Shown here: in pieces, positions 1-64,000 of the stretch
How the letters are laid out: each line of letters begins with the position of its first letter
How positions within the stretch are numbered: position 1 is the stretch's first letter
From: Desulfopila sp. IMCC35008
Lineage (GTDB): Bacteria > Desulfobacterota > Desulfobulbia > Desulfobulbales > Desulfocapsaceae
Direction of reading: 5' to 3'
Assembly (NCBI RefSeq): GCF_010646885.2
Contig: NZ_CP050700.1
Coordinates: 656,001-720,000, forward strand
DNA: 64,000 bases
Translations under genes and position numbers: made by a program
The notes under the pieces: generated by a model
The model's input: the letters and a program-made list of their open reading frames with translations, nothing else
Told to the model about the DNA's origin: nothing
Databases searched by the model: none

Positions 1-1072
1 CAATAATCCAGGCAGGTGTAAAGAGTTCCAGACTTGACACCGGTACAAGCACAGTAGCTATGGTATCATGCCCTATGAGCATTGCTGCCATCAGTACGCA
101 GCCGATGATGACTCCCCAGCTGCACATCCATTTGGCGGCTTGCCGCGCTGCTCCTTGGTGGGTGGCACCAAAAAAGTAACCGACTACACTCTGTGCCGTC
201 ACAGCAGCGGCATCGAGGAACAGGCTGGTAAAGACCCAAACCTGTCGAATCGCCTGGTGAGCAGCTCCGGATTCGGTGCCAAGCCTGGTGGCAAGCCGGG
301 TAGCAAGAAGCAGGAAAAGGATCAGTGAACCGGTTCTCAGAAACATGTCCCTGGCAATATGCTGGAGTTTGCTGATATCTGACGCTTTAATAGCAATGGT
401 AAAGCCCATTTCTTTCTGCACTTTCAGTAGACACCACAGGGCACCTATCCACTGGCTGATGGTTGTGGCCAATGCTCCACCAGCAATGCCCAGGGCGGGG
501 AAAGGGCCAATGCCGAATATCAGCAGCCAGTCGAGCACAATATTGAGCATGTTGACGACAACAGCGACCTGGAGGGGGGATCGCATGTCAGCCAGCCCAT
601 AGAGAATACCGAAACAGGTCATGGTAAGGAGAACTGCAGGCGCTCCAAAGGCCCGAATCCTGATGTACGTCAGCGCATAGCCATGAACACTTCCATCAGC
701 TCCCATAAGAGACGCAATGGTTGAACCGAAAGTCAGGGCAAGAAGAGACATGACGAGGCCAATGACGGCAGCCAGCAAGAGAGCGAGGCTGGCGAATCGT
801 CTGCCGGCCACCATATCATTTCGACCGGTGGCCTGTGAAACCTCTGTCTGGCTGCCGACGCTCAGAAAGTTAAAGAGCCATAAACCGCTGGTGAGAACCA
901 CTGTGCCGACACCTAGGGCGGCCAGATGTTCTGCCCCGAGCCGGGCAATAAACGCTGTATCCACCAATCCGGTTAATGGTTCCGCAATCATGGAGAACAG
1001 CACCGGAATCCAGATACTGAAAAAGGATTGAAACGGCCTGCTTAGGAAATTCTTGAGTTTGGCTGATGACAT
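1..1072 (-). CDS. MATE family efflux transporter (partial)
   Basis: Multidrug and toxin extrusion protein that would export small molecules across the inner membrane using a cation gradient. Translating the minus strand from ATG at 1072 gives about 357 uninterrupted residues running off the left edge. The N-terminus has the DinF/MatE pattern, a hydrophobic first helix followed by EPLTGLVDTAFIARLG. Later helices include a long GVI/ALGIAGGALAT-type segment. MATE proteins usually have about 440-460 residues, so roughly the last quarter lies outside the window. It follows azlD by 147 bp in the same direction and could be co-transcribed. The substrate cannot be read from the sequence. Confidence 0.9.
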   Translation of the reverse strand, partial: MSSAKLKNFLSRPFQSFFSIWIPVLFSMIAEPLTGLVDTAFIARLGAEHLAALGVGTVVLTSGLWLFNFLSVGSQTEVSQATGRNDMVAGRRFASLALLLAAVIGLVMSLLALTFGSTIASLMGADGSVHGYALTYIRIRAFGAPAVLLTMTCFGILYGLADMRSPLQVAVVVNMLNIVLDWLLIFGIGPFPALGIAGGALATTISQWIGALWCLLKVQKEMGFTIAIKASDISKLQHIARDMFLRTGSLILFLLLATRLATRLGTESGAAHQAIRQVWVFTSLFLDAAAVTAQSVVGYFFGATHQGAARQAAKWMCSWGVIIGCVLMAAMLIGHDTIATVLVPVSSLELFTPAWII

Positions 1073-1219
1073 GAAAGAGTAGGGGCGATTAAGGTCATTG
1101 TAAATCGGTCCGAATCCTATTCGGTGAGCGACACTATGGCAGGTTTGGTCGGATGTGGAAAGTAAAATATGTCTGTCTGACAGGAATAGAAAGCGCCTGT
1201 TCCTGAAGAGAGATTCGGG

Positions 1220-1516
1220 TTAAATGCGACTGAGGGCTACAATAGTGACCCCGACGATCATCGACAGGAACACGTTACCGGTTCGCAGGCTGCAGAGGGC
1301 GGTGCAGGCTGTGGCAACCCAGCCCCAGAATCCTGCAGCCATGGCGGTGGGGACAATCAAGGAGAGCAGGATGGTGCCCGGCAAGGCATCCATAAATTTA
1401 CGGAACCGACCGGTTTTAGGCAAACGACCGGCCAGCAGTAGTCCGCCGAGGCGAAGACTGTAGGTAACAACAGCAGCAGCTGCGATCACGATATAGACGG
1501 TATATGCATCATTCAT
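1220..1516 (-). CDS. azlD: AzlD-family branched-chain amino acid exporter subunit
   Basis: Small (98 aa) hydrophobic partner of AzlC. Together they form a branched-chain amino acid exporter of the LIV-E type in the inner membrane. Three to four hydrophobic segments are visible, and the loop with RKFMDALPGTIL matches the conserved centre of the AzlD family. Its ATG overlaps the azlC TGA in an ATGA arrangement, so the two are translationally coupled. The length is normal for the family. Substrate assignment (leucine/isoleucine/valine or analogues) rests on family knowledge only. Confidence 0.88.
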   Translation of the reverse strand: MNDAYTVYIVIAAAAVVTYSLRLGGLLLAGRLPKTGRFRKFMDALPGTILLSLIVPTAMAAGFWGWVATACTALCSLRTGNVFLSMIVGVTIVALSRI

Positions 1517-2232
1517 TTCCCGTTTCCTTTGTGAAATAAATTATCCGGCAGCAGGGCGGTGACCAGTGCTCCTCCAAGTCCTCCTGCGAGGATGTACCAT
1601 TTGCCGGGGATCAGCTTTTCGGTAATGATTGCCAGTAAGGCGCTCACGACCCAGGGGAGGATATCCCGTCTTCCTTTCCAGAAGCTGAAAACAAGCGCAG
1701 TAAAAACCGCGACAAAGGCAAAATCCAGGCCGTACTTTTCCGGCTGGGAAATTGCTTCTCCCATCAGGTGGCCGGTCATGGTTCCGGCGCACCAGGCTGC
1801 CTGTACACAGATCCCCCCGCCTAACAGAAACCAGGTCGAGATCTCTTCCTTATGGTAACGGGACATGGTTATGGCCCAGTTTTCATCCGCCACCAGGTGG
1901 ATGAAAACACATTTATGCAGGAAAGAGGTGCCTGCAAATAAAGGGTTCAGCGAGGCACCGATTAGTAAATAGCGCATATTGATAACCAGCACAGCCAGGG
2001 TGATCTCAAGCATGGGCAAGGGGGGGAGCCACATGTCGACCATGACAAACTGGGCTGAGCCTGCAAAGACACTGAGGTTCATAAAGAGAAGCTCAAACCA
2101 GCTCAGCCCCTTTTTCGCGGCCAGAAGACCAAGCACACTGCCGTAGGCTGCGACGCTAGCCGCGACAACCAGGTTAGCGGTGAAGCCGGAGCCCAGTTGT
2201 TGAAGATTGTTATGTGTATTGATATTGTCCAT
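1513..2232 (-). CDS. azlC: AzlC-family branched-chain amino acid exporter subunit
   Basis: Large subunit (239 aa) of the AzlCD exporter, with about seven membrane segments. Characteristic stretches are the GLSWFELLFMNLSVFAGSAQF region near residues 43-62, the NMRYLLIGASL segment, and the glycine-rich C-terminal helix. It lies 50 bp after an alpha/beta hydrolase gene and overlaps azlD by 4 bp. The ribosome-binding AGGAG lies about 12 bases before the ATG, inside two overlapping hairpins (separate entry), suggesting translational control. The assignment is based on clear family resemblance. Confidence 0.9.
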   Translation of the reverse strand: MDNINTHNNLQQLGSGFTANLVVAASVAAYGSVLGLLAAKKGLSWFELLFMNLSVFAGSAQFVMVDMWLPPLPMLEITLAVLVINMRYLLIGASLNPLFAGTSFLHKCVFIHLVADENWAITMSRYHKEEISTWFLLGGGICVQAAWCAGTMTGHLMGEAISQPEKYGLDFAFVAVFTALVFSFWKGRRDILPWVVSALLAIITEKLIPGKWYILAGGLGGALVTALLPDNLFHKGNGK

Positions 2233-2234
2233 CT

Positions 2235-2263
2235 CAGGAGAGTACTCCTGATGGTTCAGGAGT
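2235..2263 (-). promoter_or_regulatory. Overlapping hairpins that cover the azlC ribosome-binding site
   Basis: On the plus strand the order is CAGGAG at 2235-2240, CTCCTG at 2245-2250, and CAGGAG again at 2257-2262. The middle block can pair with either neighbour. The upstream pairing (ACTCCTGA with TCAGGAGT, 2244-2251 with 2256-2263) is 8 bp. The other (2235-2240 with 2245-2250) is 6 bp. In the transcript both would hide the AGGAG in front of azlC. An operator for a dimeric regulator is an alternative reading. No regulator can be named. Confidence 0.45.
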
Positions 2264-2281
2264 TCTTGAACGATATTGCTG

Positions 2282-3061
2282 TTATTGGGAAAAAGTCTGC
2301 AAAAAGGTGCGTATTACCTGGCTGTAGTCGGGGGAGAGGTCGATGGAGTTGTGACCTGTACCTTTAATTATCTCAACTTTTGTTGTTTCTGGAGAGAGCG
2401 CGGCAGCCAACCTGTCACTGTTCTGGCGTGGAATAACTTCATCGTGCTCAGCTATGAGCAGGAGAGTGGGGACACCTATCTGCCTGGCCTTATCCAGAGA
2501 GTCGAATTTGTCTTTCAGCAGCAGAGTGACCGGGAAAAACGGATAATAATGGTGAGCGACACGGGCCATGGAGTCATAGGGGGTGGCCAGAATAATTCTG
2601 TTTGCAGGACGTTGGGCCGCAAGCTGGATGGCAATGCCGGAACCAAGACTTCTGCCAAACAGGGTAATGTCCCCAAAATCCTTATCTATCAGATCGTAGA
2701 GAAAGAGGGCGTCTGTAACCAGTGCCTGTTCCGAGGGGTGTCCCGAGCTGTTACCATACCCTCTGTAGCAGGGCAGGTATATTGTATGCTCTGGAAACAG
2801 TGCTGCGAAGGATGCTGTTGATAGGGAGACATCCTCGGCATTTCCCCCGAAGTAGATGACCGCCCTGTCACTGTTTCTCTCAATCTTGAATACCTCCAGG
2901 GTGTGTCCGTCATGGATAACTGTAAAAGAGGGGGGAGCCGGCAACCTGGCCGGAGGTGTTGGATAATAGAGGATAGAACGCTGCATGATAAATAAATAGC
3001 AGCACATCAGCGCATACAGCATGGCTCCGAAGAGAATTATCCAGCCAATACTTTTCACCAT
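2282..3061 (-). CDS. Membrane-anchored alpha/beta hydrolase
   Basis: Serine hydrolase of the alpha/beta fold, similar to BEM46/YfhR-type proteins with an N-terminal membrane anchor. Residues about 5-28 are a single hydrophobic helix, so the catalytic domain is probably periplasmic or membrane-apposed. The triad is visible: nucleophile serine in GRSLGSG (about S138), aspartate in AEHDEVIP (about D207) and histidine in TGHNSI (about H237). The oxyanion loop FGGNAED follows the first strands. The longest frame starts with TTG at 3070; ATG at 3061 is preferred. It starts just after the glycosylase gene. Its substrate is unknown. Confidence 0.85.
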   Translation of the reverse strand: MVKSIGWIILFGAMLYALMCCYLFIMQRSILYYPTPPARLPAPPSFTVIHDGHTLEVFKIERNSDRAVIYFGGNAEDVSLSTASFAALFPEHTIYLPCYRGYGNSSGHPSEQALVTDALFLYDLIDKDFGDITLFGRSLGSGIAIQLAAQRPANRIILATPYDSMARVAHHYYPFFPVTLLLKDKFDSLDKARQIGVPTLLLIAEHDEVIPRQNSDRLAAALSPETTKVEIIKGTGHNSIDLSPDYSQVIRTFLQTFSQ

Positions 3062-3072
3062 GTTTTCCAATG

Positions 3073-3714
3073 TTACTTCTGTTTGTCGGACAGATAGTTA
3101 TGCCACAATAAACGTGCAGCAACAGACCGGTAGGGTTGCCATTCTGTTGCAATCTCTTTCATGTCCTCATTGTTCGGTCTTTCTGTGAGTTCGTTTAAGG
3201 TGGCGTAAGAGGCTGCCAGGGCAATGTCGCCGGTAGGCCAGACATCTGGCCGGCCCATGGCCATCAGCAGATAGATGTTAGCCGTCCAGACGCCGATCCC
3301 CTTCACTGCAGTCAGTTTTTGCCGCACCTCTTCATCAGTATGTTCCGGTAATGTTGTGAGATCCAGCGAACTGCTTATGATCGCTTCAGATAATGCTCTC
3401 CCATATTGTGTTTTCTGACGGCTAAAGCCTATTGTTTTCAGTTTCTGATCGGAGAAACGCACGAACCGTTCTGGCAGCAGTTCGCCTGATGCGGCAACAA
3501 GTTTGTCAAAGGCTGCCCTGGCGGATGCCAGTGAGACCTGTTGTTCAAGAATTATCCGGATAAGTGTCGGAAACCCTTCTTCTCTTTTCCAAAGAGGGGG
3601 GGGGCCGTAATCGGTAACTACCCGCTTGAATAGTGGTGCCGCATCCACAAGTTCAACCACCGCGCGTTGCAGCTCTTGATCATTGGACAGGCAGGGGATG
3701 GTTGGATTCATCAT
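3073..3714 (-). CDS. AlkA-like DNA-3-methyladenine glycosylase (HhH-GPD)
   Basis: Base-excision repair glycosylase that removes alkylated purines. The helix-hairpin-helix is visible as LTAVKGIGVWTANIYL (about residues 134-150), followed by the catalytic aspartate in WPTGDIAL (about D163). The LEQQVSLASA segment is typical of the AlkA/MPG2 family. At 213 aa it has the HhH-GPD core but lacks the extra N-terminal domain of E. coli AlkA. The longest frame begins at 3759 inside the AraC gene. ATG at 3714 (or 3711), 4 bp after the AraC stop, is more likely and suggests coupling. An AraC-type gene directly before a glycosylase recalls Ada/AlkA pairing, although the upstream gene lacks the Ada methyltransferase domain. 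Confidence 0.85.
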   Translation of the reverse strand: MMNPTIPCLSNDQELQRAVVELVDAAPLFKRVVTDYGPPPLWKREEGFPTLIRIILEQQVSLASARAAFDKLVAASGELLPERFVRFSDQKLKTIGFSRQKTQYGRALSEAIISSSLDLTTLPEHTDEEVRQKLTAVKGIGVWTANIYLLMAMGRPDVWPTGDIALAASYATLNELTERPNNEDMKEIATEWQPYRSVAARLLWHNYLSDKQK

Positions 3715-3718
3715 AAGT

Positions 3719-4534
3719 TCAGCATATTGCCTTTTGGTATTGGCGTGGGGTAATACCAAACGCGGACTTAAAGCGGCGGTTCATGTGGCTCTGGTCGGCA
3801 AATCCGGCGTTCAGGGCAGACTCAGCGAGTGAAACACCCAGTCGTATCTCTTTTTTAGCTAACTGCAGCCTGTGATGGAGCAAGAAGCTGTAGGGCGAGA
3901 TATCCATGGCATCAGAGAATAGCCTGAGAAAATGATAGCGTGAAAGATGAGCAGCAGCGGCGATATCATCAAGGGAGATGTGTTCATGTGCATGATCGCG
4001 GATGTATGCACAGGCCTGTGCCACAGGAGAGGGGATCTGAACAGCTGCACCGTGTTCGAGTTGCTCAGTACCGTAGCTGCTGAGCAGGCTGGCAACCGTT
4101 TTAGAGAAGAGTACCTCGAGTTCGAGCTGTTCTGACGTGTCGTCGTCCAGTAGTTGCAGGAGATGGCCCAGCTGCTGCGAAAGTTCTCGGTCATTAATGA
4201 CAGGGTGGGCAAAATAGTGGTTTTTTCTGCCTGCTACCATCTCCTCACCGATCGTCTGCATGAGCTCCCAGGGGATATACATGATGCGATAACTGAAATC
4301 GCTGTCGTCACCAGACATCCCATCATGAATCTCTCCGGGGTTTACCGTAATAAGGGTTCCTGCAGGGGCGTAGCGGGCTGCACCCCTGTAGGAAAACCGC
4401 TGTACGCCGCGGTACATGAGACCAAGTGCGAAATCGTCGTGACAGTGTCGGGTGAATTGGAATTTATGATAATGGGCCTTGAACAGCAGAAGGTTATCCA
4501 GTTTGGGGGCCCTGTGCAGGGTAGCCTTTTCCAT
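3719..4534 (-). CDS. AraC family transcriptional regulator (cupin plus HTH)
   Basis: DNA-binding regulator of 271 aa. The N-terminal half is an AraC-type cupin with RHCHDDFALGLMYRG and a proline-glycine turn VNPGEIHDG. The C-terminal 100 residues carry two helix-turn-helix motifs (ISLDDIAAAAHLSRYHFLRLF, then a second ending FGITPRQYQ). It is preceded by a hypothetical gene with 13 bp between them and followed within 4 bp by the glycosylase gene. It is therefore a candidate local regulator of this operon. The ligand is unknown. Confidence 0.9.
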   Translation of the reverse strand: MEKATLHRAPKLDNLLLFKAHYHKFQFTRHCHDDFALGLMYRGVQRFSYRGAARYAPAGTLITVNPGEIHDGMSGDDSDFSYRIMYIPWELMQTIGEEMVAGRKNHYFAHPVINDRELSQQLGHLLQLLDDDTSEQLELEVLFSKTVASLLSSYGTEQLEHGAAVQIPSPVAQACAYIRDHAHEHISLDDIAAAAHLSRYHFLRLFSDAMDISPYSFLLHHRLQLAKKEIRLGVSLAESALNAGFADQSHMNRRFKSAFGITPRQYQKAIC

Positions 4535-4547
4535 GAACCAGCTTTGG

Positions 4548-4910
4548 CTACAGTGAGAAGGACTGTTCCTGTGCTACTTCAATGGCCAGTTGAGACCGAG
4601 CCTCGCTATCCATTTCAACACCTTTTTGGGCACACCACTCGGGGAACGTTTCCGGATCGATAAAGACCTTGATAACGGCGTCACCGCTAGCCTGTGCCTG
4701 TTTCTTCATTTCTTCGGCCCGTTTGTGCCACTCTTCGTAGGTGGGGGGGAGTCTGTCACCGTCCACAAACATCAGTTTGAGAGTGTCCCAGTGTTCTTCT
4801 TTGTACCAGACCATTGCCTGCACCGAGGGCTGGCTTTGTGGCGGTTGCGTAACTGGCTGCGGGTCTTTTTGTTGTTTCTGTTGTGCTCTCTTGAACTTGC
4901 GTTGCGACAT
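4548..4910 (-). CDS. Conserved-looking hypothetical protein
   Basis: A 120-residue protein I do not recognise. The first 30 residues are basic and rich in Gln, Lys and Pro. The remainder looks folded, with aromatic and acidic blocks (WYKEEHWDTLKLMFVDGD, then FIDPETFPEWCAQKG). There is no signal peptide or membrane segment. An AAGGAA ribosome-binding site lies six bases before the ATG. It is the first gene of the probable operon 4910 to 1220, 13 bp ahead of the AraC regulator. No function is proposed. Confidence 0.7.
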   Translation of the reverse strand: MSQRKFKRAQQKQQKDPQPVTQPPQSQPSVQAMVWYKEEHWDTLKLMFVDGDRLPPTYEEWHKRAEEMKKQAQASGDAVIKVFIDPETFPEWCAQKGVEMDSEARSQLAIEVAQEQSFSL

Positions 4911-5149
4911 TTATTGTTCCTTTTCTGCTATGTGAATAATTACTAAGATTGTTGTGTAATCCATACTATACCTGAACCGTCCTGAGCTTCAAGGAAATGA
5001 TGCCTTCACCCACATATCTCGGACGGGATGCTTCTCAACTGGTGTTAAAGGTGGCAATTAAATAGCACGTGCTTATTTTTTCGTTGTAAACGTATTTTTA
5101 TACCCTTGTTTTAGGGCATCTTTTAGTTGAATCTTACCTCCCGGTGCAT

Positions 5150-5707
5150 ATGAAAGCCTACAAAAAAAGGATCGTTTTCGGTTTTGAAAAACAGTTGATT
5201 CAAGCAGGAGCAAGGCGTTGTGAGACATGCAGGGTAAGGAATGAAAAACTGCATGTACCGGGATGTGCCATGGAAGAATGTCCGGCATGCGGCAAGGCTC
5301 TAATAGGTTGCAACTGTGAAGCGCTCTCCCCCTGGGATGCAGAAAAGGTCATTCAGGCAGTGTACGGCAAGATAAAAAACCTGGAGGCTGCGCTTGGGGC
5401 AGCCGACGAAAGCAGTTGCGAAAAAGATAGCGGCTCGTCTTATTTGCAGCATGCCATCATGAAGTATATCTTTGACAATGTCCCTGATACGGCGAGAAAA
5501 GAGATTGAGGAAGCATTTCATATCCGGTTTCCCGGCCTTATTCCCCAATTACAGGATGATGAAGGACGTGGTTATTACACTGCGGAACAGTTGGCTGAAG
5601 CACTTGGAATTCCCTTGCAGGAGGTTCATGAACGTGTGGATGCAATGCTCACAGCCGGCCAGAAACTTGAAACCTCGGAAGGCCGTCATCTTCGAAAAGT
5701 ACACTGA
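5150..5707 (+). CDS. Zinc-ribbon and HTH-like hypothetical protein
   Basis: About 185 aa. The first third has a cysteine cluster (CETC at about residues 25-28, then a cysteine, CPAC, CNC) that should bind one or two zinc ions. The C-terminal part contains a helix-turn-helix-like segment (YYTAEQLAEALGIPLQEVHERVD). Start is ATG at 5150, or GTG at 5144; neither has a strong ribosome-binding site. The TGA at 5705-5707 is followed in the same frame by 36 sense codons containing another CNSC, then a second TGA and 21 more sense codons. The native protein may therefore have been longer (see next entry). A nucleic-acid-binding role is only a guess. Confidence 0.7.
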   Translation: MKAYKKRIVFGFEKQLIQAGARRCETCRVRNEKLHVPGCAMEECPACGKALIGCNCEALSPWDAEKVIQAVYGKIKNLEAALGAADESSCEKDSGSSYLQHAIMKYIFDNVPDTARKEIEEAFHIRFPGLIPQLQDDEGRGYYTAEQLAEALGIPLQEVHERVDAMLTAGQKLETSEGRHLRKVH

Positions 5708-5884
5708 CTCGCGGGGGGCTATTGCAACTCCTGCATCCAGGAAACGAATCCAACGAACCTCATACCTTTTCCTGATGAGCAGGCGGAGTCAAAGGGGGAA
5801 TCCGCAGAACTCAAGTGATTATTACAGCACGTTGAGATGATCGACAAATCCATGCAACTGGTTCTGAACCTGATGACGAAGTGA
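5708..5884 (+). other. In-frame continuation of the zinc-ribbon gene beyond two TGA codons
   Basis: After the stop at 5705 the same frame stays open to 5815 and encodes LAGGYCNSCIQETNPTNL and an acidic stretch. A second TGA (5816-5818) follows, and the frame continues LLQHVEMIDKSMQLV to a third TGA at 5882-5884. Both parts look like normal protein, and the added CxxC would fit a zinc site with the earlier ones. CGA-to-TGA changes would explain both stops. Programmed readthrough or selenocysteine is less likely, because I see no convincing hairpin after either codon. Confidence 0.5.
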
Positions 5885-5961
5885 TGTTGTTGGTGATAGA
5901 CAGGGTGGGGAAAAAGGAATATAGTCCTATCTTTTGTCACGTCATCACCTTTGGGGTTGGA

Positions 5962-6471
5962 ATGTCTTTATTTGCCGTATCACAGATTTTGGTGGGCATA
6001 GCTATCTGCACGGATATGCTTTCCTTCCAATTTAAAAAGCGGGTACATATCGTCAGTTGCCTGCTGGTTTCATGTACCCTGATCTCCATCCACTTTATGT
6101 GCCTGGGGCACTGGACTGCAGCCTGCATGGGCTTGCTGGCGGCGGCGAGGTTCATTACCTGTGTGTTTACGACCGACAGGAAGGTTCGAACGCTTTTCGT
6201 GCTAGCCACCCTGATCGTCTCCATGGTGACGTATGAAGGCTTACTATCTGTGCTCTGTACCGTTGGCGGGTTGTTTGGTATATACGCCTCTTTCTGTGAG
6301 GATGATAAACCGTTGCGTCAGTTAATGGCTGTCGGTACGTCGATCTGGCTGTTACACAATATTCTCGCCGGTTCACCAGGGGCGGTGTTGATGGAGATAC
6401 TGTTTCTTGGTTCCAATTTTGTCGGCTATTTTCGTTATTATATTCGGCCCCAAAAGCAAGCCCTCGGTTAA
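5962..6471 (+). CDS. YgjV-like inner membrane protein
   Basis: A 169-aa protein with about five to six hydrophobic helices. It matches the YgjV family in layout: a first helix SLFAVSQILVGIA, a short cytoplasmic FKKR loop, then helices ending with LGSNFVGYFRYY. The open frame begins at 5881. ATG at 5962 is preferred because GGGG lies six bases upstream (TTGGGGTTGGAATG) and family members start at this helix. It precedes a PP2C-type phosphatase. The family function is not known. Confidence 0.75.
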   Translation: MSLFAVSQILVGIAICTDMLSFQFKKRVHIVSCLLVSCTLISIHFMCLGHWTAACMGLLAAARFITCVFTTDRKVRTLFVLATLIVSMVTYEGLLSVLCTVGGLFGIYASFCEDDKPLRQLMAVGTSIWLLHNILAGSPGAVLMEILFLGSNFVGYFRYYIRPQKQALG

Positions 6472-6629
6472 CCCTGCCAGACGTATTGCAACCAGATAAT
6501 AGGGAAAAGCAATAGATACGGTCTGATGTATCGAAAGCAAATATTTGTTCTTGTCGCTGTACTGGTTATTATTGCTGGAACTGTAGCAAAACAAACCCGG
6601 GAATTTCCGGTTACAACCGACAGGACAAA

Positions 6630-7520
6630 ATGTATCTCTCAACCGAGCAATTACTCTATCCAAACGTAAAACACTCCCTTTCACCTGGTGGCTTGCAATC
6701 CCTGCACTTAAAGGGCAGCGGTCATGTTAATGAGGATGTGTTACTGGTGGATGGGAAAACGTACGGTGTCTTTGATGGGGCGACGAGTCTTCATCAGGTT
6801 GGTCTTGATAATGGTAAGACCGGTGGTCTGATCGCCGCAACTATCGCTGCCGAGGCGTTTAAAGAGGATAACAGCCGTCAGTTGCACACTGTTGCTGTTG
6901 AGGCGAACGAGCGGATAGCTGAGGCGCAAAGAAAAACGGGAGACCTGAATGGCGACCGGTCAAGGCTCTGGTCCACCAGTATGGGGGTTGTAAGGGTGGG
7001 TGATAATCGCCTGGAGTACTGCCAGAGTGGTGACGCCGTGATATTGGTTCTTTTTAAGGATGGAGGGTACCGACTTATATCCACCGATGTCAACATCGAT
7101 CGGGAAACACTGACCATGTGGAAAGATATGGCCTGGTGTGACGGGATCACAATCCATGAGGCTCTGGCCGACCAGATCCGTACGACGCGGCAGCGGATGA
7201 ACGTGGATTATGGCGTCTTAAACGGTGAATCTGAAGCGATACAATTTCTAAAACATGGTGCAATCGACCTCGCGGATATATCTGATGTTATACTATGTAC
7301 CGACGGTTTATTTCTGCCCCGTGAAGAACCTGCCGAGGATCAGGACTGGCGACTCTTTACAGATCTCTATCAACAGGGCGGCCTGCACCTGATTCATGAT
7401 CATATCCATACGTTGCAGGAGAGTGACCCAGACTGTCGCAAATATCCCCGCTTCAAGAAACACGATGATATAGCCGCCCTGGCGTTGCCTTTCTCTTACC
7501 TTTCAAGGCACTTCACATAG
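6630..7520 (+). CDS. PP2C-type protein phosphatase
   Basis: Metal-dependent serine/threonine phosphatase-like protein, 296 aa, cytoplasmic (no signal or membrane segment). Motifs in order are NEDVLLVDG and YGVFDGATS (metal-binding aspartates), a central SGDAVILVL strand, DVILCTDGLF, and KHDDIAALAL near the end, which supplies the last metal-binding aspartate. Compared with classical PP2C, the region between motifs is compact. The gene overlaps the convergent glycosyltransferase gene by 25 bp. No partner kinase or anti-sigma factor lies beside it, so the target is unknown. Confidence 0.8.
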   Translation: MYLSTEQLLYPNVKHSLSPGGLQSLHLKGSGHVNEDVLLVDGKTYGVFDGATSLHQVGLDNGKTGGLIAATIAAEAFKEDNSRQLHTVAVEANERIAEAQRKTGDLNGDRSRLWSTSMGVVRVGDNRLEYCQSGDAVILVLFKDGGYRLISTDVNIDRETLTMWKDMAWCDGITIHEALADQIRTTRQRMNVDYGVLNGESEAIQFLKHGAIDLADISDVILCTDGLFLPREEPAEDQDWRLFTDLYQQGGLHLIHDHIHTLQESDPDCRKYPRFKKHDDIAALALPFSYLSRHFT

Positions 7521-8719
7521 CAGCACTCAATCCTCTCAAAGACTGACTCCCAGCCATATGGGCTGGTTACAGCATCAAGGACGTGCGTGTCAGGAGATGG
7601 TGAACCGATTACCTTCTCTTTCATTCTCATGATGGCTTTTCTTAAGCTGTGTTCAAGCGCCCTGCGGTCCGTTTCGTCCGGTCGATCAATCTGGGTCATG
7701 ATCGGAAGCCTGACGAATTCAAAAAGGTCATCATCCGCTTTTTCAAGGAGCTCCCTGCAGCCACTGAGATTGGTAGTGAGTACCCTGCATCCTGTGCTGA
7801 GTGCTTCGAGCAGGACCAGGGGGAGTCCCTCGTAGAAGGAGGGAAGAATAAAGAAATGACAGCGTCCCATAAGTTGACCGAGTTCCTGTTGATTCAGTCT
7901 GCCATGCAGAGTTACATGTTTACCGCACTTTGCAGCAAGTTCCAGGCACTGCTGTGCTTCTTTGCCGGTGCCGGACCCTGCAAGGTGCAGGTGCAGATCC
8001 TTGTCATCCAGCTCCCTGAACACCTTGAGCAGCCAGTCAACACCTTTGGCAAAGCTCAATTTTCCTGCATAGATTATATGGACAGGGGGCGGTTCTTTTT
8101 TTATCCGGGGGGTGAAGAGCTTCCTGTCAAAACCACCACCGACAATATGGATACGCTTTCCATCTATCCCGAAAAGATCTTCAATCTGATTTTTCTGTTC
8201 CATGTTCAGGGCCAGGATTTTGTCAATTTCCCTGCAGGGCTCCAGCACCCTGCTGCGAAGGTGCCGGTTGTTGATGAATTGTCGTAAGTCTGTGGAATGG
8301 CATGATGTTACCATGGGAATCCGAGGAAAGAGCTTCCTGGCAACAGAAGAGACAATCCAGAGATGGTGGCTATGGATAATATCCGGAGAAAATTGTTGTA
8401 CAGCTTCGGTGATTGTTTCTGCGAAAACGCACTCGTAGCGGTCAAGTTGTTCTGGTGTCAGTTCAGAAAACCTTGAACTCGGGTATGGCATCACATCGCT
8501 CATGCCCGGGATTGAAAAATCAAGCTGTCCCTTGTTAAAGGTGACAAAGTGGACTGCGTTGGGGGGCATGCCTGGAAGCTCCGGCCGATTTTCATCGGAT
8601 ACCCCGGCTATTAGCAGGTTATCATAACCTTTAAGCTGTGCCTGGTTGATGATATTCTGAAGGTAGTAGCCACTGCCGGTACTTTCCGGGTGTTGGCTGA
8701 TAAGGTGGAGTATTTTCAT
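7496..8719 (-). CDS. Glycosyltransferase family 4 protein
   Basis: GT-B fold sugar transferase, 407 aa. The N-terminal domain begins MKILHLISQHPESTGSGYYL and contains the IIHSHHLW acceptor loop. The C-terminal nucleotide-sugar domain has IYAGKLSFAKGVDWLL and the E-x7-E region SFYEGLPLVLLEALSTG. It is not in an operon with other polysaccharide genes; the nearest is the cluster at 31-35 kb. The donor and acceptor cannot be inferred. It is probably involved in glycoconjugate or envelope polysaccharide assembly. Confidence 0.88.
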   Translation of the reverse strand: MKILHLISQHPESTGSGYYLQNIINQAQLKGYDNLLIAGVSDENRPELPGMPPNAVHFVTFNKGQLDFSIPGMSDVMPYPSSRFSELTPEQLDRYECVFAETITEAVQQFSPDIIHSHHLWIVSSVARKLFPRIPMVTSCHSTDLRQFINNRHLRSRVLEPCREIDKILALNMEQKNQIEDLFGIDGKRIHIVGGGFDRKLFTPRIKKEPPPVHIIYAGKLSFAKGVDWLLKVFRELDDKDLHLHLAGSGTGKEAQQCLELAAKCGKHVTLHGRLNQQELGQLMGRCHFFILPSFYEGLPLVLLEALSTGCRVLTTNLSGCRELLEKADDDLFEFVRLPIMTQIDRPDETDRRALEHSLRKAIMRMKEKVIGSPSPDTHVLDAVTSPYGWESVFERIECCYVKCLER

Positions 8720-8840
8720 TTCTTTGGCATTATGAGTGTTTCGGCTTTTTTATGGAAAGAAAAGACAGAAAGGTTTATGGGTATTTTCTCATTTGTAGTA
8801 TTTTACCTTCTTTTGCTAACCATAAAAGGTTTTTTCGAAT

Positions 8841-9758
8841 ATGCCATTTCTAGGTGAAGTCATAGGGTTAACCACTGTACTGTGCTGGACGGTCAGTGTC
8901 CAGTTTTTCGGTGCCGCCTCAAAAGAGGTCGGTGCTACACCGGTTAATGTTATTCGTCTGACAGTGGCAGTCCTTTTGTTTAGTTTATTTTTACTGGTGA
9001 GGGACGGTTCCCCGATACCGGTGGGTTTCCCTCTTCATGCCTGGGTGTACTTGTCGCTTTCCGGCGTGGTTGGTTTTTTTATCGGTGACATATTTTTATT
9101 CAAGGCGCTGGTTGAACTGGGTCCCAGGCTGGCTATGCTGATGCACAGCCTCGCAGCCCCGGCTTCTGCGGTGATCGGCTGGCTGTTTCTTGGTGAGACT
9201 TATATTCCGGTTCAGTGGTTGGGGATACTTGTGACCTTGTCCGGTGTGGCGGTAGTCATTTTTGAGAGGAGCCCCAACGGCAAAAGACCACGTGCTTCCC
9301 TCCCAAAGTCAGCGGCCTCGGTCAAGGGGATCCTGTTTGGGATCGGCGCCATGCTTGGACAGGCTGTTGGTTTTGTCCTGAGTAAAGTGGGTATGCAGGT
9401 GGGTGATGGCTACCTTGATGCATTTTCTGCCACCCAGATCAGGGCTCTGGCAGCGTTTTGCTGTTTTGTTGCCTATTTTACGCTTGCCGGCAAATGGAGA
9501 AACGTCAGGAAGGCGGCAGCAAACAGAAGGGCCCTTGTTTATAGCTCTACCGGTGCTTTTCTCGGCCCCTTTCTCGGGGTGTCCCTCTCTTTACTTACCC
9601 TGCATTATCTTTCGACCGGTGTTGCTGCTACCATCCTCTCATTGGTTCCTGTGTGTATCATACCTTTTTCTGTTTTCCTGTATAAAGAGCATGTATCGTT
9701 TAAGGCGGTTGCCGGTGCAGTGGTTGCAGTTTTGGGTATATATCTTCTGGTTTCATAG
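8841..9758 (+). CDS. EamA/DMT family transporter
   Basis: Inner-membrane exporter with ten predicted helices in two EamA repeats (305 aa). The first repeat ends with the GWLFLGETYIPVQWLGI signature, and the second with VFLYKEHVSFKAVAGAVV. These glutamate-containing motifs are diagnostic of the drug/metabolite transporter superfamily. It is divergent from the glycosyltransferase at 7496-8719, with a 120-bp intergenic region holding both promoters. The substrate (amino acid, metabolite or drug) cannot be told. Confidence 0.9.
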   Translation: MPFLGEVIGLTTVLCWTVSVQFFGAASKEVGATPVNVIRLTVAVLLFSLFLLVRDGSPIPVGFPLHAWVYLSLSGVVGFFIGDIFLFKALVELGPRLAMLMHSLAAPASAVIGWLFLGETYIPVQWLGILVTLSGVAVVIFERSPNGKRPRASLPKSAASVKGILFGIGAMLGQAVGFVLSKVGMQVGDGYLDAFSATQIRALAAFCCFVAYFTLAGKWRNVRKAAANRRALVYSSTGAFLGPFLGVSLSLLTLHYLSTGVAATILSLVPVCIIPFSVFLYKEHVSFKAVAGAVVAVLGIYLLVS

Positions 9759-9861
9759 ACTGCCTGATAGAGTATAATTGTATTCCGATAGTTCTGATCA
9801 AGAGTGGAAATGTCATGAAAAACAGGTACTGTTGAGACGTCGTGAAATTGTAAAATGGTAG

Positions 9862-11439
9862 GTGATCAAAAAAATCTTGGCTGGCAATGAGATGATAGTA
9901 TATGAGGACAAAGACTGGCTGGCAGTGAATAAACCAACGGGCCTGTCGACACATGCTGCCAGAGCCGGAGATCTGGGGATGGCAGAGTGGCTTGGGCTTC
10001 ACCTGGAAAGGCAACTCCATATCTGCTCACGGCTCGATAAAGGAACAAGCGGGATACTGCTTTTTGCCCGGAACAGAGGAGCCAGCCGCTCTGCACAGCG
10101 AATTCATGAACAACAGCAGGCTGAGAAAACCTATCATTTCCTGAGTGATAAGAGCTATAAGGGCCTGAAGAGGCGGGATACGTCGTGGAAGGTCGAAGAA
10201 CCGCTTGATGGGAAAGAGTGCTCCACCCGGTTTCGTCTTATCCGATCCGGGAACGGCTACTATTGTTATGAGGCTGTGATAAGGCGTGGCCGTACTCACC
10301 AGATACGGCAGCATGCTGCTCTGTCCGGTGTGCCCCTTGTCGGTGATGACATCTATGGCGGACAGCCTTTTGGCCGTCTTTGTCTTCATTGCAGCAGACT
10401 GAGCTGGCCCGGGATTGAAGAAGATCTTGCGGTGTCTTTGCCTGACTCCTTCCAACTGCTCCTTCAAGGGAAGAGCAGACTTATTGTTGACGGTGCTGTC
10501 TGTTGGGAGCGGCGTTTGGGCTGGCCAGGGTTGATTAGTAATAGTTACAGGCTTGTTCATCGGGGTGAGTTGGAATTGCCTGTGAGCATAGATCTCTATG
10601 ATTCTTATCTCTCGATTACCGGTTTTAAACAGGAGTTTCATTCCAGGCAACTCCAGCAGAAGCTTCAGCCGGTACTTGATTATCTTGGTTCGAAGGTAAA
10701 GTGGCGTGGGGCTATTCTGCGACAGCATGTACAGAATCCACATCGGGAAAAACTTATTCATGATGTTATCTGCTGGGGTGAACAAATACCTGAGCAGATT
10801 GTGGCACGCGAACATAATCGCCTGTTCGAGGTTAACCTTAACGATTCACAGCATATCGGTCTTTTTCTTGATCAGCGTGATTCCAGAAAGCGAGTCGAAA
10901 ATGAAGCAGGGGCTAAACGGGTCGCAAATCTCTTCTCCTTTACTTGTTCGTTTTCTGTTGCTGCCCTTACAGGAGGGGCAGAGGTTGTGTTCTCTGTTGA
11001 TCTGGCTGGTTCTGCCCTGCAACGCGGTAAAACCAATTTTGCGATGAACGGGCTGGATCAATCTGGTCGGGGAAAATTTGTCAGGGAAGATGTGTGTAAG
11101 TGGTTGAGCAGGCAGGAACGTAAATACACCGCTCATCCTGAAGATTTTGCTTTCTGGGATCTTATTATCTGTGATCCTCCTGTTTATGCCTCTTCAGGTA
11201 AAGGTCGCGGGTTTCATGTGGAAAAACAGTGGCCTGAACTTGTCCGGCAGGTTCGCTTGATTCTGGCTGATAAGGGTAAAGCACTTTTTGCCAACAACCA
11301 TAGGAGTGGTAAGCCCGCTTATTACCTTGGCGAGCTACAGAAGCATTTCAGTACAGTTACCCAGCTGAGTCCACCCCTTGATTTTCCGACTATTGAGTAT
11401 CAACCCGAGCATGTTCGAATATATTGGTGTGAAGTGTAA
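9862..11439 (+). CDS. RluA-like pseudouridine synthase fused to an RlmI/K-like methyltransferase
   Basis: A 525-aa bifunctional RNA-modifying protein. Residues about 10-210 are an RluA-family pseudouridine synthase with catalytic aspartate D59 in CSRLDKGTSG and the RRGRTHQIRQHA motif. Residues about 240-525 are a class I SAM methyltransferase with HIGLFLDQRDSR, motif I NLFSFTCSFS, the acidic SVDLA strand end and the catalytic DPP loop at 438-440, as in the 23S rRNA m5C/m7G enzymes RlmI and RlmK. Start is GTG at 9862 with GGTAGG upstream; ATG at 9892 is possible. Both activities probably act on the same rRNA or tRNA. Confidence 0.85.
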   Translation: MIKKILAGNEMIVYEDKDWLAVNKPTGLSTHAARAGDLGMAEWLGLHLERQLHICSRLDKGTSGILLFARNRGASRSAQRIHEQQQAEKTYHFLSDKSYKGLKRRDTSWKVEEPLDGKECSTRFRLIRSGNGYYCYEAVIRRGRTHQIRQHAALSGVPLVGDDIYGGQPFGRLCLHCSRLSWPGIEEDLAVSLPDSFQLLLQGKSRLIVDGAVCWERRLGWPGLISNSYRLVHRGELELPVSIDLYDSYLSITGFKQEFHSRQLQQKLQPVLDYLGSKVKWRGAILRQHVQNPHREKLIHDVICWGEQIPEQIVAREHNRLFEVNLNDSQHIGLFLDQRDSRKRVENEAGAKRVANLFSFTCSFSVAALTGGAEVVFSVDLAGSALQRGKTNFAMNGLDQSGRGKFVREDVCKWLSRQERKYTAHPEDFAFWDLIICDPPVYASSGKGRGFHVEKQWPELVRQVRLILADKGKALFANNHRSGKPAYYLGELQKHFSTVTQLSPPLDFPTIEYQPEHVRIYWCEV

Positions 11440-11668
11440 AATGCAGCTGGGGTACATCAACTCAATATGTAAAAAGCAGGACTCGATCTGAATTCTTCCT
11501 TTCGAAGTCTCAAAATGATCGTACAACACAAGGTAAATCCCGGATTGTTTGAAAGTATAACTTTGCCACATGCCTAACAATTTAATTGTTCACGTTCCCG
11601 CTCCTTACCTGTCCATTAATGGCAAAAATCAACTGCTGTCTTGCAGAAGACAGAATGGAGTTAACTAG

Positions 11669-11824
11669 TTTCAGGATGGAAACGAGTTATGTCATACTGG
11701 CTTGCAAACGCTTGTTGGTGTCGATTTTCCACCACCACTACTTAATATCACTGTTGATGTGAATGAGGATGGTAGAATCGGATTTGAAGAAGTTCTTAAT
11801 GGCCTTATTGAAATTTCAGAATGA
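11669..11824 (+). pseudogene. C-terminal remnant of an exported EF-hand/dockerin-like protein
   Basis: An open stretch of 51 codons after a TAG at 11666 has no plausible start. It encodes a cysteine-containing piece (FQDGNELCHTGLQTLVGVD) and then a clear EF-hand-type loop, DVNEDGRIGFEE, followed by an amphipathic helix ending in a stop. In this bacterial group such D-x-N-x-D-G tails commonly close large secreted proteins. The rest of the gene is missing upstream. The remaining part of the 11440-11826 gap shows nothing else. Confidence 0.55.
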
Positions 11825-11826
11825 TA

Positions 11827-13503
11827 TCAGGATGACATCCCAAGAAACCTGCTCATTATCAAACTGAGTAGAAATGTGAGAACAATGAGAAGGGTTCCGT
11901 ATGCCATTGCAAGACCTAGGTTATACTCGAAAACACCATTTACCATAGCGATAGACAGTGGTTTGTTTGTCGCATTATAAAGGAATACAGAAACAGTGTA
12001 CTCCCCGATTGAGCGAATAAAAATCAAAAGAAAACCAGCCCAGATACCAGGAAAAAGGATCGGAACAGCTACGTTTTTAAAAGTGTCAAAATTACTGCCG
12101 CCAAGGCTTTTGGAAGCTTCAACATACACTTCGTTCAGGTTTTGAAAGGACACATTGAGTGTTTTAACCATGATCGGTAATGAGCGTATCAAATACCCCA
12201 GGGGGAGAAGGATTGACGTTCCTACAAGCACTTCATTGAGTGAAAAGATGGTGGGTTCATTAAATGCGTTGATGATATTTATGGCGATTGCACTTGGGGG
12301 GATTGCCCAGGGCAGCATGGTGAGGAATTCTACAACCCACTTTGCTTTCAGCTTTGTCTTAACGATCACAAAAGATGATGGGATAGCAACGATAAGCCCA
12401 ACCCCTGCTGCCACTATTGCCATAACGGAACTATTGAAGAACGGTTGTAATTTTCTTGCGCTGGTGAAAATTGCAGAATAGTTGTCCAGAGTAAACACTC
12501 TTGGGAAATAGTCGACCATCCATGAACTTGATGGAACAAATGAGACAAGTACAATCGTCATCATTGGAAGCAAAATTGAGCCGATTATAATCCAGACAAT
12601 GGATCGGATAAGAATCCTGTATAACGAATTTCGAATGGCCACGGGTCTGAACAATACGCCTTTTACGGAAGAAGTGAATTGGCTTTTTGCTTCATAAATC
12701 CTGAAAACGATGAAGAACAGTATGGAAATGGATGTGAGAATAGACACCTGTGTAGCGGCGATACCCATGTAATTGTTTGCTTTCGATAAGAGTATCTGCG
12801 TCGTTAGCACTTTAAAATTTCCGCCAATTATACTAGGTGCGGTAAAGGAGCCGGCCCCTGAAATAAATGTCATAGCTGCCGCAGCTATGATTGCCGGTTT
12901 TAAAAAGGGCAGGATGATGGAGAAAAAGACCCTTGTTTGTGATGCTCCAAGATTACTGGCGCTCTCTATTGCTGAATAGTCCATCTGTTTTATTGCAATG
13001 GAGACAGTAATGTAAAAATAGATATACTGTGTATACGCGTGGATGACCAAAATTCCGGTTAAACCGGAGAGGGTGAAAGGTGGCGATTCCATCCCCAGTA
13101 GGAGCTGTAGCAGCTTTGTTACCATTCCACTTTCGCCATAGAGCTGCACGAAGGCAAATACGATAATTATACCTGGCATGACTAATGGTAAGAGCAGCAG
13201 TTTATCCGCAACACTTCTCCCTGGAAATTCATAAAAATTTATGGCGAAGGCGAGCGATGTACCCATGCTACCACAGGCGATAACGGAGAGAAGTCCCAGA
13301 GTGACAGAGTTGAGCAAGGGGAGGCGCGATGTTTCGTTGGTGAAAAATTCCTTGTAATGAATAAATGAAAAGGCTCCATTCGCTGTCAGGCTTGTCTCCA
13401 GTGTTTTTAAAGCTGGGAAGAGAATATAGCCAAAGAGAAATAAGAGTAAAACAAAGAGTCCGCAATGTCTCAGAACAGAACCTGGTTGTCCTTCACATCT
13501 CAT
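11827..13503 (-). CDS. ABC transporter permease with two fused transmembrane domains
   Basis: Inner-membrane permease of 558 aa with about twelve helices in two homologous halves, as in iron(III) (FbpB), thiamine (ThiP) and related permeases. Each half has an EAA-type loop for the ATPase: SASNLGASQTRVFFSIILPFL in the first and ASKSLGGSNFDTFKNVAVPIL in the second. It is the last gene of a four-gene operon running 16500 to 11827, with 5 bp between it and the ATPase gene. One ATPase and one binding protein gene accompany it. Confidence 0.9.
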   Translation of the reverse strand: MRCEGQPGSVLRHCGLFVLLLFLFGYILFPALKTLETSLTANGAFSFIHYKEFFTNETSRLPLLNSVTLGLLSVIACGSMGTSLAFAINFYEFPGRSVADKLLLLPLVMPGIIIVFAFVQLYGESGMVTKLLQLLLGMESPPFTLSGLTGILVIHAYTQYIYFYITVSIAIKQMDYSAIESASNLGASQTRVFFSIILPFLKPAIIAAAAMTFISGAGSFTAPSIIGGNFKVLTTQILLSKANNYMGIAATQVSILTSISILFFIVFRIYEAKSQFTSSVKGVLFRPVAIRNSLYRILIRSIVWIIIGSILLPMMTIVLVSFVPSSSWMVDYFPRVFTLDNYSAIFTSARKLQPFFNSSVMAIVAAGVGLIVAIPSSFVIVKTKLKAKWVVEFLTMLPWAIPPSAIAINIINAFNEPTIFSLNEVLVGTSILLPLGYLIRSLPIMVKTLNVSFQNLNEVYVEASKSLGGSNFDTFKNVAVPILFPGIWAGFLLIFIRSIGEYTVSVFLYNATNKPLSIAMVNGVFEYNLGLAMAYGTLLIVLTFLLSLIMSRFLGMSS

Positions 13504-13508
13504 TTTGA

Positions 13509-14555
13509 TTAACGTTCCAGAATGTGAAGGTCGTTTGCAGAAAAGTTAACAAACACATTTTGACCTACAGACGGTGTATAGTGCTCACTTTCAGAATTAA
13601 GCCTTATCGATCGAAAGAGGAGGTTATCAACTCGGACTGAAAGCTCAGTTGTAAGCCCGTTGTAACGTTTATTTTCAACAACGCCTGCAAAACTGTGGTC
13701 ACAATCTGCGCTCTCTGCAGATATTCTGATAGCTTGTGGTCGAATTGAAATAAAACGTCCTGTGTCGTTATGGATACCTGCCAAGATGCTATTGATCAGT
13801 AAAGAGTCATTCTCATTATCACAGCTATGGAGTGATAACAGATTTGTTTCTCCAATAAACTGCGCTACAAACGAATCTTTAGGCTTCTGATAAATCTCTT
13901 CGGGTGTTCCCGTTTGGATACTTTTTCCTTCGTTGAAAACAGCAAGCTGGTCAGACATCGTGAGGGCTTCGGTCTGATCGTGAGTTACAAAAATGGTCGT
14001 GATTCCAAGTTGTGTCTGCAGTCGTTTTAATTCCGACCGCATGTTGTCACGGAGTCTGGCATCCAAGTTGGAAAGGGGTTCATCGAGGAGAAGTACCTTG
14101 GGCTCGATGGCCAAAGATCGTGCAAGGGCCACTCTTTGCTGCTCACCTCCTGATAATTGAGAGACGGGGCGGCCCCCTAAGCCTTCCAGTCCTACCATGC
14201 TGAGGTAACGTTCTGCTTTCTCCTTTATCTGGGATGTCGATCTTTTTTGAACTTTTAAACCATACTCTATATTCTCTATGACAGTCATAAACGGAAAAAG
14301 GGCATAGTTTTGAAAAACCATGCCCACATTTCGTTTTTCCGGCTCTAATGAGGTGATATTGACATCATTCAGAATAATGGATCCACTATCTGGTCTGATA
14401 AAACCGGCTATGAGTCTTAGAAGTGTTGTTTTCCCACAGCCAGATGGGCCGAGAAAAGTGAAAAACTGACCATCTTCTATGTGCAGATTTATATTGGTGC
14501 AGGCAAGGGTTTGGCCGTACCACTTTTCTATGTTATGAAGAACAACAGTTCCCAT
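13509..14555 (-). CDS. ABC transporter ATP-binding protein, PotA/FbpC type
   Basis: Nucleotide-binding subunit (348 aa). Walker A GPSGCGKTT is at residues 36-44, the Q-loop VFQNYALFPFMTV follows, and the signature is LSGGEQQR. Walker B is KVLLLDEPLSNLD, and the H-loop FVTHDQTEAL follows. The C-terminal ~110 residues form a TOBE-type regulatory domain typical of polyamine, iron and phosphonate importers. It sits between the binding-protein and permease genes. Substrate identity cannot be read from this subunit. Confidence 0.93.
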   Translation of the reverse strand: MGTVVLHNIEKWYGQTLACTNINLHIEDGQFFTFLGPSGCGKTTLLRLIAGFIRPDSGSIILNDVNITSLEPEKRNVGMVFQNYALFPFMTVIENIEYGLKVQKRSTSQIKEKAERYLSMVGLEGLGGRPVSQLSGGEQQRVALARSLAIEPKVLLLDEPLSNLDARLRDNMRSELKRLQTQLGITTIFVTHDQTEALTMSDQLAVFNEGKSIQTGTPEEIYQKPKDSFVAQFIGETNLLSLHSCDNENDSLLINSILAGIHNDTGRFISIRPQAIRISAESADCDHSFAGVVENKRYNGLTTELSVRVDNLLFRSIRLNSESEHYTPSVGQNVFVNFSANDLHILER

Positions 14556-14577
14556 GTTCCTGCCTCAAGATCGACTC

Positions 14578-15621
14578 TTACTTTTTCTTTTTATCTTTGC
14601 TCATGCTTTTAATTTCTGAGTCCCACTTCTGGATCCAGCCTGATTGTTTTGCAGCAAGAGCCTGCCAGTCAACGTCCATAACTTTGAAGCTTGCATTTGC
14701 CATCCATTCTGGAGAATCAGCAAGGGCATCAGGGTGTGTTGGCAGCCTGTTGAATTTCTGAGCCAACAGAGCCTGAACCTTCGCGCTACCAGCAAATTCA
14801 ATAAATGATTTAGCAGCATTTGGATGTTTCGCCCCATGTATCAGGGCTATACCATCGGTAATTACAGGTGAGCCGCTTTGAGCATCAATCACAGCCAGAG
14901 GCATCTTATTCTTAATTTTATTGTCAATAATAGAGTTGAGTACCATAAAACTCACTGCAGCTTCCTTCCTTCCCACAGCTTGAAACAGCATTGAGCCACT
15001 GCCATAGTAGTTTTTGGTGTTTGCGTCTAACTCTTTCATGAATTTCCAGCCACTTTCCAGTTCACCCTTGCTTTCAAATTGTTGTAAAAGTGCGGAGTAG
15101 GTAGCACGTGCTGAAGAAGACAGAGCATTTCGAAAAACAAGAGAGTTCTTAAACCTTGGATTAACAAGGTCATACCAGTCTTTGGGTGCATCAGCTTCTG
15201 GAAGCATTTCAGTATTGTAAAACATCATCACAGGCGTCTGGATAGTTCCGTACCAGTACGAATCAGTATCTTTAAATAATGGATTAATCTTCTCAGCCCA
15301 TGATGGTGTGAACGCATCAAAAAGACCTTCAGATTTCATTTCAAGAAAGACTGATGAGGGTGCACCATACATTACATCTGATTGAGGATTAGCCTTCTCC
15401 GCTCTTATCCGATCAGCAAGAGCACCCTTCAGGTTAATAAAATCAACTTTTATTCCGGTTTCGTTTTGATAGGCATCAGCAACCATTTCCAACATCGCTT
15501 CGCCATGGGTCGAGTAAACGACCACCTTTTCTTCCATGTCTTGTGCAAGACCAGTTGTTGGTAATGTTATGGACAAGGCGAGGACAGACGTTGCGAGTAA
15601 TGCTTGAATCTTTTTTATCAT
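14578..15621 (-). CDS. ABC transporter periplasmic substrate-binding protein
   Basis: Exported solute receptor of 347 aa, family 1 type. A signal peptide of about 26 residues ends near GLAQ. The mature protein starts with VVVYSTHGEAMLEMVADAY and continues into the FbpA/PhnS-like pattern VMYGAPSSVFLEM, then a TPVMMFYNTEML hinge. The C-terminus is very basic (KSMSKDKKKK). The family includes Fe(III), 2-aminoethylphosphonate and sugar-phosphate binders. The tyrosine pair used by FbpA for iron is not obvious, so a carbohydrate or organophosphorus ligand is as likely. It lies between the TIM-barrel gene and the ATPase gene. Confidence 0.88.
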   Translation of the reverse strand: MIKKIQALLATSVLALSITLPTTGLAQDMEEKVVVYSTHGEAMLEMVADAYQNETGIKVDFINLKGALADRIRAEKANPQSDVMYGAPSSVFLEMKSEGLFDAFTPSWAEKINPLFKDTDSYWYGTIQTPVMMFYNTEMLPEADAPKDWYDLVNPRFKNSLVFRNALSSSARATYSALLQQFESKGELESGWKFMKELDANTKNYYGSGSMLFQAVGRKEAAVSFMVLNSIIDNKIKNKMPLAVIDAQSGSPVITDGIALIHGAKHPNAAKSFIEFAGSAKVQALLAQKFNRLPTHPDALADSPEWMANASFKVMDVDWQALAAKQSGWIQKWDSEIKSMSKDKKKK

Positions 15622-15678
15622 GGTAAATTCTCCTGGCTGGTTGTTAAGAAAGGATTCGGCTTCATGGAGGTATGCTCT

Positions 15679-16500
15679 TTACGCAGCAATTTTTGCTACG
15701 CTTTCAATAAGGTGGTTATGGATCAGGTTTCTTGTATTCAGGATATCCTCATAGGAGCTCAACTCTATAGTCCACCATGTACATTGAGTTTCTAACAATG
15801 AATCGACTATCGGACCTAAGACAGACATATCTTGAGGCGCGTAGTGGGTGTCCGTCTCATATTCATAAAAATGAACTTCTTCAATCATCCGGCCAAACAA
15901 CTCTATTATTTGGGTAACGGTCAGTTCTCCTTGAAGAACCCGCTCGCAGGAAACAGCATGACCAACATCCAAGGTAATTGAGGTGCCACTTTCTTCTGAC
16001 CATTTCAACATCGTTTCAGGATTACTGGTGGGGCCAAACCGAAGGTTTTCAAGGCAGATTGTCACCCCTCGTTCATTGCCGTACTCAACGAGTCTGCCGA
16101 GATTTCTGATAACACGATTGTGATCTAAGGCAATATCTGGAATGAGTCCAACATGAACTGTCATAACCTGGTCTCCAAGACCAAGCAGTGCATCGATACT
16201 TTGCTGATGCAGAGCAAGTGCTTTCTCTGCCAGGAGATGGTCTTTATTACCAATTTCGAAACCTGGAAAATAACCGTGATGTCTGACGGATGTACCGTTT
16301 TTCAAATACGGTTCTAAATGTTGTTTAGTAAGCTCAAGTTGTAGTGCATTAGGGGTATAGGCCATGGCAAATCCATTCTCAGTAAGCCAATCGAATCTGT
16401 CGGGAAACGTATGCCATTGCGTCGAAACGGCGAGGGTGATGTTGCCAGGCATGCTTTTCAGCAATAATCGATCTCCTTTTGACTCGTTGTCCTTTATCAT
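15679..16500 (-). CDS. Sugar phosphate isomerase/epimerase-like TIM-barrel protein
   Basis: Xylose-isomerase-like TIM barrel of 273 aa (AP endonuclease 2 superfamily). Putative metal ligands are E in CLENLRFG, D and H in TLDVGHAVS, H in VHFYEYE and E in TIELSSYE near the C-terminus. It is the first gene of the ABC-transporter operon, 57 bp before the binding protein. This suggests it acts on the imported compound, probably a sugar, polyol or sugar phosphate. The reaction is not identifiable from sequence. Confidence 0.8.
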   Translation of the reverse strand: MIKDNESKGDRLLLKSMPGNITLAVSTQWHTFPDRFDWLTENGFAMAYTPNALQLELTKQHLEPYLKNGTSVRHHGYFPGFEIGNKDHLLAEKALALHQQSIDALLGLGDQVMTVHVGLIPDIALDHNRVIRNLGRLVEYGNERGVTICLENLRFGPTSNPETMLKWSEESGTSITLDVGHAVSCERVLQGELTVTQIIELFGRMIEEVHFYEYETDTHYAPQDMSVLGPIVDSLLETQCTWWTIELSSYEDILNTRNLIHNHLIESVAKIAA

Positions 16501-17376
16501 CTTTATCCTGTTAATTATTAATATGATTTACCCGTAAAGCATTGAGACAACCGAACTCAAGCATGCAACAGTTACAAAAAAGTTCTCAATTTGTCCAATC
16601 GGTAAATGCTATTGAATGTCAGGTTTCCATGGGGAGGGGCGATGTTGAATTGTATGAGCGGATGTAATCTTATTTTATATAGTTGGGTATTTTCGAAACA
16701 GGTATAAACGAGGATAAATCGTCTTCAGAGTGGAAATTGGCTGCAGGGACTAAGGTGTAATATTAATGACCTGATATGTATATCCTCCGATGCCGATTGG
16801 GAACATGAGCGGATAGAGGTACAAAGGGTGCCAATTCTAACCTCTGCAACTTCATACTTCATCTACCAATAAACTTGCTGGCTAACTACTGTGTCACTGG
16901 TCATTTTTTCACAACAGAACAGGATGTTCAAGGTCGGACGATTCAACAGGAACACTCTCGACTGAGGTGAAACATGTTACCCGATAGGCCACATTAATTC
17001 GTTATGTAAATATTTGAAAAGGATACATTAAATATAGAAATAATTGCATATAACCATCTCTTATGGTTATATACGCTATTACTTTATATAGACGTTGCTC
17101 TGATTAGTCTTGTAAGTTCGCTCGGGTTTAAGCACGTAAGCCAGGATATACCGTGAATCGGGTGTTCCTTGCATGTACCTGAAGGTGCGGTTGGATATGG
17201 CGATACCATGTCTGCCGGACACCGAATGGATCTTTATGAGTCTTCTAAGTTTCACTCGTAAAGAGTACCCCACCGTACAACCCGCAAATCCATTAAAACT
17301 AATACCATGAGCATCGGTAGGGCGGACGTTTATTCGTTTCTATAGTGTTTATGATGCAACTCACAAAGGAGGTATT
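16501..17376. other. Long intergenic region between the ABC operon and citrate synthase
   Basis: About 875 bp, clearly AT-rich in its middle, with no convincing gene. Both neighbours are transcribed away from it, so it carries two promoters. A 64-codon minus-strand frame at 17079-17273 has no good start signal or recognisable content. One strong palindrome is listed separately, and a good AAAGGAGGT ribosome-binding site for citrate synthase lies at 17365-17373. Confidence 0.6.
17048..17072. promoter_or_regulatory. Perfect 10-bp inverted repeat, possible operator
   Basis: ATATAACCAT, a five-base spacer CTCTT, then ATGGTTATAT. The arms match perfectly and are AT-rich, with no following T-run, so a protein-binding site is more likely than a terminator. 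It lies 305 bp before citrate synthase and 548 bp before the divergent transporter operon. No regulator is known. Confidence 0.4.
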
Positions 17377-18654
17377 TTGAACAAGACCGTAACCCTGACC
17401 TACGAAGGAAAGCAAATTGAGCTGCCGGTAGTTACTGGAAGTGAAGGAGAGGAGGCTATTGATATTTCAAGGCTGAGAGCCGAAACTGGCTTGATTACTC
17501 TTGATCCCGGCTACGTTAATACCGGAAGTTGTCTGAGTGCCATCACCTTCATGAACGGTGAAAAAGGAATATTACGCTATCGGGGAATACCCGTGGAACA
17601 GCTGGCCGAGCACTCATCATTTAAGGAAACGGCGTACCTGCTTATAAACGGTCATCTTCCCAACCGGGATGAACTGACCCAGTTTTCGGTAATGCTGAAC
17701 GATCATAGCCTTGTTCACACCGACATGAAGGCTTTTTACCAGAACTACCCACGTGCTTCACATCCCATGGGGATCCTGTCTTCCATGGTCAATGCCCTGC
17801 GAAGCTTCTACCCAGCCCTGGATACCGAGGAGCAAATTGACATCGCCATGACCAGGCTGCTGGCCAAGGTGAGGACCATGGCCGCAATGTCCTATAAGAT
17901 TTCAAGGGGGCATGAGCTGGTACTCCCCCGTCCTGATCTGACATTTTGTGAAAACTTTCTCAACATGATGTTTGACACGCCGGTGACACCCTACGAAATA
18001 AAGCGGGAGGTAGTGAACGCCTTAAGGGTTTTCTGGATTCTTCATGCCGACCATGAACAGAATTGTTCGACTTCGTCAGTTCGCATGGTTGGAAGTGCCA
18101 GGGTGAATTTATATGCCGCTATCTCATCCGGTATTGCAGCCCTCTGGGGGCCGCTGCACGGTGGGGCCAATCAGGCAGTGATCGAAATGTTGACCGAAAT
18201 TCAGACCGGTGGAGGCGGTTATAAGAAGGCGATTGAGAGGGCGAAAGACAAGAAGGACCCGTTCCGCCTGATGGGCTTTGGGCATCGCGTTTATAAAACA
18301 TATGATCCGCGGGCCAAGATCATGAAAAAAACCTGCGACGAGTTGCTCGAATCGTTACGGCTTGAGGATCCACTTCTGGATGTGGCTAAAAAGCTTGAGG
18401 AAACAGCCTTAAGTGATCAATACTTCATTGACCATAATCTCTATCCGAATGTTGATTTCTACAGCGGTATTGTTTTAAGGGCGATTGGTATACCCACAAA
18501 TATGTTCACCGTAATGTTTGCCCTGGGACGGTTGCCTGGCTGGATCGCACAGTGGAAGGAAAGCAAGGATGATCCTAACTGGAAGATTGCCCGTCCCCGC
18601 CAAATTTATAACGGTGAGACGGAATATGCTTATGTCCCAATACACGCTCGCTAA
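17377..18654 (+). CDS. gltA: Citrate synthase (type II)
   Basis: Condenses acetyl-CoA and oxaloacetate to citrate. The 425-aa protein has the N-terminal beta domain of hexameric type II enzymes and the catalytic residues: first histidine region in WGPLHGGANQA, second in FGHRVYKTYDPRA, and aspartate in NVDFYSG. The start is TTG at 17377, directly after AAAGGAGGTATT; no ATG occurs before residue 59. An (Fe-S) protein gene follows closely. In sulfate reducers this enzyme can work in an oxidative or biosynthetic TCA route. Confidence 0.95.
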   Translation: MNKTVTLTYEGKQIELPVVTGSEGEEAIDISRLRAETGLITLDPGYVNTGSCLSAITFMNGEKGILRYRGIPVEQLAEHSSFKETAYLLINGHLPNRDELTQFSVMLNDHSLVHTDMKAFYQNYPRASHPMGILSSMVNALRSFYPALDTEEQIDIAMTRLLAKVRTMAAMSYKISRGHELVLPRPDLTFCENFLNMMFDTPVTPYEIKREVVNALRVFWILHADHEQNCSTSSVRMVGSARVNLYAAISSGIAALWGPLHGGANQAVIEMLTEIQTGGGGYKKAIERAKDKKDPFRLMGFGHRVYKTYDPRAKIMKKTCDELLESLRLEDPLLDVAKKLEETALSDQYFIDHNLYPNVDFYSGIVLRAIGIPTNMFTVMFALGRLPGWIAQWKESKDDPNWKIARPRQIYNGETEYAYVPIHAR

Positions 18655-18710
18655 TCCGGTTGCTTCATATTTCGTTGCCTGTTCGTAACGTGAATCGGTC
18701 AAGTAATGTA

Positions 18711-19853
18711 ATGTTACCGTCGCCAGCTCAGAACTGTGGTGGCGATATGGGGAGTGCGCTTGGGAAAGCTGCTACTCATATCGCTGCCGCTTGCAATGAA
18801 TGCGGAGCCTGCGTTCGTTCATGTGCTTTTCTGCAAGTGTATGGGACTCCGAAGGTAATTGCCGAAAGATTGGTAAAAGAAGACGGTCGAGGACGATTGA
18901 CAGCATTTGAATGCAGCCTGTGCGATCTCTGCGGAGCAGTTTGTCCCGAGGAACTTTCTCCTGTGGGTATGTTTATAGCAATGCGGCGAGATGCGCAGCG
19001 GGCAGGAGAAGTCGACCAACAAAAGCATGCTATGCTGCTTGGTTATGAAAAGAGGGGCAACTCCCGGCTTTTTTCCTGGTACGGTTTGCCAAGGGGCTGT
19101 GATACTGTCTTTTTCCCCGGCTGCACCTTTCCCGGGACCAGATTGCAAACGGCATGGGCACTTTTTAATTATATCAGGGAGCATGTCCCCCAGGCTGGGG
19201 TGGTACTTGATTGTTGTAACAAGCCATCGCACGATCTGGGCAGGCACGAGCAGTTCCGGGAACAATTTGCAGAGATGAACCGGTCTTTGGTGGAAAGTGG
19301 TGTTCGTACGGTTCTGGTGACATGCCCTAACTGCCTGAAGGTCTTCAAGCAGTATGGTCAGGGTCTTGATACGATAACCGTCTACCAATTCATGGCGCAG
19401 CATGGACTGCCCGCCACCCCCAAAGTGGAGGGGAGTTGCGTAATACATGATCCGTGCCCGACACGTAGAGAGAGTGATGTCCACGTTGCCATCCGCAAAC
19501 TGGTCGGAGCAAAGGGCATTGAAGTGGAGGAGCAAAAAGGCAAACCTGCCAGGACGCTTTGCTGCGGTGAAGGGGGAGCCGTGGGGTTTGTTCGTCCGGA
19601 GTTTTCCAGAGTCTGGTCCAAAATGAGGGTGGAGCAGGCAAAAGGTAAGAAGATAGTGTCCTATTGCGCCGGCTGTGTGCGCTTTCTATCACCTTACGCA
19701 TCCGTCTGGCATATACTCGATTTGATCTTTTTCCCTGTTGCTGTCACTCAGGGCCGGTTCAGGGTGGCAAAAGGACCGTTTACATATATCAAGAGGCTCG
19801 TGTTTAAATGGAAACTTCGGCGCCTTCTCGATGTGGAGGATTGGCGTGGCTGA
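18711..19853 (+). CDS. HdrD/GlpC-like (Fe-S)-binding protein with CCG domains
   Basis: Electron-transfer protein of about 380 aa. The N-terminus has two [4Fe-4S] motifs, CNECGACVRSC and CSLCDLCGAVC. Two cysteine-rich CCG-type domains follow: FFPGCT and DCCNKP, then HDPCPTR, LCCGEGG and SYCAGC. This order occurs in heterodisulfide reductase HdrD, GlpC and lactate-oxidation subunits. A partner flavoprotein gene is not adjacent. The frame is open from TTG at 18660, 6 bp after citrate synthase; ATG at 18711 or 18747 are alternative starts. The C-terminus has a basic, hydrophobic tail that may contact the membrane. The redox partners are unknown. Confidence 0.85.
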   Translation: MLPSPAQNCGGDMGSALGKAATHIAAACNECGACVRSCAFLQVYGTPKVIAERLVKEDGRGRLTAFECSLCDLCGAVCPEELSPVGMFIAMRRDAQRAGEVDQQKHAMLLGYEKRGNSRLFSWYGLPRGCDTVFFPGCTFPGTRLQTAWALFNYIREHVPQAGVVLDCCNKPSHDLGRHEQFREQFAEMNRSLVESGVRTVLVTCPNCLKVFKQYGQGLDTITVYQFMAQHGLPATPKVEGSCVIHDPCPTRRESDVHVAIRKLVGAKGIEVEEQKGKPARTLCCGEGGAVGFVRPEFSRVWSKMRVEQAKGKKIVSYCAGCVRFLSPYASVWHILDLIFFPVAVTQGRFRVAKGPFTYIKRLVFKWKLRRLLDVEDWRG

Positions 19854-20016
19854 TCTGAATACCACACGAATCTGTTTCCTCATCTGAGGATGCAAGATGC
19901 TTTCGTACGTATTCTTCCCTGAAGTAAAATAGAACCCTGCTCAAATAAACCATGTATCCTGTGGATAAAGTGATTATTAATACATCATCACCTGAAACAC
20001 ATAAGCTTAAGGAAAG

Positions 20017-20811
20017 ATGAAGGACTATTATCAGATACTTGGTGTTACCCCGGAATCCGGTGAAGATGATATTCGCAAAAGTTATCGAAAACTTGCAATG
20101 CAGTATCATCCGGACAAAAATCCCGATTCACCTGAAGCTGAAGAAAAATTTAAGGAAATCGCCGAGGCCTATGGGGTTTTGACCGACCCGGTAAAAAGAA
20201 GTCAGTATGACACGGCCAGGAGAACCGGGGCCACTTTTAACACCCATAGTGGGGCCGATGGTGGTTTTAATTACTCCCAGGAAGATATCCTCAAGGATCT
20301 TTTCCAGGACCCTCGTTTCCAGCAGATGTTCCAGGGGGTGTTGCGGGAATTTGCACGTAAAGGATTTCGGGCCAACCAGTCCTTTATCAAGCAGAGTTTT
20401 TTTGGCGGGAAAGGTGGCATACTTTTCGGTGGTCTGTTTTTTTTCGGCTCCCTTGCCGGACCTGCCCTTATGAAATCGGCGAAGGCAAAACTCCCTGAAG
20501 GGAAAGGCTTGCTGAAATCCCTGGGCAGCGCCGTTGGCTCATTGCTTGGAGAAAAGGGAGGCAATGCACCTGTCAGTCAACCCAACACGAATGCAGCAGC
20601 GGATACAACCTATACAACATATCTTACTTCCGATGAGTTTCGGTTGGGGAAATTGGTCCGTATTGTCACTAATGGTCCCGACGGCCCTGAAAAACTACAG
20701 ATAAAGATTCCACCTGAAAGCAGGGCGGGGCAGAAACTGCGGTTGCGGGGTAAGGGGATGCCTGGCCCGGATGGGCGTGGCGATCTGTTCCTTGAGCTGC
20801 TGGAGAGATAA
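20017..20811 (+). CDS. DnaJ-domain co-chaperone-like protein
   Basis: 264-aa J-domain protein. The J domain occupies residues 1-70 with HPD at 31-33 in [10 protein letters not shown], so it should stimulate an Hsp70 ATPase. A middle region rich in Phe and Gly ([17 protein letters not shown], about 130-150) may associate with membrane or lipid. The last 45 residues resemble the C-terminal substrate domain of DnaJ/CbpA ([21 protein letters not shown]). It lacks the zinc finger of true DnaJ. It stands alone, with a probable terminator hairpin about 105 bp downstream. Confidence 0.85.
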
Positions 20812-20916
20812 CATCTACCTGGAAGTCCATTCTTTTTTTTAAAAAAAACCATAAAATTTCGCGCGCTGAAAATGTTTTCATATTAGTGGGATAGACTGCA
20901 CTTTTTCTGCCCTGAA

Positions 20917-20940
20917 AGCCCTTCTTTTGCCTGGAGGGCT
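20917..20940 (+). terminator. Possible hairpin terminator after the J-domain gene
   Basis: AGCCCT and AGGGCT pair over a 12-base loop; ATGTTTTAC follows. The stem is short and the T-run poor, so a structural role other than termination is possible. Confidence 0.3.
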
Positions 20941-21063
20941 ATGTTTTACAATACTTTCTGTGTGCCCTGTAAGGAAAAAGTGAGGGTCAGGATGCTATGC
21001 TGACTCTAACAGATCGGGGGATCGGACTATTATATTTCATTTAATTTTCCTGGGAGGGTAAAA

Positions 21064-21240
21064 ATGAACTGGCTAGCTGAATCAATCGTCGTATTGTGGT
21101 TTCTTCCTGTTGTACTCTTTATCGTTCTGCCGTTGGCACTCATGGCCTGTCATCTTGGATTGGTGGCCCTGAAGGGGATGTTTGGGCGAAAAGGCAATGA
21201 GGGTATTCTGATGGTGAAAGACATGGGAGCCGGTGCTTAG
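21064..21240 (+). CDS. Small single-pass membrane protein
   Basis: A 58-residue protein with one long hydrophobic helix (about residues 7-36, ending in a small CHLGLVALKG segment) and a short basic then neutral tail. The start is well supported: CTGGGAGGG lies five bases before the ATG. It is followed 39 bp later by another small gene on the same strand, so the two may form an operon. I do not recognise the family. The helix could make it a small regulator or subunit of a membrane complex. Confidence 0.65.
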   Translation: MNWLAESIVVLWFLPVVLFIVLPLALMACHLGLVALKGMFGRKGNEGILMVKDMGAGA

Positions 21241-21279
21241 GTAGAGTCGAACGTTTTTATTCGTAATCGGAGTTGTATT

Positions 21280-21522
21280 ATGAAAAAGGAAATTATCGGC
21301 GTCTTCAAGGCGACAAACGGCACGAGAAGAAAGCATCTCGTTTATATAAGTCAGGAGATAAGCGTAAACAGGCAAAAGGTTATTACCGGCGCCCGCAAAA
21401 CATTCCATCTCGATTCATTTGACGGAGAAGAGGTTCGTTCTACAGTGGATCCGGATATTTTTCTTCGGGCCGACGGAACAACACTCAAGAAAACCGGCAG
21501 AATTACTGAAAATGGTACCTGA
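21280..21522 (+). CDS. Small basic hypothetical protein
   Basis: 80 aa, rich in Lys, Arg and Thr, with alternating hydrophobic residues suggesting a small beta fold (EIIGVFKATNG, HLVYISQEISV). No signal peptide and no known motif. The ribosome-binding site is weak. It follows the small membrane protein gene and ends 10 bp before a perfect 10-bp hairpin. I do not recognise it. Confidence 0.55.
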   Translation: MKKEIIGVFKATNGTRRKHLVYISQEISVNRQKVITGARKTFHLDSFDGEEVRSTVDPDIFLRADGTTLKKTGRITENGT

Positions 21523-21531
21523 TCCAAGGAA

Positions 21532-21564
21532 ATCATGCAGGTGAGATCTCATTGCCTGCATGAT
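21532..21564 (+). terminator. Perfect 10-bp hairpin downstream of the two small genes
   Basis: ATCATGCAGG at 21532-21541 pairs with CCTGCATGAT at 21555-21564 over a 13-base loop. The T-rich stretch (CCTTTTCTTTCC) starts only 14 bases later, so termination may need a factor. Confidence 0.45.
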
Positions 21565-21746
21565 AGACAAGAGTCGTGTCCTTTTCTTTCCTAACTCTCC
21601 TCTCCCTACCGCATTATTCTTTACTCCTGTAATAAAAAGAGTTGCATATAGTTGATGTAAACGTCATAATTTCTAGATGTTATGTCTTTACGGGCAAGGG
21701 CGTAGTTGTTCATCGGTAGGAGGTTGGTAACCGGTTCCTTACTGCT

Positions 21747-22916
21747 ATGGGGAGTGGAGTGAAGAAAGGATTTGTAACATCCCTTATTCATCCAAGAGGT
21801 CTGGAAAAGGATACGTCCTGGCTTTCCATGCTGACGGTTGTTTGTATCCTGTTCATTCTTTGGTTTGGCTTGCGCCCAAAATACTGGCCGGAGGAGAACA
21901 AGGTCCGTTGGCTTCCCAACTTGCATGCCATCCATTTTGAACCACCGGCCATAGCCTTTGTGGATAGGTTCACGTTTGGTTCGGACAGCGAATTCACCGG
22001 GGAGTTCACTTTGCATTTAGCGGTGACGGCTTCGACCCTGCAGAAAAAAGGGTTTCGCCCTCTCCTGATGCTGCATGATGGTAACGACAGTTCACAACTG
22101 GCGATTTGGCATTGGGGGGGATCCGTTATCATCATGAATGGTGATGACTATGATTTTTCCAGACGATTACCGAGAATATCCGTACCTGATGTGCTACATG
22201 TTGGAAAGATCAGTTTTCTGACACTCTCGTCGGGATCATCCGGTACGCAATTCTATATCGATGGTCAGCAAGCGAGAGAGACGGACGGCTGGAGATTACA
22301 GATTCCAGAAGCAAAGGAAAACCTGAGGCTGATCCTGGGCAATTCGGTCTATGGGAGACATAGTTGGTATGGTGAGTTTCACGGACTGGCACTTTATGGC
22401 CGATCCCTGTCTGCCAATGAAGTAGAAAAACAGTATTTGAAATGGCGGCAGACGTCATCGCTGGAAGGTCTGGATTCATCGCAACTGAAACTTCTATACA
22501 ACTTCACTAAGGGAAAGGGACGGGAGGTTACCGATATGTCCGGTACCGGTAATAGTCTGCTTATCCCCGAGAGACCTGTGATTCTGAAAAAAACCTTTTT
22601 GTCGATGCCACACAAGGAGATTCACTCCCAGTCCTATTGGCTTGATGCTTTCTTCAATGTCGTGGGTTTTATCCCTTTAGGGGCTCTTGTATTTGCCTGC
22701 TTCCGTTATATAACAGGTCTGCGGGTACGTTCAGCTGCGGGCGTTTCCCTGGGACTCTGTTTCGGTTTGAGCCTCTTTATGGAATTACTCCAGGGGTGGC
22801 TGCCGGGAAGGGATTCAAGCATGCAGGATTTGGTGCTGAATAGCCTCGGAGGGTTTATGGGAATTCTCCTCGCCAGTTTCCTGGTACAGTTATTCCGTTT
22901 CAGGCAGCCTTCCTGA
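21747..22916 (+). CDS. LamG-like plus VanZ-like membrane protein
   Basis: 389 aa. One helix near residues 26-41 is followed by an exported region of about 220 residues resembling a laminin-G/concanavalin sandwich (FTLHLAVTAS, QLAIWHWGG, QFYIDGQQA, LYGRSLSANEVEKQYL). The C-terminal 110 residues have four helices of VanZ type, with FNVVGFIPLGALVF and the ELLQGWLPGRDSSMQDLVLNS signature. VanZ confers teicoplanin resistance in enterococci, but most family members have no known role. The fusion suggests recognition of an extracytoplasmic glycan. The gene overlaps the convergent regulator gene by 17 bp. Confidence 0.8.
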   Translation: MGSGVKKGFVTSLIHPRGLEKDTSWLSMLTVVCILFILWFGLRPKYWPEENKVRWLPNLHAIHFEPPAIAFVDRFTFGSDSEFTGEFTLHLAVTASTLQKKGFRPLLMLHDGNDSSQLAIWHWGGSVIIMNGDDYDFSRRLPRISVPDVLHVGKISFLTLSSGSSGTQFYIDGQQARETDGWRLQIPEAKENLRLILGNSVYGRHSWYGEFHGLALYGRSLSANEVEKQYLKWRQTSSLEGLDSSQLKLLYNFTKGKGREVTDMSGTGNSLLIPERPVILKKTFLSMPHKEIHSQSYWLDAFFNVVGFIPLGALVFACFRYITGLRVRSAAGVSLGLCFGLSLFMELLQGWLPGRDSSMQDLVLNSLGGFMGILLASFLVQLFRFRQPS

Positions 22917-23901
22917 AGTGGCTGGGAGAAAGACCGGTCCAGCGTTTAAAGGAGCGGGAAAATGTGCTGAGTTCTGCAAAACCCAAAAGAAAAGCGACCT
23001 CTGTCAGGTCAAGATTTTTATTGTTGACGTAACCGATCGCCAAATCTTTTCGGGTTTCATTCAAAAGCTGAAGAAAAGAAGAGTTTTCCTGTTGCAGCAT
23101 ACGCTGTAATGTTCTTGTACTGAAAGCCAGTTCAGAGGCAACATTCTCCAGTGTTGCATTGCCGGATGGCAGGTGCTCGGCAATACGTTTTTTCACCTTG
23201 GTTTTCAGCGTATGTCTATCCAGGGAGTCCACATAACGGATCATCATCTGTTCCCCAAAATCGGCCAGTTCCTCGTTATCGCCCGGCAGGGATTTGTCTA
23301 CCAGTTCCAAAGGCAGACGCAGGGTGCTGAACTCGCTGTTAAAGACGATATGTGAACGGAAAAATTCATAATACCTGCCGCTGCAGACCGGTTTTGAGTG
23401 AACAATATCCACTGAGGCCGGCGATAATTCCTTTTGGTAATTCACCCGGAGAACACTCATTATCCAGGCCAGGGCGGCGTCTTCACGGGAAGGAGGCGCA
23501 CCCGTGTCAGGTCCGAAGGTGAGGGTCAGGTTCAGTGTCCCCCTATGTTTATCTTCTTCCAGGCGCCCGAATGGAGAATCGGAGATGACCTGGTGGAAAC
23601 GAATCAGCCTTTCCAGGGTGATACGTAGGCTTTTACTGACAAGCATGGCATAACCGAGGGCACCGAAATTAGATGGATGCCAGTTATCGGCAACACGCAA
23701 GCCAAAGCAGGGGTCAGGTATTCGTTTGGCCGCTTCCCTCCAGAGCAGGTTGATTTTATGCAGGGCGCACCTGGCGCCTTGTTGGTGCATAAGTGCCGGA
23801 TCAAGATGGGCGCAGCGGAATATTTCTTCTGCGTCTTGGCCATAAAATTCCAGAACATTCCAGATAGGCAGCTGGGCGCTAGCAAGTTTGGTGAGATACA
23901 T
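22900..23901 (-). CDS. AraC family regulator, OruR/arabinose-binding type
   Basis: 333-aa regulator. The N-terminal ~190 residues resemble the ligand domain of OruR/ArgR-like AraC proteins, with the CFGLRVADNWHPSNFGALGYAML region. The C-terminal ~85 residues hold two HTH motifs (ATLENVASELAFSTRTLQRML and LTEVAFLLGFAELSTFSRSF) and end WTGLSPSHFRK. It converges with the VanZ-like gene. The target and effector are unknown. Its neighbours do not suggest a catabolic operon. Confidence 0.9.
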   Translation of the reverse strand: MYLTKLASAQLPIWNVLEFYGQDAEEIFRCAHLDPALMHQQGARCALHKINLLWREAAKRIPDPCFGLRVADNWHPSNFGALGYAMLVSKSLRITLERLIRFHQVISDSPFGRLEEDKHRGTLNLTLTFGPDTGAPPSREDAALAWIMSVLRVNYQKELSPASVDIVHSKPVCSGRYYEFFRSHIVFNSEFSTLRLPLELVDKSLPGDNEELADFGEQMMIRYVDSLDRHTLKTKVKKRIAEHLPSGNATLENVASELAFSTRTLQRMLQQENSSFLQLLNETRKDLAIGYVNNKNLDLTEVAFLLGFAELSTFSRSFKRWTGLSPSHFRKAA

Positions 23902-24094
23902 TTTTCTCCTTCATTATCTGGTGTTTCTGCCAGTGTAGTATGTTTCCGGCGTAAACTGCAAATTATTTGGCGCTTGCGGGCAAACGGATAGTTCTAAAAT
24001 GCCGATAGTACATTGAGAAACCATTGAAACCAGATTTCTCATAAACATTGTGTCAATTTGGGATTAATCCACTTAGAAAAAGGAGCCTGGCATT

Positions 24095-24478
24095 ATGAAA
24101 CGGAAAGAATCGGCAGCCGCCTATAAAGGTCAGGGGAAGAGGAGCAGGAGTCACGTCGAGATCTTCCATTTAGAAGTGTCGCAATCCAAGGAAAAGATAG
24201 AAACAATTATGCTTTATGGATTCGTTCACAGTCGCCTGGGGCAGGTTGTCGGCTTTACCCTATCCTGCACTGTACACTGGCAGACAGACGCCTATTGCCT
24301 CGATTCTGATGATGAGCAAGCACAGAGATATTTCAGTAACCTTGTGGCAAGACATACTGAAGCAGAACTCTTCATCCCTGATGCAGCAATCGATGTGATA
24401 TTCTCTGATCCTGAACTTAATGAACCGATTGGTTTCGGTTCTGGCTATCTGAAAATACAGGGGAGTTTGCTGAATTAA
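24095..24478 (+). CDS. Hypothetical protein
   Basis: 127 aa, soluble, not recognised. The first 20 residues are basic; the rest alternates strands and acidic loops (YCLDSDDEQAQRYFSNL, IDVIFSDPELNEPIGFG). AAAAAGGAG lies nine bases before the ATG. It stands alone between the OruR-like regulator, which is divergent, and a decayed kinase fragment that starts 4 bp after its stop. Confidence 0.65.
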   Translation: MKRKESAAAYKGQGKRSRSHVEIFHLEVSQSKEKIETIMLYGFVHSRLGQVVGFTLSCTVHWQTDAYCLDSDDEQAQRYFSNLVARHTEAELFIPDAAIDVIFSDPELNEPIGFGSGYLKIQGSLLN

Positions 24479-24481
24479 TGG

Positions 24482-24961
24482 ACGTGCAAATTGTATATCC
24501 AGTTCTTGCTCATGGAAATATCTGCGGGCATAAACGAAGAAGCGATCCCACTCAAATCTTTATCCTCATCTTCCGGTCCTTCAAGATATGGAGAACAACA
24601 GTATAGATATAGAAGAGAATCTGCCACGCGGGACAGAAACCGTAATGCTGGTTGATGATGAGAATGAGCTGGTTGAGGCCAGCAGGTTCTCAGTTCTCTT
24701 GGCGATACAGCTGAGGCCTTTAATACGAGGTCCGACAGGTTTGACCTGGTCATGACAAAAATGACAATGCCCAGGATGGGAGGTGACAGATGAGCAGTTC
24801 AGCTTATGTCCGTGCGACCTGATATGCCGGTAATCATTGATACAGGGTATTCAGAAAAATTTTCGGAGCAGGAGGCGATAACGCTTGGTGTGAAAAGTTT
24901 TATGTATAAACCAGTCGATATCGCCACACTGGCTGCAACAATCAGGGAAGTACTTGATTGA
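24482..24961 (+). pseudogene. Decayed 3' end of a hybrid histidine kinase (receiver domain)
   Basis: Pieces in different frames add up to the end of a hybrid kinase. VQIVYPVLAH near 24484 resembles the FxVYLPV end of an ATPase domain. From ATG at 24588 come RGTETVMLVDDENELVEASR, then after a frameshift DRFDLVMTKMTMPRMGGDR with an in-frame TGA, then MPVIIDTGYSEKFSEQEA and FMYKPVDIATLAATIREVLD. The phosphoacceptor position reads MTKM where functional receivers have D. No complete frame exists, so it is a remnant. Confidence 0.75.
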
Positions 24962-24976
24962 ATCTTTTCTCGATTA

Positions 24977-25867
24977 CTAAATTCCAGGATAGATGATCTC
25001 TATCCATCGGCTCCCTTTAAAGAGTCCGTCCCCCCATTCCTCTTCAAGATCGGCCAACGGGTTTTCCTCGGCAGCATCCTTGGCGCTGTAACCATCGGCT
25101 TTTAGAACCCTCAATCGGTCATAGGCCGTCTGCAACATCTTTTGATACTGTCGAAGCTGGTTCTTATCGGCCAGCGGGCCATGGCCAGGAATAATCCTGG
25201 TGTTGTCATCGGAGAGTGACATCAGCTCTTCAACGCCACGGATCATACCTTTGAGTGAACCACCGTGGTGTACATCTATAAAGGGATAAAAGCCGTTAAA
25301 GAAGAGATCTCCGGCGTGGATAATATTTGCATTTTCAAAAATAATAAAACTGTCACCGTCTGTATGGGCGTGTCCGACATGAATGGCGGCGACTGTCTCG
25401 CCGTTAATGTGAAAGCTGATACCTTCAGAAAATGTTACCACAGGTAATCCAGGAGCCTGTGTTGGTTCGAGTTGTGCCTCGAACGGTTCGAGGTAGGAGC
25501 CGGTTACCAGTCTTTCCCTGACGTTGTCATGGGAAAAGATGAGGGTACCGCCTTGGCCAATATTTTCATTACCACCCGTGTGATCGGCATGATAGTGGGT
25601 ATTTATAAGAAAGCGTGGGTGTGTGCCACCTAACGACTTGATTGTTTTGACCATCGATTCTGTCATGGGAGCGAAATTGTCATCTATCAAAAACGTTCCG
25701 TCATCCCCCATGAAAACACCTACGTTCCCACCCTTCCCGGATAACATGTAGATTTGGCTGGTTACTTGGGTTGGGGCAAGTTTTCCTTCATCGGCCATAA
25801 GGGTATAGGCCGAAATGAAAAAACAAATTACGACCAGGCAGAGTATGCATATCCGTTTGTTTGTCAT
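24977..25867 (-). CDS. Exported metallo-beta-lactamase-fold hydrolase
   Basis: 296-aa protein with a signal peptide (residues 1-25, ending LMADEG). The zinc-binding motif is HYHADH at 91-96. A further histidine lies in HVGHAHTDGD, an aspartate in HAGDLFF and the last histidine in IPGHGPL. The pattern is that of periplasmic MBL-fold enzymes, often annotated as cyclase or quinoprotein-relay hydrolases. It is convergent with the decayed kinase fragment (15 bp apart). The substrate is unknown; antibiotic resistance is not implied. Confidence 0.87.
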   Translation of the reverse strand: MTNKRICILCLVVICFFISAYTLMADEGKLAPTQVTSQIYMLSGKGGNVGVFMGDDGTFLIDDNFAPMTESMVKTIKSLGGTHPRFLINTHYHADHTGGNENIGQGGTLIFSHDNVRERLVTGSYLEPFEAQLEPTQAPGLPVVTFSEGISFHINGETVAAIHVGHAHTDGDSFIIFENANIIHAGDLFFNGFYPFIDVHHGGSLKGMIRGVEELMSLSDDNTRIIPGHGPLADKNQLRQYQKMLQTAYDRLRVLKADGYSAKDAAEENPLADLEEEWGDGLFKGSRWIEIIYPGI

Positions 25868-26012
25868 GTCTTGTCCTCTGATACGTTGGTTGTTGAAGTG
25901 GATCTGTATTCAAATATCTTCTCAATACATCCTAACCTTTGTTATCCTTAGAGAGGATGTCAATGTTCCGGTGTAACTGTGTCTATCAATGGAAGCTTAG
26001 AGAGGATAACGT

Positions 26013-26762
26013 ATGAAATTTTCACCTTGCCTGGATATCTTTTTTGATGACAGACCCTTTGGCGAGCGAATAAAAGCGGTCAGCTCTCTTGGTTATGAGC
26101 AATTTGAATTCTGGAGCTGGTGGGATAAGGATATGGATGAAATTGCAGATCTCAGCCAGGAGCTCAAGATAGGGGTTGCGGCATACTGCACACGCTTTGT
26201 CTCACTTGTCGACCCTCCCAGGCGGAGTGAGTACCTTGAAGGGCTGGCTGAATCGATCGAAAATGCCTGGAAAACCAATACCAGGATACTCATTTCGCAA
26301 GTCGGGGATGAGCTACCCGGCACTGCGAGGCAAGACCAGCTCGATACTCTGGCAGAAGGTTTGAAGGAGGCGGCAGGTATGCTGGCGGGGACAGACATTG
26401 TTTTGGCCATCGAACCGCTTAATACCTATTACGACCACAAAGGATATTTCCTCTCCTTATCGGCAGAGGCGGTCAGGGTGCTGAAACAGGTTGATTCCAC
26501 AAACGTAAAAATGTTGTTTGATGTCTATCACCAGCAGATAATGGAAGGGGATCTGGTGAACAATATTCGCCGGTATATTGACCATATTGCCCATTTTCAT
26601 ATAGCGGATGTACCGGGGCGGCATGAAATCGGTACCGGGGAAATCAATTATCCTAACGTGCTGGCTGCAATCAGGGAGAGTGGATATGAAGGCTGCATAG
26701 GGTTGGAATTCTTCCCTACAGCTCGTGATCATGAGGAAGTGCTGGCCAAACAGATTATTTAA
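26013..26762 (+). CDS. Hydroxypyruvate isomerase-like TIM-barrel protein
   Basis: 249 aa, family of Hyi and related keto-sugar isomerases. Putative metal and catalytic residues are E in LAIEPLNTYYDHKGYFLS, D in MLFDVYHQQ, H in AHFHIADVPGRHE and E in GLEFFP. A single-gene transcript is likely: the MBL-fold gene is divergent, and a symmetric terminator follows. It may interconvert hydroxypyruvate and tartronate semialdehyde or act on a related sugar. The last residues are slightly shorter than in typical members (about 258 aa). Confidence 0.85.
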   Translation: MKFSPCLDIFFDDRPFGERIKAVSSLGYEQFEFWSWWDKDMDEIADLSQELKIGVAAYCTRFVSLVDPPRRSEYLEGLAESIENAWKTNTRILISQVGDELPGTARQDQLDTLAEGLKEAAGMLAGTDIVLAIEPLNTYYDHKGYFLSLSAEAVRVLKQVDSTNVKMLFDVYHQQIMEGDLVNNIRRYIDHIAHFHIADVPGRHEIGTGEINYPNVLAAIRESGYEGCIGLEFFPTARDHEEVLAKQII

Positions 26763-26793
26763 GATGCTCTGGAAAATGGCCGGAAATGAAAAA

Positions 26794-26819
26794 GGGTACA
26801 GGAGAGAGAACCTGTACCC
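26794..26819. terminator. Bidirectional terminator between convergent genes
   Basis: GGGTACAGG and CCTGTACCC pair over an eight-base loop between the ends of the isomerase-like gene and the VWA-OmpA gene. A-rich bases precede it and a T-rich stretch follows loosely, so it can serve both strands. Confidence 0.65.
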
Positions 26820-26854
26820 TGCTATTTATCGGGCTCTGGCTTTTAGGGTTCCCT

Positions 26855-27937
26855 TTACTTCATACCGGTAATAATACCTTCAACCCTCCTGTTGAGTGCA
26901 CGGCCTTTTTTTGTACTGTTTGAGGCGATCGGCTGATCAAAACTGAACCCACTCAGGGTGATCCTGCTTGCGTCTATACCTTCTTTTTCTACCAGGTATT
27001 TGCGGACACTTGCTGCCCGGCGGTGGGAAAGTTTCATATTATACTCATGGGTGCCGATAGAATCGGTATGACCCTTGAGCACGATCCTGGTATTCTTGTT
27101 CTCCCTCAGGTAGGCACCTACCTCTGCAAGTATTCCTTTATACTGTGACTTAACATTGGACTTGTCAAAATCAAACTGGATATTTTCCCATATGTAGCCG
27201 GGGATCATATCTTTGCCGTGTGGGTCATCGACTACTTCGAACAGGGCATTCGTCATCCACTCTGGGTTCCCCAGAAGATCGCCGATATTCACCATATATG
27301 AACAGTCATTTACCGCAGCGATTTTCTTCAGCTCATTGTAACTGTTTTTTCTGGTACTGGTGTTGATGACGACAAAACAGATGTCATAGAGGGCAGCGAG
27401 TTCAGCAGCCTGCTTGCTCGGGCCGGGCATGCTATCAACTTGGGAATATTGGCCATCGTTGAACAGAAAAATCACGGTCCTGCCACGCAGGTTCGGTACA
27501 ATTTTATTGAGTTCGAATAATCCCATCTGCAGCATGGTCGGACCGGTGGGCTCAAGAGGAAGCTTTTTTAACAGGGTCAAGCTGAACTTCTTTTTGTCGT
27601 ACTGCTGCATCGGGTAATAGTCAATTAGGTTCTTCATTTCCCCGGCGGGGGTGAAGGAATAGATTCCTGCTTGCCAGTTCATATCGGGAAGGGTGGCGTT
27701 TTTCTCCAAAAGGATTTTACGTACCGCCTGCAGTTGATGCATGTAGGTGCCGGGATACTTTTCATCCATTGAGCCTGAGCTGTCATAGAGAATTATGAAA
27801 TTATCCGCCTTCCTGACCAGGTAGACCTCCTTGCCTCCCTGCAGCCATTTGATTTCATTGGCCTGGGTCGAGAGAACCCCGAGGACGCCGGACAAAAGGG
27901 TTAACAGTAAAATCTGAAAAAGTCTTCTTATCCGCAT
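26855..27937 (-). CDS. VWA domain plus OmpA peptidoglycan-binding protein
   Basis: 360 aa with a signal peptide (residues 1-27, ending STQANE), so exported. A von Willebrand A domain follows with an intact MIDAS motif DSSGS at 52-56 and later PTGPTM and FLFNDGQ. The last ~110 residues are an OmpA/MotB-type domain (FDFDKSNVKSQY, GHTDSIGTHEYNMKLSHRRAASV, RRVEG) that binds peptidoglycan. It is probably a periplasmic or outer-membrane adaptor that links a metal-dependent protein interaction to the cell wall. It stands alone; the partner is unknown. Confidence 0.9.
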   Translation of the reverse strand: MRIRRLFQILLLTLLSGVLGVLSTQANEIKWLQGGKEVYLVRKADNFIILYDSSGSMDEKYPGTYMHQLQAVRKILLEKNATLPDMNWQAGIYSFTPAGEMKNLIDYYPMQQYDKKKFSLTLLKKLPLEPTGPTMLQMGLFELNKIVPNLRGRTVIFLFNDGQYSQVDSMPGPSKQAAELAALYDICFVVINTSTRKNSYNELKKIAAVNDCSYMVNIGDLLGNPEWMTNALFEVVDDPHGKDMIPGYIWENIQFDFDKSNVKSQYKGILAEVGAYLRENKNTRIVLKGHTDSIGTHEYNMKLSHRRAASVRKYLVEKEGIDASRITLSGFSFDQPIASNSTKKGRALNRRVEGIITGMK

Positions 27938-28316
27938 GTGAACCTCCGATATGGCTGTACAGGTAATGAGGAACAGGGTGGTCGGTAGAGAAACCTGATC
28001 CGCTGTTTTTGTCTAATAATTTCAAGGTAATATATGTATTACCTGGGTAGGTGCTCTCCAACATTGTGGTGAACTGGATAGTGTCGTTACACGACCTTCC
28101 TACTAATGCAATATACCAAAATACAGAATTTTTCCAATACTTTCAAAGATCAAGGAGGGTTTTTTAAGCAGGGGATGGAAAAGGGTATTCTCACCTATCG
28201 TTTGTCTCTCAAGATGTTGGTGGAATAATCATGGTGTAAAACGTTGCATGTTCCTCCCTGTAAGGTATAGAGTAGGAAGTGTAAGAATTTACTTCAATAT
28301 ATAAAAGGAGGGAGAT
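27938..28316. other. Intergenic region upstream of a tiny acidic gene
   Basis: About 380 bp between divergent genes. It contains a small inverted repeat (AGGTAAT/ATTACCT near 28025-28044) and the strong ribosome-binding site AAAGGAGGG directly before 28317. No other coding signal is seen. Confidence 0.5.
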
Positions 28317-28499
28317 GTGGATCTCCAAGAAAATCAAGCAGCACTTATTCTGGAAGCAGCGGAAGATGGCGAAATATCAGTAAATGTTGCAGCTTCAGAT
28401 ATGGAAGGACTGGCCGGGTCGATCTGCCAGGCGGTAGCGAAAATGCTTATGTATGATGAAGAGTTCCAGGAGAAGCTGATGACTATGCTTGACGAGTAA
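28317..28499 (+). CDS. Small acidic hypothetical protein
   Basis: 60 aa, strongly acidic, with alanine- and glutamate-rich helices (LILEAAEDGEISVNVAASD, AVAKMLMYDEEFQEKLMTMLDE). The start is GTG at 28317, four bases after AGGAGGG. An ATG two bases earlier opens only a 22-codon frame. It converges with the RsbU-like phosphatase gene, whose stop is 17 bp away. The family is not recognised. Its small acidic helical make-up would suit a protein-binding regulator. Confidence 0.65.
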   Translation: MDLQENQAALILEAAEDGEISVNVAASDMEGLAGSICQAVAKMLMYDEEFQEKLMTMLDE

Positions 28500-28515
28500 C
28501 CTTCTTCCCAGAGAA

Positions 28516-29976
28516 TTATTTCACTTTAATTACAACCAGGGTAATGTCGTCTTCCTGGGGCATGTCGCCCCTGAACCTGATGACTTCATCGACAAGCGCC
28601 TGCTGTATGACCCGAGCGGATTCATGGCTGTGGGTGCTTATGCTGTGCTGCACCCTTTCCTGGCCGAATAGCTCGTCTTTGCTGTTCCTGGTCTCGTGAA
28701 TTCCATCTGTGCCTACCAAAATAATGTCGCCCTGTGAGAAACTACGGGAGGTATTGTTGGTGTAGGTGTAGGATTCCTCCACTCCCAGAACAAGTCCGTC
28801 GCCTTCCAGTTTTGTGAATTTCCCACTCTTTTGATGATAGCAGATGGCCGGCTCATGACCCGCCCGGACCCATCTTAGCCGGTCATCTTGATGGTCAATC
28901 TCCAGGAAAAACATGGAGGTGAAGCGACCACTGATCGCGCAATCACGTGAAATAGAGATGTTGATCCTGTTCAGCAATTCCGCTGGATTAGAGTAGGAGC
29001 GAATGGCGGATATCAGAAATGCCCGTATCGACGTCATCAGCATCGCAGCACCGATACCGTGACCACACACATCTGCTACAACAATTCCCACTTTATGCTC
29101 GGACAGTAAGAGGTAATCGTAATAATCACCGCCGGTCTGGTCACAATATAAAGATGCCCCGCTGATGTCATATCCAGGTAAAAACGGGCTCTGCGTGGGA
29201 AGCAGATTCTGCTGGACTTCTTCGGCAAGCTTAAGTGCATTTATAAGCTCGAACCTGTGTCGCAGACCATCAATCATATGGTTGGTATGGCCCGCGATGA
29301 TACCGAATTCATCGTTGGTGGCTATCGGAACCTTGTTACTCAGATCTCCTTTCTGCACTTTTTCCAGAATCTGCGTTTCATTATTGAACAGGAGCCTGAG
29401 GTTTTTTGAGTAGGAAAAAATAAGGTTCATGAGCAGGATCAGCAGGACACCCATGATAAAAAAGATCTCGAATATAACCGACATCTTGGCATCGCTTATA
29501 GAATCCGCATCACGGGCGGTTGTTGCCAGCCACTCCACATCCCGGGTGAAAACCATGATAAGAACCAGGGAGACCAAGAGGGAGGTTGTTACAGCGATAT
29601 ACGAAAATTTCCGGGTCATGGGAAAGAATCGCTTAGGGACAGGTACGTTCTGTTCCGATTTCATGGCCTGCAGGATGACATGGCGCTCCTGCCTGAGCGA
29701 GGAGTTCAGGCCGATAAAAAAGCCGCTTATGACGCAGCCGATAAAAAGAGAGATCAGGCTGACGGCTGGAAACCCAAGATTGAACAGGTTATAGATGTTT
29801 ATGATGGCAGCAGCTCCCGTACAGATGCAAAAGTCAAGGATAAAGGCCCTCTTGGGTTGCTTGGGTCCAACCGCATTATTCACAAAATAGTTGGCGAGAA
29901 ACGGCCTGAGCAGGAGCAGAGGCAGAAAACCACTACCGATTATTGTCCCCAGGTGCACGGGGGACAGGGAGGCCAT
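28516..29976 (-). CDS. Membrane-bound RsbU/SpoIIE-type phosphatase
   Basis: 486 aa. Residues 1-200 hold about six hydrophobic helices. A HAMP-like segment follows (KVQKGDLSNKVPIATNDEFG). The C-terminal ~240 residues form a PP2C-like SpoIIE/RsbU domain: QTGGDYYDYL, VADVCGHGIGAAMLM, GRFTSMFFLEID, RAGHEPAI, VGTDGIHETR and QEDDITLVVIKV, with metal-binding aspartates intact. Such enzymes dephosphorylate anti-sigma-factor antagonists (RsbV/STAS). No STAS or RsbW gene is adjacent. A 66-codon gene lies 80 bp upstream on the same strand. Confidence 0.88.
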   Translation of the reverse strand: MASLSPVHLGTIIGSGFLPLLLLRPFLANYFVNNAVGPKQPKRAFILDFCICTGAAAIINIYNLFNLGFPAVSLISLFIGCVISGFFIGLNSSLRQERHVILQAMKSEQNVPVPKRFFPMTRKFSYIAVTTSLLVSLVLIMVFTRDVEWLATTARDADSISDAKMSVIFEIFFIMGVLLILLMNLIFSYSKNLRLLFNNETQILEKVQKGDLSNKVPIATNDEFGIIAGHTNHMIDGLRHRFELINALKLAEEVQQNLLPTQSPFLPGYDISGASLYCDQTGGDYYDYLLLSEHKVGIVVADVCGHGIGAAMLMTSIRAFLISAIRSYSNPAELLNRINISISRDCAISGRFTSMFFLEIDHQDDRLRWVRAGHEPAICYHQKSGKFTKLEGDGLVLGVEESYTYTNNTSRSFSQGDIILVGTDGIHETRNSKDELFGQERVQHSISTHSHESARVIQQALVDEVIRFRGDMPQEDDITLVVIKVK

Positions 29977-30056
29977 GAACGGTCAGACCTGCCCTCCGTA
30001 ATAGGTAAGGGCCAGAATTGCAAATCCATATTCAATGAAAGGTATCATAGTTCCTC

Positions 30057-30257
30057 TTATTCATGATTCCCAAGAAAGGAAAGACTGATGATTGATATGC
30101 GTTTAATTTCACTGCCGGCTTCCCGGATCAGATATTTCTTTAGTTGCATATAATCATTGTTTGTACAAATCGCTCTTGATGTAGTTATGATACCATCCCT
30201 ATCTGTAATATTCCCTGATTCAAGTTTGAGACGCGCATAATAGTGATAGCTGAACAT
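30057..30257 (-). CDS. Small hypothetical protein upstream of the RsbU-like gene
   Basis: 66 aa with the pattern of a small alpha/beta protein: YHYYARLKLESGNITDRDGII, then a helix DYMQLKKYLIREAG and a final strand RISIISLSFL. I do not recognise the family. A palindrome GAGAAT-A-ATTCTC lies four bases before the ATG and could be an operator. It probably shares a transcript with the phosphatase gene. Confidence 0.5.
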   Translation of the reverse strand: MFSYHYYARLKLESGNITDRDGIITTSRAICTNNDYMQLKKYLIREAGSEIKRISIISLSFLGNHE

Positions 30258-30374
30258 GGTGAGAATTATTCTCCCTGGCTTTGGTTGATGGGTGAAGTTG
30301 TTAGGTTTTTGTAAGATTCACATAATATTATGTTGTCATATAGAAAATAACTTTGATACTATCAGGAGTAACTA

Positions 30375-30560
30375 ATGACAAGTGAGCAGAGACATGACCT
30401 TGAAGTTGAATGGCAGGTTACAAGTACCAGATTAAAACAGATGATTACCGAGGAATATCATAAGAAATTTGGAAGTCCAAATAGTAATGAGCACTGGGAA
30501 GCCTATCTGGTTGAGGCACTGAACCTGAAAAGGGTTTGGAAGGCTGGTGGACTAATGTAG
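30375..30560 (+). CDS. Small hypothetical protein
   Basis: 61 aa, soluble, charged. CAGGAG lies six bases before the ATG. Residues suggest one helix (RLKQMITEEYHKKFG) and a WEAYLVEAL segment. It is divergent from the 66-aa gene. Not recognised. Confidence 0.55.
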   Translation: MTSEQRHDLEVEWQVTSTRLKQMITEEYHKKFGSPNSNEHWEAYLVEALNLKRVWKAGGLM

Positions 30561-30960
30561 CCAGGATTCCCATCTAAAAGCAACCCATGCGGAATCTTGG
30601 CTACCTGGCCAATATCATCGTTATGCTTAGAATTTCATCCTCGGGTTAGCGCGGCACGAGACTCCGTGATATCAAAGATATGGTGGTGGTACAATTTCTC
30701 ACATGCCTCGATCTGGACCAGATAAGAGTAGACTTCGGAACGCCTAGTTTTAGGATGGAAACTATTGAGGCAGTTTTTTCGAGTTACTTTGTATCTGTTT
30801 CCCGGTTAACCCAAACTTTTCATGGGCGTAACTTGTGAGTATTGGTACTTATAGGAATCCAGGTGGATAAAGGCCAAATGATAAGGGCCGACATCGTAGC
30901 GATTAACACACCCCGATATCGGCCTTCTTGTCTGAAATGATGAAATGTCTGTCCCGATAG
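30561..30960. other. Intergenic region with a coding-like minus-strand fragment
   Basis: About 400 bp. On the minus strand a frame from about 30805 to the stop at 30635-30637 reads like protein (RSEVYSYLVQIEACEKLYHHH, then IFDITESRAALTRG) but has no start codon, so it may be a remnant. The rest shows only the terminator-like hairpin listed separately. Confidence 0.35.
30883..30926 (-). terminator. Imperfect hairpin after the pyruvyl transferase gene
   Basis: AAGGGCCGACATCG and CGATATCGGCCTT pair with one bulge and one mismatch across a 17-base loop, 35 bp after the stop of the pyruvyl transferase gene on the minus strand. The T-run is weak. Confidence 0.4.
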
Positions 30961-32136
30961 TTACAGGTTGTCCAAGATCCGGCAGACATCATCCACACTA
31001 TCCCTGGATTTTTTCTTTTCCCCAACCACAATCGGGTTCATTTGCGCACTCAGCTCTTCCCGGTTTTCCCAGGATTTCATCATTAACTCTGTGAGACTCT
31101 CGGTGGAGAGTTTATCGAAGGTAATGGTCCAGTCTCCCATGCCGACTGTTTTCAGGAAACCGGCGCTCTTGGGATAGGCACTGATATTGACCATAGGGGT
31201 ACCGGCCGATGCACAGAAGATAAGGGTGTGGGTTCTGAGTCCGGCGTGTATTTCGACCCTGCTTAGCAGACCAGTCAGCTCTTCATAGGTGTAGTCACAG
31301 TTGCCGACAATCTTGATACGATGTTGATGCTGGCTGCAGGCGACGCACTCCCTGGTGATTTTCATATCCATGATCTGGCTTACCGTAAACATGATATCAA
31401 CACCCAGGGTCTCAATCAGGTTGTCTGCTGTGGCCGCGATTATCTTGCAGAACTTCTCACGATTGATGGTACCCTGTTCATTGAAGTCATCAATATACGC
31501 GTTCACATTGAGGCCGATGGTGCCGATCGGGTTCGTGAAGAGGCCCTCTTTCGCAATAATCTCTTCCATGCGTTGCTCGGAGGGAATGGTGGTGTTCAAG
31601 GCACAATCAGCGTGGACCTTGATTTCCGGATGACGCAGGCCAAGTTTCTCAATTAGCTCCTTGGTGTTGGGGTCCCTGGTGATGACAAGCGGGGAACAAT
31701 CGAGAACTTTCTGTAAGGCATTCTTGCCCACTTCCCGGTCAATTGGGCCGACACTGGCGTTATACAGGATGATCGGGATACCCTTCTTTTTACAGAATGG
31801 GGCAAACATGGAGATCGCGTTCAGGTTATTGACGAATGGGTTGTAAAATTTCCTGTCGAACAGGATATTATCAGTAACCAGAACAAGTTGGGTGTCGGTC
31901 ATGGCCTTGTACATCGGCCAGCCAAGGTTCTTGAGTGCCAGGTTCCATGGCAGCATTCCGATTGGTTTGATGTTGTGCTTGCCAAAAGCATCTTGAATGA
32001 AACGGGTATTAAGCGTCGGGATCTTAAAATGGATATCCGAGCGCTTCAGGGCGAAATCATCAAGCAGGTTGCCAAGTATTGCATTGTCACCCGCATTGCG
32101 ACCGGAATTATTTCCTAATACTGTAATGGTTTTCAT
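30961..32136 (-). CDS. Polysaccharide pyruvyl transferase family protein
   Basis: About 391 aa. Family signatures are GRNAGDNAILGNLLDD near the start, a glycine-containing LYNASVGPIDREVGKN loop and the C-terminal SRVEIHAGLRTHTLIFCASAGTPMV segment. Family members transfer pyruvate ketal groups from PEP to sugars in exopolysaccharide, or act as CsaB/EpsI-like enzymes. ATG at 32136 is preferred over the longer frame at 32172, because GAGG lies six bases upstream and the longer start overlaps the previous gene. It closes a three-gene operon with a glycosyltransferase and an epimerase. Confidence 0.85.
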   Translation of the reverse strand: MKTITVLGNNSGRNAGDNAILGNLLDDFALKRSDIHFKIPTLNTRFIQDAFGKHNIKPIGMLPWNLALKNLGWPMYKAMTDTQLVLVTDNILFDRKFYNPFVNNLNAISMFAPFCKKKGIPIILYNASVGPIDREVGKNALQKVLDCSPLVITRDPNTKELIEKLGLRHPEIKVHADCALNTTIPSEQRMEEIIAKEGLFTNPIGTIGLNVNAYIDDFNEQGTINREKFCKIIAATADNLIETLGVDIMFTVSQIMDMKITRECVACSQHQHRIKIVGNCDYTYEELTGLLSRVEIHAGLRTHTLIFCASAGTPMVNISAYPKSAGFLKTVGMGDWTITFDKLSTESLTELMMKSWENREELSAQMNPIVVGEKKKSRDSVDDVCRILDNL

Positions 32137-32153
32137 GAAATCCTCGGTTGTTG

Positions 32154-33179
32154 TCAGCTCTTTTGCATCCACCCCTGCTGGACGTACCAGTCAGCAGTTT
32201 CAATAATTCCGTCCTTATTGGAGTGTAAGGGCTGGTAGCCCAGCACATTACGCATTTTACTCACGTCGAAATGGCGGTCTTTTGAATAAAACGCTACCCT
32301 CCTTCGATAGATCGGAGGTTCAATTCCGAACGGTTTACAGATCATCTCGCAAAGATCGCCTGCCAGGAAGAACGGTCCTATCGGCAGACGCAAAATCTTC
32401 ATGTCTACATTGAAATGATCAGCAATGATCCGCGCAATATCTGCGATGGGGATTGCCTCGTCTCCGCCGCTCACAAAGGTATCACCCTGGGCGTCAGGAT
32501 GCGTGGCAGCGATGATAAAGGTGTTGGTCAGATCATCGACATGGACCAGGTGATACATGCATTTGCCTTTGCCGAGAAGCGGGAAGTACTTCCTGGTCGC
32601 CATCTTGAACAGTTTTAATAGCCGGCGGTCTCCCGGGCCGTAGATAGCAGCAGGGCGGATGATAGTGTAGTTCAGGTCATTTTCGGCGGCAAATTCGTTC
32701 AGCCACATTTCAGCATCGAGTTTGGTGCGCTGATAATCGTCACCGGGGGCAAATTCGGTTTCTTCGGTTGCCGGTGGGTTTTTGATGTGGCCGTGAACGC
32801 CAAAGGTAGAGATATGCACGAATCGCTTGAAGTCTGGATTATTCAATACTTCACGGGCAATGATCTGGGTACTTTTGACGTGTACGTTCCAGTAGTCCTG
32901 ATAGGTGCTTTTTGCTTCCCGGAAGGCTGCGGCAACATGAAAAACATATTCCTGTCCCTGCAGCGCTTGCTTCATAATGGTTTCGTCATAGACTTCTCCG
33001 CGGAACCAGTTGATGTCGAGATCTTTTAGGGGTTCCAGGTTGGAGCTGGCCCTGGCGACGGCACTGACCTTCAGGCCGGCATCAACCAGCTTCCTGACCA
33101 GCACTGTCCCTGTGAAACCTGTGGCACCGGTCACGAGAACAGGGGTTCCTGCCGGAATTTTGCAGATATTTTCAGACAT
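32154..33179 (-). CDS. NAD-dependent epimerase/dehydratase
   Basis: Extended short-chain dehydrogenase (341 aa). The Rossmann motif GATGFTG is at 18-24, the catalytic STFG region and YQRTK follow, then PAAIYGPGD. It most resembles 3-beta-hydroxysteroid dehydrogenase-like or sugar epimerases. It is the middle gene between the glycosyltransferase (125 bp upstream) and the pyruvyl transferase (17 bp downstream), so it probably makes or modifies a nucleotide sugar for a surface glycan. Confidence 0.88.
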   Translation of the reverse strand: MSENICKIPAGTPVLVTGATGFTGTVLVRKLVDAGLKVSAVARASSNLEPLKDLDINWFRGEVYDETIMKQALQGQEYVFHVAAAFREAKSTYQDYWNVHVKSTQIIAREVLNNPDFKRFVHISTFGVHGHIKNPPATEETEFAPGDDYQRTKLDAEMWLNEFAAENDLNYTIIRPAAIYGPGDRRLLKLFKMATRKYFPLLGKGKCMYHLVHVDDLTNTFIIAATHPDAQGDTFVSGGDEAIPIADIARIIADHFNVDMKILRLPIGPFFLAGDLCEMICKPFGIEPPIYRRRVAFYSKDRHFDVSKMRNVLGYQPLHSNKDGIIETADWYVQQGWMQKS

Positions 33180-33304
33180 TTTTTATAAAACCTTGGATAA
33201 GGGGTTATTAAACAATATTTTTTAAAGCGGAAAATAGGGCTTGTACCATTTTTTCAACGTAACTTCAAAGCAGAAATGAGGCAAGCGATGAGTTGACTTG
33301 TTGC

Positions 33305-34471
33305 CTATGCCCTGTTCCAAACATAGTCATAGCACTCTGACAGCCGGTTGCAGTATTGGTCGAAGTTGTAGGTGCTTTCGTGCAGTGCCCGCAGCCGTTT
33401 CCCCTGCTGTTCCCGTTTGGGCCTGTCCTGCACGAGGCTGGCTATGGCCTGTGCATACAATTCTGGTTCCGGCGGTGCAAAGACGGCAGTCTCCTCATCA
33501 AGCAGCAGGCGGTTGGAAGGGATGTCCGTTGCGGCAATAGACCTACCCGCTTTCATGTAGTCGAGCACCTTGAGAGGAGTATTGACCCCGGAGACACGCG
33601 GTGAAAGAAGGATGTCGGAAGCTGCCAGGTAGTTGGGCAGAATATCGGGTGGTATCTTACCGAGAAATGTTACATTATCGCCGACACCTTGCTGTGCGAG
33701 GTGTTGTTTCCGCTCCCTGATTTCATCCACAGATCCGCCAATGATGACAAAGCGGGCGTTTGCTGCCTGCTGCACGACATGGGGAATGGCCCCAAACATC
33801 AGCTCGACTCCCTGATAAACGGCAAAGGAACCGACAAAAGTGATAAGTACTTCGTTTTCAGCCTGGAGCAGCTCATCCCGTGTCTGTCTGATTGTTTGTT
33901 CTGATGCCTCTTCAAGGGATGAGGGGATATCGAAGATATCAAATGCACGGGTGGTTGTTCCCATGCTGTTTACCTGGGTTGCAAGGCCCGGGCCGGTGCA
34001 GATAACTGCATCTGCCATTCGTACAGAGAGTTTTTCAACTGCGGCATATACACGGAGTATGCAGTTTTTTACAAACCCTTTCTTATAGGAAAAGGGGTCG
34101 GAATGTTTTTCAAAAATAGTTCGTGCACGGATGACCCGGGCCAGGACGGCGCCAATAAAACCGGCTTCTTCCACACCATGTACCAGGTCATACCTCTCGC
34201 GCAGGCAAAGGGACAACCCTTTGAAAAGTATAAGGAGATCAAAGAAAATCTTCCATGGTGAAGGACCGATCGGGATATTCTTCACTTTAAAAGGATTTGC
34301 CACGCGGATAACCCGGGCACCCTCTATGGCTCTGTCTTCTCCTATGGGCAGGGTAAGCAGGTCCACTTTGTAGCCGAGTTTTGTTAAGGCCAGCAGGTTA
34401 AAGCTTACCCGGATTGGAGAACCCCGCCATTGGAAAAATGGTTGTGGAGATATAAAGAGTACTTTTTTCAT
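33305..34471 (-). CDS. Glycosyltransferase family 4 protein
   Basis: GT-B transferase of about 389 aa. It begins MKKVLFISPQPFFQWRGSPIRV. The C-terminal domain has ITFVGSFAVYQGVEL, FLGKIPPDILPNYLAASDILL and SPRVSGVNTPLKVLDYMKAGR, in which the usual E-x7-E is modified. The open frame extends 78 codons upstream, but that part is Cys- and Arg-rich and unlike a glycosyltransferase. ATG at 34471 (or 34483) fits the family start. First gene of the 34.5-31.0 kb polysaccharide operon. Confidence 0.87.
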   Translation of the reverse strand: MKKVLFISPQPFFQWRGSPIRVSFNLLALTKLGYKVDLLTLPIGEDRAIEGARVIRVANPFKVKNIPIGPSPWKIFFDLLILFKGLSLCLRERYDLVHGVEEAGFIGAVLARVIRARTIFEKHSDPFSYKKGFVKNCILRVYAAVEKLSVRMADAVICTGPGLATQVNSMGTTTRAFDIFDIPSSLEEASEQTIRQTRDELLQAENEVLITFVGSFAVYQGVELMFGAIPHVVQQAANARFVIIGGSVDEIRERKQHLAQQGVGDNVTFLGKIPPDILPNYLAASDILLSPRVSGVNTPLKVLDYMKAGRSIAATDIPSNRLLLDEETAVFAPPEPELYAQAIASLVQDRPKREQQGKRLRALHESTYNFDQYCNRLSECYDYVWNRA

Positions 34472-34755
34472 TGTATATGCCATAGGGAAGTTTGGATATC
34501 GCCTTTGTTCTTTTCCTGCCGACGGAAGTGGGGATGGTCGGAGGCGGTTACACAATGAACCAAATCTGTGCATATGGCAACAGTGTTCTTGCCCTTTGGT
34601 CCGAGTTTCTTTTTGAACCGGCATTGCAAACCTGTTCAGGCAGAAACAGAGGAAAAGGATGTACGAACCTGACCAATTACCTGGCAGGAATATTGCTCCT
34701 GTCAAGGGAGAGAGTTCCTGGTAAGAAGATCTGGCAGGGAGGGGAGCAGGTCGCC

Positions 34756-35676
34756 TCAGGCGATCAGATCATAGCCGCTTTCCTCGGAGAGTTCAGCCAC
34801 CTCCTTGAGGTGGGCACGCTGGACCGTAGCAACGGTGGATTCAACTTTTGCAGCCAGGGCCCTGCTGGAAAGATCGAGTTGGATAGTACAAATATTCTCG
34901 ATGGATTTTTGCTTTCTCGCCTTAGCCAGCATGCGGATGGTTCCACCTATCTCAAAAATAATTTCGCCGTTCAGGAGGATCTGAAACTTATGGGTATCAT
35001 CGACGGCAAGCAATTCTTCAACACCTTTATCAAAATAGAAGGAGAAGCTACTTGCACTCATATCGCTTATTTCAGCGGTAATGGGTTTTTTCCATTCTCT
35101 TTTGATAATTTTCACATTGAGATCCAGGCCTTTGGGTACCTTGGCGGTGTACTCCCTGGCACCGCGGACTATCCTGCCGATAGCAGGATAGTCCAGTTTC
35201 AGGACAGGCTGGTCGTCAACCTTGGTGTGTTCCTGGTAAAAGGTACCAAGTTCTATCGCATAGGAAGAGGTGAAAAAACGCAAGACAATGGTCTTGCTGT
35301 ACCTGATGTGCATATTCCCGAGTCCGGGTTCAACTGGCAGGGAAATAACATGGCTCATAGTACTGAGATATTCACCGGGACTGTACTCAGGCTCCTCTAC
35401 CTCTTCTTCTCCCTCAACGGGCTCAGGAGGAGGGGGTGGGTCATCGGCTAATCGTCCGAAATACACACGGGAATGGCTGTCGAACTGGACTTCGATAAGC
35501 TTTTCGTCAAGAAGTGCAGTCTGGAGATAGGGGAGAAAACCTGCTGCGGTGGCGATTATATTTCCTGCGTCTAATTCATCCCTGATTTCATCTTCCGTAT
35601 AAGTATCATCGGGGAAGAACATCTGTAACCGTTTTTGGATACGGTCTATTGCAGGAGCGTCAACGTTTTGGTCCAT
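34756..35676 (-). CDS. PilZ-like protein, putative c-di-GMP effector
   Basis: 306 aa, cytoplasmic. The centre resembles a PilZ barrel: KREWKKPITAEISDMSASSFSF (about residues 195-215) takes the place of the R-x3-R and D/N-x-S-x2-G motifs, though degenerate. A proline/glutamate-rich linker (PPPPPEPVEGEEEVEEPE) separates the N-terminal part. It lies 285 bp upstream of the polysaccharide operon on the same strand, a setting in which PilZ proteins often control glycan export. Nucleotide binding is uncertain because the arginines are partly replaced by lysine. Confidence 0.6.
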   Translation of the reverse strand: MDQNVDAPAIDRIQKRLQMFFPDDTYTEDEIRDELDAGNIIATAAGFLPYLQTALLDEKLIEVQFDSHSRVYFGRLADDPPPPPEPVEGEEEVEEPEYSPGEYLSTMSHVISLPVEPGLGNMHIRYSKTIVLRFFTSSYAIELGTFYQEHTKVDDQPVLKLDYPAIGRIVRGAREYTAKVPKGLDLNVKIIKREWKKPITAEISDMSASSFSFYFDKGVEELLAVDDTHKFQILLNGEIIFEIGGTIRMLAKARKQKSIENICTIQLDLSSRALAAKVESTVATVQRAHLKEVAELSEESGYDLIA

Positions 35677-36165
35677 GGTAGCCTGGATATTGCCTTAAAT
35701 AAGAATCTTACATGTACTATATATCATCTTTGTGACAAAAAAAGTGCGATCGGTTTCGATGGTCCGATTTAGTCACGGGATTAGTTGACTTTATGCCATT
35801 TTTCAGAACCGTTCAATTACAAGATGAAAAAAGGGTAAGAAAAATCATTATATAGTTGAAAAACGGCTCTTAAGACTTTGAGGTCCAGCCTGAAAACACT
35901 GATAATTCTGTTTAGAAACACTGGTCACATGCAGGATAGCCTTATCACCGGGAGAGAGAATGATTTAATTTATTCCACCTGGGATAATAACGGGCAATAG
36001 AAAGAGTGGAGGCACTGGGCAATGCTGACAGTCTCTGTCGTGACAAAAACTACATAGTATGGCCTTGCTCAAATTGGTTTGAAAGATGTATCCTATGTTA
36101 CTTACTTTTGTTTGGTGGGGGGGGGACGGTTGTCAAAAGACATCCGGTAATTCCTGGAGATTGTA
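35677..36165. other. Intergenic region between divergent genes
   Basis: About 490 bp, AT-rich, holding promoters for the PilZ-like gene and the response-regulator gene. GGAG lies eight bases before the ATG at 36166, and a run of ten G residues is seen near 36115-36125. No gene-like frame. Confidence 0.5.
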
Positions 36166-37677
36166 ATGAACAGGCAAGTACTTGCAGTTGATAACAACGA
36201 AGTATTTATCAAACTCCTGACTCACCTTATCAAAAAGAAAGGATGGAGTGTCAAGACAGCTGTCGATGGGTTGTCAGCCCTGGAACTGCTCGAGTCATAC
36301 CAGCCTGAGATCATTTTTATTGATCTGGTCATGCCCAATATTGATGGGGAAAATCTTTGCCGGATTTTACGGGGAAAGAGTGAATTCGCCAGGACAACAT
36401 TGGTTATCCTTTCTGCAGTAGCATTTGAAGAAGGGTTGGATTTCAGGGCGTTTGGGGCCAATGCCTGTATAGCTAAAGGGCCGATAACTGAGATTGAAGG
36501 GAATATTGACCTGGTTCTTGACTATGTAGCGCAAGGGCGGGTGGAGGAGTTACCTGAAACTGTACTCGGCTATCAGCACATCTATTGCAGCACTGTGGCC
36601 CAGGAACTTCTGGAGTCCAGGAAGAATTTTGCAGTAACGCTTGATACCATGGACAATGGGTTTCTGGAGTTGTCCGGCAATAGAAAAATTGTCACCTGTA
36701 ATAGTGCCGCTGCCGCCATTCTCAATGTTGCAAAAGAATCCCTGTTGGGGACGGATGTGGTGACCCATTTTCAAGGGGACGCCGAACAGTATATTCTCGA
36801 TTCGCTCAACAGTTTTGTGGCCGATAACAATGATGTTGAATATGAGGTACCAGGGGAGGTTGCCGGCAGGAGCATCGTTATACGATTTGCCGACATACAG
36901 CTGGAGGGCAGGAGTGGTGTTGCCATGTTCTTACGGGATATTTCAACGGAGAAAAAGGCACGCCGGGAACTGCATCGTCAGATGGAACACCTGGAGGCGA
37001 TGGTTGAAGAGCGAACCGCAAGATACAGAGAGGTGAACAGAGAGCTGGAAGAGAGGATAATTGAACGTAGAAAAATGACGGAGTCTCTGGAGTTTGTTGC
37101 CCGACAGTGGAGTAAGACGTTTGATACTATCCCTGATTTTGTCTCTGTGCATGATAAAAACATGCGCTTTGCAAGGGTCAATAAGGCTTTGAGCTCTTTT
37201 TTAAAGACCCCTCCGGAAGAGTTGGTGGGTAAATATTGCTACGAAGTTATGCATGGCAGCACAGCCCCCTGGCATAATTGCCCTCATGTTCGGGCAATAA
37301 ACGAAGGGCAGACAGTAACAGAGGAGGTCGACGACCCGGCAGTCGGGATCCCGCTTCTGGTTACCTGTGCCCCGTTTTTGCACGATGACGGTAGCCTGAT
37401 GGGTTCTGTCCATGTTGCCCGCAATATTTCCCGGCAGAAAGATGCAGAACGGGAGCGGGAAGAGCTTATCATGAAGCTGGAAAAAACCTTGTCCAAAGTG
37501 AAGCAACTCAGTGGCTTCTTGCCGATTTGTGCCTCCTGTAAAAAAATTCGGGATGATCAGGGCTATTGGAGCCAGGTGGAGGAGTATGTTTCAGCCCACT
37601 CCGAGGCGGTTTTTAGCCACGGTATATGCCCAGACTGTATTAAGATATTGTATCCTGAGTTGGATATAGATGAATAA
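36166..37677 (+). CDS. Response regulator with two PAS-like domains and a four-cysteine tail
   Basis: 503 aa, soluble. The receiver domain at 1-120 has phosphoacceptor D53 in FIDLVMPNID. A PAS-like domain (about 145-265) is followed by a long coiled coil (HRQMEHLEAMVEERTARYRE) and a second PAS domain (about 310-430) with a redox-prone CYEVMHGSTAPWHNCPH. The tail has C455, C458, C488 and C491 in the pattern LPICASCKKIRDDQGYW...FSHGICPDC. This tail recurs in signalling proteins of this bacterial group and probably binds zinc. There is no kinase or DNA-binding domain. It could signal by protein contact. Confidence 0.88.
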   Translation: MNRQVLAVDNNEVFIKLLTHLIKKKGWSVKTAVDGLSALELLESYQPEIIFIDLVMPNIDGENLCRILRGKSEFARTTLVILSAVAFEEGLDFRAFGANACIAKGPITEIEGNIDLVLDYVAQGRVEELPETVLGYQHIYCSTVAQELLESRKNFAVTLDTMDNGFLELSGNRKIVTCNSAAAAILNVAKESLLGTDVVTHFQGDAEQYILDSLNSFVADNNDVEYEVPGEVAGRSIVIRFADIQLEGRSGVAMFLRDISTEKKARRELHRQMEHLEAMVEERTARYREVNRELEERIIERRKMTESLEFVARQWSKTFDTIPDFVSVHDKNMRFARVNKALSSFLKTPPEELVGKYCYEVMHGSTAPWHNCPHVRAINEGQTVTEEVDDPAVGIPLLVTCAPFLHDDGSLMGSVHVARNISRQKDAEREREELIMKLEKTLSKVKQLSGFLPICASCKKIRDDQGYWSQVEEYVSAHSEAVFSHGICPDCIKILYPELDIDE

Positions 37678-37990
37678 TCCGATGGCCACAATGGAGTATC
37701 TGCAATTGATACTGCAAATTCATCATCAACATTGTACGTCATAGAATCGTTCTCTCGGTGTCTCCGCACACCTGGCCAGCAAATTCGTTATGCTCTCAAT
37801 GTAACTTTCGGGGTAGGGGAGACTCCGATATCGGCAATATGCCTCTTGTCGTAGCTCATGCTGTTCCTGATCTTGAAAATAAACTAAATCAGGAAGGTAG
37901 CTAAATAATCACGATTCTATTGTACCTCTTTGAGCAGGCCTACTATACTAAGAGGAATTACTCGTTAGCGTATTTGAAGGAGGCCGTCTC
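37678..37990. other. Intergenic region
   Basis: About 310 bp with no gene-like frame. GAAGGAGG lies seven bases before the ATG at 37991. Confidence 0.5.
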
Positions 37991-38494
37991 ATGTTTGGAA
38001 GAGTTGCTGTTGCCAGTGCTGTGCTCGTCATAACAATTTTTTCCATGTTGCCCATCTCGTTGCAAGCCACAGAAGCAGACGGGAGTGCAATAATTAAGCT
38101 CCAGGGAAGCATCAGTCAGGGAAACAAGAAACGGATAACGGTGGCTGAACTTGAAGATCTTGGTGTCATCACTGTAGAGATAAACGATCCTTTTGAGAAA
38201 AAGAAAAACAGTTTTACCGGGGTCATGATGGAAAAGTTCGTGACTCATTATGGAAATACTGGTGTGAAGAGTGTCTCTTTCTTCGCGATTGACGGCTACC
38301 AGATAACCTTTTCCCGGGCTAACTGGGCCTCTCACAAAATCATGGTCGCGACTCGTGTCAACGATAAATATATGGACTATGAAAACAAGGGGCCGTTACG
38401 AATTGTTTATCCGGAATATGATCCGGACAAACACGATTCCAAGGAGATCTTACCGAAGTGGATATGGATGATAACAACCGTAAAATTCAGGTAG
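37991..38494 (+). CDS. Exported molybdopterin-oxidoreductase-fold protein without catalytic cysteine
   Basis: 167 aa with a signal peptide (1-26, ending LQATEA). The remainder resembles the SUOX/YedY molybdopterin-binding fold in its short periplasmic form (SFFAIDGYQITFSRANW, then GPLRIVYPEYDP, then WIWMITTVKF). The mature protein has no cysteine at all, so the molybdenum ligand is absent and enzymatic activity is unlikely. It overlaps the following sensor-kinase gene by 37 bp, implying coupled translation. It may act as a periplasmic ligand-sensing partner of that kinase. Confidence 0.75.
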   Translation: MFGRVAVASAVLVITIFSMLPISLQATEADGSAIIKLQGSISQGNKKRITVAELEDLGVITVEINDPFEKKKNSFTGVMMEKFVTHYGNTGVKSVSFFAIDGYQITFSRANWASHKIMVATRVNDKYMDYENKGPLRIVYPEYDPDKHDSKEILPKWIWMITTVKFR

Positions 38495-40293
38495 ATCCTG
38501 TTACGAAAACGATCATCTTCCTTGTTTTCCTGGTCATTGTGGGGATTTCGGTCTCGTCTTATATATACACCTCTGCTCTTCTTCCCGAGCAGGAACACAT
38601 TTCCAACCAGTTCAATCGTCTCAGCGCGGAGATGCGCCACACCTTCAAAGTTGAGAGTCTCAACCATAAGGCGTTTGATTCGTATCTGACAGCTCTGTTG
38701 CGTAAAGATCCTGAGATGGTTGGCGAATCTATTGATTACTTGAGTGCTTCCCTGGGATTTATCAATGTTGAATATTTTGATAATGATTCCTTGGTTAATA
38801 TTGTTGCCCCTCTTGTGGTAGGGGCGAAAGAGAAGATTGGAGCATATGAACTTCAACCGGGCAATGCCGGCCTTGTTGAGGTTAGGGAGGTTTTTTCAAA
38901 TATTTTTAATGAAATCAGTTTAATAGAAAAAGATATCAATATCGGGGTGCAGGGGCTTTATACCTGGCAACAGCAGATCCGGGAAAAATGGCAGTATTTT
39001 TTCCTGCTTGTCACAGCAACAGCCCTGGTCGGTTTTCTTATCATTTCAATACTGGCATGGAAGCAGCGTGTACTGATTAAGAGGCTATGGCGAAACGACC
39101 AGAAATTACGGATTAAGATTGAGGAAAAAAAGCGCGCTGAAGCGGAAAAGGAAAACCTTGCTGAGCAACTGTACCATGCCCGGAAAATGGAATCGATCGG
39201 ACTCATGGCTGGTGGTGTGGCCCATGATCTCAATAATATCCTCTCGGGCATTGTCGGCTACCCGGAACTGTTATTGATGGATCTGCCGGAGGAGAGCCAT
39301 ATGAGGCAACCACTTGTGGCGATTCATGATTCTGGCAAGAGGGCCGCCCAGGTGGTTGAAGACTTGTTGACTGTTGCCCGTGGATCAATAAATATCAAGG
39401 AACATCATAATCTGGTGTCCATTATCAGGGAGTACTTTGCATCGCCCGAGTTTCAGAAACTCAAAAAGTTTCACCCCCTGGTATCTTTTGAGCATCGGTA
39501 CGATTGCCCGGAAGCCTGGGTACTCTGCTCTTCCGTCCATGTGAAAAAATGTGTAATGAATCTTGTACATAACGGTGCAGAAGCGGTTGAGGGCCGTGGT
39601 ACGGTAATAATTACCATTAAAAGTAATTGCCGGGGAGAGGGTGATACCGGTGCGTATGTGGTTCTTGATGTCCTTGATTCGGGACCTGGCATCGTAGAGC
39701 AGGATCTGGAGCACATCTTTGATCCATTCTACAGTAAAAAGGAAATGGGGCGGAGTGGTACAGGACTGGGCCTTACTGTTGTCTGGAACACCATGGAGGA
39801 CCACAAAGGTAAGGTGGAGGTTGATAATACAGATGCGGGGACACGATTTCGCCTGTTTTTTCCTATGATTTGCAAAGTAGAAAATATCAGGAGTGTTCCT
39901 GGCGCTCAATCAGATCTTACCGGTAACGGGGAGCATATTCTTGTGGTAGACGATGAGAAACAGCTGCGCGATTTGTCGGAGCGGATGCTGGGTGCGGTGG
40001 GCTATGAGGTGAAGACAGTGTCTTCCGGTGAGGAGGCTGTGGAGTACCTGCAACAGGCGTCCGCCGACCTGGTTGTCCTTGATATGTTGATGAAGCCGGG
40101 AATGGACGGTCTACAGACGTACCGGGAAATCGTTGGTATCCATCCGGGACAAAAAGCAATTATTACCAGTGGCTTCTCTGAGAGTGACGATGTGAAAGAA
40201 GTAATGAAACTTGGGGCTGCAAAGTTTATCAGGAAGCCATATACCATCAACCAGTTGAGTCAGGGTGTTAAGGATGTCCTGAGTGCTGATTGA
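38458..40293 (+). CDS. Hybrid sensor histidine kinase with receiver domain
   Basis: 611 aa. Two membrane helices (about 18-40 and 180-200) bracket a 140-residue periplasmic sensor. A linker leads to the H-box GLMAGGVAHDLNNIL (H256), then an N-box with LVHNGAEAV and G-boxes DSGPGI and GTGLGLTVV. A C-terminal receiver domain (about 490-608) carries LVVDDE and VLDMLMKPG. Start is GTG at 38458 or ATG at 38464. It overlaps the molybdopterin-fold gene, suggesting that this partner feeds its sensor. No output regulator is adjacent. Confidence 0.92.
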   Translation: MDMDDNNRKIQVDPVTKTIIFLVFLVIVGISVSSYIYTSALLPEQEHISNQFNRLSAEMRHTFKVESLNHKAFDSYLTALLRKDPEMVGESIDYLSASLGFINVEYFDNDSLVNIVAPLVVGAKEKIGAYELQPGNAGLVEVREVFSNIFNEISLIEKDINIGVQGLYTWQQQIREKWQYFFLLVTATALVGFLIISILAWKQRVLIKRLWRNDQKLRIKIEEKKRAEAEKENLAEQLYHARKMESIGLMAGGVAHDLNNILSGIVGYPELLLMDLPEESHMRQPLVAIHDSGKRAAQVVEDLLTVARGSINIKEHHNLVSIIREYFASPEFQKLKKFHPLVSFEHRYDCPEAWVLCSSVHVKKCVMNLVHNGAEAVEGRGTVIITIKSNCRGEGDTGAYVVLDVLDSGPGIVEQDLEHIFDPFYSKKEMGRSGTGLGLTVVWNTMEDHKGKVEVDNTDAGTRFRLFFPMICKVENIRSVPGAQSDLTGNGEHILVVDDEKQLRDLSERMLGAVGYEVKTVSSGEEAVEYLQQASADLVVLDMLMKPGMDGLQTYREIVGIHPGQKAIITSGFSESDDVKEVMKLGAAKFIRKPYTINQLSQGVKDVLSAD

Positions 40294-40300
40294 TTTATAG

Positions 40301-40385
40301 GGCGCCTTGAAAAATTTCTATTTTTCATCGCATCTCGAATTTGTACGATTTCTCTGGTTATTCAAGGAGCCTTTTAGTTTTATAA
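40301..40385. terminator. Long hairpin between the kinase and thiE genes
   Basis: GGCGCCTTGAA (40301-40311) and TTCAAGGAGCC (40361-40371) pair at 10 of 11 positions across a 49-base loop. TTTTAGTTTT follows on the plus strand. It sits between convergent genes and could terminate the kinase transcript. Its layout also resembles a dispersed palindromic repeat. Confidence 0.5.
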
Positions 40386-40415
40386 GAGAAATCTACTGAA
40401 ATTCTTTTCCGCCAT

Positions 40416-41048
40416 TTATGAAAAAAAGGTGTGCAGCCTTTTTACGGTCTGAACGATATCATCACTTCCCACAATCTCGGTGACCAGGCAGACGGTGCGG
40501 GCGCCGCGACCGATAACATCCTTGATGTTGTGTTCCTTGATTCCGCCGATGGCCACAAAGGGCAGAGTGCTATGGCTCGCAACATGTTCAAGGTATTTCA
40601 GGCCGACGGCATCGCACACATCCTCCTTGGTCTGGGTGGTGAAGAGGGGGCCGACCCCGATGTAATCAGCACCGTCAAGCTCAGCCTGTGTTGCCTGTTC
40701 CGGTGAATGGGTGGAGAGACCTATGATTTTATCAGAGCCCAGCAGGCTGCGGACAGCAGCGACTGGCAGATCCTCCTGCCCGACATGGACACCGTCAGCG
40801 TCGACCAGTATGGCTATATCGACAAAATCATTTACGATAAAAATCACTCCATGTTCCCGGGTGAGTTTTCTCATCTGTCGACATTCTTCCAGGATGTCCC
40901 GATAGTCTTTCAGGTGCCGTTTCTCGCGGTACTGGATTACTTTGATACCACCCTTGATCATTGCTTTGGCGACCTCGATATTTGATCTGCCGCATGAGAA
41001 TTTCTCTGCTGTAATTCCGTAAATTCCTGTTGGAAGTGTATTATTCAT
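40416..41048 (-). CDS. thiE: Thiamine-phosphate synthase
   Basis: Joins HMP-PP with thiazole phosphate to make thiamine phosphate. 210 aa, TIM barrel. The family pattern includes KVIQYREKR near residue 37, a DADGVHVGQEDLP motif and YIGVGPLFTTQTKED with the phosphate-binding loop. It is the last gene of thiSGHFE and overlaps thiF by 8 bp. It is presumably controlled by the upstream TPP riboswitch. Confidence 0.92.
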   Translation of the reverse strand: MNNTLPTGIYGITAEKFSCGRSNIEVAKAMIKGGIKVIQYREKRHLKDYRDILEECRQMRKLTREHGVIFIVNDFVDIAILVDADGVHVGQEDLPVAAVRSLLGSDKIIGLSTHSPEQATQAELDGADYIGVGPLFTTQTKEDVCDAVGLKYLEHVASHSTLPFVAIGGIKEHNIKDVIGRGARTVCLVTEIVGSDDIVQTVKRLHTFFS

Positions 41049-41571
41049 GGCTGTGATGAGTAAGTAATAGTTCGGTCATGCGGGCTGCGACCGCAATAAC
41101 CTTGTGAGCATACAGTTGGTGTTGACTGCAGTCGGTGACGAAATCACCGACAATGTGGGATGTACCAAGGTGTCGCGTCGCAATTGGGACTATTTCACTG
41201 CCACCAATACCGCAGGCTGAGACAATAAACTTGCTGGTACCGAACTGTTCGAGCACCATTTTCTTATCTTCGCTTTTATCCAGTCCTTCAACAATTGTGT
41301 CGCAGTTGTGAAAAAGCTGTTCACAGTTGTCTATTGTGAGACGGAGATCATGACTTTGAATCTGAAGGTCAGGGACTATTCTTTGCAGGTTAACGGTCAG
41401 CATGTCGACTTTTTTTAGTCCGATCTGGTCGGCAAAATAGAACTGACGATTGAGATTGGATAATTCAACCCTGTCATAGTCTACAATAGTCAACTCCCTG
41501 ATACCGCTCCGGACGAGGTTAACAGCAACATTGGAGCCTATCCCTCCCACCCCCGCTATGCCGATTTTCAT
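41041..41571 (-). CDS. thiF: Sulfur carrier adenylyltransferase ThiF
   Basis: Adenylates the C-terminal glycine of ThiS. 176 aa, shorter than the ~250-aa E. coli ThiF but typical of the compact clostridial/deltaproteobacterial form. Visible features are the nucleotide-binding GVGGIGSNVAVNLVRSG loop, DYDRVELSNLNRQFYF and an SACGIGGSE segment. The C-terminal CxxC zinc pairs are not present. It is coupled to thiH (ATGA) and thiE by overlaps. Confidence 0.9.
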   Translation of the reverse strand: MKIGIAGVGGIGSNVAVNLVRSGIRELTIVDYDRVELSNLNRQFYFADQIGLKKVDMLTVNLQRIVPDLQIQSHDLRLTIDNCEQLFHNCDTIVEGLDKSEDKKMVLEQFGTSKFIVSACGIGGSEIVPIATRHLGTSHIVGDFVTDCSQHQLYAHKVIAVAARMTELLLTHHSHE

Positions 41572-42677
41572 ATAGATCTGTCCCAGTCTTTGTACACCGG
41601 CTGATATCCTCCGGCAGTTATGGCTTGCGCCATTTCAGCTACATCCCGCTCATCGGTAATTTCGAATTGAGGGGTATCGTCCCTGCCGGCAAGCGAATAT
41701 CCACCTACACTGGTGGAAACTCCTGCCGAAAAACGGGTTGCCCCGATCTGCATCAGATTGTCACGCATGTAAGCGTTTTCGCGTGTGGATATGGTGATTC
41801 CTGCACGTGGCTGAAAAAGGCGCAGGGCAAGAAGGAACTGGACAAACGTTTTATCATCGACCGGGTAATCAGGCCGGTAATCACACTCCGCCTCATTGAA
41901 GCGTGGCAGTGACACGGATATCTCGGTATCAAGGAAGGTGTCGTCCAGGTAGGCTGCATGCAGTCCGGTTAGGAAAAATTCGCTGCGAGGCTCTCCCAGG
42001 CCGAGAAGGGTGCCAATGTTAACCATACGAAACCCGGCCCGGGCACCGCGTTCGGGACCATCGAGACGGAAGCGGTAGTCCCGTTTTCGTCCTGCTAGAT
42101 GCACTTTTTTGTAGACTACAGGATCATACACTTCCTGAAAAAGAGTCAATCCATCAACCCCTGCCTGTTCCAGTTGTTGGTATTCCTCCTCTTCCATGGG
42201 GAATATTTCTATAGAGACAGAGGCAAAGTATTTTTTGAGGCAGGTTACGGCTTCAACCAGGTAGGAGACCGGGGTGACCTGCGGAGCCTCCCCGGTCAGC
42301 AATAGTACGTGTTGTATGCCGGAGGCGGCGATTGTTTCTGCCTCTCGTGCAATTTCATCTACAGCGAGTTTTCGGCGATTGATACCGTTCTGGCAGTTGA
42401 AACCACAGTAAACACAATGGTTGGAACAGTGGTTGGAGATATAGAGCGGGGAGAAAAGCTGAATCGTCCTGCCAAAATATTGTATCGTCAGTTGCCTGGC
42501 TTTTTCGGCCATCGGTTCGAGATGGTTTGATGCTCGGGGACTTAAAAGCGCCAGAAAATCCAGCGGAGTGAGCGCGGATTTGTTGATAATACTTTGTATA
42601 TCCGCATTACTGACACCGTCGAAAAAGCGCCGGTAGGAAAAGTCCCGGTACTGTTCCAGTACCTTGCTAAATGACAT
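41568..42677 (-). CDS. thiH: 2-iminoacetate synthase (tyrosine lyase)
   Basis: Radical SAM enzyme that makes dehydroglycine from tyrosine for the thiazole ring; oxygen-sensitive. 369 aa with the cluster motif CSNHCVYC (C84, C88, C91), the C-terminal YSLAGRDDTPQFEITD region and a radical-SAM barrel. Using ThiH rather than ThiO fits an anaerobic lifestyle. It is coupled to thiF by an ATGA overlap. Confidence 0.94.
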   Translation of the reverse strand: MSFSKVLEQYRDFSYRRFFDGVSNADIQSIINKSALTPLDFLALLSPRASNHLEPMAEKARQLTIQYFGRTIQLFSPLYISNHCSNHCVYCGFNCQNGINRRKLAVDEIAREAETIAASGIQHVLLLTGEAPQVTPVSYLVEAVTCLKKYFASVSIEIFPMEEEEYQQLEQAGVDGLTLFQEVYDPVVYKKVHLAGRKRDYRFRLDGPERGARAGFRMVNIGTLLGLGEPRSEFFLTGLHAAYLDDTFLDTEISVSLPRFNEAECDYRPDYPVDDKTFVQFLLALRLFQPRAGITISTRENAYMRDNLMQIGATRFSAGVSTSVGGYSLAGRDDTPQFEITDERDVAEMAQAITAGGYQPVYKDWDRSI

Positions 42678-42712
42678 GTAGTTCTCCTTGTCGGTCGATT
42701 AATGAGGAGTGC

Positions 42713-43483
42713 TTAATTAAGAAATCCGGTAAGAGGTGATGAGGCCCTGGCATGTTTGCTGCGGATATCTGCCTCTGCAAGAAATGCTGCTCTGCCCGCC
42801 CGGACAGCGAGATCAAAGGCCTGACCCATAGCTACCGGATCACCGGCGGTGGCGATGGCCGTGTTCACCAGAACGGCGTCGGCACCCATCTCCATGGCGG
42901 CCGCTGCATGTGACGGCAGGCCAATACCCGCGTCAACAATCACCGGTACCGTGCAGTTTTCAATGAGCATGGCGATAAGCGGTTTTGTTTCCAGGCCACG
43001 GTTGGTGCCGATGGGCGCCCCTAAAGGCATGACGGCTGCAGCACCGGCGGATTCCAGCCGTTTGGCAAGGGGGAGATCCGGTAATACATAGGGCAGAACA
43101 GTAAACCCTTCTGCCGCAAGCGTCTCGGTAGCGGCAAGTGTCTCGTAATTGTCGGGCATCAGGTACTTGGCATCGGTAATGACCTCGATCTTGATAAAAT
43201 CGCCGCATCCTGCTTCCCGGGCAATCCGGGCGATGCGGATAGCCTGCTCAGCAGTCCTGGCCCCGGAAGTGTTGGGTAAGAGGGTTACCTCTTCCGGGAT
43301 ATAATCAAGAATGTTCTCTGTTTTTGATTGTATATCGATCCGGCGAAGAGCCACAGTAATCATCTGGGACCCACTGGCTTGGAGCATTTCCGGGATCTGG
43401 CTGTTGGCCGAAAATTTACCGGTTCCGGTCAATAGCCGATTAGAGAAGGTCTTGTTGCCAAGTTGTAATCCGTTGTCTTTCAT
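42713..43483 (-). CDS. thiG: Thiazole synthase
   Basis: Forms the thiazole phosphate ring from DXP, dehydroglycine and ThiS-thiocarboxylate. 256 aa. Motifs are [16 protein letters not shown], the Schiff-base lysine region FIKIEVI and the phosphate loop [25 protein letters not shown]. It lies 2 bp after thiS and 35 bp before thiH. Part of the riboswitch-controlled thi operon. Confidence 0.95.
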
Positions 43484-43485
43484 TT

Positions 43486-43683
43486 TCAGCCTCCGCCGAC
43501 AAAATTAAGCAGTTCCAGCCGGTCGTCTTCTGCCAGCGTGGTGGCTGCCCATTGATCCTGTCGGATAATTTTCTTGTTGCATTCAATCACCAGTGATTGA
43601 GGAGATACGCCAAGCTCAATGATAAGCTCGGCAAGGTTGTGTGCATCTACATTTTCTGCCTTGCCGTTGATCTGTATCTGCAT
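43486..43683 (-). CDS. thiS: Sulfur carrier protein ThiS
   Basis: Ubiquitin-like sulfur carrier of 65 aa. It ends with the di-glycine needed for thiocarboxylation; the tail reads VGGG. First gene of thiSGHFE, directly downstream of the TPP riboswitch and its terminator. The fold is recognisable from [12 protein letters not shown] and the final [10 protein letters not shown]. Confidence 0.92.
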
Positions 43684-43741
43684 GGTATTATGGCCCCTTT
43701 TGTGAATGATCTGCCTGGTGGCAACAGTAGCGTGATGGCAT

Positions 43742-43775
43742 AAAAAAAGCCGCTTTCCCTGATCAGGAAAGCGGC
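43742..43775 (-). terminator. Rho-independent terminator of the TPP riboswitch
   Basis: On the minus strand GCCGCTTTCC pairs perfectly with GGAAAGCGGC over a seven-base loop and is followed by seven T residues. It lies between the TPP aptamer and thiS, the position for ligand-controlled transcription termination. Confidence 0.9.
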
Positions 43776-43814
43776 TGGATGAGTAAAGTCCGACTGAGTC
43801 GCGCTTTAAGGAAA

Positions 43815-43905
43815 ATCCCGCTTCCCTTCGCCGGAATTATCCGGATCAGGTTCTAAGGGTTGGAAATTCTTCCTCTCAGCAGAGATGCACCCCTAGCGTT
43901 GCCCT
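43815..43905 (-). promoter_or_regulatory. TPP (THI-box) riboswitch
   Basis: Read on the minus strand, the conserved aptamer parts appear in order: GGGGTGC, CTGCTGAGAGG, ACCCTTAGAACCTGATC, GGATAATTCCGGCGAAGGGA. These match the P2-P4 junctions of the thiamine pyrophosphate aptamer. It precedes thiS and is followed by an intrinsic terminator, so TPP binding should stop transcription of thiSGHFE. Confidence 0.95.
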
Positions 43906-43925
43906 ATCAATAAAAGGGCAGGCGT

Positions 43926-44247
43926 GCTTTGTCAATGGTGAAATTGTGGTTGTCTGTTGCAGGATGGTAGTCCGGTCCGAGCTTTGGCAGGCTCATTCCT
44001 ATTCATTTTCTACAAAATGAATAAAAAAAATAGAGTCCTGAAATCCGGGGAATATCGGTTTGGTGGAGTGCTCCTTAAACATAACTCTATAACTCGTTGT
44101 TGTTTTCTGTTTGTCTTACCTGTTAAAGTGGATAAAATTAAGAGAGCGTGTAGAAACAATGAGTTGTTTGGTTTTAAGTCGGAAATGTATGTATCCTGAT
44201 CTGTATTTCGATTGGATGCCAAGCACATTAAGGGTGGAGGAAAGAAT
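43926..44247 (+). other. Leader region of the flagellin gene with a palindrome
   Basis: About 320 bp divergent from the thi operon. ATTCATTTT at 44001-44009 pairs with AAAATGAAT at 44014-44022 over four bases and is followed by eight A residues, so it is not a plus-strand terminator. I see no clear sigma-28 or sigma-54 promoter. GGAGGAAAG lies three to four bases before the flagellin ATG. Confidence 0.45.
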
Positions 44248-45060
44248 ATGGTGGACACAGTAAATAGTGGCGGAGCTAGTTCAACGTACCTGAATCGTGC
44301 CCAAAGCGGTGTCAAAAAGGCTATGAACAGGCTAAGCACAGGTCTGAAAATCAACAGTGCCAAAGACGATGCCGCAGGACTCGCCATATCCGACAGGATG
44401 AATGTGCAGATCAGGGGCTTGAACCAGGCCATACGAAACGCCAATGACGGGATTTCTTTGACCCAGGTGGCTGATGGGGCCTTATCAGAATCGTCAGACA
44501 TCCTGCAGCGGATGCGGGAATTGTCACTTCAGGCCAGCAATGGTATTTACAATTCGAGTGATCGTGCCTCAATGAATAAGGAGTTTAGTCAGCTTCAAAC
44601 TGAGCTTGGCCGGATTTCTGAGAATACAACCTTTAATGGCAAACAGGTCCTGAATGGAGATTTAAGTGGCGGCGCCTCTTTCCAGGTCGGGGCCAATGAG
44701 GGAGAAACAATCGAGGTCGCACTGGAAGGATCTTCACCACAGGATCTCGGCGTGGAAGAGTTGAACATAAGGTCTGTAGATGGAGCCCAGAATGCCCTGG
44801 CTGCAATAGATGACGCTCTTGCTACTATCTCAGCCAGAAGGGGCGAACTGGGAGCAACCCAGAATCGTTTTGAATCGACTATAGCCAACCTTTCCAACAT
44901 CTCGGAAAACGTCTCAGCTTCACGTTCAAGAGTGGCCGATGCAGACTATGCTGCAGAGGTTTCAAATCTCTTGCGCAGCAGAATTCTGGAACAGGCCGGC
45001 ATTGCTATGCAGTCTCATGCGAAACAATCTGCTGAAACGGTTCTTGGTCTCCTAAAGTAG
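44248..45060 (+). CDS. fliC: Flagellin
   Basis: Filament protein of 270 aa, exported by the flagellar type III system (no signal peptide). The N-terminal D0/D1 helices include NRLSTGLKINSAKDDAAGLAISDRM, and the C-terminal D1/D0 helices end with SNLLRSRILEQAGIAMQSHAKQ. The variable centre is short. The N-terminus is unusual: it begins VDTVNSGGASS rather than the usual MALxINTN. ATG at 44248 after GGAGGAAAG is the start; the longer frame from 44212 has no support. No other flagellar gene is nearby. A strong terminator follows. Confidence 0.93.
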   Translation: MVDTVNSGGASSTYLNRAQSGVKKAMNRLSTGLKINSAKDDAAGLAISDRMNVQIRGLNQAIRNANDGISLTQVADGALSESSDILQRMRELSLQASNGIYNSSDRASMNKEFSQLQTELGRISENTTFNGKQVLNGDLSGGASFQVGANEGETIEVALEGSSPQDLGVEELNIRSVDGAQNALAAIDDALATISARRGELGATQNRFESTIANLSNISENVSASRSRVADADYAAEVSNLLRSRILEQAGIAMQSHAKQSAETVLGLLK

Positions 45061-45089
45061 CTGTTTTTCGGAAAAAAGGCTATGACTAT

Positions 45090-45125
45090 AGAGCGGTTAT
45101 GTCATTCGGCATAACCGCTCTTTTG
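45090..45125 (+). terminator. Terminator of the flagellin gene
   Basis: AGAGCGGTTATG (45090-45101) pairs perfectly with CATAACCGCTCT (45110-45121) over an eight-base loop and is followed by TTTTG. Confidence 0.85.
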
Positions 45126-45309
45126 TATGTGTCACGATGGTAAAGGGGATAGGTCCTGGCAACTCCATAACGCTTTACCCTGAATTTCTCGTGAACATTG
45201 TGTCGATTGGGCTTTACTTCGTATACTACATTGCATTGAGCATATTTGTGTTTCATCGAATCATACGCAATGTTCACCACAGGTGCCCTGGTCCAATGAG
45301 AAATCCAGG

Positions 45310-45432
45310 TTAAACACCTGAATAGTAGATCATGATAGCAACACAAATAGCAGTAAAGGACGTGAGTCCTAATATGCTGAGGTTCAATATTACAAGGTTT
45401 TTTACATATACTTCGTGGTCTTTCGGTGTCAT
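45310..45432 (-). CDS. 40-residue single-helix membrane protein
   Basis: A small protein with a charged N-terminus (MTPKDHEVYVKNL) and one membrane helix (about residues 13-37, VILNLSILGLTSFTAICVAI). GGAG lies five bases before the ATG on the minus strand. The length, ribosome-binding site and helix together argue for a real small gene. It is not recognised. It may be an accessory subunit of a membrane complex or a small regulator. Confidence 0.55.
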   Translation of the reverse strand: MTPKDHEVYVKNLVILNLSILGLTSFTAICVAIMIYYSGV

Positions 45433-45916
45433 TTTTACTCCTTATGGTACGTAGTAGTTATCAAGACTGTTGCTTGTTTATGGATTTAAGAATTTTCCAG
45501 TTCAGCGTTCATATGAAAAGAGTGAAAAATTTTCTCACCGGGCCATTTGATTACCAAAATTTCCCACTTACTTTTTTCCTGGGAAGATCGTCATCACTAA
45601 TGAATTTGATCTCAATCAGTAGGCGGCATATTCCCTTTGTCACCAGTATCCCTGAAAAAAATGTTGTGTCCTTAAAAGGGGAGTGCCGATCTGTTGGAAG
45701 GATCAAAATTATGTATGAGCTGTATTCCCGTCTGGTGAACGTCATTACTGGTAAACATAGCAATAATCTTGCCAGGTTGAGGGGGGAGCACGCCAGGGGA
45801 TACTATTTTGAGTGTGGGGCGTTATACAAAGCTACCGGTTTGACACTGGTTTGACAGGGTTGTTTCTGGTACCTTGTTTCTGTGGCTGAGTTTCACATTT
45901 TACAGGAGAGATGAAG
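45433..45916. other. Intergenic stretch with one doubtful frame
   Basis: About 480 bp. A plus-strand frame at 45426-45854 (142 codons) overlaps the start of the 40-aa gene, lacks a good ribosome-binding site and has no recognisable motif, so I do not call it a gene. Nothing else is visible apart from the AGGAG before the next gene. Confidence 0.4.
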
Positions 45917-46141
45917 ATGGCTATGAAAAATATTGATGCTGGCGTAATTAAGGAACTTGTCTATGGAGGCCTTGTTGCTGCGGTATGTTTTGGTGCTCCC
46001 GTACTCATGGAATATTTGTTTCCTGAACCTACCGTACTACACGATTTTGTTGACCATACGCCGTATCTCGGATGTTTGATTATCGGGCTGACAATCGTCA
46101 GGTTGGTGCAGCGCAAAAAACATCTTGAAGAAGATGTGTAA
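45917..46141 (+). CDS. Small two-helix membrane protein
   Basis: 74 aa. Two hydrophobic helices (about 13-30 and 47-61) are joined by an acidic, His-containing loop (EPTVLHDFVDHTPY), with a basic-acidic tail RKKHLEEDV. The start at 45917 gives eight bases from AGGAG; ATG at 45911 is too close. It may be related in role to the neighbouring 40-aa membrane protein. Not recognised. Confidence 0.6.
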   Translation: MAMKNIDAGVIKELVYGGLVAAVCFGAPVLMEYLFPEPTVLHDFVDHTPYLGCLIIGLTIVRLVQRKKHLEEDV

Positions 46142-46700
46142 GATGAAGATTATTTCTCTGGCAGTTAACCTGTTACAATCATTCCCGTTTCACCTTTACT
46201 GAAACAACCAAGTATCCCGGGTGCCCTTACTACTGCATCAACCAATTGCACTGCGGATCGCTTAATTTTGGTTTGGTTCACAATTGTTTGCTCTATCTGA
46301 AGACCGTCACATAATGTTTCGTCTTCCAGCAATGCATCGTCTGATCCATTAACCATGAAAACTGCTTGCAGCCTATTTGCTCATGCAGGTTAGCTTGACT
46401 GCTATAGTTGTTTGATATTTTGAACTTTAATGTGATATGTTTCGATAGTTTTCTCGTGAGAACTTTCGGCTTGGGGGTATTTAAAAATCCAGAAATTTTC
46501 GCCAGGCTGGGCGCGGTATCTGCGGGAGTAAGATGCTTGATGAGGCATTTTCAATACCTTTTTAAGGTGTTGGTAATGAAGACTGTGTTGATGCCAGGGG
46601 GCTCATAATGGTATTTCTTACAAGAAGGTAGAGGTTATTTGTACCAGTGTCGTTTTTCAAAGTCACATATCTTTTCTAATTACGGAAGATGGGTAAATAT
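46142..46700. other. Intergenic region before aroQ
   Basis: About 560 bp, AT-rich. A minus-strand frame at 46165-46356 (63 codons) looks mildly protein-like but lacks a start signal. A plus-strand frame at 46408-46608 does not look like protein. Nothing is called. Confidence 0.4.
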
Positions 46701-47159
46701 ATGAAAAAAATCATGGTATTACATGGTATAAATCTCAATATGTTTGGGAGAAGAGACCCCGCTCAATATGGGAGTACCACACTAAAAGAAATCGATGAAG
46801 AACTTGAAAAGCTTGCGGCAGAGCTTGGTGTATCCATAGAATGCTATCAGACCAACCATGAGGGTGAAATGGTTGAAAAAGTCCACCAGATCCATGAGGA
46901 AGAGGTTGACGCTGTTGTTATCAACGCGGGGGCATGGACCCATTACAGTTATGGGCTTATGGATGCAATGGCTATTCTTAAGGTTCCGGTAATTGAGGTA
47001 CACATGTCACAAGTACATTCACGTGAAGAATTTCGCCATTTTTCAATTTTTTCCAATATTGCAAAAGGCCAGATATCTGGTTTTGGTGTAAGGAGTTATC
47101 TACTGGGGCTCAGGGTTGCAGTGGATATCATCATGGAAAACGGAAAGGAGCACTCCTGA
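46701..47159 (+). CDS. aroQ: Type II 3-dehydroquinate dehydratase
   Basis: Third step of the shikimate pathway. 152 aa. Motifs: HGINLNMFGRRDPAQYG near the N-terminus (catalytic Arg and Tyr), QTNHEGEMVEKVHQ, VINAGAWTHYSYGLMDAM and IEVHMSQVHSREEFRH with the catalytic histidine. The usual HGPNLNLLG is changed to HGINLNMFG. Start at 46701 fits the family; ATG at 46689 is nearer to GGAAG. The downstream aroKB fusion serves the same pathway. Confidence 0.92.
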   Translation: MKKIMVLHGINLNMFGRRDPAQYGSTTLKEIDEELEKLAAELGVSIECYQTNHEGEMVEKVHQIHEEEVDAVVINAGAWTHYSYGLMDAMAILKVPVIEVHMSQVHSREEFRHFSIFSNIAKGQISGFGVRSYLLGLRVAVDIIMENGKEHS

Positions 47160-47293
47160 TCAAGATCCATCACAAATTGAAGGGTCTGCGGGCGGGAATA
47201 AGAGGATATTGCCGGAACGCTAATCCGACATTCTCTCTTTGGATGTATGGTTACTGATACCTATATATATCAGACAAACCTGCGTTTGAGTGG

Positions 47294-47518
47294 ATGTGCA
47301 AGAAAGATCAAAAGCCTGAATGGGACAAAAACACCGAGATTTTACTGCGCATGTCAGTGTGGAGTGCCTGGGGGCGATTGAGGTTATTTACTAATAATGA
47401 GTTGCTGCCACAGGTGAAAGCAGCTGTAAAGAATCTTTCATATCAAAAAGAAAAACAACTCTCTGTAGATCTTACAGGTCAAGTAGGGCAGAAAATAGAT
47501 ATGTACCAAGAAGTGTAA
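47294..47518 (+). CDS. Possible small hypothetical protein
   Basis: 74 aa, basic, with a tryptophan-rich helix (LLRMSVWSAWGRLRLF). No strong ribosome-binding site. It lies between aroQ and aroKB. I do not recognise it and it may not be translated. Confidence 0.35.
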   Translation: MCKKDQKPEWDKNTEILLRMSVWSAWGRLRLFTNNELLPQVKAAVKNLSYQKEKQLSVDLTGQVGQKIDMYQEV

Positions 47519-47603
47519 AAGATATTTCTGCGCCTTATTGCCATATACAGTATAATCATCACCTCAACCATTCAAAATATAAGCAATAATTATAGATGAG
47601 AAC

Positions 47604-49202
47604 ATGATGCAGGATAAGGATAATAGAAACATTGTTCTGACCGGTTTTATGGGTACTGGCAAGACAACGGTCGGAAAACTGCTGGCGGCTCAGCTGAATC
47701 GCGAATTCGTCGATACGGATGATCTGATTCAGGTACGGGAAGGAATGGCTATTCCCGATATTTTTTTGAAATACGGAGAAACCGTTTTCAGGAAAATGGA
47801 GTCTGAAGTTGCCAAGGAGTTGGGCAAAAGAGAAAGACTGGTGATTTCGACAGGTGGTCGTCTCATGTTAGACCCGGCAAATGTTGAGGCACTGAGCAGG
47901 GAAGGGAGAGTTTTTTGCTTGATCGCCACTCCTCAGGAAATTCTTTCCCGGATCGAAAATGACGATGAGCACATACGCCCTTTGCTGGAAGGTCCCAATC
48001 CGGACGAACGGATTGTAGAACTCCTGAAAGAGCGGCAAAAAGGGTATCATCGTTTCCAGAAAATTATTACAAATGACAAAACACCTGAAGAGGTCACTGC
48101 TGACCTGCTTGACATTTTCCATGATGATCCCAAGCGATTCTCAATTGATCATCCTGCCGCACCATATGAATATGTTGTAGGTAGTGGCATCTTACCCTTT
48201 ATCCGTCAGCTTACAGGCGTAACGGGTCAGATCGTGGTTATCACAGATACAGCAGTGAAAGAGTTGTATGGGCCGAGCTGTATTGATATTGATCATATAA
48301 TCTCCTTCCCAGTTGGAAACCACCACAAAAATCTTGCCACTGTACAATCGATATATGACAAGCTCATTGATATCGGCTTTGATCGTTCCGGCACAATTGT
48401 GGCGCTTGGGGGGAGTATTGTCGGCGATGTAGCTGGCTATGTGGCGGCAACATATATGAGAGGGGTTAATTTTATTCAATGCCCGACTAGCTTGCTGGCA
48501 ATGGCTGATACCAGTATAGGCGGAAAAGCAAGCATTGATCTGCCTCAAGGGAAGAACCTGATAGGGGTGTACAAACAACCCTCAATGGTAATTGCCGATG
48601 TAGCAACACTTCAGACTTTACCTCCTGAAGCGTTTACAGCCGGAATGGCAGAAATCGTAAAGCACGGACTTATTGCAGATTCCGGCCTTCTTGCCAAAGT
48701 AGAGCATGGCAACTGGCATCATGAATCGGGAACCCTCTTTACCTCTCTTTTTGAGGTACAGGCATTGGTCGCTCAAGCCATTCAGGTGAAAATTGAGATA
48801 GTCCAGGAAGACCCTTTCGAGAGTGGACGCAGATTCTCACTGAACCTGGGGCACACTTTTGCACACGCAATTGAACAGGTAAGCGGGTACAGTATAAATC
48901 ACGGTGAGGCTGTATCGATGGGGATGGTTGCAGCAGCCAATCTCTCATACCGTCTTGGTCATTGTCAGCCCGACGTGCAGACTCGAATTGAGGCTATACT
49001 TGCAACAATAGGTTTGCCCATACGTATCCCTGGGCTTGACCCGATTCTGCTGGTTAAAGCAATGGAGAGTGATAAAAAACGGCTGGGTACCAATATCCGT
49101 TTTGTTCTTCCAGGACGATCCGGAAATGCTCTTGTTGTTGATAATGTTGACAGATCAGCTGTGATGGCAACCCTTCACGAGATGAAACGATCAGTTGCTT
49201 AG
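47604..49202 (+). CDS. aroKB: Fused shikimate kinase and 3-dehydroquinate synthase
   Basis: Two shikimate-pathway enzymes in one 532-aa chain. Residues 1-170 are shikimate kinase with P-loop GFMGTGKTT (14-22), DTDDLIQ and the variant STGGRLM instead of STGGG. Residues about 190-532 are dehydroquinate synthase: ALGGSIVGDVAGYVAATYMRG, TSLLAMADTSIGGKASIDLP, KNLIGVYKQP, EIVKHG and the metal-binding GHTFAHAIE. AroQ lies just upstream, so three of the early steps cluster here. A hairpin (49238-49258) ends the transcript. Confidence 0.93.
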   Translation: MMQDKDNRNIVLTGFMGTGKTTVGKLLAAQLNREFVDTDDLIQVREGMAIPDIFLKYGETVFRKMESEVAKELGKRERLVISTGGRLMLDPANVEALSREGRVFCLIATPQEILSRIENDDEHIRPLLEGPNPDERIVELLKERQKGYHRFQKIITNDKTPEEVTADLLDIFHDDPKRFSIDHPAAPYEYVVGSGILPFIRQLTGVTGQIVVITDTAVKELYGPSCIDIDHIISFPVGNHHKNLATVQSIYDKLIDIGFDRSGTIVALGGSIVGDVAGYVAATYMRGVNFIQCPTSLLAMADTSIGGKASIDLPQGKNLIGVYKQPSMVIADVATLQTLPPEAFTAGMAEIVKHGLIADSGLLAKVEHGNWHHESGTLFTSLFEVQALVAQAIQVKIEIVQEDPFESGRRFSLNLGHTFAHAIEQVSGYSINHGEAVSMGMVAAANLSYRLGHCQPDVQTRIEAILATIGLPIRIPGLDPILLVKAMESDKKRLGTNIRFVLPGRSGNALVVDNVDRSAVMATLHEMKRSVA

Positions 49203-49237
49203 AAGCAGAAGCATTATATGGACAGGCGCACTTTGAT

Positions 49238-49258
49238 AGGCGAGGTTACTCCTCGCCT
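49238..49258 (+). terminator. Hairpin after aroKB
   Basis: AGGCGAGG and CCTCGCCT pair over five bases, 36 bp after the stop. No T-run follows. It overlaps the end of a minus-strand gene fragment. Confidence 0.4.
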
Positions 49259-49367
49259 GGTAACGGCAACATCAATCGAAAACCAATAAAAGACGTATTT
49301 CTAGTTGGCTCGGATGGAATTCTCTTGGCAGGCCTGCAGCTCCAAACAGCCCCGGAATAGCTCCCCC
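49246..49367 (-). pseudogene. C-terminal tail of an SUMF1/FGE-type (sulfatase-modifying factor) protein
   Basis: The minus-strand frame ending at 49246 encodes GGSYSGAVWSCRPAKR, then IPSEPTRNTSFIGFRLMLPL. This is the unmistakable end of formylglycine-generating-enzyme-type domains (RGGSW..., CR.A.R, NIGFRL). Upstream the frame runs into the 58-bp tRNA repeat at 49368, so the gene is cut exactly at the repeat border. Everything before this tail is missing from the window. Confidence 0.7.
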
Positions 49368-49425
49368 CCTTGATATGTTTTGGTAGCGGGGGAGGGATTT
49401 GAACCCCCGACCTTCGGGTTATGAG
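49368..49425. repeat. 58-bp direct repeat, distal att-like copy of the tRNA-fMet 3' half
   Basis: Identical, in the same orientation, to 55973-56030. It contains the tRNA from the anticodon loop to the encoded CCA, plus 13 bp of downstream flank. Beyond position 49425 the sequence leaves the tRNA (AACGATC instead of CCCGACG), so the 5' half of the tRNA is absent here. It is therefore a partial copy, as left by site-specific integration. Confidence 0.9.
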
Positions 49426-49905
49426 AACGATCACCTGAAATGTCCCTAATTACCCTGTGTAACCTAAGTGCATTGTAATTGCTTAATTATTACTATATTT
49501 GTCAGTTCTGAACATCCCTGAAATATCCTCAGAAAACCTTATAGATCTGGATTTATTTGGTTCATCCGATGCTATTCGGCGTACGGCGTACATCAAGTTG
49601 GGTTTTATCTGTTCAATATTGCGTGCTGGTAATCGTGAAACGTGTACGCTGATCAACGATCGTCTTAGTAATCATTCAGATCCGATTATGTCTGAGCATG
49701 TCATTCGAATCAATTTTTGAGGCATGAAATAAATTTGGATTGTCCTTGAGTGAGAAAAGGGTGGCCGCCAAATCAGTTTACAAATATATCAAACAAGCGA
49801 TTCAGCTTCGTCAAACACCTTGCCAGCCGGGTACTATTACGATAGTCTCATGATAATAATGGATTGCCAAATCAATAGCACATTTTGCGGTGAACCCGTG
49901 GAGTT
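49426..49905 (+). other. Left end of the island with one possible small gene
   Basis: About 480 bp. A TTG-started frame at 49499-49720 (73 codons) reads protein-like (DAIRRTAYIKLGFICSIL, LINDRLSNHSDPIMSEHV), but it has no ribosome-binding site and could be the end of a lost gene. The remainder shows nothing. Confidence 0.35.
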
Positions 49906-51624
49906 ATGAAACGACGCATCGGTTTTTCCACACAGATTCTTCTCCTACTCATCTCCTTATGCGTGCTCTGCATAGGTCTTGTCGGTGTTATCAGCTACAG
50001 AATCACTAAAAAACTGAACACCGACTTGGTAATGACCAACATCCAGACCTTGACCGATGCAACGTACAACTTAATCGACTCTGCGGTCAACGCATCAATC
50101 AGAAATCACCTGCGGGCGATTGCCGAACAGAACCAAAAAGTGATGGAGATGTTCTACTCCCATGTAAAATCGGGAGATCTGACTGCAGATGCGGCTAGAG
50201 CAGAAATTGAAAAACTCTTCTTAAATCAGACCATCGGGGAAACCGGATACACTTATGTCATCGATTCAAATGGAATTCTCAAGGTTCATCCGCTTCTGAA
50301 AGGCTCGAATCTATCCAAATATGCCTTCATTAACGAACAGATATCACGAAAAAAAGGATACATGGAGTACTTGTGGAAAAACCCGACTGATATTCAACCT
50401 CGGGAGAAGGCCCTCTATATGACCTATTTTGAAAAATGGGATGCGATTATCTCCGTTTCCTCTTACAAATCGGAATTCACCTCTCTCATAAACATCAATG
50501 ATTTCAAGAGTAAGATTCTGGCTATTGTCCTTGGGCAAACCGGTTATATGTACATAATGAATTCGCAAGGAAAACTCATAGTCCATCCGAAACTTGAAGG
50601 AACAAGCATTTTCGAATCAATCGACTCGCAAGGGAATCATTTCATTCAAAATATAATAAAAACGAAGAACGGGACCATCGTTTATCCCTGGAGGAACCCT
50701 GGAGAAGCTGTCCCGCGAGTAAAAATCGTTATCTATAGATATTTCGAACCGCTGGATTGGTACCTTTGCAGTGGCGTATACATAGACGAATTGATAGAAC
50801 CTATCGAATCCATGAGAAACCGGTTAGCATTCATCGCCCTCTGCATCCTCATCTTTGCCGTTTGTATGTCCCTCTGGTACAGCAAGATTCTCCTTCAACC
50901 AATAAACGGTTTGATCCAAGCAACCAAAAATGTGATCGACGGAGATTATGATGGTGATGTCGAGCTGGACACTGAACGTGGTGATGAGATTGGCAGCCTG
51001 ACTGAAATATTTTGCAAAATGCTGAAGCAAGTAAGACAATATCTCACCGAACTTGAGACTGTAAATATCAACCTAGAAAAGAAGGTTGAAGAGAGAACCC
51101 GACAGTTAGAAGCGCTTTCCAACCAGGATGGCTTGACCGGTATCGCCAACCGCCGGAAACTTGATGAATATCTCAAGCATGAATTCGAGATGGCTGCCCG
51201 CAACAAATTAACCCTCTCAATTATTATTTTGGACATTGACTACTTCAAGCGATTCAATGATACGTATGGTCATCCGATGGGTGATACATGTCTGAAAAAA
51301 GTTGCCCAGGAACTTTCTGCTACACTGCAAAGGGCAACCGACTTTGTCGCCCGTTATGGCGGTGAGGAGTTTGTGGCCGTTCTTAGCAACAGCTCGCACA
51401 AGGATACTTTAGAAATTGCTGAACGTATCCGCACCAAAATCGAGCTGCTCGCAATCCCACATGAGGCTTCGTTGGTAGCCCCCATAGTGACGATCAGCCT
51501 GGGTGTCTGTACCCTAACTGATTACCAGTCCATCTCCCTCAATGATTTTATCGCCTTGGCAGATAGAGCTCTGTATAAGGCCAAAGAGAATGGCCGAAAT
51601 CGCACAGAATCGCTCCGCGCCTAA
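49906..51624 (+). CDS. Diguanylate cyclase with tandem Cache sensor
   Basis: 572 aa, makes c-di-GMP. A membrane helix (10-31) is followed by a periplasmic region with two Cache-type repeats (GETGYTYVIDSNGILKVHP at about 111-129 and GQTGYMYIMNSQGKLIVHP at 210-228). A second helix (about 308-325), a HAMP segment and a coiled coil lead to the GGDEF domain. The active site is GGEEF at 485-489, with an inhibitory I-site RATD at 476-479, five residues before it. It is intact and lies inside the tRNA island. The ligand is probably a small organic acid or amino acid by family habit, but is unknown. Confidence 0.92.
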   Translation: MKRRIGFSTQILLLLISLCVLCIGLVGVISYRITKKLNTDLVMTNIQTLTDATYNLIDSAVNASIRNHLRAIAEQNQKVMEMFYSHVKSGDLTADAARAEIEKLFLNQTIGETGYTYVIDSNGILKVHPLLKGSNLSKYAFINEQISRKKGYMEYLWKNPTDIQPREKALYMTYFEKWDAIISVSSYKSEFTSLININDFKSKILAIVLGQTGYMYIMNSQGKLIVHPKLEGTSIFESIDSQGNHFIQNIIKTKNGTIVYPWRNPGEAVPRVKIVIYRYFEPLDWYLCSGVYIDELIEPIESMRNRLAFIALCILIFAVCMSLWYSKILLQPINGLIQATKNVIDGDYDGDVELDTERGDEIGSLTEIFCKMLKQVRQYLTELETVNINLEKKVEERTRQLEALSNQDGLTGIANRRKLDEYLKHEFEMAARNKLTLSIIILDIDYFKRFNDTYGHPMGDTCLKKVAQELSATLQRATDFVARYGGEEFVAVLSNSSHKDTLEIAERIRTKIELLAIPHEASLVAPIVTISLGVCTLTDYQSISLNDFIALADRALYKAKENGRNRTESLRA

Positions 51625-51647
51625 GAGGTTTTTGGGGGATAAGTACA

Positions 51648-51797
51648 ATGCCAGTTGATGTGACCATGCAACTTCAAAGAGGTGGTCTCGGTTTTCTGGA
51701 CAGAACCATGATTAAGATTGACATTGGCAGCAAAAGGCTTTCCCCAGTGCGTCCTGCTTATGATGTTCCTGTCAAGGTAGGACAAAGAAGCCCTTAA
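51648..51797 (+). CDS. Possible small gene after the diguanylate cyclase
   Basis: 49 codons, with GGGGGA eight bases before the ATG, 23 bp after the cyclase stop. It encodes a basic peptide (MPVDVTMQLQRGGLGFLD, then KIDIGSKRLSPVRPAYD). I do not recognise it; it may be a gene fragment. Confidence 0.3.
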   Translation: MPVDVTMQLQRGGLGFLDRTMIKIDIGSKRLSPVRPAYDVPVKVGQRSP

Positions 51798-52008
51798 AAT
51801 GATCTGAAATATAGCAACTCTCTACCCAATATGCTCAAACCTCCCTCTGCTTTCGTGTTGCTAGGTTTCGCGAAAATCGGTGTTTTTTAGATACAGGAAC
51901 TGTACGTGACATGTTCTGCTTATTCTATTTATATTAGCATGTTAGGTATCGATTTTTTCGCCTTACCCTCAAGTCAAGTTTTTTCTTTGGTCAGAGGCCC
52001 ATCAGCGA
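51798..52008. other. Island stretch without recognised genes
   Basis: About 210 bp, AT-rich, between the small frame and the recombinase remnant. Nothing identifiable apart from the hairpin at 51997-52024. Confidence 0.4.
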
Positions 52009-52024
52009 CTAGTTCCTGATGGGC
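51997..52024 (-). terminator. Hairpin at the end of the minus-strand recombinase remnant
   Basis: GCCCATCAG and CTGATGGGC pair perfectly over ten bases and enclose the final stop codon of the recombinase fragment. A-rich bases follow on the minus strand at a distance. Confidence 0.45.
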
Positions 52025-52209
52025 GGGATCGCTGCTGCCAGCGTATCGTCACCATCGACCTCCAGATTTTCCATCACCCGTTAATAATCATGCTGGGTTT
52101 TCAGATGAGACAACCTGCTGTACTGCATGGTCAATTCAATATCTGATTGACCAAGCAGCTCCTGAATGGCAACAATATCAACGCCGCTATTGAGTAACTG
52201 GGTTGCCAT
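52009..52209 (-). pseudogene. Tyrosine recombinase C-terminal fragment
   Basis: From 52209 the minus strand reads MATQLLNSGVDIVAIQELLG, then QSDIELTMQYSRLSHL. This is the last part of a phage-type integrase catalytic domain, with the GxS box (here LGQS) and the nucleophile tyrosine in MQYSRL. An in-frame TAA at 52081 interrupts it, and the frame then continues through VMENLEVDGDDTLAAAIPPI to a stop at 52009. Everything upstream of the ATQLL motif is missing. Confidence 0.75.
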
Positions 52210-52232
52210 ACTATGGCAACCCAGTTACTCAA
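52190..52232. repeat. 43-bp perfect palindrome joining two recombinase fragments
   Basis: TTGAGTAACTGGGTTGCCATA (21 bases), one C, then its exact reverse complement. Each arm encodes MATQLLN, the start of a recombinase fragment reading outward. It marks a head-to-head junction. Confidence 0.9.
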
Positions 52233-52308
52233 CGCGGGTGCTGATGTAGTTACGATCCAGCAACTATTGGGACACTCCAAAATAGAACTGACAATGTGCT
52301 ACAGCTAA
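52213..52308 (+). pseudogene. Second tyrosine recombinase C-terminal fragment
   Basis: From 52213 the plus strand reads MATQLLNAGADVVTIQQLLG, then HSKIELTMCYS and a stop. The pattern is the integrase box LGHS and the catalytic tyrosine in MCYS (usually RYxH). It differs from the opposite fragment at several residues, so the two come from related but different integrases. It stops directly after the nucleophile tyrosine. Confidence 0.75.
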
Positions 52309-52344
52309 CTCTCAATAGTATTTGGTTGAAAAGTGTAGTCTTTG

Positions 52345-52641
52345 CTATGTGTGAGAATTTGAGGCGTTAGCTTCTAGGTTCATGATATTGTGAAAAGTTT
52401 GGTTCACCTGTAAGTATCCACGTTTTATCCGTTCCTGCCGGAATCGCTCATACTCCTTCAGCATTCCTGACTCTTCAAGAAAACGCTGCTTTTTACCAGG
52501 TTGTCCTTTGGTGCCAATTCTTTCCCATCTCCTGATCAGTATAAATTCCAAAAGGTCCTTCCCGGCGAATAGCTCATAGAACGCTTTTCTATTTCGGTGG
52601 TGGATGATGCACACATAATATGAGTATCTGTGGCACTCCAT
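52345..52641 (-). CDS. WGR-domain protein
   Basis: 98 aa. The segment RRWERIGTKGQPGKKQRFL, with later FRQERIKRGYLQV, follows the WGR domain pattern (W-G-R-I-G...G...K...GY), with glutamate replacing the first glycine. WGR domains occur in PARPs and in small proteins on plasmids and integrative elements, where they may bind nucleic acid ends. It lies downstream of the partition genes on the same strand. The exact role is unknown. Confidence 0.65.
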   Translation of the reverse strand: MECHRYSYYVCIIHHRNRKAFYELFAGKDLLEFILIRRWERIGTKGQPGKKQRFLEESGMLKEYERFRQERIKRGYLQVNQTFHNIMNLEANASNSHT

Positions 52642-52716
52642 CTTTTATCTTTTTCCCTGAATTTTACCATGGTTGATGAAGGGGAATTTGTATCTCCTCT
52701 CTCGTCTGACTTAGTA

Positions 52717-52780
52717 TTAAAAGGTAAAAAGGTAAAAAGGTAAAAAGGATAAAAGGGTAAAAGGGTAAAAGGATAAAAAG
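52717..52780. repeat. Tandem 8-bp repeats (AAAAAGGT-like)
   Basis: About eight consecutive copies of AAAAAGGT or close variants (AAAAAGGAT, AAAAGGGT) lie directly after the end of the parA partner gene. A shorter run of the same motif lies before parA. The arrangement recalls a plasmid centromere or an operator for a small DNA-binding partition protein. Confidence 0.6.
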
Positions 52781-52795
52781 ATATAAAAATATCTA

Positions 52796-53077
52796 TTAAG
52801 CATTGTTTTCTCTTTTGTATGCTTCTAACGCTTTTTCAAGGAGTTCGACCTTTTTCATTTTTCCAAAGAAGGCAATACGCCTGAACTCTTCATCGAATTC
52901 AGCGGTGACTTTGGTGGCAAATTGCACTGTACGACCTGTTTTGTTTCGTGGTTTACGTGCAGGTGCTGTTTCAGGCGCATCGAGGTTGTTGTCATTATCC
53001 TCAGGCGATGGAGCCTCTCCGAAGCGGCTTTTCTTGGTTTGTTTTAACTTGCTGAAATCTGCCATTGTACTACTCAC
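52796..53077 (-). CDS. Small partner of ParA, putative centromere-binding protein
   Basis: 93 aa. The N-terminal 50 residues look disordered and charged (SPEDNDNNLDAPETAPARKPR). The C-terminal ~45 residues (TVQFATKVTAEFDEEFRRIA, then KMKKVELLEKALEAYKREN) fit a ribbon-helix-helix dimerisation fold, as in ParG/CopG-type proteins. Its start overlaps the parA stop by 8 bp. The order ParA, small partner, then tandem repeats is that of type Ib partition cassettes. Confidence 0.65.
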   Translation of the reverse strand: MSSTMADFSKLKQTKKSRFGEAPSPEDNDNNLDAPETAPARKPRNKTGRTVQFATKVTAEFDEEFRRIAFFGKMKKVELLEKALEAYKRENNA

Positions 53078-53705
53078 TTAATAGATTTGTTAAGATGCTT
53101 TCAAGAACAACGTTTGCCTTTTCGTTGAGGCTTTTCCACTTTGTTTCTGTTAATGAATATCCATCGTTTTGGGCTTGTCTGTAACCAGGCTTTTCGTAGA
53201 CACAGCCCTCAAGTACCTTAAAACCGGATTCTGTGATAAACTCCCGTGCATCGTCGATTTCAGATGCTGTATTCACCCTGGACAAAGCAAAGAAAATGTT
53301 ACCGCGAGGTATCTGGTTTTTTACCAATTCATGTCCAAGCTTGATAGTAGGGACGAGATCAGCCCTGCTTGAACAGCATGGCAAGACAATGAGGTCTGAA
53401 ATTTTCCCCGCAGCTAGTGTCCCTTTACTGGCCCTGGGAGTACCATCAATAATCAGAAAATCATAATTGCTGTTTGTGATGGATTTTCTGAGGTCGTAGA
53501 TCGTTGCAAAGATTTCCACAGAACCAATAGAGGCAATGCCATTATTAAGACGCTGCCTATGAAGATCCGAGAGGGTACCCTGTTGAGTGTCCATGTCGGC
53601 GACCTTTACAGATAGACCACTTTGGGATGCCTCATAAGCAGTTGCGAGGGCCAGGGTGCTTTTGCCAACGCCGCCTTTTTGGGAGACGAATGAGATGGTT
53701 TTCAT
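53070..53705 (-). CDS. parA: ParA-type partition ATPase
   Basis: 211 aa, deviant Walker A KGGVGKSTLA (10-19) with the two lysines typical of ParA/MinD, DMDTQQGTLSDL, and FLIIDGTPRASKGTL. The small size and lack of an N-terminal HTH place it with type Ib (ParF-like) ATPases of plasmids and integrative elements. It forms ATP-dependent filaments or gradients to segregate DNA. It is coupled to the small partner gene. Repeats at 53738-53757 lie in its promoter region. Confidence 0.88.
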   Translation of the reverse strand: MKTISFVSQKGGVGKSTLALATAYEASQSGLSVKVADMDTQQGTLSDLHRQRLNNGIASIGSVEIFATIYDLRKSITNSNYDFLIIDGTPRASKGTLAAGKISDLIVLPCCSSRADLVPTIKLGHELVKNQIPRGNIFFALSRVNTASEIDDAREFITESGFKVLEGCVYEKPGYRQAQNDGYSLTETKWKSLNEKANVVLESILTNLLSE

Positions 53706-53737
53706 GGTAATTGAGAATGTATATAAAGATCAATTAG

Positions 53738-53757
53738 TAAAAAGGTAAAAAGATAAC
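53738..53757. repeat. Two copies of the TAAAAAGG motif upstream of parA
   Basis: TAAAAAGGTAAAAAGATAAC lies about 33 bp before the parA start and matches the tandem repeats at 52717-52780. It may be the operator for autoregulation by the small partner protein. Confidence 0.5.
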
Positions 53758-53880
53758 AATTTTCCAGTTGGTACAAATAGAATATCTCGATTTGGAAATC
53801 AAATCAAGTGAATGATCATTGTGGCTTTTTCAAGTCACATGAGTTTAATTTCAGTTCTACTTGATCCTGCTATAAAAAGG

Positions 53881-54239
53881 TGGACACTCTGTTAAGCCAA
53901 TATTAAGAAAATTGGCAGGAGGAAACCATGAGCGTTCAACGACGAAAATACGATTCTGCTTTCAAGAGAAATGCTGTTCGCCTGACAGAAGATCCTGTCC
54001 GAACAGTCAAGGAGGTCGCAGCCAACCTCGGCATCTCTAAAGATCTTCTCTATAAATGGCGTCTTGAATTGCGCCTGAAAGATGGACTTGCTTTTCCAGG
54101 CCACGGTAAGGAAACTTTGACTGAGCAGGAAAAGAAAATTAAAGATCCCGAAAAGAAGCTCAAAGATGCTGGGATGGAACGAGATATCTTAAAAAAAGCC
54201 GTTGTAGATTCAATTGGTCGATGCAACACCCTATGTTAA
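53881..54239 (+). mobile_element. Truncated IS3-family insertion sequence (left end and orfA)
   Basis: The left end starts with TGGACACTCTGTTAAG, an IS3-type terminal repeat, then GGCAGGAGGAAACC and orfA. No orfB or right terminal repeat is found in the following 500 bp. The end of orfA itself (SIGRCNTLC) departs from family sequence, so a deletion or junction lies near 54205. Confidence 0.65.
53928..54239 (+). CDS. IS3-family transposase OrfA (C-terminus altered)
   Basis: 103 aa. Helix-turn-helix protein MSVQRRKYDSAFKRNAVRLT, then VKEVAANLGISKDLLYKWR, followed by a leucine-zipper-like stretch LTEQEKKIKDPEKKLKDAGM and ERDILKKAV. This is the OrfA (InsE-like) protein of IS3 elements, which needs OrfB for transposition. 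OrfB is absent and the last ~12 residues are foreign, so the element cannot move on its own. Confidence 0.8.
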   Translation: MSVQRRKYDSAFKRNAVRLTEDPVRTVKEVAANLGISKDLLYKWRLELRLKDGLAFPGHGKETLTEQEKKIKDPEKKLKDAGMERDILKKAVVDSIGRCNTLC

Positions 54240-54300
54240 ATCGTAATCATAGATGGTTGCATATTAGGGCAAGAACAGGAAGGCCAGGAATGTCGATCAC

Positions 54301-54698
54301 TTAGAAAGAAGAAGTGTGGAAACGCTTGAGAATACTGAGCAGCGACATAGCCCAGTCGATACCCACTTCAAACATACAGGAGTTGCAGGCAAAGTAATTA
54401 TTAAGACAAAAGTCTGCATATGTGGAATGTCCCAGCATTGCACGAGCAGCTTTTTCGACATATGGCTTAATGTCAATATTGTTAAGCTTGTGAGCTACTC
54501 TTCCTAAACTGCAATGCTGTTCAAGACGGAGCTTCCAACGACCTGTGCTGGTAATCCGGCACCTTTCGCCACAGCAACGATGCTGAGCGGTATAACTGTA
54601 GAGGAAAACTTATCGTTGAAGGCAGAACCTGCCTTTTTAGCTAATTTTCCCTAAGCAAATGGCTTGATATTCTTCGCGGCAAACGGATTCTCAGTCAT
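54301..54698 (-). pseudogene. Decayed gene of unknown family
   Basis: From ATG at 54698 the minus strand encodes MTENPFAAKNIKPFA, an amber stop at codon 16, then GKLAKKAGSAFNDKFSS and VIPLSIVAVAKGAGLPAQVV to a TAG at 54504. In another frame the following stretch reads NNIDIKPYVEKAARAMLGH and NNYFACNSCMFEVGIDWAM to a stop at 54301. These sections look like real protein broken by point mutations and a frameshift. I cannot name the family. Confidence 0.4.
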
Positions 54699-54718
54699 GG
54701 TCTTGTTTGCATGCTGAG

Positions 54719-54826
54719 CAGGTCAACGTGCGACCTGTTAGGGTAAGATGGTCATTTTTAAGCAGTATCATCGCCTCAAATACCATCTGGAATTCGTAAC
54801 GAAATATCGAAGAAAAATTATCTCGA
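54719..54826 (+). mobile_element. IS200/IS605-like tnpA fragment with left-end hairpin
   Basis: CAGGTC-AACGTGC-GACCTG forms a hairpin at 54719-54737, the kind found at the left end of IS200 elements. The ATG at 54748 opens VIFKQYHRLKYHLEFVTKYR, RKII, matching the N-terminus of Y1 transposases (YHLVFVTKYRRK). After about 25 codons the similarity ends and the catalytic HUH and tyrosine motifs are missing. Confidence 0.65.
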
Positions 54827-54854
54827 TATCAGTAAGTAGTTTGTTAGTGGCAGG

Positions 54855-55080
54855 TTATTTGATAAGTCGTGAATCGAAATCCATGGGAATTGGGTTACCA
54901 CTTTCTATTTTGCCAAAATCACCATGTGCGATGTTAAGCAGGTAATTGATACCTTCGGGTACAACAACGCTTGGTACTTTGAATACTGGAGAATTATCCT
55001 CACTTATCCATTGATCTCCAACTGATTGTGAAATTCTAGAAACCGGTTTAGCATTCCAGCCTTGAGTTATGATAAAGCAT
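54855..55080 (-). pseudogene. C-terminal fragment of a RES-domain toxin
   Basis: The minus-strand frame ending at 54855 reads ITQGWNAKPVSRISQSVGDQW, then VFKVPSVVVPEGINYLLNIA, HGDFGKI and FDSRLIK. This is the end of RES-domain proteins (NAD-degrading toxins paired with Xre/ParS antitoxins), whose hallmark is PSVVVP followed by NYLLNPxHPDF. The N-terminal half with the catalytic Arg is gone; the next gene's end overlaps the break. No antitoxin gene is found. Confidence 0.65.
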
Positions 55081-55750
55081 GATCCTGAATTTCATCTGAC
55101 TCATAGTGATAAACGCCTGAAAGAGGCTTTTCATAAGCCATTTTCACCATAAATTGTGCTACAGATTTCGCATGAATGGGCTTATATTTTTTCAATGAGC
55201 CTTGTAAAAACGGTATTAATATAAGAGCGAGAAATTCCCCCATTTTCTCACCCAGGCGGAATTCTTCTCTGGATCCTAGGAGTAATGATGGTCGGATGAT
55301 ACGTAGGCAGGGATAACCCAACTGTTCTAAAGTCTGCTCCATCTCTCCTTTTATGCGATTGTAAAAGACCTTTGAGTTGGGATTGGCCCCCAGTGAAGAG
55401 ATGACTATAAATTGTTCAGAGTCCTGCCGTCTCATCAATTTTGCAATTGATATTACCAGATCACAATCTACTTGTTTAAATGCTAGTTTAGAACCGGCTT
55501 TCTTTATTGTAGATCCAAGGCAGCAAAAGACATCTTCAGCCTTTATGTTAGATAGATTATGCTCTACATCCCTGAAATTTGTTATGACCGACGTAAGCTT
55601 TCGATGAGATCGAAGAAGTGGCTTTCTGGTAAGAGCTATGACTTCTGAATAGATATCTGAATCAAGAAGATTTTGGAGGCAAAAATCTCCGACAAGTCCT
55701 GTTGCTCCTACTATCAGGGCTTTTCGGTGAGATAAGGAGTTCGTATCCAT
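55067..55750 (-). CDS. NAD(P)-binding oxidoreductase, HTATIP2/YtfG-like SDR
   Basis: About 227 aa, atypical short-chain dehydrogenase. The Rossmann motif is VGATGLVGDFCL near the N-terminus, then VIALTRKPL, DVFCCLGST, VISSLGANP and the YNRIKGEME catalytic-like segment. The frame is open from 55915 (282 aa), but the first 55 residues are basic and unlike the family; ATG at 55750 is preferred. It sits beside the tRNA at the right end of the island, where an integrase would usually be. Substrate unknown. Confidence 0.7.
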   Translation of the reverse strand: MDTNSLSHRKALIVGATGLVGDFCLQNLLDSDIYSEVIALTRKPLLRSHRKLTSVITNFRDVEHNLSNIKAEDVFCCLGSTIKKAGSKLAFKQVDCDLVISIAKLMRRQDSEQFIVISSLGANPNSKVFYNRIKGEMEQTLEQLGYPCLRIIRPSLLLGSREEFRLGEKMGEFLALILIPFLQGSLKKYKPIHAKSVAQFMVKMAYEKPLSGVYHYESDEIQDHALS

Positions 55751-55941
55751 ACTTGAAGTGATTGTATAGCTTCTCAAAGCGTGATCTTGTTTGATCAAGT
55801 GACTTTTTACTTTGGATCTAATCCACTGTTTCGACTTTAGTGCCGCTATTGTCAATAGCTTTTGAATAGAGGGCCTTGGATTACCTGCTCTATCTGTAAT
55901 GCCCCAAAATGTCATTCATTAACAATATGTTAGCAACCAAC

Positions 55942-55972
55942 AAAAAAGGACTTAGTCAGAAACTGACTAAGT

Positions 55973-55974
<2 letters not shown>
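55942..55974 (-). terminator. Rho-independent terminator of the tRNA-fMet gene
   Basis: On the minus strand GGACTTAGTCAG pairs perfectly with CTGACTAAGTCC over three bases and is followed by six T residues, 12 bp after the encoded CCA. Two bases of it belong to the 58-bp repeat. Confidence 0.85.
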
Positions 55975-56062
<88 letters not shown>

Positions 56063-56144
56063 TTGAGGTCGCCTAATATACTCTCTCAGAGAATAGTGTC
56101 AATAGTTATTTCTAAGATATTTTAATTTATCTATACTTGAATGG

Positions 56145-56579
56145 TCAACTGACCGTAACTGCAAATGTTTTGATCTTGTTCAGGATTTCATCCGGTAGCC
56201 GGGTGAGTTTACCTTCGCGAGTGACGGCTGCGTGAACTGTATACCCTTTTACGAGCAATTTCGGTTTGCTCCCGGCCCCTGATTCGCGTAAAATCCGATA
56301 GTTGAACTTACATTTGAGCCTGGAGAGTTCCGCAACTTCTGTCTCCACTGTGAGCAGGTCGTCGTAAAATGCCGGGGCTTTATAGCGTGCCCAGCATTCT
56401 GTTACCGGAAGTATAAAGCCAAGTTCCTCAATCTCACGATAGGAACAGACCCGTTCCCGCATCATCTCGGTACGACCGAACTCAAAATATCGTAGATAAT
56501 TGGCATTATATACGACGCCTCCTGCATCCGTGTCGCCGTAGAGGACCCGTATCTTTGTTCTGAATGACTTTTCCGTCAT
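56145..56579 (-). CDS. ybgC: YbgC/FadM-type acyl-CoA thioesterase
   Basis: Hot-dog-fold thioesterase of 144 aa. The motif VLYGDTDAGGVVYNANYLRYFEFGR carries the catalytic aspartate. ATG at 56579 has GAGGAG eight to nine bases upstream; a GTG at 56588 overlapping the previous stop is possible. It follows apgM by 6 bp. It probably hydrolyses short or medium acyl-CoA, or acts with the Tol-Pal system as in E. coli. Confidence 0.9.
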   Translation of the reverse strand: MTEKSFRTKIRVLYGDTDAGGVVYNANYLRYFEFGRTEMMRERVCSYREIEELGFILPVTECWARYKAPAFYDDLLTVETEVAELSRLKCKFNYRILRESGAGSKPKLLVKGYTVHAAVTREGKLTRLPDEILNKIKTFAVTVS

Positions 56580-56584
56580 GGCAA

Positions 56585-57808
56585 TCACTCCTCTTCTTTC
56601 TCAAGGAGTTTGTTGATCAGGGTATGACCTGTATCGATACTGTTATTTGCCTCTTTGTCGTAGGATATGGCCTCTTTCTCATTGAATGCTCTGTTACTGC
56701 CGCCCTCTTTTCGTGAATCGTAGAGTAGGGTAGGGACCCAATCAATACTGTGGGTCCTGATTGAGAGAGGGGTGAAGTGATCCATGGTGACAACCATGCG
56801 GAAATCTTCTCCCCGGCTGATTAAATGTTCAAAAATGGGTTTGACGATCCGGGCATCGAAATCCTCTATTGCCTTCAACTTGTTGGGCAGGCTTCCCTGA
56901 TGGCCTGATTCATCTGGTGCTTCCAGGTGAACAAAAACAAAATCCTGGGTGGCGAGACTATCCATGGCAGCCTGAGCCTTTCCTTCGTAGTTGGTATCGA
57001 TAAAGCCGGTTGCTCCAGGTACATTGATAACTGAGAGCCCTCCGATAGCACCAAGGCCTTTCAGCAGGTCGACCGCACTGATCATGGAACCTGAGATGTC
57101 AAAACGTTCCTGCAGATTCGGGGCACTCGGCATTTTTCCTTCTCCCCATAACCAGACCATGGTGGCGGGGTTTTTACCTTCGGCAATACGTTTTTTATTA
57201 ACCGGATGGTCACCCAGTATGCGTTCAATTTTCTCAAGTAATTCTTTCCAGTCCGGGTTTTCAAGATACCGTGCAAAGAAAGTGGTGACATCCTTTTCGA
57301 TGTGATCGTGAGGGGGAACGGTCACAACACCAGGATGGTCACCTTTCAACACCATAATGTGCCGATAACTGACACCAGGGTGAAACGTGAACATTTCGTT
57401 GCCACATTCTTGTTGAATAGCTTCTATCAGCTGGTGGGATTCCTCATTACTGATATGACCCGCGCTGAAGTCGACCATGGTGATGCGTTGGTCATCATCT
57501 CGGGAAAGAGTTACCAGATTGCAGCGGAAGGCGGTTTCATCCGGGGCCAGTTCGATACCCATGGCGCCTGCTTCAAGTGGCGCCCTGCCAGTATAATAAA
57601 GCGCAGGGCTGTAACCAAGCAGGGACATGTTGGCCACATCGCTGCCCGGCGGGAAGCCTTCGGGTACCGTCCGGTTCAGGAAGAGTTCTCCTTTTCGGCA
57701 TAATTCATCCATCATTGGGGTGGCAGCGGCCTCGAGAGGAGTTTTGCCTCCTAATTCGTCAATGGGGTAATCGCCCATGCCATCGCCAACAAGTATAAGA
57801 TATTTCAT
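56585..57808 (-). CDS. apgM: Cofactor-independent phosphoglycerate mutase, archaeal type
   Basis: Interconverts 3- and 2-phosphoglycerate. 407 aa, alkaline-phosphatase superfamily: VGDGMGDYPIDELGGKTPLEAA at the N-terminus, the metal/serine site PGSDVANMSLLGY with the phosphorylated serine, HLEAPDESGHQG, and VTMDHFTPLSIRTHSIDWVP. The ApgM form is common in Archaea and deltaproteobacteria. The gene lies 7 bp after hom; a homoserine kinase function has been suggested for some paralogues in this position. Confidence 0.92.
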   Translation of the reverse strand: MKYLILVGDGMGDYPIDELGGKTPLEAAATPMMDELCRKGELFLNRTVPEGFPPGSDVANMSLLGYSPALYYTGRAPLEAGAMGIELAPDETAFRCNLVTLSRDDDQRITMVDFSAGHISNEESHQLIEAIQQECGNEMFTFHPGVSYRHIMVLKGDHPGVVTVPPHDHIEKDVTTFFARYLENPDWKELLEKIERILGDHPVNKKRIAEGKNPATMVWLWGEGKMPSAPNLQERFDISGSMISAVDLLKGLGAIGGLSVINVPGATGFIDTNYEGKAQAAMDSLATQDFVFVHLEAPDESGHQGSLPNKLKAIEDFDARIVKPIFEHLISRGEDFRMVVTMDHFTPLSIRTHSIDWVPTLLYDSRKEGGSNRAFNEKEAISYDKEANNSIDTGHTLINKLLEKEEE

Positions 57809-57815
57809 GAGTTGT

Positions 57816-59120
57816 TTATTCCGGGTTAAGGAGTCGTATCTTTACGGTTGGTGCAGTGCACACATCGTGGCTGTCCAGTTCCTTGATCGCTTTTTCCACC
57901 GCACCTTCGGATGCCCTGTGGGTACGAAAGACAATATGTACCGGTTCATTGGCGTCCTGGCCGGGCTGGATCATTGAGCTAATCGATATGTCGTGCTTGC
58001 CGAAGATGCCGGTAATGGTAGAAAGTACTCCCGGCTTGTCAAAGGCTGTAACCCTGAAATAATAAGGGCAGACCAGATCGTGCATGGGGGTGATGGTTGG
58101 CTGGGTGATGTTCTCAGGCAGATAGGACAGCGCCGGTACGCGATTTACCGCGTCTGCCAGGATATTGCGCCCGATATCAACCACGTCTGCGGCTACCGCA
58201 CTGCCAGTGGGCATCATGCCCGCCCCCTGGCCATACAGGAGGACGTCGTTGACAGTGTCGCCATTTATGAGGATACCGTTGAATGCTCCATTAATAGTTG
58301 CCAGCATGTGATTTTCAGGAACCATGGTCGGGTGAACGCGAGCCTCCACATGGTCCCCATGGTTTCTGCTGATTGCCAGCAACTTGATGCGATATCCGAA
58401 CTTGCGGGCATATTCAATATCTATAGGCTCGATACTCGAAATTCCTTCGACGGTAATATTATCGAGTTTAACATCGAGGCCATAAGCAATGGTCATGAGG
58501 ATGGCCAGCTTATGAGCGGTATCTATACCTTCCACATCATAGGTCGGATCGGCTTCTGCAAAACCAAGTTCCTGTGCCTTGGCAAGTACTTCATCAAAAG
58601 GTGTACCATGATCGGTCATCTGGCTCAGGATATAATTAGCGGTACCGTTCATGATACCTTTGATATAGTTGATCTTGTTGGCAACAAGTCCTTCCTTGAG
58701 CGACTTGATGATTGGCATGCCCCCACCGACACTTGCCTCAAACCCTACCTCGACATTATGGGTTACCGCACTGTCAAATATCTCCTTGCCGTGGATAGAC
58801 AGCAAGGCCTTGTTTGCAGTGACGACATGTTTACCATTTTCAATGGCTTTCAATATGAAGGTCTTGGCTGGTTCGATTCCGCCGATCAGTTCCACTACGA
58901 TATCAATTTCCGGGTCATTGAAAATGTCATCGGCGTTCTTGGTCAGGTTTACATCGCTGAACTGCTCGGGCAGGCTGTCAATGGCGATATCGGCCACGGT
59001 GGAGAGTTCGAATTCCGCACCGGTCCGCTTGAGAAGTGTTTCTTTTTGTTCATGAAGGGTCAGGGCCAGGCCGCGGCCGACAGTACCGAAACCGATGATT
59101 CCAACTTTAATCTTTTTCAT
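57816..59120 (-). CDS. hom: Homoserine dehydrogenase with ACT domain
   Basis: Reduces aspartate semialdehyde to homoserine for threonine and methionine synthesis. 434 aa. Motifs: nucleotide loop GFGTVGRGLALTL (9-21), AMNKALLS-type region NKALLSIHG, the catalytic KGIMNGTANYIL and EADPTYDVEGIDTAHKL. The C-terminal ~85 residues form an ACT domain (KPGVLSTITGIFGKHDISISS) for feedback inhibition, probably by threonine. A short hairpin with a T-run lies just upstream and may attenuate transcription. Confidence 0.95.
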   Translation of the reverse strand: MKKIKVGIIGFGTVGRGLALTLHEQKETLLKRTGAEFELSTVADIAIDSLPEQFSDVNLTKNADDIFNDPEIDIVVELIGGIEPAKTFILKAIENGKHVVTANKALLSIHGKEIFDSAVTHNVEVGFEASVGGGMPIIKSLKEGLVANKINYIKGIMNGTANYILSQMTDHGTPFDEVLAKAQELGFAEADPTYDVEGIDTAHKLAILMTIAYGLDVKLDNITVEGISSIEPIDIEYARKFGYRIKLLAISRNHGDHVEARVHPTMVPENHMLATINGAFNGILINGDTVNDVLLYGQGAGMMPTGSAVAADVVDIGRNILADAVNRVPALSYLPENITQPTITPMHDLVCPYYFRVTAFDKPGVLSTITGIFGKHDISISSMIQPGQDANEPVHIVFRTHRASEGAVEKAIKELDSHDVCTAPTVKIRLLNPE

Positions 59121-59459
59121 ATGCTGGGATACCTTGTGATAAGTTAAAAAATCCCCATGTGCGGGGAGGCGGTGATGTTTGAAATTGAGGGGCCGCTTCG
59201 GCAGCTCCCGGTGGGAAAAGTCAGTGCAGCAAAATACCCGTTTTGGGGATGAAAGTCAAAAAAGTTCGGGAGGATATTTTTCTGGCCAGCGGGCAAAAAT
59301 TCGACTATATTAACGCCTTGCCGAAAATCCGACATCAAACGATGCATATTGAGCCGGACGGGAAGGCAGGATGAACCGATGTACCAAACGAAATGTTTCA
59401 CCATGCGTCTTAATGGCGCCTGGTTTTTTTTATTTTACAATTCTATAAGGAGATTGGTT
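59121..59459. other. Intergenic region between hom and adk with a terminator-like hairpin
   Basis: About 340 bp of divergent promoter region. On the minus strand CCCC-GCACAT-GGGG followed by A and TTTTTT (59146-59166) lies 25 bp before hom and could be an attenuator. A 16-bp stretch with AAGGAG precedes the adk ATG. No leader peptide rich in Thr or Ile codons is seen. Confidence 0.4.
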
Positions 59460-60140
59460 ATGGGTAAGAATATTCTGGTTTTCGGGCCGAACGGCAGTGG
59501 TAAAGGTACTCAGGGAGCGATTGTACAGAAGAAATACGATATCCCCCATATCGAGTCCGGTGCTATTTTCCGTGAGCATATTGGTGGCGGCACCGAGCTT
59601 GGTAAGCAGGCGAAGGAATACATTGATCGTGGTGACTTGGTTCCCGATGATATCACCATTCCGATGATGATCGCCCGTCTGCAGAAAGACGACTGTAAAG
59701 AAGGCTGGATCCTCGATGGTTTCCCTCGTTCCAAGGACCAGGCTATTACCCTCGCCGAAACTCTTGAGAAGGAAGGACTGGCTCTGGATTATGTTATCGA
59801 GATCGTTCTCGATCGTGGGATCGCTAAAGAGCGTATCATGGGACGTCGCCTCTGCGTAAACGACAATAACCATCCGAACCATATCGCCTTTGATGCAATC
59901 AAGCCGGTCGAAAAAGACGGAAAATTGGTCTGTCGCGTTTGTGGCGGTGACCTGAACACCCGTGCAGACGATCAGGATGAGGATGCAATCGATAAGCGTC
60001 ACGGCATTTATTATGATGAGACCACCGGGACCATGGCAGCTGTGAATTACTTTAAAGGCGCCGCTGGACCGAAGGTTGTTTCTGTTGATGGATCCCTGTC
60101 AATCGGCGAAGTAACCGACTCAATCATGAAAGAGCTGTAA
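59460..60140 (+). CDS. adk: Adenylate kinase
   Basis: Converts AMP and ATP to two ADP. 226 aa. P-loop FGPNGSGKGTQ (8-17), AMP-binding GAIFREHI, and WILDGFPRSKDQA. The LID region is long and holds cysteines (CRVCGG, with C at GRRLCVN), suggesting a zinc-stabilised or extended LID as in anaerobes. ATG at 59460 with AAGGAG is the start; a frame from 59349 is only a 37-codon extension without support. A good terminator follows. Confidence 0.94.
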   Translation: MGKNILVFGPNGSGKGTQGAIVQKKYDIPHIESGAIFREHIGGGTELGKQAKEYIDRGDLVPDDITIPMMIARLQKDDCKEGWILDGFPRSKDQAITLAETLEKEGLALDYVIEIVLDRGIAKERIMGRRLCVNDNNHPNHIAFDAIKPVEKDGKLVCRVCGGDLNTRADDQDEDAIDKRHGIYYDETTGTMAAVNYFKGAAGPKVVSVDGSLSIGEVTDSIMKEL

Positions 60141-60194
60141 AAATAAGTACTGAAATCTCGTGTAAATCAGATTTCATGTTTATTATGTAAAGCA

Positions 60195-60232
60195 AAAGGG
60201 CAACCCGGAATTCAGGGAGGCCCTTTTTTTTG
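60195..60232 (+). terminator. Rho-independent terminator of adk
   Basis: AAAGGGC pairs with GCCCTTT over an 18-base loop and is followed by a run of T residues, 55 bp after the stop. Confidence 0.8.
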
Positions 60233-60435
60233 CCGTCATAGTGACGGTTTAAAAGTGCCCTGCAAGAGGGTAGACAGGTCATGAGGATTGCGGCGTATTC
60301 AATCTCTCCTGGCCTGTTGTGGTTTTATCTGTAATCCCGTTCGGATTTCGATAAGGCTGTGAGTAATCAAATAGAATCGGGCCGTTTACTGGCCGGTGAC
60401 GCTTTTCCATTGTGGAAAGGTTGTCGGGATGAATT

Positions 60436-61989
60436 ATGGAACAACAGACAAAATCAAAACGGTGTGGAAAGGTATATCTTGTCGGAGCTGGTCCGGGTGA
60501 TCCCGGTCTTATTACCGTACGGGGAAAATACCTTCTGGAGAAGGCCGAAGTTCTGGTATACGATTACCTGGCCAGCAAGAGACTGCTCAAGCATGTTCCA
60601 AAAGATGCGGAGCTTATCTATGCGGGCAAGAGGGGCGGCGTTAAACATACCCACACCCAGGAAGAAATAAATCAGATGCTTGTCGATCATGCCAAGAACG
60701 GCAAGATCGTTGTCCGGCTGAAAGGTGGTGATCCTTTTATCTTTGGTCGGGGTGGAGAGGAGGTGCAGGAACTCTTTAAGGCGGGTGTGCCGTTTGAAGT
60801 TGTGCCTGGCGTAACCTCAGCTACGGCTGCTGCAACCTACGCCGGTATCCCAATCACCCACCGTGAGCATACGGCCTCCGTTGCATTTTTGACCGGACAT
60901 GAGGATCCAACCAAGGGAACCTCAAATATCGATTGGTCAAAACTTGCAACCGGGGCAGGGACCATTGTCGTCTATATGGGCATCAAGAACCTGCCGGTTA
61001 TCATGGACAACCTTCTGAAGCATGGCAGGGATCCCAAAACTCCCGTGGCTGTTGTTCGTTGGGCTTCTACGCCGGAGCAGCGTTCCGTGGTGGGTACCGT
61101 TGAGACCATTGCCGATATTGTTGCCAAGGCGAATATCAAGCCGCCTTCGCTTATCATTATCGGGGATGTGGTGAAGCTCAAGGCTGTGACTGACTGGTAT
61201 GAAAAACGTCCGTTGTTCGGTAAGAAAATTATCGTGACCCGAACCCGTGAGCAGGCCAGTGAATTGATGGCCGGTCTTGAGGAGTATGGCGCCAATTGCG
61301 TTGAGTATTCAACCATCAATATTCAGCCGGTCGACTCGTACGAAGTGCTTGATGGTGAGATGGAGCGCTTGAATGAATATCACTGGATCCTGTTTACTTC
61401 GTTGAACGGTGTTAAATATTTCTTCGAAAGACTCTACTCGATGGGAAAGGACAGCCGTGACCTCAAAGGGCCTGATATTGCCGCTGTTGGTAAGTCCACG
61501 GCAGACCTGCTGCTACAGTATGGTGTGAATGCTGATCTCATCCCGAATGTTTTTACTGGCGAAGGGCTGGCTGAAAGTTTGCTGGACCAGGGGGTTGAAG
61601 GACGAAATATCCTTATTCCGAGAGCCCTGCATGGGAGAGAGATACTACCAGAGACCTTACGGGGGGCTGGTGCTCAGGTGACCGTAGCGCCTGTCTATCA
61701 GAACCTGCCACCGCAAGGAAAAAGAGAGGCTTTGCGTGAAGAACTTGAGCTGGGTGACGTGGATATGATAACATTTACCTCATCGTCCACAGTGCGCAAT
61801 TTCCTGTCTATGGTCGATGCGGATGATCTGGATGAACTGCTGGGATTGCTGCAAGGTGTTAAGATAGCGGCCATTGGCCCGATTACGGCGAAAACAATTA
61901 CGGATAACGGGCTTACTGTTGATATTCAACCGGAAGAGTTCACAATCGACGCCCTTGTACAGGCGATAGTAGAGGAATTTACCGACTGA
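60436..61989 (+). CDS. cobA-hemD: Fused uroporphyrinogen-III C-methyltransferase and synthase
   Basis: Two tetrapyrrole enzymes in one 517-aa chain. Residues about 10-255 are the SUMT (CobA) domain: [61 protein letters not shown] and VYMGIKNL. Residues about 260-510 are uroporphyrinogen-III synthase (HemD): [20 protein letters not shown] and [11 protein letters not shown]. The fusion makes uro'gen III and methylates it to precorrin-2 for siroheme, cobalamin or heme d1. It is typical of Gram-positive and deltaproteobacterial anaerobes. Confidence 0.95.
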
Positions 61990-62007
61990 CATTTTTCTGC
62001 AATTGTT

Positions 62008-62433
62008 ATGGATATACTTCACCCTTCCCCTGAGTTGACACCGTACTGTCTCCTGCGTGATATGCCGGAACAGGACGATTGTGTCATTACAGATGATGAA
62101 ACACGTTCAGGGGACGGAAAAGCCAAAAAACTAGTCTGCGCCGGTTGCGGGAATATTATTACCGATGAAGGCCAGCGCATGACAGTTGATTCACAACATC
62201 GTCACACCTTTTTTAATCCGGCGGGGGTGGTTTATGAGCTGGGATGTTTTCGATGGGCACCAGGTTGCCTGCCTGTCGGGGAGTCGAGTGCCGAGTTTTC
62301 ATGGTTTGCCGGGCATGTCTGGCGGGTTGGGGTGTGCAGCGGTTGCCTTAGCCATCTCGGCTGGCTGTTCGAGTCGGGTGAAACATCCTTTTTCGGGTTG
62401 ATTGTTTCCCGACTCGTTGAGGCTGAGGGTTAG
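62008..62433 (+). CDS. CULT-domain (cereblon-like) protein
   Basis: 141 aa. The C-terminal ~100 residues carry the CULT fold seen in eukaryotic cereblon: zinc cysteines C44 and C47 (CAGC) with C110 and C113 (CSGC), FFNPAGVVYEL, and the tryptophan cage W99, W105 and W119 in SWFAGHVW and HLGW. Bacterial CULT proteins bind small ligands of the glutarimide/uridine type, but their role is unknown. It follows cobA-hemD by 18 bp and may be co-transcribed. A nested hairpin ends both convergent transcripts. Confidence 0.85.
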   Translation: MDILHPSPELTPYCLLRDMPEQDDCVITDDETRSGDGKAKKLVCAGCGNIITDEGQRMTVDSQHRHTFFNPAGVVYELGCFRWAPGCLPVGESSAEFSWFAGHVWRVGVCSGCLSHLGWLFESGETSFFGLIVSRLVEAEG

Positions 62434-62486
62434 CCCAAGGTCAGTCCATGCAGCACTGCCTGCATGGATGAGAGGAATTTGGGCTA
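62431..62486. terminator. Nested hairpins between convergent genes
   Basis: Outer arms TAGCCCAA and TTGGGCTA enclose a second stem CCATGCAG/CTGCATGG. The outer stem includes the stop codons of both genes. It can fold on either strand and probably terminates both. Confidence 0.6.
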
Positions 62487-64000
62487 GTCTTCCTTGATCA
62501 GATCCAGCAGTTCCTCGGACGTCATCTTCGCACTGATGTCGCTGCCTTCAAGCAGGCTTCCAGCCAGATCTCGTTTTTCCTGGTGGAGGCGGACGATTTT
62601 TTCCTCAATGCTGTTTTTGCACACCAGCCTGTAGATGGTGACCGGGCGTGTCTGCCCTATACGGTGGGCTCTGTCTGAGGCTTGATCCTCAATGGCTGGA
62701 TTCCACCACGGATCCATGTGAATGACATAATCCGCTGCCGTGAGGTTCAGACCGAGACCGCCCGCTTTAAGACTGATGAGGAACACATCTCCTTCACCGT
62801 CCTGAAATGCTTCGACCCTCTTTTTACGGAGTTTTGAACTGGTACCACCATCAAGATATTGATATGAAATCTGCTTTTCTTCCAGGAATTCTCGGATAAT
62901 CTGGAGATGGCCGATAAACTGGCTGAAGACCAGTACTTTGTGGCGGCTTTCAATCAGCTCTTCAACGAGTGAGGAGAAAACCTCGAGCTTGGCGCTGCGG
63001 ATTGAGCTGTTTGTGTCAAGCAGGCGCGGATTACAGCAGGCCTGCCGCAGCTTCATGATTTCCGTAAGGATTTGCAGGTGACGGCCTTTTTTCTCCTTGT
63101 TGCTTTCCAGGATGTCCAGAGCGTTCTGGCGAAGCGCCTCGTAAAAATGCAGTTCTTCCTCGCTCATGGAAACTTCAAGTGTGACCTCGGTGCGTGAAGG
63201 CAGTTCCTCAAGAACCTGAGACTTGATTCTGCGCAGGATAAATGGGCGGATCAGCTTTTTAAGTTTGAGCCGGGCTTCCCGGTCCTGGAACCGTTCGATG
63301 GGTACGGCAAAACGTTCATTAAAGCTCGCCAGTGTCCCGAGCAGGCCGGGATTGATGAAATGGAAGAGATTCCATAATTCACCGAGATGATTCTCGATAG
63401 GTGTTCCGGTAGTGATCAGCTTGAAACCAGCCTGCAGTGACATGGCAGCTTTTGAACGTTTGGTCGCGGCATTCTTTATAGCCTGTGCTTCATCCAGGAT
63501 GACAGTCTGCCACTTTACCTTTTTGAGCAGCTCTTCTTCCTGCTGGAGCAGGGTATAGGTCGTGATTAACAGGTCGAATCTCGTAAGGCCCTCAATTGTT
63601 GCTTTTCGGTCCTTGGCAGTCAGCGACTTTATTGTCAGGGTCGGGGTGAATTTTGTGACCTCACTCTGCCAGTTTGTGGAAACTGATGTCGGTGCGACAA
63701 CCAGTGACGGTCCCTCACTGGCGTTCAGTAATATGAGCGCCAGGGATTGGATGGTTTTACCAAGTCCCATATCATCGGCGAGACATCCACCAACACCCCA
63801 GTAAGAGAGCCGTGCCAACCAGTCGAATCCTTCACGCTGGTAATCACGTAATTCAGCTTGCAGGGTGGATGGCACTTCTGGTTGGAATTTCTGGATATCC
63901 CTTACCTTGTTGAGTTGTTCTTTCCAGCCCTTGTCTCCTACCGTATTGGCGAGGTCTGTCAGTTTTTCGAGCGGCATTGCTGCAAGTGGGTGGATGATTA
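62484..64000 (-). CDS. SNF2-family helicase (partial)
   Basis: ATP-dependent DNA translocase of the Rad54/SWI2 type. From the right edge about 505 residues are present, ending at 62484. Motifs: Walker A in ADDMGLGKTIQS, Ia VVAPTSV, DEAQ box VILDEAQAIKN, III TGTPIENHLGELW, then the second RecA lobe with VFSQFIGHL, LKAGGLGLNLTAAD and the arginine finger region QASDRAHRIGQTRPV. ATG at 63977 opens this frame, but it stays open to the window end (IIHPLAA precedes it). Full-length bacterial SNF2 proteins exceed 900 aa. The N-terminal part is therefore outside. Possible role: nucleoid remodelling or defence. Confidence 0.92.
   Translation of the reverse strand, partial: IIHPLAAMPLEKLTDLANTVGDKGWKEQLNKVRDIQKFQPEVPSTLQAELRDYQREGFDWLARLSYWGVGGCLADDMGLGKTIQSLALILLNASEGPSLVVAPTSVSTNWQSEVTKFTPTLTIKSLTAKDRKATIEGLTRFDLLITTYTLLQQEEELLKKVKWQTVILDEAQAIKNAATKRSKAAMSLQAGFKLITTGTPIENHLGELWNLFHFINPGLLGTLASFNERFAVPIERFQDREARLKLKKLIRPFILRRIKSQVLEELPSRTEVTLEVSMSEEELHFYEALRQNALDILESNKEKKGRHLQILTEIMKLRQACCNPRLLDTNSSIRSAKLEVFSSLVEELIESRHKVLVFSQFIGHLQIIREFLEEKQISYQYLDGGTSSKLRKKRVEAFQDGEGDVFLISLKAGGLGLNLTAADYVIHMDPWWNPAIEDQASDRAHRIGQTRPVTIYRLVCKNSIEEKIVRLHQEKRDLAGSLLEGSDISAKMTSEELLDLIKED

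Follow-up and report, generated by a model that had tools for sequence, protein, structure and literature searches.

The protein encoded at positions 36166–37677 (plus strand) of the window, the 64,000-nucleotide stretch of Desulfopila sp. IMCC35008 DNA analyzed here, ends in a four-cysteine tail that is a real and widespread module, probably an output, absent from the family libraries used; the wiring of the protein is ordinary, and its output part is new. We judge it reasonably probable that the tail is an output module carrying a putative Zn(Cys)4 site, presumably dimeric, switched by the coiled coil preceding it, and binding a postulated common partner. Any census of bacterial signaling counts known output domains, and the Pfam and NCBIfam copies used omit this frequent module; proteins bearing it therefore look like sensors without an output.

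Domain Architecture of the Receiver-PAS-Tail Protein

The gene has an ATG start and encodes a protein of 503 residues (label P0001). All of its parts lie on the plus strand: a receiver (REC; residues 5–104, 36178–36477; PF00072, 8.4e-15), a first PAS domain (residues 158–207, 36637–36786, being the part covered by Pfam; PF13188, PAS_8, 1.1e-5), a second PAS domain (residues 319–425, 37120–37440; PF08448, PAS_4, 1.1e-13), a predicted coiled-coil linker (residues 421–450, 37426–37515), and the four-cysteine tail module (residues 451–497, 37516–37656). A charged coil separates the two PAS domains, and a short coil separates the second of them from the tail. The earlier note had described a REC-PAS-coil-PAS order ending in the tail, without kinase or DNA-binding domain, and both points were borne out: the 12 Pfam families listed for P0001 at E ≤ 1 include no kinase, GGDEF, or DNA-binding family. 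At the same threshold, P0001 has neither the HisKA/HATPase_c core of a histidine kinase nor the GGDEF domain of a diguanylate cyclase, and PF01475 (FUR), the mark of the Fur family, is matched by neither P0001 nor its tail.

The receiver assignment is supported by the Pfam match together with D53 (in IDLVMP), S83, and K104, each within its motif; the acidic pair is D9-N10, with the second acidic residue replaced by N10. We take D53 to be the likely phospho-acceptor, the roles of D53, K104, and the acidic pair being assigned from general knowledge of receivers. In the tail, the sequence gives a first CxxC pair at C455 and C458 (37528–37539) and a second at C488 and C491 (37627–37638), that is, CxxC-x29-CxxC, so that the spacing previously put at about 30 residues is exactly 29.

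The tail alone yielded at most chance-level Pfam matches (best E 0.013), no NCBIfam match, no convincing match among PDB sequences (best 0.034; best by profile 0.05), and a best E of 0.053 against PHROGs. Searching titles and abstracts by motif string or topic, with subscription papers and preprints outside the scope, returned nothing on the tail; the matches listed for CX2CX29CX2C-type strings are papillomavirus and other virus work. The description of the tail as a shared, undescribed module thus stands with respect to the Pfam and NCBIfam copies used. With a single tail as query, no phage was matched, and one plasmid record and three IMG/VR contigs were; a phage or plasmid origin was rejected on these grounds.

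Distribution and Conservation of the Tail

With its 16 other matches in this genome, all at E ≤ 1.3e-8, the tail is found at 17 loci in total and is therefore not a chance ending. These 17 tails terminate proteins with very different N-terminal parts, among them receivers, PAS, SBP_bac_3, and Phosphonate-bd domains. A profile built from 16 of the 17, a check that the earlier note had called for, was found to detect the tail across the phylum, in 190 of 395 sampled genomes and in 129 of 246 genera, with up to 16 candidates scored per genome. A scan of species genomes, in which loci were located through exact peptides such as IRDDKGYW, gave at least 573 confirmed stretches, with 80 loci among the matches listed. 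For the loci listed, the labels name Desulfobacterota groups, Acidobacteria including Geothrix, Nitrospirae, Nitrospinae, Verrucomicrobia, Bacteroidetes, Spirochaetales, Zixibacteria, and Aegiribacteria; many of these genomes are metagenome bins, and phylum names are given as labeled. The 14 genomes chosen as positives carry 1 to 19 tail matches each, for example 19 in Desulfopila aestuarii, 13 in Desulfogranum japonicum, 11 in an Aegiribacteria bin, and 9 in a Geothrix.

Both CxxC pairs are present in 204 of 207 tail ORFs (124 of 127 in a smaller set), with a spacing of 29 in 203 and of 35 in one. The remaining three are L011, in which Tyr takes the place of the fourth Cys, a truncated second ORF at L045, and a false short match, L275. 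Since the scan relied on exact peptides, conservation was recounted on profile-selected rows, namely 125 of the 127 ORFs drawn from the same genome and the strongest matches of the phylum survey. I454 and W468 occur in 125 of 125 rows, H485 in 124, and R462, D464, and E472 in 122; the rows were cut out by the cysteine pattern, which fixes the cysteine columns by selection, so that the fair cysteine counts are 124 of 127 and 204 of 207. The pattern suggests that R462, D464, W468, E472, and H485 form a binding face, their exposure at the surface being presumed. Strong conservation could instead come from recent spread of the tail as a cassette.

Two copies in the same genome depart from the common form. 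L011 (C1:1480672–1480821) lies in an 85-residue frame that adjoins an in-frame TGA and has Tyr at the C491 position; it is probably a decayed copy. In L016 (C1:4827427–4827591), a REC-tail protein, six residues are inserted between the two CxxC pairs, the sole case of x35 spacing seen.

Terminal Position, Sensor Inputs, and a Kinase-Bearing Paralog

Wherever the 3′ end is visible, in 204 of 204 distinct ORFs, the tail is followed by 32 residues or fewer, and no fusion beyond it was found among these ORFs. What precedes it is the usual sensor repertoire, which answers the question of domain partners raised earlier. In a Pfam census of 127 tail ORFs, the 25 of 58 families listed include REC (21), HAMP (9), dCache_1 (7), Tll0287 (5), Reg_prop (4), Y_Y_Y (4), MASE3 (3), Phosphonate-bd (3), and SBP_bac_3 (3); PAS and GAF are also among the inputs, as are Cache domains, periplasmic binding domains, and propellers. 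Ten long tail proteins that were examined singly (ten of the longest, not strictly the ten longest) contain no kinase. Furthermore, the PhnD-type sensor of one tail protein of the same genome, L009, has a 34% identical paralog whose frame of 1033 residues runs from the sensor through PAS-like segments to a HisKA and ATPase core. In this paralog, a kinase occupies the position held by the tail in L009. The anatomy fits the earlier proposal that the tail is an output, located where a kinase or cyclase would otherwise stand.

Occupying that place is also what one would expect of a degenerate histidine kinase or GGDEF remnant, and the FSHxI of the tail recalls an H-box, a likeness that we take to be superficial. 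The tail has, however, no kinase or GGDEF match in Pfam at E ≤ 1, its structural model contains beta strands, and its four cysteines fall within about 50 residues. At E ≤ 10, a kinase-core HMM gave no match in the 207 tail ORFs; the same HMM matched 48 neighboring genes, which serve as a positive control of the tool but not as an independent one, as they include the 41 sequences used to build it. The origin that the earlier note had named as fatal to its proposal is thus unsupported, and we rejected it as hardly credible.

Heptad Phasing of the Linker

The distance from the PAS-end motif D[IVL][ST] to the PIC of the tail takes the values 12, 19, 26, 33, and 40—all equal to 5 modulo 7—in 65 of 76 motif hits, one of the 65 (L285) being a chance motif inside the coil. 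A length of 33, which is also that from N420 at the PAS end of P0001 to P453 of its tail, accounts for 59 of the 76. Of the 11 hits out of phase, four have a length of 72, three of 16, two of 53, and one each of 50 and 10. Those that appear to be real PAS ends are the four linkers of 72, equal to 2 modulo 7, and the divergent L146 with 10; the other six look like motifs in the coil or in GAF/HAMP-like segments. The 72-residue linkers (L051, L091, L268, and L314) are of two sequence types.

Receivers show a corresponding rule. In 14 of 17, the distance from the receiver Lys to the tail is 32, 39, 46, 53, or 60, all equal to 4 modulo 7, and L012, which the receiver pattern missed, has 25, likewise 4 modulo 7. 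Three receivers of one subtype have 40, 40, and 47, which are 5 modulo 7 and again seven apart; L253 (67) was left out of the count, not being a receiver. The GAF linker has a single length, 36, and so carries no phase information; it was measured in 13 of 17 motif hits, and the other four do not seem to mark the end of a GAF domain. Given the kinship among many members, it is the distinct lengths that count as evidence, namely five in phase for PAS and five or six for REC.

The residues of the linker follow the same period. In P0001, the a-x-x-d-e-x-x repeats are marked by L434 and I435, L438, T441 and L442, V445, and L448, and the structural model has a helix here. Across the 125 rows, large hydrophobic residues occupy positions 438 and 445 in 95 and 98%, respectively, with Leu/Ile at 434/435, Ala/Leu at 441/442, and Leu at 448, so that a corresponds to 438 and 445, d to 434, 441, and 448, and e to 435 and 442. 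Exceptions apart, linker lengths are thus quantized by seven, as in coiled-coil-actuated modules, and we infer that the tail is a dimeric module of this kind. The heptad rule would also make it feasible to fuse the tail to receivers or PAS domains already known as inputs.

Neighboring Genes and Candidate Partners

A hybrid histidine kinase of HisKA-HATPase_c-REC order (38458–40293, plus strand) begins about 0.8 kb downstream of the tail gene, after an Oxidored_molyb-like gene, and its nearness makes it a possible phosphodonor that may phosphorylate the receiver of P0001. Upstream, on the minus strand, lies an ORF of 306 residues (34756–35676) with no Pfam match at E ≤ 0.01. Across the genome, 6 of the 17 tail loci are within 3 kb of a HisKA domain against 2.1 expected, a number reached by 0.9% of circular shifts.

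A Pfam census of 55 of the 56 close same-strand neighbors (that of L121 was dropped for masked bases) gave, among the 25 of 84 families listed, REC (12), HATPase_c (11), HisKA (9), Phosphonate-bd (5), and URO-D (3). The histidine kinase, REC, and PAS neighbors may be input partners, and the Phosphonate-bd and URO-D neighbors appear to serve a local input or pathway. At L083, L110, and L120, a GAF-like tail gene lies close downstream of a URO-D-type gene, which another shared gene immediately precedes, so that this local arrangement recurs. At L021, L070, L087, L095, L104, and L141, the upstream gene, separated by a short gap, starts like a periplasmic or lipoprotein binding protein; these genes probably encode paired input proteins.

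All-against-all clustering of 1019 predicted genes from 99 regions, in 95 of which the gene calling recovered a tail gene, produced one large cluster present in 43 regions, a second in 9, and the rest in 5 or fewer. Judged from its members and the Pfam census, the large cluster is histidine kinase/REC; the second is an ABC-type ATPase by sequence. Neither the clustering nor the 55-gene census revealed a constant output partner, and a fixed operon partner was rejected, the largest cluster other than histidine kinase/REC occurring in only 9 of the 99 regions.

The lack of a constant neighboring gene also weighs against the tail being a DNA- or RNA-binding zinc finger, in which case the proteins would be one-component or response-regulator transcription factors. 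The Lys and Arg residues conserved in this Cys4 unit (K459, K460, and R462) would suit such a role, but no DNA-binding Pfam family is matched, and members with periplasmic binding domains are probably membrane-anchored, which would be unusual for a DNA-binding output. We regard nucleic acid binding as quite improbable.

Predicted Fold and the Four-Cysteine Site

AlphaFold models coil plus tail as helix, strands, helix, strand, and helix (mean pLDDT 81), with the first helix at model residues 2–29, that is, residues 417–444 of P0001; the tail alone is modeled as strand, helix, strand, and helix (mean pLDDT 85). In Foldseek, the top match of the coil-plus-tail model was PerR, a weak one (prob 0.63, E 0.18), and weak pre-60S ribosome rows were also matched; the tail-only model gave no credible PDB match, and PerR was not listed. 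These searches do not amount to evidence for a new fold. Profile comparison of the tails of this genome with 25 Fur-family C-terminal domains scored 33.2 (prob 92.4), and two other tail alignments scored 30.6 and 32.7, with 40 columns and both CxxC pairs aligned. Of 300 column shuffles that preserved the cysteines, none reached the Fur score (maximum 26.9, vs. 33.3 and 32.8). Scores for other families were 23.8 to 25.0 for DksA, 19.3 for the adenylate-kinase lid, and 15.5 for NrdR. Among the families tried, a Fur-like Zn(Cys)4 unit is thus the best resemblance, a suggestive likeness and not a demonstration of homology. From the cysteine pattern, we infer that the tail binds zinc.

The same cysteines could, alternatively, form a redox switch of the dithiol/disulfide type that releases zinc upon oxidation, making the tail a sensor and not an output. 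The PDB entry title of the PerR match (E 0.18) names a Zn(Cys)4 structural redox switch, and many of the labeled hosts are sulfate reducers, which are anaerobes. The PerR match is, however, lost once the coil is removed, and the tail comes last in 204 of 204 ORFs, after recognizable sensor domains wherever Pfam matches. The conserved W, R, D, E, and H also exceed the needs of a redox site, and a phase-locked coil better fits a receiver of a signal than its source. We consider this reading unlikely.

Another possibility is that the tail is a structural cap, a zinc clamp that keeps the coil dimeric and places the sensor domains, with no partner of its own. The Fur C-terminal unit, which serves dimerization in Fur, would be a natural model for such a clamp, being the best profile match at 33.3 against at most 25.0 for the three other Zn(Cys)4 families. 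Yet a cap would leave the proteins of 17 loci in one genome with no output at all, R, D, W, E, and H are more strongly conserved than a cap would require, and in the L009 paralog a kinase takes the tail's position. We give the cap little credence, about the same as the redox switch.

Proposed Mechanism and Implications

The preferred reading, a coil-actuated Zn(Cys)4 output, draws together the joining of one tail to many inputs, its terminal position, the kinase found in its place in one paralog, the linker phase, the coil pattern, the conservation, and a viral zinc precedent described below. The tail would act in bacterial sensory proteins as a small output domain that is autonomous. Two chains would form a parallel two-stranded coiled coil, each ending in a fixed Zn(Cys)4 unit (CxxC-x29-CxxC). 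Input—phosphorylation of a REC domain, or a signal at a PAS, GAF, Cache, or periplasmic binding domain—would alter how the coil is registered or rotated, and thereby rearrange the two tails of the dimer. Through R462, D464, W468, E472, and H485, the tails would then capture or let go of a single conserved partner, and numerous sensors in a cell would in this way report to the same target.

More tentatively, as many as about 20 sensors per cell, in Desulfobacterota, Acidobacteriota, Nitrospirota, and other groups, may converge through this putatively zinc-bearing, coil-switched tail on a single hub protein or ligand, although we lean slightly against so broad a claim. If it is true, the tails would mark a whole unrecognized signaling pathway, parallel to the c-di-GMP and phosphorelay networks. 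If all tails share one partner, a single pull-down could map the sensors of the 17 loci of one genome.

Comparison with Known Systems

Like the tail, the C-terminal dimerization unit of Fur and PerR has two CxxC pairs, both of which are matched in the profile alignment. The pairs are separated by 36 residues in Fur/PerR, vs. 29 in the tail, and the tail further differs in having no FUR Pfam match, a structure-search E of only 0.18, and no PerR match for the tail-only model. In the DksA/TraR zinc finger (PF01258), much as predicted for the tail proteins, a helical coil leads into a Zn(Cys)4 knuckle; its spacing is shorter than that of the tail, its score lies below that of Fur, and only 14 to 26 columns could be aligned.

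The exact CXXC-X29-CXXC spacing is shared with the zinc-binding domains of papillomavirus E6, in which this motif is reported to coordinate zinc (PMC3640046). E6 chains are not listed among the PDB matches of the tail at E ≤ 10, by sequence or by profile, and the likeness in spacing is presumed to be convergence, a precedent for the metal and not for kinship.

In overall design, the tail proteins resemble the Rec-GGDEF and PAS-GGDEF cyclases, for example DgcR, which likewise join an input through a heptad coil linker to a C-terminal output. In the DgcR report, Rec-GGDEF linkers are described whose lengths are multiples of 7 and which carry a-x-x-d-e-x-x repeats, with crystal structures showing a switch in coil register (PMC8041772), and a second study gives length differences in multiples of seven for most phytochrome cyclases (PMC9587094). 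The two designs differ in what stands at the end: a cyclase in the Rec-GGDEF and PAS-GGDEF proteins, and a 50-residue Cys4 module in the tail proteins.
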